A program made the translations under genes and the position numbers. The notes under the pieces were generated by a model. It ran no database searches. It was not told where the DNA came from and worked only from the letters and a program-made list of their open reading frames with translations. A stretch of 32,837 bases of DNA, taken from a bacterium. GTDB lineage: Bacteria; Electryoneota; RPQS01. Positions 1 through 32,837 of the stretch are shown piece after piece. Location: NCBI GenBank assembly GCA_026394155.1, contig JAPKYT010000056.1, positions 1 through 32,837 on the forward strand. The letters run 5' to 3'. Positions within the stretch are counted from its first letter, which is position 1. Every line of letters begins with the position of its first letter.

Positions 1-2
1 GA

Positions 3-449
3 TTGATCGCGGGCACGGCCTCGGATAAACTCTTCGGCTCGCGCCGTCCTCCGGTGGCCGCGCTCTTTTTCTTCGGACAGGCGGCCGCGCTGGTGGGATT
101 GCACTTCAGTCAGAATTGGGGCCCGTTCGCTTCGATCTGGATGTTCATGCTGGTTTCGATGTGCATTCAGGGCACGCACAGTTTGCTCTCGGGTGTGGCT
201 TCGATGGATTTCGGCGGCAAGCGGGCGGCGGCTTCGGCGGCGGGACTCTTTGACGGCTGTCAATATCTGGCGGGCGGCGTGGTGGGCTGGGGAATGGGTT
301 GGTTTCTCGACAAATTCGGCTGGGGAAGCTGGACATGGGGCATCATCGGATTCAGTTTGTTAGGCGGATTCCTGATGATTTCGCTCTGGGAAGCCCGCCC
401 CGCTCATCAACTCAAGATTCCTTTCCCGAAAGAGAAAAGCGGGCATTGA
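3..449 (+). CDS. MFS transporter, OPA/GlpT-UhpC-like, C-terminal part (5' end outside window)
   Basis: Translation has MFS-type TM segments and GMGWFLDKFGWGSWTWGIIGFSLLGGFLM at the C-terminus; ORF is open to the window edge. Confidence 0.75.
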   Translation: MIAGTASDKLFGSRRPPVAALFFFGQAAALVGLHFSQNWGPFASIWMFMLVSMCIQGTHSLLSGVASMDFGGKRAAASAAGLFDGCQYLAGGVVGWGMGWFLDKFGWGSWTWGIIGFSLLGGFLMISLWEARPAHQLKIPFPKEKSGH

Positions 450-459
450 TGGGGTTTCC

Positions 460-606
460 GCCGAGCAGGGTTAAGTCTTCGTACCCTGCCGGAATCTGTG
501 GCACGCGAGGGGTGAGGGCACCCACTCGCGGCGGCAGTCGTCTTCGCCTGCCCCGCGTTCCTTTCGCCGAGCCGGATTCAGTCTTCGTACCCCGGCCGGA
601 ATCTGT
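460..606 (+). repeat. Repeat cluster after the MFS gene: two F-type copies (460-499, 566-606) with D (504-530) and J (524-556) modules between
   Basis: GCCGAGCAGGGTTAAGTCTTCGTACCCTGCCGGAATCTGT and GCCGAGCCGGATTCAGTCTTCGTACCCCGGCCGGAATCTGT; left arm recurs at 32768 and, reversed, at 16789-16804. Confidence 0.75.
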
Positions 607-678
607 TCTTATCCGTCATTCTGGATACCGCGCGCTCTTTGTGGCTTCGCGCGCGGGCGTCCGGAATCTCGATCTTTC

Positions 679-708
679 GCCGTTGTCGCTCTCCCGAGCG
701 GCAATGGC
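679..708 (+). repeat. C-family covarying hairpin, copy 1
   Basis: GCCGTTGTCGCTC-TCCC-GAGCGGCAATGGC. Confidence 0.8.
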
Positions 709-743
709 AAGTGTTCATACAAAGCAAAGTAAGAAAATAGAAC

Positions 744-1511
744 ATGAAACTGTATAAGTATCGGCGCGTTAACAACGATACTCTTTCTTCGATTCGCGAA
801 AGCACGCTATGGTTTTCTTCTCCAGCAGATTTTAATGATCCGTACGATTGCCAGTTGAGTATGGACCCGTCTGGAACGAAAGAAGCGTGGCGACTCTTTC
901 TTGTGAATAACCTCCCGTTTGTAAAGAATAGCCCTGTTAGTAAAAATGAATTGATAAGACGTTTTATTGATGACAAGCAAATTCACACACGTCCCGGCTA
1001 TGCCAAAGAGCTATTTCAGCGTGTTATTGATGAAATAAGAAGCAGCATTGGTGTATGTTGCTTCAGTCGAATAGACAACTCTATACCAATGTGGTCGCAC
1101 TATGCGGACGGGCATAAAGGAATCTGTATTGAGTATGATTCCGAGAAAGATATTGGTTTTGGAAATGTCAAAAAAGTTAACTATTCTGAAGAATATCCCA
1201 ATACCAGCATTCGCGACACTAAAGACGAGATAATGAATAAATTAATAACCAGTAAGGCAAGAGCATGGGACTACGAAGATGAATATAGGTTGGTTTCTAA
1301 AACAGGAAAGGTGCCGCTAATGGCAGACAGAAAAAGCATGACAGGTATTATTTTCGGTTGTCTCTGTCCACTGCAAGCCAAAGAAAAAATATTAAACGCA
1401 CTGAAGGCGTATGTCCCAATGCCAAAGCTCTATGAAGCAAAAGCGAAACAAGACAAATATGAAATTAGTATAGTTGAATGTGATGAAAATTCAATTTTGT
1501 GGCGGTATTAG
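744..1511 (+). CDS. DUF2971 domain-containing protein
   Basis: MKLYKYRRVNNDTLSSIRESTLWFSSPADFNDPYDCQ... CCFSRIDNSIPMWSHYADGHKGICIEYD is the typical DUF2971 pattern; visibly AT-richer than its neighbours. Confidence 0.8.
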   Translation: MKLYKYRRVNNDTLSSIRESTLWFSSPADFNDPYDCQLSMDPSGTKEAWRLFLVNNLPFVKNSPVSKNELIRRFIDDKQIHTRPGYAKELFQRVIDEIRSSIGVCCFSRIDNSIPMWSHYADGHKGICIEYDSEKDIGFGNVKKVNYSEEYPNTSIRDTKDEIMNKLITSKARAWDYEDEYRLVSKTGKVPLMADRKSMTGIIFGCLCPLQAKEKILNALKAYVPMPKLYEAKAKQDKYEISIVECDENSILWRY

Positions 1512-1600
1512 TTATCTGATCGCACTGCCGTGCGCGGCTACGGCGATCACAACATAGACTACCTCCCTGCTGTGTCGCCCGTTTGGAGCCATCCGCGCTG

Positions 1601-1642
1601 CCCTCCCCCCTTTGCCAAAAGGGGGGACAGTGGGGGGCTCTT
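1601..1642 (-). repeat. A-family C6/G6 hairpin repeat, inverted orientation
   Basis: CCCCCCTTTGCCAAAAGGGGGGACAGTGGGGGGCTCTT. Confidence 0.75.
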
Positions 1643-1723
1643 GAGAGGCGGGCCAAGCATCTCAACCACTTACTAATCTCTTATTATACAATCAATAAAC
1701 TCTAACTTCAGTAACTCTGCCCC

Positions 1724-1752
1724 TTGACTCTTAAGGTTTTCTGTTGTATATT
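1724..1752 (+). promoter_or_regulatory. Candidate promoter TTGACT-N17-TATATT upstream of the nitrilase gene
   Basis: TTGACT 1724-1729, 17-nt spacer, TATATT 1747-1752 in an AT-rich intergenic region. TATATTTG also fits the Bacteroidetes-type TAnnTTTG element. Confidence 0.5.
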
Positions 1753-1882
1753 TGGAACAATTCGTCTCCCGGTAGGCCAGACTCAAATGCAGCCCGTTTT
1801 CTTCCTGATTTTCGCGCATAAAAACACGTACAAGCCATTAAAAATATTCCCGTAAGGCAGTTCGTTTGGTCAAAAAATATTT

Positions 1883-1927
1883 CCCCCTCCAGTCCCCCCC
1901 CCCGTTCACGGGGGGAACAAGGGGGGT
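1883..1927 (-). repeat. A-family hairpin repeat in the nitrilase gene 5' region
   Basis: CCCCCTCCAGTCCCCCCCCCCGTTCACGGGGGGAACAAGGGGGGT. Confidence 0.75.
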
Positions 1928-1951
1928 CACCTTTCCTTCATCCTTTGACCC

Positions 1952-2743
1952 ATGCGCTTAGGCATCGTCCAATCATCACCGCAGTTTGGCAAGAAGCAGG
2001 AAAATCGCAAGCAGATTGAAGAGCTTGTCGGCGATCAACAGGCGGATTTGTGGATCATGCCCGAGCTCGCGCTCACCGGCTACGAGTTCAAGAACCACGC
2101 CGAAGCGCACGACGTGGCCGAAGCGATTCCGCACGATGACAGCACCAAGTGGCTGGCCGATTTTTGCGGCGAGCGCAATTGCTCGGCGGTTTTGGGCCTG
2201 GCCGAGCGCGACGGACGGCACGTGTACAACACGGCCATTCTCTGCGGGCCGCACCGCTACGTGGGCCGCTACCGCAAGATTCATCTCTTCGACAAGGAAA
2301 AAGAGCGCTTCGACGTCGGCAACTTACCTTTCCCGGTGTTCAACATTGGGCTGGCGCGCGTGGGACTCATGATCTGTTTCGACTGGCGCTATCCCGAAGC
2401 GGCGCGCGCGCTGACTCTGCGCGGAGCACAAGTCATCGCGCATCCCTCCAATCTGGTGATGCCCTTTTGTCAACAGGCAATGATCACCCGCGCTTTGGAG
2501 AACCGCGTGTTCTGCGCGACCGCCAACCGCGTGGGCAGCGAGCGGCACGCGGGCCGCACCGTGCATTTCACCGGCGAATCGCAGATCGTGTCACCCGACG
2601 GCGCGATTCTGCTGACCGCCGCCAAGGACAAGCCGCAGTGCATCGTGACCGAGATGGACCCGCAGACCGCCGACGACAAGCACGCCACGCCGTTCAATGA
2701 TCTTCTGAAAGACCGCCATCCGGAGTTCTACGCGCGTCAGTAA
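1952..2743 (+). CDS. Carbon-nitrogen hydrolase (nitrilase superfamily)
   Basis: MRLGIVQSSPQFG..., WIMPELALTGYEF (Glu), GRYRKIHLFDKE (Lys), GLMICFDWRYPEAARALTLRGA (Cys) match the E-K-C catalytic signature. Confidence 0.9.
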   Translation: MRLGIVQSSPQFGKKQENRKQIEELVGDQQADLWIMPELALTGYEFKNHAEAHDVAEAIPHDDSTKWLADFCGERNCSAVLGLAERDGRHVYNTAILCGPHRYVGRYRKIHLFDKEKERFDVGNLPFPVFNIGLARVGLMICFDWRYPEAARALTLRGAQVIAHPSNLVMPFCQQAMITRALENRVFCATANRVGSERHAGRTVHFTGESQIVSPDGAILLTAAKDKPQCIVTEMDPQTADDKHATPFNDLLKDRHPEFYARQ

Positions 2744-2849
2744 CTCGATTCGCCGACGGGGAAGAGCGGCACGTTGCGAAGTCACGACAAACCTCTGGCA
2801 TTGCTTTTGTGTAGGAGCACGATGACAAGATCAAGATTTCTTACGCAAG

Positions 2850-3716
2850 GTGAGCGAGGATGCCATGAAGGTCAATCGTGTGATGAAATCCGCCGTCGCG
2901 GCCGCACTGCTGATGACCGCTTTTGCCTTGATGGCGGCGGAGTTGGGGCCGGTGATGGACCGCGACGAGGCGCTGGCTCGCCTGCGCGACGGCAACGCCC
3001 GCTTCGTGGCATCGGAGCCGCAGGCATGGAACGCGGGTTCGGAGAGGCGGCAAGAACTTGCCGCCGTGGGTCAGCATCCCATCGCCTGCATTGTCACCTG
3101 CTCGGATGCGCGCGTGCCGCCGGAGATTCTGTTTGACCAGTCGTTAGGCGATTTGTTTGTGGTGCGTCTGGCGGGAAACGTGGTGACGCCGGAAGTGGCC
3201 GCTTCGGTGGAATATGCGGTGGAACATCTGCGCGTGCCGGTGGTGATCGTGTTGGGTCATACGCATTGTGGCGCGATGCAGGCCGCGCTGGAAGCGGGCG
3301 ATCGGGAGACGGCCGGGCCGATGGGCGCATTGTTGGCACGTCTGCGCCGGGCCATCGAATCCGTGCGCGCCAAAGGTTTTGCGGAAGCGGAGCTGTATGA
3401 GGCGGCCATTAATGAGAATGCGCGGCTGGGCGCCGAAGAGCTCTTGCGCAGTTCGCGGGTGGTGGATGAAGCGGCGCAGTCGGGGCGCGTGACCCTGCTC
3501 AGCGCGGTCTATAATCTTTCTGACGGCACGGTTCAATGGCAGATGCAGCTCATGGCGGCGGTGGCTCCCGCCAAAGCCACGCCGCCCAGCGCGCGCGCGG
3601 AGATTCACGCCGACGAAACCAGCAAGCCGCCACAGGTGAGCGCAGTCAAGAACGAGGCCAAGCCGCAACGCAAAGCGGCGGAAGAGCCCGACACCTACGC
3701 GCGGCGTCATCGCTGA
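2850..3716 (+). CDS. Beta-class carbonic anhydrase with N-terminal signal/TM segment and Lys/Pro/Ala-rich C-terminal extension (start may be 2865)
   Basis: CSDARVPPEILFDQSLGDLFVVRLAGNVV and VVIVLGHTHCGAMQAA motifs; hydrophobic N-terminus SAVAAALLMTAFALMAAE. Confidence 0.9.
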   Translation: MSEDAMKVNRVMKSAVAAALLMTAFALMAAELGPVMDRDEALARLRDGNARFVASEPQAWNAGSERRQELAAVGQHPIACIVTCSDARVPPEILFDQSLGDLFVVRLAGNVVTPEVAASVEYAVEHLRVPVVIVLGHTHCGAMQAALEAGDRETAGPMGALLARLRRAIESVRAKGFAEAELYEAAINENARLGAEELLRSSRVVDEAAQSGRVTLLSAVYNLSDGTVQWQMQLMAAVAPAKATPPSARAEIHADETSKPPQVSAVKNEAKPQRKAAEEPDTYARRHR

Positions 3717-3754
3717 AGAGACCCCCCTTTTATCCCCCCGCGAGCAGGGGGAGA
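3714..3754 (+). repeat. A-family hairpin repeat beginning at the carbonic anhydrase stop codon
   Basis: TGAAGAGACCCCCCTTTTATCCCCCCGCGAGCAGGGGGAG. Confidence 0.75.
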
Positions 3755-4029
3755 CGATGCATGCGGGCGGCCCGATGGCCGCCCTTGACTTTTTTCCCTG
3801 TGGGCTCTATCTTTGAGACATGCGCTGAGCAGAACAGGCGCGTATCGCAGTCTGCTCTCGCTCACGAGTTCGGACATACAGTGGGAATGATGGATACCTT
3901 GGACAGCCAGCATACCACGGGCATCATATGTGGTCGACGCAGAGACAGTCACGGCTTCGTGGTTGTGGCATCGGATTCGGCGTACTCGGACACAAGCAGA
4001 TCGGAATTCAGCGTGAAGGAGAGACAGCC

Positions 4030-5007
4030 ATGAAAACGCAATCTCAGATTTGCAGCTGCTACCGCAGCTGTCATATGCTCCTGTGTCTGATCGCACTGCT
4101 GTTGTCCAAAGGCATCGTGTCCGGGCAGACTTTCGGGGATGCCGTTATGGGCTATGAACCGGAGGATGGGTTGGACGTCCCAGCGGCCGCAGCCTGCGCG
4201 TCGCCAAGCTGGCCCGATTCGGGATGCTTCAGTTTTCCGATCATGCTGCGAGGGCATCTACCGGGCATGGGCTATCCTATGCGCTGGGCCATCTTCGCCG
4301 GGCTGAACGACACAGTGGCGGCTTGGATCAATTTCTTCAATCGGACAGACAAGTCATACGCCCTGTCCGATAAGGATTGCGAGCACTGGTATGTTCCGCG
4401 TCTCTATCTCCTCGAAGCCATCGGGCCGGGGGCTGCACCTTTGGCTCAATCCGATAGTCTCGGTTACCGTGTCCGGGGATGGTTCGTGGGAAACGAAAGG
4501 GGCGAGCCACAATCGAAACTCCCGCCACTCCCCGACGGAGGCATGGGTCTGATGATGGACGTTTGGAATCTACCGCAGGGCCGCTTTCAGGTCTGCTTTG
4601 AACCCACTGAGAAGGTGCCGTCGGACTTCCGGGCGATGGGGGGCGGGCTGACCTACGAGTTCTATCCGCCGCGGTCTCTGGCCGACAGCGTCAACGCCTA
4701 TGAGGGGTGCTTCTGGCGGGCGATTTGGGACAAGGACTACGACGCTGCGGAAAAATGGGTGGATGCCATGCTGACAATCAACCCTACCTCCGTGCCCGGA
4801 AACTGGTTCAAGGCTTTTCGAGCGCTGGAAGTTCAGGATACCGCCACGGCCAAACAGGCTCTGGATGATGCCTTGAAGTACCTCAACGACCGCAGCGATC
4901 CGGCCATGCCCGATTCCACCGTGCGGCCCTTATTTCAGGCGGAGAAACTCTACTTGCAGGAGATGGAGAGAGTTCTGAGCGACAATCGCCGCAGGCTCGG
5001 CCCGTGA
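4030..5007 (+). CDS. Secreted hypothetical protein (ORF called from 3928; ATG at 4030 preferred)
   Basis: MKTQSQICSCYRSCHMLLCLIALLLSKGIVSGQ looks like a signal peptide preceded by GGAGAGA; no recognised domain in the rest. Confidence 0.65.
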   Translation: MKTQSQICSCYRSCHMLLCLIALLLSKGIVSGQTFGDAVMGYEPEDGLDVPAAAACASPSWPDSGCFSFPIMLRGHLPGMGYPMRWAIFAGLNDTVAAWINFFNRTDKSYALSDKDCEHWYVPRLYLLEAIGPGAAPLAQSDSLGYRVRGWFVGNERGEPQSKLPPLPDGGMGLMMDVWNLPQGRFQVCFEPTEKVPSDFRAMGGGLTYEFYPPRSLADSVNAYEGCFWRAIWDKDYDAAEKWVDAMLTINPTSVPGNWFKAFRALEVQDTATAKQALDDALKYLNDRSDPAMPDSTVRPLFQAEKLYLQEMERVLSDNRRRLGP

Positions 5008-5033
5008 GGCCACGCCAACTTCGCATTAAAACG

Positions 5034-5062
5034 CGCGGGCGGCTCTCAAGGCCGCCCGCATT
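5034..5062 (+). terminator. Hairpin downstream of the secreted hypothetical protein, possible terminator
   Basis: GCGGGCGGC-TCTCAAG-GCCGCCCGC perfect stem followed by ATTGTGTTT; weak T tract. Confidence 0.4.
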
Positions 5063-5108
5063 GTGTTTGAGAGACTCCGTTCGATGACGAAGCGAAGGAC
5101 ACGCGCGA

Positions 5109-5295
5109 CTATGCATTCATGTCCGACCACTTCCTGGCCATGCGGGCGAAGAGGATGAGCGCCAGCACCGCCTTGTCGCCGTATTGGCCGCAGAAGCAGC
5201 CCGCCAATTTCGAACCCACAAAGCCGCCAATGCCCACCGGGACGTTCACGTAGCCGAGTTAGAGACCTTTCTGCCCACGCGGGTCGAAGGCACAC
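5109..5295 (-). pseudogene. Remnant of a membrane transporter C-terminus (MFS-like)
   Basis: Reverse frame reads FDPRGQKGL*LGYVNVPVGIGGFVGSKLAGCFCGQYGDKAVLALILFARMARKWSDMNA*: transporter-like sequence with an in-frame stop and no intact upstream ORF. Confidence 0.45.
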
Positions 5296-5538
5296 CGGGG
5301 AATGCGCTGAAAGGACCTGCCACTAATCTAAGCTGCAAGTCAGGGAAAAGCAACCGGGAATCGGCAGGTTCTAAGACGCGGTCGCGAGGCAGCGTCCCGG
5401 CCGGATAACCCACTAAACTTTGCGGTCTAAGAGCTGTCTAATCAGCAAGAGACGGAATCGTCTTGACGTGCATCGAAACTTTTCGCACTTTGAGGCGTTA
5501 ATTCTGAGTACCAAAGCAATTGGGCTGGAAAAGACTCC

Positions 5539-6774
5539 ATGAAACGCTGGATTTTCATCCTCATCGCCGCGCTGGCCGTTGTCGCGGCGGTCGTCTGGTG
5601 GCTCGGCTCCTCCTCCCAGAAACGGCAGGCCACTCCCTATCGCATGGGCGTGGCGGATCGCGGGACCGTGCAGACGGTGGTGAGCGCCACCGGTACGGCC
5701 AGTGCCGTGACCACCGTTTCGGTGGGATCGCAGGTTTCGGGCACGATCTTACACATCTACGTGGACTTCAATTCGCCGGTCAAGCAGGGACAGGTCATTG
5801 CCCGCATTGACCCCACGTTCCTGCAAGCCGCGGTCTCCGAAGCCGAAGCCTCTCTGGAGAAAGCCCGGGCCTCGCTTTCGCAAGCGCAGCGGGATTCAAC
5901 CCGGGTGCGCGATCTTTTCGCGCAGAACCTCGCGGCACAGGCGGACTACGACAACGCCCTGACCTCGGTGGAACTGGCGCGGGCGGGCATGCAGCAGGCG
6001 CAGGCGCAGCTTTCGCGGGCGCGCACGAATCTGGCGTATTCGGTCATCACCTCCCCCATTGACGGCGTGGTGATTGCGCGCAACGTGGACGCGGGACAAA
6101 CCGTGGCCGCCAGCTTACAGGCTCCGACGCTTTTCTCCATCGCGCAGGACCTTCACAAGATGCAGATCGAGACGTCCATTGACGAAGCCGACATCGGCGG
6201 TTTGCGCGAGGGCATGAAAGCGAACTTCACCGTAGACAGCTATCCCGACGAGCGCTTTGAAGGAATCATCCGGCAGGTGCGCTTTGCGGCCAAGGTGGAT
6301 CAGAACGTGGTCACCTACCCGGTGATCATTGACGTGGACAATCCTGACCTCAAGTTGATGCCGGGCATGACCGCCAATGTGACCATTGTGACCGCCCGCC
6401 GCGACGACGTGCTGCGCGTGCCGGCCACGGCGCTGCGTTTCAAGCCTTTGGGTACGCAGAACGAAAACAGCAAGAGCGCTTCCACCGGCGGAGCGAGCGG
6501 AAGCGACGGCGCGCGGCGCGCTTCGAGCGGAAAGAACCTGAAACCGCAAGCGGATTCAACGGCAGGCACGAGCGGAACCGCGTATGTCAAGGGCCCGGGC
6601 GGAGTGCCGCAGCCGCGGAGCGTGAGGGCGGGCCTGAACGACGGAACGCGTGCCGAGATTCTCAGCGGTGAAATCTCCCCGGGAGATTCGGTAATTGTCG
6701 GCATGGCGGCGATCACCTCTTCGTCCGCCAGCACCGCGCCCGGCATGACTCCCATGAGACCAGGCGGCCATTGA
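5539..6774 (+). CDS. macA-like: HlyD/MacA-type periplasmic adaptor subunit
   Basis: GTVQTVVSATGTASAVTTVSVGSQVSGTILHIYVDFNSPVKQGQVIARIDPTFL, coiled-coil hairpin, TSPIDGVVIARNVDAGQTV; directly upstream of ABC genes. Confidence 0.9.
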   Translation: MKRWIFILIAALAVVAAVVWWLGSSSQKRQATPYRMGVADRGTVQTVVSATGTASAVTTVSVGSQVSGTILHIYVDFNSPVKQGQVIARIDPTFLQAAVSEAEASLEKARASLSQAQRDSTRVRDLFAQNLAAQADYDNALTSVELARAGMQQAQAQLSRARTNLAYSVITSPIDGVVIARNVDAGQTVAASLQAPTLFSIAQDLHKMQIETSIDEADIGGLREGMKANFTVDSYPDERFEGIIRQVRFAAKVDQNVVTYPVIIDVDNPDLKLMPGMTANVTIVTARRDDVLRVPATALRFKPLGTQNENSKSASTGGASGSDGARRASSGKNLKPQADSTAGTSGTAYVKGPGGVPQPRSVRAGLNDGTRAEILSGEISPGDSVIVGMAAITSSSASTAPGMTPMRPGGH

Positions 6775-7475
6775 TGAGCGGCAGCAACCACAAAATCGTC
6801 ATTTCCGCCCGCGATCTGACCAAAGTCTATCACATGGGCGACGTGGACGTTCATGCGCTGCGCGGCGTGACACTCGAGGTGCAGGCGGGCGAGTTCATCG
6901 CCATCCTCGGTGCGTCGGGTTCCGGCAAGTCCACGCTCATGCACATCATCGGCTGCCTCGACCGGCCGAGCGGCGGCGAGTACGTGCTGAACGGCGAGCA
7001 GGTGTCGCACCTGTCGCGCTCGGCTCTGGCGGGAGTGCGCAACCGCTTCATCGGTTTCGTGTTTCAGGGATTCAATCTGCTGGCGCGCACCTCCGCCGTC
7101 GAAAACGTGGAGCTGCCGCTGATCTACAGCGGCTTGGGAACGCAGGAACGGCACCGGCGCGCGCGCGAAGCCCTCGAACGGGTGGGACTGGCAGATCGCA
7201 TGGATCATCATCCCTCGCAGCTTTCCGGCGGTCAGCAGCAGCGCGTGGCCATCGCCCGCTCTCTGGTCAACAAGCCGGCGCTGCTTTTGGCCGACGAGCC
7301 CACGGGAAATCTGGACACCAAGACGAGCCTTGAGATCATGGATCTTTTTCACGAACTGAACGCCGAGGGCATGACCATCGTTCTCATCACGCACGAAGCG
7401 GACATCGGCGCGCATGCGCGGCGGCGGATTACACTGCGCGACGGGCTGATCGTCGGCGAGGAGGGTACGCGATGA
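6771..7475 (+). CDS. ABC transporter ATP-binding protein (MacB/LolD family)
   Basis: Walker A GASGSGKST, LSGGQQQRVAIARSL signature, LLADEPTGNLD; ATGA overlap with the upstream gene. Confidence 0.95.
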   Translation: MMSGSNHKIVISARDLTKVYHMGDVDVHALRGVTLEVQAGEFIAILGASGSGKSTLMHIIGCLDRPSGGEYVLNGEQVSHLSRSALAGVRNRFIGFVFQGFNLLARTSAVENVELPLIYSGLGTQERHRRAREALERVGLADRMDHHPSQLSGGQQQRVAIARSLVNKPALLLADEPTGNLDTKTSLEIMDLFHELNAEGMTIVLITHEADIGAHARRRITLRDGLIVGEEGTR

Positions 7476-8692
7476 ACGTTCTGGTGTTGCTGCGCGTCTG
7501 CCTGCGCGCGCTGCTGCGCAACAAGATGCGCTCGTTTCTCACCATGTTAGGCATCGTCATCGGCGTGGCGGCGGTGATTTCCATGGTCGGAATCACCAGC
7601 GGCGCGCGGGAATCGGTCAATCAGCAGATCGCCTCGCTCGGCGACAACGTGTTCATGATTTTTTCCGGCAGCACCAATCGCAGCGGCACGCGCACGGGCT
7701 GGGGCAGCCGCTCGAATATCACCAGCGACGACGTGGAGGCGCTGCGCACGCAGTGCCCGAGCGTGCGTTACGTCACGCCCTCGGTGCGCGTGAGCTCGCA
7801 AATCCTTTACGGCAGTCAGAATTGGTCTTCGCAGGTCATGGGCGTTACTCCCGAATTCAACGACATCCGCCGCTACGAAGTGGTGAACGGGCGCATGTTC
7901 AACGACACCGACGTGCGCGGCGCGGCCAAGGTGTGCGTGATCGGCCAGACGGTGGTGGACAACCTGTTTCAGGGAAGCGACCCGGTGGGGCAGACGATCC
8001 GCATCCGCCGCCTGCCGTTTGAGGTCATCGGGGTGTTAGGGGCGAAGGGGCAGGCGGCCATGGGACAGGATCAGGACGACGTCGTTCTCATTCCCAACAC
8101 CACGGCCTCCAAGAAATTCTACGGCGGCGACACGCGGGTGAACATGGTCTTCGGCTCGGCCGCCAGTGCCGCGGCCATCGCCAATGCGCAGCAGGAAATG
8201 ACGGACATTCTGCGCATGCGGCACCGCATCGGGCCAAGCGACGACGACGATTTCGTGATTCGCACGCAGGCCGACATCGCGAGCACGGTGGAGCAATCGT
8301 CGCGCACCATGACGATTCTTTTGGGATCGGTGGCGCTGGTCTCGCTCTTGGTGGGCGGCATCGGGATTATGAACATCATGCTGGTGAGCGTGACCGAGCG
8401 CACGCGCGAGATCGGCATTCGCATGTCGGTGGGCGCGCGGCAGAGCGACATTCTGTGGCAGTTCCTGCTTGAATCGCTGATGCTGGCCGCGCTCGGCGGC
8501 TTGTTGGGAGTGCTGTTAGGGGTTGGAGTTTCCGCCACCATCAGCAAGTTTGCCGGCTGGGTGACGGAAGTTTCGCCGGTGGCCGCGGTGGTGGCGGTCT
8601 CGTTTGCGGGGCTGGTGGGCATTTTCTTCGGTTTCTATCCGGCACGCAAGGCCTCGCTCTTAGATCCGATTGAAGCGCTGAGATACGAGTAG
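7472..8692 (+). CDS. ABC transporter permease, MacB type (FtsX domain)
   Basis: RNKMRSFLTMLGIVIGVAAVISMVGITSGA N-terminus; VGGIGIMNIMLVSVTERTREIGIRMSVGARQSDI; C-terminal YPARKASLLDPIEALRYE. Confidence 0.95.
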   Translation: MNVLVLLRVCLRALLRNKMRSFLTMLGIVIGVAAVISMVGITSGARESVNQQIASLGDNVFMIFSGSTNRSGTRTGWGSRSNITSDDVEALRTQCPSVRYVTPSVRVSSQILYGSQNWSSQVMGVTPEFNDIRRYEVVNGRMFNDTDVRGAAKVCVIGQTVVDNLFQGSDPVGQTIRIRRLPFEVIGVLGAKGQAAMGQDQDDVVLIPNTTASKKFYGGDTRVNMVFGSAASAAAIANAQQEMTDILRMRHRIGPSDDDDFVIRTQADIASTVEQSSRTMTILLGSVALVSLLVGGIGIMNIMLVSVTERTREIGIRMSVGARQSDILWQFLLESLMLAALGGLLGVLLGVGVSATISKFAGWVTEVSPVAAVVAVSFAGLVGIFFGFYPARKASLLDPIEALRYE

Positions 8693-8701
8693 GCAATATT
8701 C

Positions 8702-9343
8702 GCCGCGAGCGGGTGCCCTCACCCCTCGCGGCTCGCACCGATTGCGTCGCGGGACGAATCTCCGGATTTGCCCCGCGATTTTCGTTTTCCTCTTCCGTAG
8801 CCGCGCACGGCAGTGCAGACTTGCGTCGAGATTCTGGACGCCCGCGCGCAAAGCCCAAAGAGCGCGCGGTGTCCAGAACGACATCCAAGACGAGACCCCC
8901 CTTACCCCCCTACTAAAGTAGGGGGGTAACTCCATAAGTTAGCCGCGTACGGCAGTGCGCTCCTACGTGCCGCAAAGAAACCCCCCACTGTCCCCCCTTA
9001 TTCTAAGGGGGGAAGGTACTCGCCGAGACCTTCCCTCCTTTGCCAAAAGGGGGGAATTGAAGGGGGGTTCTGTCCGGTAAGTGCAGGCGGCCGGAGGCCG
9101 CCGGTAGTAGAACAGAAAAACTACGGGCGGTCTCCGACCGTCCGTGAAGTCATCGTCTGTGTCATGAACCCCCAGCCGGGCGGCTGGGGGTAGTGTTTTC
9201 TCGCGGCGGCGCGTGTCTTCATGTGCCCCGCGAAGACCCACACCCCGGAGGGTGCGGGCTAGTAGAGAGAAATGGTTGCCGCCGTTGTGACTCTCCTGAG
9301 TCGCAATGGCGCCATTGCCGGTCGGGAGACCGACAACGGCGAG
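8702..9343. repeat. Dense hairpin-repeat pile-up downstream of the macB-like gene (D 8702, B 8797, E 8827, A 8892, B 8939, A pair 8971-9070, J 9200, H 9236, C inverted pair 9281-9340)
   Basis: Each module recurs elsewhere in the window; no convincing ORF. Confidence 0.75.
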
Positions 9344-9543
9344 AGAATGATATCGGAAAAAGAGAAAGGCGGAAGGAGTGTTTCATCCTTCCGCCTTCTG
9401 ATTTTCCAGATTCCTACGGGATCAGCGACCCCACTCGGCGGATGGGAGATCAAGATCGCACTGCCGTGCGCGGCTACGAGACCCCGAGGACACAGCAAGC
9501 TGTGTCGCTACAATCCGCCTCGGGATTCATCCCTCATCCCTTC

Positions 9544-11181
<1,638 letters not shown>

Positions 11182-11228
11182 CTATCGCACCTCGTTGCTT
11201 GCGTTGTTGAAACTGTTTTTCGATTCCG

Positions 11229-11311
11229 GAAGAGACCCCCCTTTTATCCCCCCGTAAACGGAGGGAAAACCGAAACCCGAGTCCCACACCACGGAGGGTG
11301 TGGGCTAGTAA
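11229..11311 (+). repeat. A-family and H-family hairpins in the groES-groEL intergenic region
   Basis: AGAGACCCCCCTTTTATCCCCCCGTAAACGGAGGG then CCCACACCACGGAGGGTGTGGGCTAGTA. Confidence 0.75.
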
Positions 11312-11360
11312 TTTAGGGGTGTGGATCAGTATTCGGAAGCAAGGGGAGTCCGCTCGGGTT

Positions 11361-11388
11361 TCATCCCTCATCCCTCCGCCCTCATCCC
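11361..11388 (-). repeat. Heptanucleotide tandem repeat (GGGATGA)n abutting the groES stop codon
   Basis: TCATCCC TCATCCC TCCGCCC TCATCCC; identical array at 11894-11921; two units at 9527-9540. Confidence 0.85.
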
Positions 11389-11685
11389 TTACTTCTGCAC
11401 GACGGCGAGAATGTCGCTGCGGCCGACGAGGAGATATTCTTCGTTGTCCATCTTGAATTCGGTGCCGCCGTAGCGGGCGTAGACCACGCGGTCACCGGCC
11501 TTGACGATGTCGGACAGCTTGCGCTGTTTGCGATCCGAAAACTCGATGTCGTCACCGAGGGCCATCACTTCCCCCATTTGGGGGCGTTCCTTGGCGGTGT
11601 CGGGGATGATGATGCCGCCGACTTTTCGCTCCTCTTCCTTGAGGGGCTTGATCAGAATTCGCTCGTCAACGGGACGGATTTTCAT
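11389..11685 (-). CDS. groES: Co-chaperonin GroES
   Basis: MKIRPVDERILIKPLKEEERKVGGIIIPDTAKERPQMGEVMALGDD... GDRVVYARYGGTEFK. Confidence 0.99.
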   Translation of the reverse strand: MKIRPVDERILIKPLKEEERKVGGIIIPDTAKERPQMGEVMALGDDIEFSDRKQRKLSDIVKAGDRVVYARYGGTEFKMDNEEYLLVGRSDILAVVQK

Positions 11686-11734
11686 TGGTCAACCTCCGGT
11701 TGTTCAGTATGTTAGGTTTCCTATGTGGCCACAA

Positions 11735-11761
11735 TCAGCACTCGCCGCCGGTGAGTGCTAA
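11735..11761 (-). promoter_or_regulatory. CIRCE operator (HrcA binding site)
   Basis: Minus strand reads TTAGCACTC-accggcggc-GAGTGCTGA, a one-mismatch match to TTAGCACTC-N9-GAGTGCTAA, upstream of groES. Confidence 0.95.
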
Positions 11762-11770
11762 ACGTTACAC

Positions 11771-11799
11771 AATATACGTGTGGACAGGTTCCCGGTCAA
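11771..11799 (-). promoter_or_regulatory. groES-groEL promoter, TTGACC-N17-TATATT
   Basis: Minus strand -35 TTGACC (11794-11799), 17-nt spacer, -10 TATATT (11771-11776), immediately upstream of CIRCE. Confidence 0.8.
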
Positions 11800-11893
11800 G
11801 CCACTATGCCATTTTGACATACTGATTATCATGGAAATACGCATAAGCATCTCGATTCTCGCAGCGAGTCCTCTCGTCTTGCACCCTCAGGTT

Positions 11894-11921
11894 TCATCCC
11901 TCATCCCTCCGCCCTCATCCC
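11894..11921 (+). repeat. Heptanucleotide tandem repeat, same four units as 11361-11388
   Basis: TCATCCC TCATCCC TCCGCCC TCATCCC. Confidence 0.85.
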
Positions 11922-11967
11922 TCTCTTCATTGCGTTTGTGACGAGGATTCGTTAAACTGCCAAGGTC

Positions 11968-13227
11968 ATGGCTGATAGCAAAATAGAGTTTGTCGCGCGC
12001 TCGTGCGACTGTTCGTGCCCCGATCCGCTGACATTTTTCGAACACGCCAGCGAACAGACATCATGCTCATTTTTCTGGAAGGGCCGGGACGACGAGGCGA
12101 TGTGGATGGGGTTCGGCTGCGTGGACAGCCTGAATTCCCTTGCGGAGTGCCGGGACGCTCTGAAGCGAATCGCACTCGACGACGCTCCTTTTGCAGCGCG
12201 CGGCTTTTGCGCCGTTCCTTTTGACTGCGATTTCCGGCCGGTCGCTCCGTGGGAATCCTTTCCGTCACGGCTGTTTATCGTGCCGCAGATTCAGGTGTGC
12301 TGGACGAACCAATCCGCGTCGCTTCTCTCTTTGCTGCCCGAGCCGGAAATCGAGACGTTGCGCAAGGCTCTGTCGAAGAGTCCGCCAGCCACGCCGCACC
12401 GCCTGTCCGTTCGAACCGTTTTGCAGACTCAGCACGGCGAATGGCGGCGCATGCTAAGCGCAATTCTGCCGGAACTGGAGCGGGGAGCGTTGCGAAAAGT
12501 GGTGCTGGCGCGCTCGGCCTCCGCGTTTGCCGACGAACCGATTCGCATGGGCGCGGTGCTGGCCGGACTGCTCGCGCAGGAAAGCTGTTCCGTCTTCGCA
12601 CTCCGCTCGGGCAACGACGTTTTTTTGGGAGCGTCACCGGAGCGGCTTTTTGCGCTGGACGGAGATAAGCTGACGACCGAAAGCCTTGCCGGAACGCGTC
12701 CCCGCGGGCGAACCGACCGCGAAGACCGGAAGCTGGCCGATGCGCTCTTAGAATCCGAGAAGGAACGGCGCGAGCACGACATTGTTCGCGAGTTCATCGC
12801 CTCGCGCCTCAATGCGCTCTGCGCGGCGCACGAAACGGATCAACCCGCCGTCCGCAAGCTGGCCACCGTGCAGCATCTCTATACCACCTTGCGCGGCACG
12901 CTTCGCGAAGGCGTGGGGCCCGATGAGGTGCTGAATGCGCTTCACCCGACACCGGCCGTGTGCGGCGATCCGCGCGACGCCGCAAGAGAACTGATCCGCC
13001 GGCTGGAAGCGACTCCACGCGGCTATTATGCGGGCGCGATCGGGTGGGTGGATGCAGGCCGGGCCGAGATGGCGGTGGCCATTCGCTGCGGACTTGTCAA
13101 AGGCAAGCGGGCGATTGTGTTCGCGGGCGCAGGCATCGTGGCCGGTTCGGATCCCGACGCGGAGTGGGAGGAGACCGAGAACAAGATGAGACCCTACTTG
13201 CAGGCGCTGGGCGGAGCGGACTCGTGA
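11968..13227 (+). CDS. menF: Isochorismate synthase
   Basis: Chorismate-binding motifs FLGASPERLF, LAGTRPRGRTDREDRKLADALLESEKERREHDIVREFI, HPTPAVCGDPRDAA, YYAGAIGWVDAGRAEMAVAIRCG; first gene of a men cluster. Confidence 0.93.
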   Translation: MADSKIEFVARSCDCSCPDPLTFFEHASEQTSCSFFWKGRDDEAMWMGFGCVDSLNSLAECRDALKRIALDDAPFAARGFCAVPFDCDFRPVAPWESFPSRLFIVPQIQVCWTNQSASLLSLLPEPEIETLRKALSKSPPATPHRLSVRTVLQTQHGEWRRMLSAILPELERGALRKVVLARSASAFADEPIRMGAVLAGLLAQESCSVFALRSGNDVFLGASPERLFALDGDKLTTESLAGTRPRGRTDREDRKLADALLESEKERREHDIVREFIASRLNALCAAHETDQPAVRKLATVQHLYTTLRGTLREGVGPDEVLNALHPTPAVCGDPRDAARELIRRLEATPRGYYAGAIGWVDAGRAEMAVAIRCGLVKGKRAIVFAGAGIVAGSDPDAEWEETENKMRPYLQALGGADS

Positions 13228-14957
13228 ATATCGTCAACGTCAATTTGCTGCAGGCGGCGGTTCTGCTGCGGCAACTGGTCGCGTGCGGCGCCAAGCGCGC
13301 GGTGATTTCGCCCGGCTCGCGCTCCACACCACTCGCGCTGACCGCGCACAACATGCCCGAGCTGCAAACGTACGTGCTCACCGATGAGCGCGCGGCGGGC
13401 TTCTTTGCACTCGGGCTTTCCAAGGCCGACGGCGCGCCCGCGATTCTCATCTGCACTTCGGGCACGGCGGCGGCCAATTATTTTCCCGCGATCATCGAGG
13501 CGGCTCAGTCCTGCGTGCCCCTGATCGCTCTCACCGCTGACCGCCCGGTGGCGCTGCGTGGACGCGGCGCGCCGCAGACCATCGAGCAAGTGCATCTCTA
13601 CGGCGGCTATCCGCGCTTCTTTGCCGACGTGCCGGAGGCGCGGCTCACGCTCGATCACATGCGATGCGTGCGCACGCTCTCATCGCAGGCGTATGCGGCG
13701 GCGATGTCCGTTCCGGCCGGGCCCGCGCATCTGAACGTGCCTATGGACGAGCCGATCGCGCCGATTCCGGAGCATCGAGACGAGGCCGAAGAGATTTGGC
13801 GGCAGATTGTGCTGGAGAGCGACATGCCTTTTCATCTGCAAACGTCGCAGCCGCCTGCGCAAGACACCGTGACCACCGCTTTGAAGCGCGTGAGCGCGGC
13901 TTTGTGCGGACTGATCGTCGCCGGACCCGACGCTGCGCGCACAGAGGACGAAGCTCAGGCGATTCATTTTCTCAGCCGCCGCTTGGGCTGGCCTGTGTTG
14001 GCCGACGTCACGAGCGGTTTGCGCTTTTTCGGCGAGCCGGTTCTGCCGTTTTATGATGTGTTTCTGCGCGAAGATTCGCTGGCCGCGCTTGCGCCGGATG
14101 TGGTGTTGGCTTTCGGCGCGCATCCGGTTTCGAATGCTTTGAATGCGTATCTCGACCGGCATCGCGTCGCTCACACCTTGCGCGTGCAACCGGATGCGCG
14201 GGGACGCGATCCCAATGCGCGCGCCCAAGAAACCGTGGTCGCCGATGTGGCCGCTTTCTGTCACGCGCTTTCCGCTCTGCTGCCCGTGTCGCGTGATTCC
14301 CTGCTTTACGAGCCATTCCGCGCGGCCTCGACGCGCCTTCGCGCTGCGCTGAACGCGGCCGATCCCGTGCTGTGTGAGGCGCATTTCGTCCGCGCCGCCG
14401 TGCGCTCGATGCCCGCGGATGCGAACGTCATTCTCGCCAACAGCCTTTCCGTTCGCTATGCGGATGCGCTTTGCGCCGCGGAAGGACAGGCGCATCGAGT
14501 GTTCGGCATGCGCGGAGCGAGCGGGATTGACGGCACGATCTCGCATGCTATGGGAATCGCCGCCGCCTCGCAGGTGCCCTCGCTTTTAGTGTGCGGCGAT
14601 CTGGCGTTTCTACATGATCTGAACGCTTTGGCCGCGGCGCGCTTGGCTGCCAACTTGACGATTTTGCTTCTCAACAATGACGGCGGCGGCATTTTCCACT
14701 TCTTGCCGCTGCACGGATGCGAAAACCGCGAGGTTTTCGAGGCGATCCACGGCACGCCGCATGGCTTGAATCTCGCGGCGGCGGCGGATCTCTTTGATGT
14801 GGAGTGGATGACCGCGCGATTCCCCGCTGATTTGCGCTCCCTGTTCGACCGTTCAAGGTCTCGATTGCGCGTGATCGAAGTGCGGACGTCGCGCGAAACG
14901 AATGCGCGGGCGCATGCCGCCCTGCTCAAACGTCTGCAGAAGGCTGCCGTGTCATGA
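13224..14957 (+). CDS. menD: SEPHCHC synthase (2-succinyl-5-enolpyruvyl-6-hydroxy-3-cyclohexene-1-carboxylate synthase); true start GTG 13224
   Basis: VISPGSRSTPLALTAHN, LTDERAAGFFALGLSKADGAPAILICTSGTAAANYFPAIIEA, NNDGGGIFHFLP; GTGA overlap with the menF stop. Confidence 0.95.
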   Translation: MNIVNVNLLQAAVLLRQLVACGAKRAVISPGSRSTPLALTAHNMPELQTYVLTDERAAGFFALGLSKADGAPAILICTSGTAAANYFPAIIEAAQSCVPLIALTADRPVALRGRGAPQTIEQVHLYGGYPRFFADVPEARLTLDHMRCVRTLSSQAYAAAMSVPAGPAHLNVPMDEPIAPIPEHRDEAEEIWRQIVLESDMPFHLQTSQPPAQDTVTTALKRVSAALCGLIVAGPDAARTEDEAQAIHFLSRRLGWPVLADVTSGLRFFGEPVLPFYDVFLREDSLAALAPDVVLAFGAHPVSNALNAYLDRHRVAHTLRVQPDARGRDPNARAQETVVADVAAFCHALSALLPVSRDSLLYEPFRAASTRLRAALNAADPVLCEAHFVRAAVRSMPADANVILANSLSVRYADALCAAEGQAHRVFGMRGASGIDGTISHAMGIAAASQVPSLLVCGDLAFLHDLNALAAARLAANLTILLLNNDGGGIFHFLPLHGCENREVFEAIHGTPHGLNLAAAADLFDVEWMTARFPADLRSLFDRSRSRLRVIEVRTSRETNARAHAALLKRLQKAAVS

Positions 14958-15784
14958 GGCACGCAAGCCCCGGCGGCATCGAGTGGAACTGCGAATGGCG
15001 CGGCCGCGAGTCCAAGCCGCTGCTGGCTCTGGTGCACGGCTTTGCGGGTTCTCTGAAAAGCTGGGACGATTTGACGCGGCATCTTGAGCAGCACTTTCGC
15101 TTGCTGCTTGTGGACCTCCCCGGACATGGTGGCACGCCGGTACCCGAGACAGCGATGACGCTCCGGGAACTCGGCACAACGTTAGGCGAATTTGTGCGCT
15201 CCGTCGCCGATGGAGCTGCGATGATGTGCGGCTACAGCATGGGCGGGCGCGTCACGTTGCACACGGCTCTCTTTTCACCCGAAGCGGTGTCTGCGCTTGT
15301 CCTCATGGGAGCCTCACCCGGAATTGAGGATGCGCGCGAACGCAAGGAGCGGCAGGCGAGCGATCAGGCGCTGGCGGAGAAGATTCTCGCCAACGGTATC
15401 GAACGGTTTGCGGACTATTGGGGATCATTGCCCTTGTTCGCATCACAGAACATGCTGCCGCCGGACATGCAAGCCGAACTGCGCGCGTCGCGTCTGGCCT
15501 GTGACCCGCAAGGGCTTGCGTACTGCCTCAAGAACTTCGGCACGGGCGAGCAGGAATTTCTCGCACGTAAACTGCATCGTCTTTCCTGTCCGGTTCTGCT
15601 GATGGCGGGCGCGCTCGACGAGAATTTTTCGCGCCTCAATCATCACATGGCGGCATCCATCGGCACACCGGCGGTTCGCGTGGTGGAGATTCCCAGAGCC
15701 GGGCACGCCGCGCACATTGAGAACCCCAAAGCTGTGGCGCGCGAGATCCTTTCATTTTCAGAAAACCTCAGGATAGAATCATGA
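14954..15784 (+). CDS. menH: SHCHC synthase, alpha/beta hydrolase
   Basis: [52 protein letters not shown] overlap with menD. Confidence 0.9.
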
Positions 15785-16602
15785 AATCATTCCCGTGGAA
15801 GTCCGCCGGAGAGTTTGCGGACATCTTGTACGAGAAGTGGAACGGCATCGCCAAAATCACCATCAACCGCCCCAAAGTGCGCAATGCTTTCCGGCCGCAA
15901 ACCATCGCCGACATGCAATGTGCGTTCTTGGATGCGCGCGAGGATCCGGAGATCGGCGTGGTGATTCTTACCGGCGCGGGAACGGCAGCGTTTTGTTCGG
16001 GCGGCGATCAGAAAATTCGCGGCGATCAGGGCTACGTGGGCGAGGACAAGGTGCCGCGCTTGAACGTGCTCGATCTGCAAAGGCAAATCCGCAGCCTGCC
16101 GAAAGTGGTGATTGCGATGGTGGCGGGTTATGCGATTGGCGGCGGGCACGTGCTGCACGTGGTGTGCGACCTCACCATTGCCGCCGACAACGCACGGTTT
16201 GGTCAAACCGGGCCGAAGGTCGGATCATTCGACGGCGGTTTCGGCGCGGGCTATCTGGCGCGCATTGTCGGTCACAAAAAGGCCAAGGAGATCTGGTTCT
16301 TGGGTCGTCACTACAGCGCAGAGGACGCTCTGGCGATGGGATTGGTGAACGCCGTCGTGCCGCTTGCGAAATTGGAGGAGACGACCGTGCAGTGGTGCCG
16401 CGAGATAATGGAAAAATCTCCGATGGCGATTCGCTGCTTGAAGGCGGCCTTCAACGCGGAAACCGACGGCGAGGCGGGGATTCAAGAGCTGGCCGGCAAC
16501 ACGACTCTCCTTTATTACATGACCGAAGAAGCGCAGGAAGGCCGCGAAGCGTTCAAACAAAAACGCAAGCCGGATTTTAAGAAGTTCAAGCGAGTGCCGT
16601 GA
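15781..16602 (+). CDS. menB: 1,4-dihydroxy-2-naphthoyl-CoA synthase
   Basis: [89 protein letters not shown] are MenB signatures. Confidence 0.97.
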
Positions 16603-16610
16603 AAAACAAA

Positions 16611-16638
16611 AGCTGAAAGCTGAAAGCTGAAAGCTGAA
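16611..16638 (+). repeat. Heptanucleotide tandem repeat (AGCTGAA)x4
   Basis: Direct reading, immediately downstream of menB. Confidence 0.9.
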
Positions 16639-16676
16639 AGGGGAGCCGGCAGGTAGTGCCGCACGGCAGTGCGCTC

Positions 16677-16720
16677 CAGAGACCCCCTTTTGTCCCCCTA
16701 CTGAAGTAGGGGGAGAGAGA
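16677..16720 (+). repeat. A-family hairpin, near-identical direct copy of 16870-16913
   Basis: CAGAGACCCCCTTTTGTCCCCCTACTGAAGTAGGGGGAGAGAGA. Confidence 0.8.
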
Positions 16721-16840
16721 CTGTCCATGAAAGAGAACCAAGCGGGGCAGGCGAAGAACGAAGACGCGTGCCACCGCGAGTGAAGACCTTAACCCGGCTC
16801 GGCGCACCTGGCGGTGTTCGCGTTGCTCGGACTCGGGTTC

Positions 16841-16868
16841 CATCGTTCATCATTCATCGTTCATCATT
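16841..16868 (+). repeat. Heptanucleotide tandem repeat CATCGTT/CATCATT alternating x4
   Basis: CATCGTT CATCATT CATCGTT CATCATT. Confidence 0.9.
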
Positions 16869-16869
16869 T

Positions 16870-16948
16870 CAGAGACCCCCTTTTGTCCCCCCACTGAAGT
16901 AGGGGGAGAGAGATCTTCGCCGTTGTCGGTCTACAGACCGGCAATGGC
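16870..16948 (+). repeat. A-family hairpin (16870-16913) followed by C-family hairpin (16919-16948)
   Basis: CAGAGACCCCCTTTTGTCCCCCCACTGAAGTAGGGGGAGAGAGA; GCCGTTGTCGGTC-TACA-GACCGGCAATGGC. Confidence 0.8.
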
Positions 16949-17006
16949 CCAGAGATGAACTGTCGGTAAAGAAAATCGAAAAACGGTTAAGCCAACGGAA
17001 AGCAGC

Positions 17007-19094
17007 GTGACGCTTTGTGACGAGTGCCTCGCGTTTTTGCGGCGCGGACTGAATGACAAGACCGCGTCCTTTCGCGACGGACAATGGGAGGCCATTGCCG
17101 GCGTGGTGGAGAAGCGCGCAAAGCTCTTAGTCGTGCAGCGCACCGGCTGGGGTAAGAGCATGGTCTACTTCGTGGCCACGCGCGTGCTGCGCGACCGCTC
17201 CGCCGGACCGACGCTGCTCATTTCGCCGCTGCTCGCTCTCATGCGCAATCAGATTCTGGCCGCCGAGCGACTGCAACTTCGCGCCGCCACCATCAACTCG
17301 AGCAATCCTGAAGACTGGCCCGAGGTGATGAACAGCCTGAATCGAAACGAAGTGGATTTGTTGATGGTGTCCCCGGAACGGCTCGCCAATGAGCAGTTCA
17401 GCCGCGATGTCCTACCGGGTCTCATCCGCCGCACCGGCTTGCTGGTCATTGACGAAGCTCACTGCATTTCCGACTGGGGACATGACTTTCGTCCGGATTA
17501 CCGGCGCATCGTCAAGATCGTGAAGTCGTTGCCGCCGGGCATTCCCGTTCTGGCCACGACGGCCACCGCCAACGACCGGGTGATCGAGGACATCGTCGCG
17601 CAACTTGGCAAAGAGTTAGTGGTGTCGCACGGGCATCTGGCCCGAGACTCGCTCCGCCTGCAGGTCATTCGCCTTCCCGGTCAGGCCGCGCGCATGGCGT
17701 GGCTGGCGGATACGCTTCCTTATCTGAGCGGCAGCGGCATCGTTTACACGCTGACCGTGCGCGACGCGAAGCATGTGGCGGAGTGGTTGCGAACGCGCGG
17801 CGTCAACGCACATGCCTATTACGGCGAGTTGGAAACCGCGCGGCGCGAAGAGTTAGAAACGCAGCTGCTCGACAACCGGGTCAAAGCGCTGGTGGCGACG
17901 TCGGCGCTGGGCATGGGCTACGACAAGCCCGATCTGACTTTCGTTATTCACTTCCAGCGGCCGGCCTCGGTGGTGCATTACTATCAGCAGGTGGGACGAG
18001 CGGGGCGCGCGGTGGAGAACGCCTACGGCATTCTCCTCTGCGGCGAAGAGGATGACGAAATCGCCGAATATTTCATGCGCACCGCTTTGCCGCCGCGCGA
18101 GCACGTGGACATGCTTCTGGCCGCGCTGGCCGTCGAGAAGGATGGTGCAAGCATGCGAACTCTCGAACGGCGGCTCAATCTCTCGTACACCCAAATTCAG
18201 AAGGTACTCACTTTGTTGGCGGTCGAAGAGCCGCCGGTGGTGGTGAAGAAGGACGCGCAGTGGATTCTCAAGCGCCGTGACTACGTGGCGAACTCAGAGT
18301 TGTGGGACCGGCTGTTAGCGATCAGACGGCGCGAGCAGGAGCGCATGCAGACGTATATGACCACGCGCGAGTGCCTGATGATGTTTCTGCGCTCGGAGCT
18401 TGACGATCCCGCCGCGACTCCCTGCGGCAAGTGCGCGAATTGCACGAGCCAGCCGGTGCTGGCGGAGAGCTATTCCATGAAAGAGGCGACGGCGGCCGTG
18501 CAATTCCTGCGACATTGCGAGGAGCCCATCGAGGCGCGAAAAATCTGGCCGCAGGATGCGCTGGCCGCCCATGAATGGAAGGGCAAGATTGCTCCCGAGC
18601 TTCTCGCCGAGGATGGACGGGTGTTGTGTCGCTGGGGAGATGCGGGCTGGGGCGAGATGGTGGCACGAGACAAGATATTCGGCGCAAAGTTCGACGAGGC
18701 TCTGGTGGACGGCGCGGCCGCCATGATCCGTGATCGCTGGAAGCCGCGGCCTTTTCCGGAATGGGTGACCTGCGTGCCGTCGCTTCGTCGCGCCGAATTA
18801 GTGCCGGATTTCGCCGCACGTCTCGCGGGAAAGTTGAGCCTTCCCTTTGTGGACTGTGTGCGGAAGATGCGCGAGAATCCGCCGCAAAAAGCCATGCAGA
18901 ACAGCTATCAGCAATCGCGCAATCTGGCCGGCGTGTTCGGCGTTGACCCGGCCAAGGTTCGCTCGTCGCCGCTCCTTTTGGTAGATGACATGGTGGACTC
19001 GGGTTGGACGTTTACCGTTATTGCCGCGCTGCTGCGTCAGGCCGGAAGCGGTGCTGTTTTCCCGCTGGCTCTGGCGCGTTCCACATCCAAGTAA
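17007..19094 (+). CDS. RecQ-family ATP-dependent DNA helicase fused to a C-terminal ComF-like phosphoribosyltransferase domain (GTG start)
   Basis: TGWGKSMVY, LLVIDEAHCISDWGHDFRPDYRR, HFQRPASVVHYYQQVGRAGRA; Zn cluster C-x17-CGKCANC; C-terminal PRPP-binding motif LLLVDDMVDSGWT. No HRDC domain recognised. Confidence 0.92.
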   Translation: MTLCDECLAFLRRGLNDKTASFRDGQWEAIAGVVEKRAKLLVVQRTGWGKSMVYFVATRVLRDRSAGPTLLISPLLALMRNQILAAERLQLRAATINSSNPEDWPEVMNSLNRNEVDLLMVSPERLANEQFSRDVLPGLIRRTGLLVIDEAHCISDWGHDFRPDYRRIVKIVKSLPPGIPVLATTATANDRVIEDIVAQLGKELVVSHGHLARDSLRLQVIRLPGQAARMAWLADTLPYLSGSGIVYTLTVRDAKHVAEWLRTRGVNAHAYYGELETARREELETQLLDNRVKALVATSALGMGYDKPDLTFVIHFQRPASVVHYYQQVGRAGRAVENAYGILLCGEEDDEIAEYFMRTALPPREHVDMLLAALAVEKDGASMRTLERRLNLSYTQIQKVLTLLAVEEPPVVVKKDAQWILKRRDYVANSELWDRLLAIRRREQERMQTYMTTRECLMMFLRSELDDPAATPCGKCANCTSQPVLAESYSMKEATAAVQFLRHCEEPIEARKIWPQDALAAHEWKGKIAPELLAEDGRVLCRWGDAGWGEMVARDKIFGAKFDEALVDGAAAMIRDRWKPRPFPEWVTCVPSLRRAELVPDFAARLAGKLSLPFVDCVRKMRENPPQKAMQNSYQQSRNLAGVFGVDPAKVRSSPLLLVDDMVDSGWTFTVIAALLRQAGSGAVFPLALARSTSK

Positions 19095-19098
19095 GATC

Positions 19099-20073
19099 GT
19101 GAGAGCATCTGTGATAAACGATTCTACGCGCGCATCCCTGCTGCTGTGTGCAGTGCTTGCGGGTGACAAACAACTTCCGCTTGCTCCCCTCTCAACGGGG
19201 GAGTATCATCGCTTGCTGGTGGCTCTCAAAGCAATCGAGAGTGAGGTTGCGTCGCTCATCGGCGAGGGTGGTCTGCCGACTCTCGAAGGACTGGCCGCGG
19301 CCGGTTGGGATCGCGAAAGGCTCTCCTTGCTTCTGGCGCGCGAGGCGGAGTTGGACAGAGCCATCGAGCTTTGGGCGCAGATCGAATTGAAAGTCATTTG
19401 TTGCCTTGACGAAGAGTACCCCGCTCGCTTGCGCGAGCGCCTGCGCACAGCGGCTCCTCCGGTGCTTTTCGTCGTGGGGAGCGGTGAGCTTCTGGCGCGC
19501 GGAGGATTAGCCATTGTCGGTTCGCGGAACACGGATGAAGCAGCTTTGAAATTTACCGCTGAGCTGGCAAGTCTTTGCGCGGAGCAGGACGTGACCGTGA
19601 TTTCAGGCGGCGCGCGCGGCGTGGATCAGACGGCGATGCTGGCTACTCTCGAAGCGAACGGCTCTGCCCTCGGAATCTTGGCGGATAGTCTGGCCCGCGA
19701 AGCCGTCTCGGAGAAATACGCGGTGCACCTTGACCGCGGTCATGTGACGCTTGCCTCATCGTGTTCGCCCGAGGCTCCGTTCTCGGTGGGAAACGCGATG
19801 AGCCGCAACAAGCTCATCTACGCGCTGTCGGACGCCGCCTTGGTGGTGAGTGCGGAAGCGCAGACCGGTGGCACGTGGCACGGCGCGGTGGAGAATCTAA
19901 AGCAAAAGTGGACGCCTTTGATTGTGCGGCGTGACGATTCGACGCCTCGCGGCAACGATCTTCTCATCCGGCGCGGCGGCATCGCCTTCGATCCGGAGGA
20001 ACTCAACTCGAAGTTGGACATTCGCGCGTGGTTTGCGGCGCGTCCCGACGCTGGCGGATTGTCGCTGTTTTAA
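19099..20073 (+). CDS. DprA/Smf-like (SLOG/Rossmann) DNA-processing-type protein; GTG start at 19099 or 19111
   Basis: GLAIVGSRNTDEAALKFTAELASLCAEQDVTVISGGARGVDQTAMLATLEANGSALGILAD..., NAMSRNKLIYALSDAALVVSAEAQTGGTWHGAVE; starts 4 nt after the RecQ-PRT stop. Confidence 0.88.
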   Translation: MRASVINDSTRASLLLCAVLAGDKQLPLAPLSTGEYHRLLVALKAIESEVASLIGEGGLPTLEGLAAAGWDRERLSLLLAREAELDRAIELWAQIELKVICCLDEEYPARLRERLRTAAPPVLFVVGSGELLARGGLAIVGSRNTDEAALKFTAELASLCAEQDVTVISGGARGVDQTAMLATLEANGSALGILADSLAREAVSEKYAVHLDRGHVTLASSCSPEAPFSVGNAMSRNKLIYALSDAALVVSAEAQTGGTWHGAVENLKQKWTPLIVRRDDSTPRGNDLLIRRGGIAFDPEELNSKLDIRAWFAARPDAGGLSLF

Positions 20074-20087
20074 GAATAAGTAAGACG

Positions 20088-20198
20088 GGCGCATCGCCAT
20101 GCGCCCCTACAGTGGTTTGATCATATGTTGTAGGGGCGGAAGGCGTTCCGCCCGCCATGAATCAATCCTCAACAACGGGCGCATCGCCATGCGCCCCA
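20088..20198. repeat. Three G-family REP-like hairpins (20088-20110 +, 20130-20156 -, 20176-20198 +)
   Basis: GGGCGCAT-CGCC-ATGCGCCCCTACA; TGTAGGGGCGGAA-GGCG-TTCCGCCC; GGGCGCAT-CGCC-ATGCGCCCC. Confidence 0.85.
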
Positions 20199-20205
20199 CA
20201 AGAAA

Positions 20206-21084
20206 ATGCCTTCTCTCGATAATTGGATTCTGGCCGCGAGGCCGAAGACGTTGGTGGCGGCGGTGGTGCCGGTGATCGTGGGAGCCGCGTATGCCAAGCA
20301 AGCCGCGCTCGAACACTGGCCGTTTGCGCTGTGCGCGGCTCTGTCGGCTCTGTGTATTCAAATCGGAACGAACCTCGCCAACGACTACAGCGATTTCAGA
20401 CGCGGGGCCGACACATCGCAGCGCATCGGGCCGGTGCGCGTGACGCAAGCCGGACTCATCGCACCGCAGCACGTGAAGAACGGAGCGATTCTATCTTTTT
20501 CGCTGGCGGTGGGATTCGGAATTCCGCTCATCGCGCGCGGCGGTCTCCCCATTCTGCTCATCGGCGTGCTTAGCATTCTCTGCGGTTGGCTTTACACCGG
20601 CGGCCCGTTTCCTCTCGGTTACAACGGACTCGGGGAGCTCTTTGTGCTGCTCTTTTTCGGATTCGCGGCGGTAGCGGGCACGCATTTTGTTCTCACACTC
20701 GAGTGGAATCCGCTGGCGCTCTTCATCGCACTGGCTCCGGGACTGCATGCCTCGGCGCTGTTGGCCGTGAACAACGTGCGCGACCTCGAGACCGACCGCG
20801 CGGCAGGGAAACGCACGCTGGCAGCGCACTTCGGCAGGACCTTCGGACGCGCGGAGTTTGCGCTGCTGACACTCCTCCCCTTCTTCGTGCCGGTAGCCCT
20901 GTTTTTCATTTTTCATTTCTCCTATCTCGTTTTGCTTCCCGTGCTTTCGTTGCCGCTGGCCATGCCGCCCTTGCTTACAGCCCTGACGCGTGAGGACGGG
21001 CCGAGTTTGATTTCCGCTCTGGCCGGAACTGCGCGTTTGCAGCTCGTGTTCGGAGTTCTTCTTGCCGCCGGGCTTGTGTTGTGA
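20206..21084 (+). CDS. menA: 1,4-dihydroxy-2-naphthoate polyprenyltransferase
   Basis: LAARPKTLVAAVVPVIVGAAYA, QIGTNLANDYSDFRRGADTSQRIGPVRVTQAGLI, NNVRDLETDRAAGKRTLAAHFGR. Confidence 0.96.
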   Translation: MPSLDNWILAARPKTLVAAVVPVIVGAAYAKQAALEHWPFALCAALSALCIQIGTNLANDYSDFRRGADTSQRIGPVRVTQAGLIAPQHVKNGAILSFSLAVGFGIPLIARGGLPILLIGVLSILCGWLYTGGPFPLGYNGLGELFVLLFFGFAAVAGTHFVLTLEWNPLALFIALAPGLHASALLAVNNVRDLETDRAAGKRTLAAHFGRTFGRAEFALLTLLPFFVPVALFFIFHFSYLVLLPVLSLPLAMPPLLTALTREDGPSLISALAGTARLQLVFGVLLAAGLVL

Positions 21085-22151
21085 TTATCACTCACCTCAC
21101 GTTCTCGGCCGCCGAGCTGCCGTTGATCACGCCGCTGCTCACTGCGCGCGGAGCGATGAGGTCGCGGCGGATTCTCCTGGTGACTTTGCACAGCGGAGAT
21201 CTCTACGGCACGGGCGAGGCAGCTCCGCTGCCGGAGCACGGAACGGAGCCGTTTGATTTGGCCTTCGATATCATCGCGCGACTGGCGAACCGCCGCCACT
21301 TTCCTCCCTTGCCGCGCGGGCTCGGCGCTTTCGACGGGTGGCTGACAGAAGTGGGCGTATCGCGCGCGTTCGCGCCCACCGCGGCGTGGGCCGTGGAGTG
21401 CGCGATGGCCTCGCTTTTGGCGCAGAATCGCCGCACGCAAATCTGTTCTCTTCTGAGCGCTTCTGTTGTCCGACGTATTCCGGTCGCGCGGCTGATCAGC
21501 GGCGAGACAAGCGGCGAGATAGTATGGGCCGTGGAACAGGCCGTGAAGCTCGGCTACGGAACGGTCAAGATCAAGCTGGGTCGGCGTTCGGTGGTGCAAG
21601 AGATTGATACGATCCGAAAACTCCGCGAGCGTTTTGAAGACCGCGTCGCCATCCGCGTGGACGCCAACGAGGAATGGTCGCTGGGACATGCGCTGGAGTT
21701 CTGCCGAGGAGTACTCGACTGCCGGCTCGAATACATCGAGGATCCGCTGCGCGAGCCGACGCCCGAGAGACTGCTCCTGCTCAAAGCCGCTTCGCCGGTG
21801 CCGATCGCTCTCGATCAGTTTGCCAACGATCCGGAGCGGTTCGAACAGATTCTTGCGCAGCGACTTTGCCGCGTGGTGGTGCTTAAGCCCGCGGTGATTG
21901 GTTCCTTCTCTCTGGTCAAGCGCATGGTGCGCAAAGCGCGTGGGCGCAAGATCTCCGTGGTGTTCTCCAATCTGATCGAATCGAGCATCGGCCTCGGCTA
22001 TGCGGCGGCGTGCGCGGCGGCTCTGGGAAGCCGCCGCTATGCGCATGGGCTGGCTACGGCGAGCCTGTTGGCCAAAGACACGGTGGAGCGGCCGCTGACA
22101 CCTCTGCGCGGCATGATCCGGCTGTCCGATTTGCGGTTGCTCACGAGCTGA
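21081..22151 (+). CDS. menC: o-succinylbenzoate synthase (enolase superfamily)
   Basis: TVKIKLG (K-x-K), AIRVDANEEWS, LEYIEDPL, PIALDQF, VVLKPAVIGSF; overlaps the menA stop. Confidence 0.93.
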   Translation: MIITHLTFSAAELPLITPLLTARGAMRSRRILLVTLHSGDLYGTGEAAPLPEHGTEPFDLAFDIIARLANRRHFPPLPRGLGAFDGWLTEVGVSRAFAPTAAWAVECAMASLLAQNRRTQICSLLSASVVRRIPVARLISGETSGEIVWAVEQAVKLGYGTVKIKLGRRSVVQEIDTIRKLRERFEDRVAIRVDANEEWSLGHALEFCRGVLDCRLEYIEDPLREPTPERLLLLKAASPVPIALDQFANDPERFEQILAQRLCRVVVLKPAVIGSFSLVKRMVRKARGRKISVVFSNLIESSIGLGYAAACAAALGSRRYAHGLATASLLAKDTVERPLTPLRGMIRLSDLRLLTS

Positions 22152-22162
22152 CGGCGATCACA

Positions 22163-23578
22163 ATGCTGACCTTTGCATCAACCGCGCTGCCCGACGAGCA
22201 GTTCAATCACAAGACCGAGCAGATGGCGATGCTTCTCGCCGAGCGCTTTCCCGAACGCGGATCGCACGTCGGGCTGTGGGGCGAGAATAGTCCGGACTAT
22301 TTGGTGGCGCTCTTTGCGCTGATGCGGGCCGGGCACGTGGCGGTGCCGCTGCAAACGCGTCTAACGGCGCGGGAATTAGCGGACGTCGTGCGCAGCGCGG
22401 GCTTGCAGGGAATTCTGGCCGCGCGCGCGTTTCCGCAAACGCATCGCGACGTGTTGGGCGACGTGCCCGTGCATCCACTGCCCCCGAGCTTCGAAAGTCC
22501 CCCGCCGCTCAATGAATTGAAGGTGCTCGGCAAGGAGGAGGTGGCGGTTATCTTGTGCAGCAGCGGCAGCGCAGGACAGGCAAAGATGATTCCGCTCACA
22601 CTGCGTTCACTGCTCGATCATGCGCGCGCGGTCTGCGAACATCTCAAAGTAACGCGGCACGACACATGGCTGGTGTGTTTGCCTTTCTATCATATCGGCG
22701 GCCTTGCCATCGCCTTTCGCTGTCTGTTGTCGGAAGCATCGCTGGTCATTGCGGAGAGCGCCGATGCGGGCGAGATCAACCGTATCCTTGACAACGGCGA
22801 CGCGAGCCTCGTCTCCGTGGTGCCGACGTTGTTAGAGCGCATGCTGACCGCGCGCCAAGGTGCGCCTTACCCGAAATCCCTGCGGGCCATTATCGTGGGA
22901 GGCGGGCCGGTGCCGGCGGAACTTCTAACACGCTGTCCGCAGGCCTACGCGACCTACGGTCTCACCGAAGCGGGTTCGATGGTGACCGGCGCGCGGCCGG
23001 GTTGCGGCGATAAGGAGCGCAAGACCTGCGGGCCGCCGATCCCGCAAACGCAAATCCGAATTTTGAACGAAGCGGGAGAAGAGGCGAAGCGGGGGGGGGC
23101 AGGAGAGATTGTGGTGCGGGGAGCGGGAGCAGCGCAGACCTATTGGGGAGACCGGGAAGCCGCCGCCCAGACATTTCGCGCCGGGTGGATTCACACGGGC
23201 GATCTGGGCCGCTTGGATGAGAATGGTTTTCTGACTGTCGAAGCGCGGCGCACGAATTTGATCGTATCCGGCGGAGAGAACATGTATCCGGCGGAGATCG
23301 AGGCCGCCTTGTGCGAGCACCCGCGCATCGTGGAGGCGGCGGTGCTGCCGGTGGACGATGCAAAATGGGGGCAGACCCCGGGAGCTTTGGTCGTGCTATC
23401 GCCGGGCCCTCTCCTGCAAAAGAGTCACATCTACAGTTTTCTTGCCGGGCGGCTGGCGCGCTACAAGTTTCCGCGCAAAATCGTCATCGCCGAAAAGATT
23501 CCGCGGCTGGGCAACGGCAAACCTGACTTGAGAGAGGTGCGAAAGCTGCTCACGGAAGGAGAAGACGCACCGGCCTGA
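22163..23578 (+). CDS. menE: o-succinylbenzoate-CoA ligase (ANL superfamily); preferred start ATG 22163
   Basis: ILCSSGSAGQAKMIPLT, YATYGLTEAGSMV, GWIHTGDLGRLDENGFLTVEARRTNLIVSGGENMYPAEIE, IPRLGNGKPDLREV. Confidence 0.93.
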   Translation: MLTFASTALPDEQFNHKTEQMAMLLAERFPERGSHVGLWGENSPDYLVALFALMRAGHVAVPLQTRLTARELADVVRSAGLQGILAARAFPQTHRDVLGDVPVHPLPPSFESPPPLNELKVLGKEEVAVILCSSGSAGQAKMIPLTLRSLLDHARAVCEHLKVTRHDTWLVCLPFYHIGGLAIAFRCLLSEASLVIAESADAGEINRILDNGDASLVSVVPTLLERMLTARQGAPYPKSLRAIIVGGGPVPAELLTRCPQAYATYGLTEAGSMVTGARPGCGDKERKTCGPPIPQTQIRILNEAGEEAKRGGAGEIVVRGAGAAQTYWGDREAAAQTFRAGWIHTGDLGRLDENGFLTVEARRTNLIVSGGENMYPAEIEAALCEHPRIVEAAVLPVDDAKWGQTPGALVVLSPGPLLQKSHIYSFLAGRLARYKFPRKIVIAEKIPRLGNGKPDLREVRKLLTEGEDAPA

Positions 23579-23580
23579 TT

Positions 23581-23991
23581 TCACGCGTACTTCATCAGCG
23601 CGGCGCGGAACTCGTCGGGAAGGGACATCGGGTCACGCGTGCGCGGATCCACGCATACGTGCACGGTGGCGGCCGTGGCGCAGACTTCATCCGATGCATC
23701 GCGCAGCTCGTAGGTCATGCGATACGAGGTCCGGCCGAGATGCGCCACGCGGGCGAGAATCTCCACCTTGCTGCCGACCGTGAGCGGGCGAACAAAATCG
23801 GCCTCGACATGAACGATGGGAAGTCCCATCGTTTTTTGTTCAAAGAGCCGCGCCATGCCGAAGCCGATCTCTTCGAGCAGCGCTTCGTAGGCGTGATGGC
23901 AGATGCGGATGATGTTGGCCGAAAAAATCAGCCCGGCGGCATCCGTGTCGTACAGGCCGATGGTGTAGGGAAAGCGGAAAACTTTGGACAT
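23581..23991 (-). CDS. 4HBT-family acyl-CoA thioesterase, candidate DHNA-CoA thioesterase (start 23991 or 24009)
   Basis: FRFPYTIGLYDTDAAGLIFSANIIRICHHAYEALLEE hotdog-fold motif; adjacent to and convergent with menE. Confidence 0.85.
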   Translation of the reverse strand: MSKVFRFPYTIGLYDTDAAGLIFSANIIRICHHAYEALLEEIGFGMARLFEQKTMGLPIVHVEADFVRPLTVGSKVEILARVAHLGRTSYRMTYELRDASDEVCATAATVHVCVDPRTRDPMSLPDEFRAALMKYA

Positions 23992-24229
23992 GGTCTGGTC
24001 AGAATTCATGCAGTCGGTCTTGGAGTTCCCTGTTAACGTCTTCGTTGCGGCCGATCCAACAAACAGGAGTCCGCATCTCATCCCAGCAGGATGGCGTCAA
24101 CCGTGCCACGCCACACACTCGCCGTGGCTCAAGCTCATTAGACTCCGGGAGATCGGGCTCAGATAGGCTCTGGCGTTTCCGAACCTTTGGCATTGGATTT
24201 GCTACAGTTAGAAGAAGACGGTTGCAGAT

Positions 24230-24258
24230 TTGACTTTTCGGCCGTGAAGCATTAGATT
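24230..24258 (+). promoter_or_regulatory. Candidate promoter TTGACT-N17-TAGATT for a short transcript
   Basis: TTGACT 24230-24235, exact 17-nt spacer, TAGATT 24253-24258; strong terminator about 70 nt downstream. Confidence 0.45.
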
Positions 24259-24264
24259 GTAACA

Positions 24265-24334
24265 GTGGCTTTGAAAGGATCGGGGTGTCCCCGGTCGACA
24301 GAGGGTCTTCAGAAATGAAGACTCTCTGTTTTTT
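24265..24334 (+). ncRNA. Putative small RNA of about 70 nt (two stem-loops, second is an intrinsic terminator)
   Basis: GATCGGGG-TGT-CCCCGGTC (24278-24296) then terminator hairpin; promoter-like element upstream; no coding ORF. Confidence 0.4.
24298..24334 (+). terminator. Intrinsic terminator with GAAA tetraloop
   Basis: ACAGAGGGTCTTCA-GAAA-TGAAGACTCTCTGT-TTTTT: 14-bp stem with one G-U pair, then a T run. Confidence 0.85.
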
Positions 24335-25076
24335 ATGGGAATAGCTTCAGCCCCCAACCCTCAGTCTGACCCTTGGGGGAACAGTAGAGTTTGCCTCTGA
24401 TAATGTCAAAGGGGACGTAGGGCTCTGCGGGGTTGATTACATGACGGGCCAAGGGGTAGGCGCACATATCGGCAAGCTGTAACCCCACGATGTTCTCTTT
24501 CTTGGCGTGAAAGCTCAGTCGCCGGACTCTCGCCTTGAAGTTCCCAGAAGGCACATAGTACGTTCCTTGGTCCAGGATCGAGTTGAAGTGGGCCAGCAAC
24601 TGCCCGTCTTCCCGTTTCCCGCGCTGTTCCACCAGGATCTCCACTGTGCTGGTCTTGTCCGCGGTGTTCAGGTAGAAAATAGTCCTTTCCAGCACAAAGA
24701 GGAGCGACAACGCGTAGGGGTCCCGGGCCCCTTTGCCGTACCTCTTCACGTGCTCCTCTTTGTTCACGCCCGAGCCGATGAGACAGTACTGTCCCTGCCC
24801 GAGGATCCGGTTCAGATCCTTGTAGAATCTTGCCTTCAACTCCAAGTCAAAAAGGATTTGAAATGCGCCCTCGCACTTGCGAATCTCGCGCGAGTGAAGA
24901 ATGACGCCGGTGGTCTTGAAATAGTCGCGTTTGAACTGACTGATGCGAGCTTCAATGTCCCTCAGCGCGTCCTCTCTGATCAGGCAGCCGCACAAGAGAA
25001 AGATTGGGAAGTTCTTGTCTATGAAGGCCAACCCGTGGTCGCCGGTCTCGTCTAAGAAAAAGAAATAGTTTGCCAT
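24333..25076 (-). CDS. DUF3800 domain-containing protein (start ATG at 25076, not 25400)
   Basis: MANYFFFLDETGDHGLAFIDKNFPIFLLCGCLI ... FHAKKENIVGLQLADMCAYPLARHV typical DUF3800 pattern; less GC-rich than its neighbours. Confidence 0.88.
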   Translation of the reverse strand: MANYFFFLDETGDHGLAFIDKNFPIFLLCGCLIREDALRDIEARISQFKRDYFKTTGVILHSREIRKCEGAFQILFDLELKARFYKDLNRILGQGQYCLIGSGVNKEEHVKRYGKGARDPYALSLLFVLERTIFYLNTADKTSTVEILVEQRGKREDGQLLAHFNSILDQGTYYVPSGNFKARVRRLSFHAKKENIVGLQLADMCAYPLARHVINPAEPYVPFDIIRGKLYCSPKGQTEGWGLKLFP

Positions 25077-25170
25077 GGGGTGAAATCTGTTTGGCCTTGA
25101 TCTCGGTGATTGGGGCGCAGAGCGGTGTGGAAACAACGTAACGATTTTGGACCCGATTGTCAACGGCCCC

Positions 25171-25207
25171 AAACAAACAGGCCGCGGCCCCAAGAAGCCG
25201 CGGCCTG
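25171..25207 (-). terminator. Intrinsic terminator for the T9SS-type secreted protein gene
   Basis: Minus strand CAGGCCGCGGC-TTCTTGGG-GCCGCGGCCTG-TTTGTTT just after the stop codon. Confidence 0.75.
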
Positions 25208-25230
25208 TGCCGTATTCGAACCGGAAGACC

Positions 25231-26994
25231 TTAGCGCAGGAGCAGGAGCTTGCCTGTGGTGAGGCGGCCAGCGGCTTCCAAGCGGACCAGATACATGCCG
25301 GTGGCGGCGTCCATCCCGCGGGCGTCGCGGCCGTCCCAAATCGCTCGGTGCTCGCCGGCGGCCATCGGGGCCGAGACCAGCGTGCGCACCTCTTGACCAA
25401 GCGTGTTGTAGAGCGTCAAATTCACCGCCGCTTCGCGCGGCAGCACATAGCGAAGAGTGGTGGAACTGTTGAAGGGATTCGGATACCCGTCCAGAAGGGC
25501 GAAGTTCTCCGCGCCGCCGAGCGCGGGTTCGGGAGCCGCCGCGGGAGGAGCGACATGGATTTCCCAGCTCACTAACTCGCCTTCGTCGCCGAACTCCCAG
25601 TCGTAGATCACCAGCCGCCACGTCCCCTGCGCATTCTGACCGTCAACAACGGAAAGCGGCTCCTCGGGAATGAAAGAACCGGTGAAGGGGGGAGTCCCAT
25701 CTCCGATAGGAGTCGTGGCTTCATCGTCGAAGATGGTGTTGGTGTAGTTCGCGCTGTCCGCACCGTGGTGGGCGGAAAGCACAACCGTGTCGTTCTGCGG
25801 TGAGACCAGCGCCAGCCAGAGATCGCTGTCGTAGGAGTGCAAGATATTCAGTTGCACGTCCAGATCGCTAATGGTCAAAGAGGTGTCCACCTGCAGGGTG
25901 GAAACCGTGGTGTCCTGATCCGTGATAGTCTGGGGCACATCGCTGGAAACAAAGATGAACATGCCTTGCCACGCGAGTGTGAAGTTCATCTCGGTCGAAC
26001 CGCCGCTGTTCACGGTTACGTTGGGGATCGTATGGCTGAGGTAACCGGCGCGGGAGGCGGTCATGCTGTAGGTGCCCACGCCGACCATCGGAAAGGCGTA
26101 GTCGCCGTCGGTGTCGGTTTGGGTGCTAATGGCAAGTTCGTTGATGGTGACGGTTGCCAGCGAAACCGGCAGGCTGCGGTCGTCATGCACCACGCCGAAG
26201 ATGACGCCGGTCGGTCCGGGGTAGAACCAGATCGCCAAATTATTCACCGGCTGATGGCCGGTGGCGTTGCAAACGTACTGGAGCCTCGGGCCGGTGCCGC
26301 CGCTCTGAAGACCGATGGTCTGCGACTGTGGTTCGAGGTTGAAAAGCCGGTTGTACTGCATCTTGATGAGGCCATCAGCCCAGAGAATGACCTCAAACTT
26401 GTAGGATGTGTTGTCGGCCAAGGCATGCCCCACCGAGTCCCACTCCACCACGATGTGGTCTCCGAAGTCCCGGAAGGCGATCGTGCGGTCGCCGCCCGGA
26501 TCGTAGCCGCCGTTGTCGAGATGCAGATCGTCCCACAGAACGCAGATCATCCGCCCGCCGATGGCCTCCGAGGACAGACAGTCATTGCTGTAGGCGGTGT
26601 TCAACGTTTGAAACTGAAGGTTGCCGTTGGTACTGACCACGATCTGACGATAGGACAGGCCGTAGATGGGGAAATCGAAGGTGAGCGGGACGATCGTCAC
26701 ATTGTCGTCCGGATCGTTACTGAAGTCCAGCCACGTGGCGGCCGGATCGCCCCGCAGCTCGACCCAACTGTAAGTGGCGGTGTCGCCGCCCTGATTGTCC
26801 ACGTAGTGATAGCCGAATGCGTCGGGCCCGCCCTGATTATCCAGAGAGTGACCGCCACGCGCATCCGGCCTCAAGGTCGCAGCCTGACGCGGGTGCTTGG
26901 AAGTGCTAATCTTCGACGGAGCTGCAAATAGGCTGGTGGCGGTCACCAGCCCCAAAATCGCGGTCCACAGCGCGAGCTTATGCGCGATCCTCAA
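25231..26994 (-). CDS. Secreted multidomain protein: carboxypeptidase-regulatory-like domain, P-domain-like (proprotein convertase) domain, T9SS/FlgD-like C-terminal sorting domain; TTG start with GGAGG SD
   Basis: Signal peptide; GVIFGVVHDDRSLPVSLATVTINEL...TDTDGDYAFPMVGVGTYSMTASRAGY; IPEEPLSVVDGQNAQGTWRLVIYDWEFGDEGELVSWEIHV; GYPNPFNSSTTLRYVLPREAAVNLTLYNTLGQEVRTL...GMYLVRLEA. Confidence 0.88.
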   Translation of the reverse strand: MRIAHKLALWTAILGLVTATSLFAAPSKISTSKHPRQAATLRPDARGGHSLDNQGGPDAFGYHYVDNQGGDTATYSWVELRGDPAATWLDFSNDPDDNVTIVPLTFDFPIYGLSYRQIVVSTNGNLQFQTLNTAYSNDCLSSEAIGGRMICVLWDDLHLDNGGYDPGGDRTIAFRDFGDHIVVEWDSVGHALADNTSYKFEVILWADGLIKMQYNRLFNLEPQSQTIGLQSGGTGPRLQYVCNATGHQPVNNLAIWFYPGPTGVIFGVVHDDRSLPVSLATVTINELAISTQTDTDGDYAFPMVGVGTYSMTASRAGYLSHTIPNVTVNSGGSTEMNFTLAWQGMFIFVSSDVPQTITDQDTTVSTLQVDTSLTISDLDVQLNILHSYDSDLWLALVSPQNDTVVLSAHHGADSANYTNTIFDDEATTPIGDGTPPFTGSFIPEEPLSVVDGQNAQGTWRLVIYDWEFGDEGELVSWEIHVAPPAAAPEPALGGAENFALLDGYPNPFNSSTTLRYVLPREAAVNLTLYNTLGQEVRTLVSAPMAAGEHRAIWDGRDARGMDAATGMYLVRLEAAGRLTTGKLLLLR

Positions 26995-27205
26995 GATAAC
27001 CTCCGTATATTTTGTAGTTTAGGTGTCAAACGAACACCCCGCAGGCCCGCAGTGTCAATACGACCGTTCAAGTCAAGCCGGGGGGGTCAGTGGACATGGG
27101 AGCAAGTTCAGTGCCGGGAGGCTTTCCGCCGCATGGCCCTTGGCGGCCTGCTTTGCCTTAGCAAGAAGCTATCTTGGAATGGGCCCTCGCACGATCTCAT
27201 CGAGC

Positions 27206-27284
27206 CGACCCCCCTTTTGTCCCCCCGTGAACGGGGGGAGACTGCCATCCCCCCCTGCTCGCGGGGGGGATAGGGGGGGGTCTC
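27206..27284. repeat. Full-length A-family element: two inner hairpins within an outer C6/G7 palindrome
   Basis: GACCCCCCTTTTGTCCCCCCGTGAACGGGGGGAGACTGCCATCCCCCCCTGCTCGCGGGGGGGATAGGGGGGGGTCTC. Confidence 0.8.
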
Positions 27285-27303
27285 GGGTCATTCCGAGATG
27301 GCT

Positions 27304-28482
27304 TCAAGACAACAGAACTTCAGCATACTGGCCGTCGTACTCGTGCGCGCAGCGGGACAGAGTCAAATAGCCGGAAGCTCTTGCCCATGCCGCCTTGCCC
27401 AGAGACTCCCGCAGCGCCTTGTCGTTGAGCAGAATCTCCAGATTGGCGGCCAAATCCGCGATGTTCCGGGACTGGAACACCAGGGACTCGCGCCCCGGCC
27501 GGGCGGCCTCGATGCATCCTCCCGCGGATGTGACCAAAGAGGGCTTGCCGTGCCACATTGCTTCGAGAAGAACCAAAGGCATCCCTTCGCTGCGCGAGGC
27601 GACGACGAAAAGATCGAGGGCCGACATGAAGCCGGCGCGTGGATCTTGGGCAGCGAAAAGCTGCACTTGGCCGCCGATTCCCAAGCGCGCGATGAGCCGC
27701 TCGAGGCCGCGGCGAGGTCGGTCATTGCCCAAGACATCTCCGCCGGCAATGAGAAGGCGGGCGTGGGGATGACGCGGCATGACACGGGCAAAGGCGCGCG
27801 AGAGAAGATCGAAACCCTTGACCGGAGCATGATAGCCCATCGAACCGATGAGAATCGCATCGGCGGGCAGACCCAGTCGGGCGCGCGCTTCGCTTTGTGA
27901 GAGAACCGAAGCGGGCGGCTCAAGGCCGTTGTGAATGGTGACGATGCGGCGCGGCCTGACGCCCATGCTCTGTAAGTCACGCTTCACGGAATCGGCCACC
28001 GCCACTATGCGCGCCGCGCTGCGCGTGGCGATGAGATCTCCGAACGCGTGCCGCGCTAACAGCAAAGGCCGCAAGTATGGCCGGCCGAAGGTTTGAGGAG
28101 CATAAGCAAACTGCCGCCACGAACCGTGGATGGTGGCGATCCACGGAATGGGGATGCGCGGCAGCACACGATTGCAGACCAGATGCGTCAGCGGCACATG
28201 CGAATGCACAAGTTGCGGCCGGAGCTGCCCGGCGGCGCGCTCCAACTCGCGGGCGACGGCTTTCCAGCGGCGGGAGCGGCAAGAACTGGTGACGTCCGCC
28301 GAGGCGGCCACCGTGAAGGGGATTCCTTCTTGTTCCGCATGCCTGCTGCCCGCGCCGGTGAACATAAACAGAATGCAAACCTCGTGGCCCGAAGCGATTT
28401 GGGACTTGGCCAGATCCAAACAGACCCGCTCGGCGCCGCCCATGTGCGGTGATGACAGCACGTGGAGCAATCTTAGGCTCAT
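27304..28482 (-). CDS. Glycosyltransferase family 4-like protein (start 28482)
   Basis: MSLRLLHVLSSPHMGGAERVCLDLAKSQ..., GLPADAILIGSMGYHAPVKGFDLLSRAF, LFVVASRSEGMPLVLLEAMWHGKPSLVTSAGGC. Confidence 0.92.
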   Translation of the reverse strand: MSLRLLHVLSSPHMGGAERVCLDLAKSQIASGHEVCILFMFTGAGSRHAEQEGIPFTVAASADVTSSCRSRRWKAVARELERAAGQLRPQLVHSHVPLTHLVCNRVLPRIPIPWIATIHGSWRQFAYAPQTFGRPYLRPLLLARHAFGDLIATRSAARIVAVADSVKRDLQSMGVRPRRIVTIHNGLEPPASVLSQSEARARLGLPADAILIGSMGYHAPVKGFDLLSRAFARVMPRHPHARLLIAGGDVLGNDRPRRGLERLIARLGIGGQVQLFAAQDPRAGFMSALDLFVVASRSEGMPLVLLEAMWHGKPSLVTSAGGCIEAARPGRESLVFQSRNIADLAANLEILLNDKALRESLGKAAWARASGYLTLSRCAHEYDGQYAEVLLS

Positions 28483-29417
28483 GAGCGGAGCCCGCGGCGA
28501 TAAACTTCCCACTCCGCCCGCGCACCCGCCAGACGCAGCCGCGCCAATTCCCGCTTCCCGAAAAGACTCAGGCATGCCGTCGCGCACTGCCGAAACAGCA
28601 AGGCCGCGAGCATCCAGCGCCGCAGGCTTCTTGCTCCTCTGCTGCCATAGTGCTTCTCAAAATAAGTCAGCGCGCTGCGGGCATTGGCGCGGCGCGATTC
28701 GACATAGAACCGCGACATGGTTGTGGCGCGCCGATGACGCACCACTGCATCCTGAACGACGCGCACCTCGAAACCCGCTTCGCGGACCCGCTTGCACCAG
28801 TCCACCTCTTCAAAGAAGAGGAAGAAGCGCTCATCCAAAGGCCCCACGGCCCGGAGAGCTTGACCGCTGATCATCAGCGCGCTGCCCTCGATCTGATCCA
28901 CGCGGCCGAGGGAATTTTGCTCGCTGCCGCCGTAAAAATAACCCGCAAACAGCTTGGAGCGGGGAAAGAGATAGACCAGACGGGTGCATTCGCAGAAGAG
29001 AAAGAAAGGAGTCGGCAAGCGGCGGGCGGAAGGATAAGGCCGATTCTCCTGATCCACCATGCGCGGCCCGACAATGCCCCACCGCGGATGCTGATCCAGA
29101 GCTTGGACCAGACTTGTCAGGCTGTGGGGAAGAACCTCCGTGTCCGGGTTCAAGAGCATCGCATGGCGGCCCTGCGCCTCCGCAAGGGCGCGATTGCACG
29201 CCGCCGCGAAGCCCAGATTCCGCCCCGCCTCGATGATCCGCACCCACGGGAAGCGGCTCGCCACGGCCTCGATGCTGCCGTCGGTCGAGCCGTTATCCAC
29301 CATCAGCACTTCAACGGCGAGTTCATCTCGCGCCAATTCCAATGACCCCAAACAGGCCAACAGGTCATCTTTGCCGTCGTAGTTGACGATGATAATGGAA
29401 ATGTCCGAGGATTGCAT
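28479..29417 (-). CDS. Glycosyltransferase family 2 protein (start 29417 preferred)
   Basis: ISIIIVNYDGKDDLLACLGSL..., VLMVDNGSTDGSIEAV, HAMLLNPDTEVLPHSLTSLV, GALMISGQALRAVGPLDERFFLFFEEVDWCKRVREAGFEV-type pattern; overlaps the next gene. Confidence 0.93.
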   Translation of the reverse strand: MQSSDISIIIVNYDGKDDLLACLGSLELARDELAVEVLMVDNGSTDGSIEAVASRFPWVRIIEAGRNLGFAAACNRALAEAQGRHAMLLNPDTEVLPHSLTSLVQALDQHPRWGIVGPRMVDQENRPYPSARRLPTPFFLFCECTRLVYLFPRSKLFAGYFYGGSEQNSLGRVDQIEGSALMISGQALRAVGPLDERFFLFFEEVDWCKRVREAGFEVRVVQDAVVRHRRATTMSRFYVESRRANARSALTYFEKHYGSRGARSLRRWMLAALLFRQCATACLSLFGKRELARLRLAGARAEWEVYRRGLRS

Positions 29418-29672
29418 CGGGAAGGCCGTGTGCTCCAAGTCGGAAAGCCGGACGAACGCAAGAGGATTCGCGACCCAACGGAAGTTACCAATTTCTTTCC
29501 AAGGGTGCAAGAGCACATACCTTAACCTCACATGGACCGGAATTGCTGCGCGGGCCAAACGTATCCGAAATGCGACACGGTGCGAGGCCACATCGTGGCA
29601 GGGAAGTTGCTCGCTTTTGGGGAGCTAAGACATGAAGCTATCGTGAAGGGATACTTGGGTGCTTCCCGACCC

Positions 29673-29708
29673 GAACCCCCCTTTTGTCCCCCCGTGAACG
29701 GGGGGAAA
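29673..29708 (+). repeat. A-family hairpin upstream of the response regulator gene
   Basis: AACCCCCCTTTTGTCCCCCCGTGAACGGGGGGAA. Confidence 0.8.
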
Positions 29709-29728
29709 ACGCCAATTCAGAGTTGTCC

Positions 29729-30871
29729 ATGAGCTTTCAGGTGCTTGTTTGTGAACATGATGCCGCCACGCGGCAGCGGCTGGCCGAATGTCTTGCCCGC
29801 CGGGGAATGTCCGTGGTCCACGCGAGAACAGGTCTCGAAGTGGTTCGTCTGGCGTGCAGCTCGCCGCCGGACCTGATTCTGCTCGACATGGTGCTGCCGG
29901 ATGTGGACAGTCGGGCGGTAGTACGCAAGCTGTCCACGGAGGCCAGGACGGCTGCGGTGCCGGTCATCGCCCTTGCGCCTTCCGGGTGGATTGCCGATCA
30001 ACTTTCCGGGGTGCGGGTGGCCGGTGTGATTCCAAAACCGATTGCCGAGAAGGCTCTCGAAGAAACTCTGCGCGCAGTCTGTCCGGCGGTTTTCCCGCTC
30101 ACGCCGCCGGCGGCCAGCGTGCTCGTTTACGACGAGAGCGGCGAACTTGGCCTGGAACTCGAGGGCTGCCTGAAAGAGGCCGGTATGCGGATGACATGCG
30201 CGGCCACTGAATCCGAGGTGGCAGAGGCTTCTTCCCGGCCTGAGATCAAGGCCGCTATCGTGATGCTGCGCAAAGGCATCGCCGGGGCGCAGAATGCGCT
30301 GCGACGGCTGGCGGCCCGGCAACCACGGATCAGAGTCGTGGCCATTGCGAACCGCTTGGAGCCTCAGGAAGTGCGCGCACTCGGCGGCTTCGGAGTGCAC
30401 GAGATTCTGGTGCGACCGTTCACGAACTCTCGCTTGTCGCGCGCGGTGCAGAGTGCGCTTGAAGCGCCCGGCGATTCTCCGGCCGGCGACGCCAAGCGCG
30501 TGCTGTTAGTGGAAGATGCGGCGCTGGTGGCCAAGACCATGTGCGCGCTCTTGGAGCAGGCCGGCTATTGCGTAGTTCACGCCGCCAACGCCGAGAGCGC
30601 ATTGCAACTTCTGCGGCACAGTCGCCCGCAGTTCATGCTCTTGGACGTGATCCTGCCGGGCATGGACGGCGTGCAGTTCGTGCACCAGATTCAACAGTCC
30701 GATTTGTACATTCCGTTCGCGGTGGTCACCGGCGCGCACGATCCGCGGCGGACGTCGGCGCTTCAGTCCCTGGGCGCGCTGCGGGTATTCGAGAAACCCA
30801 TTCACAGCGATGAGCTGCTGGGCTTTATGGACGACTTTTTCGCGCGCCGGGAGACCACGCCGCAAGAGTAG
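29729..30871 (+). CDS. Response regulator with three tandem receiver domains; middle one degenerate
   Basis: REC1 VCEHD...LILLDMVLPD...IPKPI; REC2 VYDES...AAIVMLRKG...LVRPF (no phospho-Asp, R for K); REC3 LVEDA...FMLLDVILPGMDG...FEKPI. Start ATG 29729. Confidence 0.88.
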   Translation: MSFQVLVCEHDAATRQRLAECLARRGMSVVHARTGLEVVRLACSSPPDLILLDMVLPDVDSRAVVRKLSTEARTAAVPVIALAPSGWIADQLSGVRVAGVIPKPIAEKALEETLRAVCPAVFPLTPPAASVLVYDESGELGLELEGCLKEAGMRMTCAATESEVAEASSRPEIKAAIVMLRKGIAGAQNALRRLAARQPRIRVVAIANRLEPQEVRALGGFGVHEILVRPFTNSRLSRAVQSALEAPGDSPAGDAKRVLLVEDAALVAKTMCALLEQAGYCVVHAANAESALQLLRHSRPQFMLLDVILPGMDGVQFVHQIQQSDLYIPFAVVTGAHDPRRTSALQSLGALRVFEKPIHSDELLGFMDDFFARRETTPQE

Positions 30872-30889
30872 GATGTTGGTCGGGAAAGG

Positions 30890-32638
30890 ATGAGGCGGAG
30901 GCCGGTGGACAAGCACGTGCCTTCTCTGAAACAAATCGCTTCCGAAGTTGTCGCGCTTTCGCCCGCAGACGGCGCGCCTCTTTTGCACGTGGAGAAACTG
31001 TTGCGCGAACTGGCGCAGGCCGGATCCGCGCCCGAGGCCGTGCGCGAGCTGGCGTGGCAGGCGCTGACGGCGACCCAGCGCCTTCAACAGTCGAAGAACA
31101 GCGACGCCGGCTTGCGCCGGCTCAATCGGCTTGTCGAGCGCATGCGGCGCGCCGAGAACGCCTTGCCACCCGAGGGCAAGACGCGGGATTTCGTGTTACC
31201 CTCTGAGATTGACCTCGCTCTGCTGCAGGAGTTCTGCGCCGAATCCGCGGAACACATTCAGCGGTCGGAAGTGGCGCTGATGGCGTTGGAGAGCGATCCC
31301 GGCGACCGCGAGTCGGTGAACACCCTGTTCCGCGCCTTCCATACCATCAAGGGAGTGGCGGGATTCGTGGGCCTTTCGTGCGTGACCGAGATCGCGCATC
31401 AGGCGGAGACGTTGTTCGACCGATTCCGCAAGGGCACGCTGGTCATGCACGGCGTTTACACCGATCTGGCCTTTGAAGCGCTGGACATGCTGAAGGTGCT
31501 GTTAGCGGGATTAAGCAACAGCGTCACCGCCGGACGGATGCGGCTGCCGGAGACCTATGACGATCTCATCCGGCGCTTGGAGAATGTGCATCAGCTCGAA
31601 GATGTAATCGCAGGCCAACAAGCGCAGCGGGCCGAAGGGAAGGTGGGCGAGATTCTGGTGCGCGAGGGCAAGGCCGCCGCCGAGGACGTGGAACGGGCTC
31701 TGGTCCGGCAGGCGGCGGGCGATGCGCGGCCGGTCGGCGAGATTTTAGTCGAGCAGCAAGCCGTGAAGGCTTGCGACGTGGCGCACGCGCTGCGCACGCA
31801 GCAGGACGGAGACCGCGAAGGCACGGTGAAAATCTGCACCGCACGGCTCGACAACCTCATCAACTTGGTGGGCGAGTTGGTGATCGCAGAGTCCGTTCTC
31901 CGGCAGGAGCAGGCGGGGCAGGACGGGGCGAATCCGCGGCTGCTGCGCGCCGTCTCGCAGCTCGGCGAGATTATGCGCTCGCTGCAGGAAGCAGCCCTCT
32001 CCATGCGCGTGGTCTCGGTGAAAGTCACTTTCCAGAAGATGGCGCGGCTGGTGCGCGATCTGTCCCGCAAGTCCCGCAAGGAGATTCTGTTCGAGACGGA
32101 AGGCGACGAGACCGAACTTGATCGCCACCTGGTGGACGCCATCGCCGATCCGCTGATGCACATGGTGCGCAACGCGGCCGACCACGGCATCGAACCGCCG
32201 GAGGAGCGCGAGCGGGCGGGAAAACCGCGCGCTGGCCGCATTCTGCTCCGCGCCGCGCATGAAGACGGTTCGGTGGTCATCACGCTGCGCGACGACGGCC
32301 GCGGCCTTGACCGGCGGAGGATTCTCGCCAAGGCGGTGGAGCGTGGGCTGGCGGAATCGGGTGCGCAGCTTGGCGATGATGAAATTCACAAACTAATTTT
32401 CCTCCCCGGCTTTTCCACTGCTGACAATGTGACCGATGTGTCGGGGCGGGGCGTAGGCTTGGACGTGGTGCGCACCAACGTGGAAGCGCTGCGCGGCTCG
32501 GTGGAGATTCTTTCGAAGGAAGGCGAAGGCTGTGTGTTCTCCATCCATCTGCCGCGAAGAGACCCCCCTTTTGTCCCCCCGTCCACGGGGGGAGATGAAT
32601 CATGTAGCGCCCAGCTTGCTGGGCTCCGATCCTTGTAG
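30890..32638 (+). CDS. CheA-like histidine kinase: HPt, two MshEN-like repeats, H-kinase dimerisation, HATPase_c; CheW-like domain absent
   Basis: FRAFHTIKGVAGFVG (HPt His), LDNLINLVGELVIAES, DPLMHMVRNAADHGIE, VSGRGVGLDVVRTNVEALRGSVEI; ends FSIHLPRRDPPFVPPSTGGDESCSAQLAGLRSL. Confidence 0.9.
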   Translation: MRRRPVDKHVPSLKQIASEVVALSPADGAPLLHVEKLLRELAQAGSAPEAVRELAWQALTATQRLQQSKNSDAGLRRLNRLVERMRRAENALPPEGKTRDFVLPSEIDLALLQEFCAESAEHIQRSEVALMALESDPGDRESVNTLFRAFHTIKGVAGFVGLSCVTEIAHQAETLFDRFRKGTLVMHGVYTDLAFEALDMLKVLLAGLSNSVTAGRMRLPETYDDLIRRLENVHQLEDVIAGQQAQRAEGKVGEILVREGKAAAEDVERALVRQAAGDARPVGEILVEQQAVKACDVAHALRTQQDGDREGTVKICTARLDNLINLVGELVIAESVLRQEQAGQDGANPRLLRAVSQLGEIMRSLQEAALSMRVVSVKVTFQKMARLVRDLSRKSRKEILFETEGDETELDRHLVDAIADPLMHMVRNAADHGIEPPEERERAGKPRAGRILLRAAHEDGSVVITLRDDGRGLDRRRILAKAVERGLAESGAQLGDDEIHKLIFLPGFSTADNVTDVSGRGVGLDVVRTNVEALRGSVEILSKEGEGCVFSIHLPRRDPPFVPPSTGGDESCSAQLAGLRSL

Positions 32639-32700
32639 TGCCGCACGGCAGTGCGCTCTTGTGTGCCGCGAAGAGACCCCCCCTGCCCCCCTACTAAAGT
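32556..32700 (+). repeat. A-family hairpin inside the CheA-like 3' end, then I-type and B-type hairpins and a second partial A copy
   Basis: GAAGAGACCCCCCTTTTGTCCCCCCGTCCACGGGGGGA; GTAGCGCCCAGCTTGCTGGGCTCC; GTAGTGCCGCACGGCAGTGCGCTC; GAAGAGACCCCCCCTGCCCCCCTACTAAAGT. Confidence 0.8.
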
Positions 32701-32837
32701 CACTACTGTCTCAATGTTTTTGGGGTTGGAAAGTGGGGTAAAGGCTCAACTTGTGGCGATCCAGTCCGCCGAGCCGGGTTCAGCGCCACGCAACGTCTCC
32801 GCTGATGAACATCTGACCGCGCGTAACCCGGCCGGAA

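Follow-up and report, generated by a model that had tools for sequence, protein, structure and literature searches.

What is a gene for a RecQ-like helicase with a C-terminal phosphoribosyltransferase (PRTase) domain, followed by a gene for a DprA-like protein, doing between menB and menA? The pair lies in the window, by which we mean the whole 32,837-nt stretch of DNA that was analysed, and its combination of helicase–PRTase and DprA-like features is far beyond chance. Judged from their sequences, the two genes belong to the PsyrTA/RqlHI toxin–antitoxin family, which is already known, and we consider it likely that they form a two-gene toxin–antitoxin system of this type, a candidate anti-phage or anti-mobile-element module that forms accessory cargo in the menB–menA interval. 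Beyond the known family, the analysis adds that this interval is a variable gene slot and, of greater weight, that PsyrA tails resembling sliding-clamp-binding motifs recur across the family. Both genes were confirmed on the + strand with a gap of 4 nt (TAA GATC GTG), and the features of the pair were as follows.

17007–19094, + strand: psyrT/rqlH-like gene with a GTG start, encoding a RecQ-family helicase of 695 aa with a C-terminal PRTase domain, the predicted toxin (PADLOC, AF2, tree)
17076–18011, + strand: RecQ helicase core, residues 24–335, with Walker A TGWGKS (46–51), DEAH (149–152) and arginine fingers QQxxRAGR (Pfam; motifs invariant in 48/48 homologues)
18372–18443, + strand: RecQ-type four-Cys zinc motif, C456-x16-C473-x2-C476-x2-C479 (sequence motif)
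18474–19091, + strand: C-terminal region with a predicted type I PRTase-fold domain, residues 490–695 (AF2, Foldseek, profile)
18972–19010, + strand: PRPP-loop motif LLLVDDMVDSGWT, residues 656–668 (translation; conservation in 48 homologues)
19099–20073, + strand: psyrA/rqlI-like gene with a GTG start, encoding a DprA-like SLOG protein of 324 aa, a short form without C-terminal HTH, the predicted antitoxin/sensor (PADLOC, Pfam)
19378–19974, + strand: DprA/SLOG Rossmann domain of PsyrA (Pfam)
20056–20070, + strand: C-terminal GLSLF of PsyrA, a putative, degenerate (Q to G) clamp-binding-like peptide (comparison with other PsyrA)

The initial annotation had noted a resemblance to PsyrTA/RqlHI, and this was borne out by profile matches that covered both proteins at nearly full length. 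The psyrT product scored 949 bits against the PADLOC PsyrT model (residues 6–694) and the psyrA product 332 bits against the PsyrA model (residues 6–312), and at 76 of the 80 homologous loci, which come from many phyla, the DprA-like gene followed the helicase gene as it does in the window. All-versus-all clustering of 862 neighbour ORFs returned PsyrT, PsyrA, type I restriction–modification (RM) genes and a few other genes, the last two kinds each at fewer than 10 loci; recurrent extra partner genes were rejected because only PsyrT and PsyrA recurred widely. In E. coli, the pair is a two-gene cassette located between gntU and yhgN/asd or between hsdS and hsdR (type I restriction); HsdR-like neighbours occurred at 9 of 83 loci, and in genome G011 the pair adjoins an Eco57I-type RM enzyme. 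No defence genes adjoin the window copy, the neighbours of which are metabolic and the composition of which is not foreign, and these points were counted against the defence/toxin–antitoxin reading. The phage records searched gave partial helicase-core matches only and no PsyrT.

The RecQ-type core that had been noticed in the helicase was recovered with Pfam (DEAD, 77.9 bits; Helicase_C, 61 bits), as was the claimed zinc motif with its four cysteines, and no HRDC domain was detected in PsyrT at E ≤ 1, in agreement with the earlier reading. The AF2 model of full-length PsyrT had a pLDDT of 90.7. Residues K50 (Walker A), D149 (DEAH) and D660, D661 and D664 (PRPP loop) are present and conserved, and mutants of their counterparts in RqlH, the Walker A Lys, DEAH Asp and PRPP-loop Asp, have been studied (PMC4670107). 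Among 48 homologues, D660, W667 and T668 were invariant, which agrees with the PRPP-binding motif proposed for the C-terminus, and D661 and D664 were nearly so. The zinc cysteines were kept in 40 of the same 48 proteins; all four were lost jointly in the remaining 8, so that some lineages do without the zinc site.

A PRTase fold at the C-terminus of PsyrT was examined in several ways. The Pfam Pribosyltran model scored 23.7 bits, slightly under its cut-off of 26.3; a profile built from 46 sequences of the domain matched PDB entries of PRPP synthetases and of PurF; and an AF2 model of the domain (pLDDT 96.2) matched, in Foldseek, APRT, H. pylori ComF, PurF and the ShosT structures 8zvb/8zvd. 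The fold is thus predicted by modelling as well as by profile.

The second gene starts with GTG at 19099, 4 nt after the helicase gene as had been claimed, and its product matched the Pfam DNA_processg_A family (PF02481) with 125.6 bits. The Rossmann core had been said to differ from that of housekeeping DprA, and indeed the protein reached only 95.7 bits, well under the dprA equivalog cut-off of 191 (TIGR00732), for which reason we call it DprA-like rather than DprA. PsyrA proteins occur in two forms, a short one (28 of the 82 in our set) and a long one with a C-terminal HTH, which is missing from the window protein as it ends at 324 aa. The HTH does not define the family, since short forms make up this share of the set and RqlI works without its HTH (PMC4670107).

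We infer that the window pair works like RqlHI, in which RqlI binds the PRTase domain of RqlH and neutralises its toxicity, and the PRTase residues of RqlH (DIVD663) are required for toxicity and cause genotoxicity and SOS induction in E. coli (PMC4670107). By analogy with those experiments, the function of the pair is most likely a PRTase-dependent genotoxicity that is kept in check by the DprA-like protein. PsyrA, as a DprA-like SLOG protein, would bind the PRTase domain of PsyrT and restrain the toxin, and loss of this restraint would permit PRTase activity that damages DNA, induces the SOS response and arrests growth. The PRTase might act on a base or nucleotide that lies on the DNA unwound by the helicase or close to it; PsyrA would sense DNA and possibly the clamp, with its clamp-binding-like tail placing it at replication forks, and the trigger would be phage or plasmid interference. 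Restraint by PsyrA is not universal, because rqlH occurs without rqlI in many Gram-positive bacteria (PMC4670107). An anti-phage role of the window PsyrTA is plausible but unproven: phage protection was not detectable for the PsyrTA of E. coli NILS69 (PMC12409345), a ShosTA-type pair of DprA and PRTase confers protection from T7 and lambda (PMC9122126), and it is the family association with this ShosTA-type protection that makes defence plausible for PsyrTA.

What PsyrA might sense is suggested by its tail. QxxLF-type motifs resembling sliding-clamp-binding peptides were found in PsyrA tails from at least seven phyla. Because the motif class had been spotted in the data ahead of the counting, the test is exploratory; shuffles, background ORFs and canonical DprAs served as controls. 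Within the last 15 residues, the motif occurred in 16 of 28 short-form PsyrA, where 1000 shuffles gave a mean of 0.7 and a maximum of 5, and in 26 of 82 PsyrA of all forms, where shuffles gave a mean of 1.4 and a maximum of 7. The corresponding figures were 4 of 444 among the other ORFs of the loci and none among 35 canonical same-phylum DprAs. Typical short-form peptides were QLSLL, QLSFF, QPSLF, QPNLF, QGALF, QMGLF and QTSIF; Pseudomonas proteins end in QLGLGLD, and in enterobacterial long forms the linker upstream of the HTH contains QADLF, QTDLF, QVDLF or QPELF. The bacterial sliding-clamp-binding consensus is QL[S/D]LF or QxxLF, together with a six-residue form (PMC12309361; PMC13254535), and these peptides match it, among them QLSLL, QLSFF, QPSLF, QMGLF, QLGLGL and QADLF. 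Among ShosA-like intermediates of the same phylum (L140–L147), the tails included QISLL, QTRLAL, TLPLF and DLFK-like peptides, 2 of the 8 matching the regular expression, and clamp-like tails may therewith extend beyond PsyrA to ShosA-like proteins.

These tails raise the foremost alternative, which we regard as tentative: that PsyrA tethers the helicase–PRTase toxin to the DnaN clamp of the host through the QxxLF motif that recurs at its C-terminus or in its linker, and that the toxin is freed when this clamp is lost or remodelled, for instance by a phage. Such docking extends the best explanation and does not exclude the toxin–antitoxin reading. It draws on the enrichment just described, on the presence of DnaN in the host genome and on the varying position of the motif (C-terminal in short forms, in the pre-HTH linker in enterobacterial ones), as expected of a linear motif that evolves repeatedly. 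However, 29 of 54 long-form tails had no match, and the regular expression also matched the folded part of 54 of the 82 PsyrA, so that we used the position-specific enrichment alone. The window protein itself ends in GLSLF without the glutamine, and the tails of its relatives in genomes G003 and G009 read ELTLF (ELTLFDE), which together point to loss of the glutamine in the host's family. DnaE3 polymerases have clamp-binding peptides with conservation limited to xxxLF (PMC12309361), and whether the GLSLF tail binds the clamp is uncertain.

Published truncations of RqlI bear on this alternative as well. QPELF corresponds to residues 320–324 of the 400-aa E. coli RqlI (ABU 83972), and RqlI 1–320, which ends at the Q of QPELF if the F11 and ABU 83972 proteins are assumed to be alike, still neutralises RqlH (PMC4670107); the motif is thus not needed for inhibition. 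This suggests that the tail motif, if functional, would serve localisation or targeting to the fork, or sensing, rather than inhibition. In the literature that was searched, which lay largely outside subscription journals, no paper was found that links DprA-like antitoxins to the clamp. If the PsyrA tail does bind DnaN, the widespread PsyrTA/RqlHI family would have a concrete sensor target in the replication fork, and the clamp-motif-like tails make this replisome-sensing model testable.

The toxin–antitoxin reading also has to be weighed against a role in ordinary cell biology, for which the genomic setting of the pair is informative. The pair splits a menaquinone operon (menF-menD-menH-menB / psyrTA / menA-menC-menE), the parts of which are:

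11968–16602, + strand: upstream half of the operon, with menF (11968–13227), menD (12960–14957), menH (14954–15784) and menB (15781–16602) (NCBIfam)
16603–17006, + strand: menB–psyrT spacer of 404 nt, with two 44-nt direct repeats at 16677–16720 and 16870–16913 (sequence)
20206–23578, + strand: downstream half of the operon, with menA (20206–21084), menC (21081–22151) and menE (22010–23578) (NCBIfam)

Relatives of the host differ in what they carry at this position. In G003, psyrTA follows menB at the same site, and the PsyrT proteins of G003 and the window are sisters in the tree (support 100/97). In G009 (locus L125, G009:C134 ~3527–5188, minus strand), the same menB site holds an intact psyrA and a psyrT stub of about 35 residues. 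In place of psyrT, G009 has a 179-aa ORF with HNH-nuclease-like motifs (CxxC...MDHIIPK...CCSEC) and no Pfam match, located ahead of psyrA, an arrangement that could possibly represent a toxin swap or an orphan antitoxin. The slot of G005 contains an MGH1/trehalase-like gene together with the beginning of psyrT, which runs into the contig edge. G001, of the same genus as the host, lacks psyrTA, as do most family members; in G001, G007 and G010 the slot holds trkH-like genes, in G004 and G008 PMT_2-type membrane proteins (glycosyltransferases), and a pentapeptide protein is among the other occupants, while in G002 menB and menA are adjacent, 18 bp apart. The menB–menA interval is, accordingly, a variable gene slot in the host's family. 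Because it holds varied genes or none in relatives, several of which keep psyrTA there, psyrTA is best regarded as accessory cargo and not as part of menaquinone synthesis. The slot also shows modules settling within core metabolic operons and then decaying, with the toxin lost and the antitoxin kept.

Several further observations were made around the slot. In G004 (L119, G004:C145 4957–5052 and 6693–6800), the last ~90 nt of menB are found on both sides of the PMT_2-like insert (83% identity over 83 nt), as if the 3' end of menB had served as the insertion site. The window psyrTA is flanked by repeat pairs, the 44-nt one upstream (98% identical) and a 23-nt palindromic one, GGGCGCATCGCCATGCGCCC, at 20085–20107 and 20175–20197 (100%), and both look like dispersed intergenic repeats. 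No sigma-70-like promoter match was present on the + strand of the menB–psyrT spacer, and a promoter and terminator scan of the locus performed no better than shuffles. The GC contents of psyrT and psyrA (62 and 61%) are close to that of the host (61%) and GC3 is also host-like, for which reason a foreign island defined by composition was rejected. Further downstream, 25231–26994 on the minus strand encodes a protein of 587 aa which has a T9SS-type sorting tail and resembles an anammox S-layer glycoprotein model.

With this setting in view, the pair might be a domesticated unit of ordinary fork or recombination repair in the host lineage, perhaps replacing a lost RecQ, and have no part in defence, which we judge improbable. 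The initial annotation had raised the case that these could be the only recQ and dprA of the genome; this does not hold for dprA, as a separate canonical copy lies on contig C54, and stands in part for recQ, since PsyrT is the sole RecQ-family helicase recovered and no conventional RecQ was found in the host MAG, which is, however, just 88% complete. Relatives G002 and G008 do have a conventional RecQ. The inheritance of the pair at the same site as in G003 and its host-like GC would also suit domestication, but its patchy occurrence and the decay of psyrT in G009 do not. Moreover, PsyrT scored 282 bits against the 640-bit RecQ equivalog cut-off, and a tree built from the cores of 56 PsyrT and 12 conventional RecQ proteins separated the two by a long branch (4.18 changes per site, support 100/100), placing PsyrT outside housekeeping RecQ. 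By these scores, the DprA score given above and the tree, a housekeeping RecQ/DprA pair was ruled out. A link to menaquinone, in which the men operon site would couple expression of the pair to anaerobic respiration, is very unlikely and was rejected as the main reading: the pair does lie in the men operon and the growth defect of delta-rqlI E. coli is worst in microaerobic growth, with a link to anaerobic respiration speculated upon (PMC4670107), but the same slot holds unrelated genes (TrkH, PMT_2, MGH1/trehalase-like hydrolase, pentapeptide protein) or nothing in relatives, and no men neighbours recurred in 80 other loci.

Returning to the reading of the pair as a PsyrTA/RqlHI-type toxin–antitoxin system, its likenesses to other families can be placed as follows. 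DpdF, the helicase of the Dpd 7-deazaguanine defence system, was the second-best PADLOC family for the window helicase (up to 297 bits), but the bit score with the PsyrT model was three times as high, and the gene had no other Dpd genes next to it; given the far higher PsyrT score, a Dpd or BREX helicase was ruled out. With housekeeping RecQ, PsyrT shares the helicase core and the four-Cys zinc motif, and it differs in the lack of HRDC, its low equivalog score, its separate clade and its fused PRTase. Likewise, PsyrA has the DprA Rossmann (SLOG) domain of canonical DprA/Smf, and differs in its equivalog score and in its short, different tail. ShosTA follows the same toxin/antitoxin logic as PsyrTA, PsyrA matches ShosA (91 bits) and the C-terminal model of PsyrT matches ShosT; however, PsyrA scores far higher with its own model, and the window PRTase is fused to a helicase, whereas ShosT is a stand-alone PRTase not reported as a helicase fusion.

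The closest likeness is to PsyrTA and RqlHI themselves. PsyrTA was reportedly described by Sberro in 2013 as a RecQ–PRTase toxin with a DprA-like antitoxin. RqlHI was described in the same terms by Russell & Mulvey in 2015 (PMC4670107). The window pair shares with both the two-gene order, the near-full-length profile matches and the DprA-like partner, and its PsyrT shares with RqlH the RecQ helicase, the zinc motif and the predicted PRTase, including a D-D-x-x-D-S motif that corresponds to DIVD663. Unlike RqlHI, it has a short PsyrA without the C-terminal HTH, a degenerate clamp-motif-like tail and a site within a menaquinone operon.
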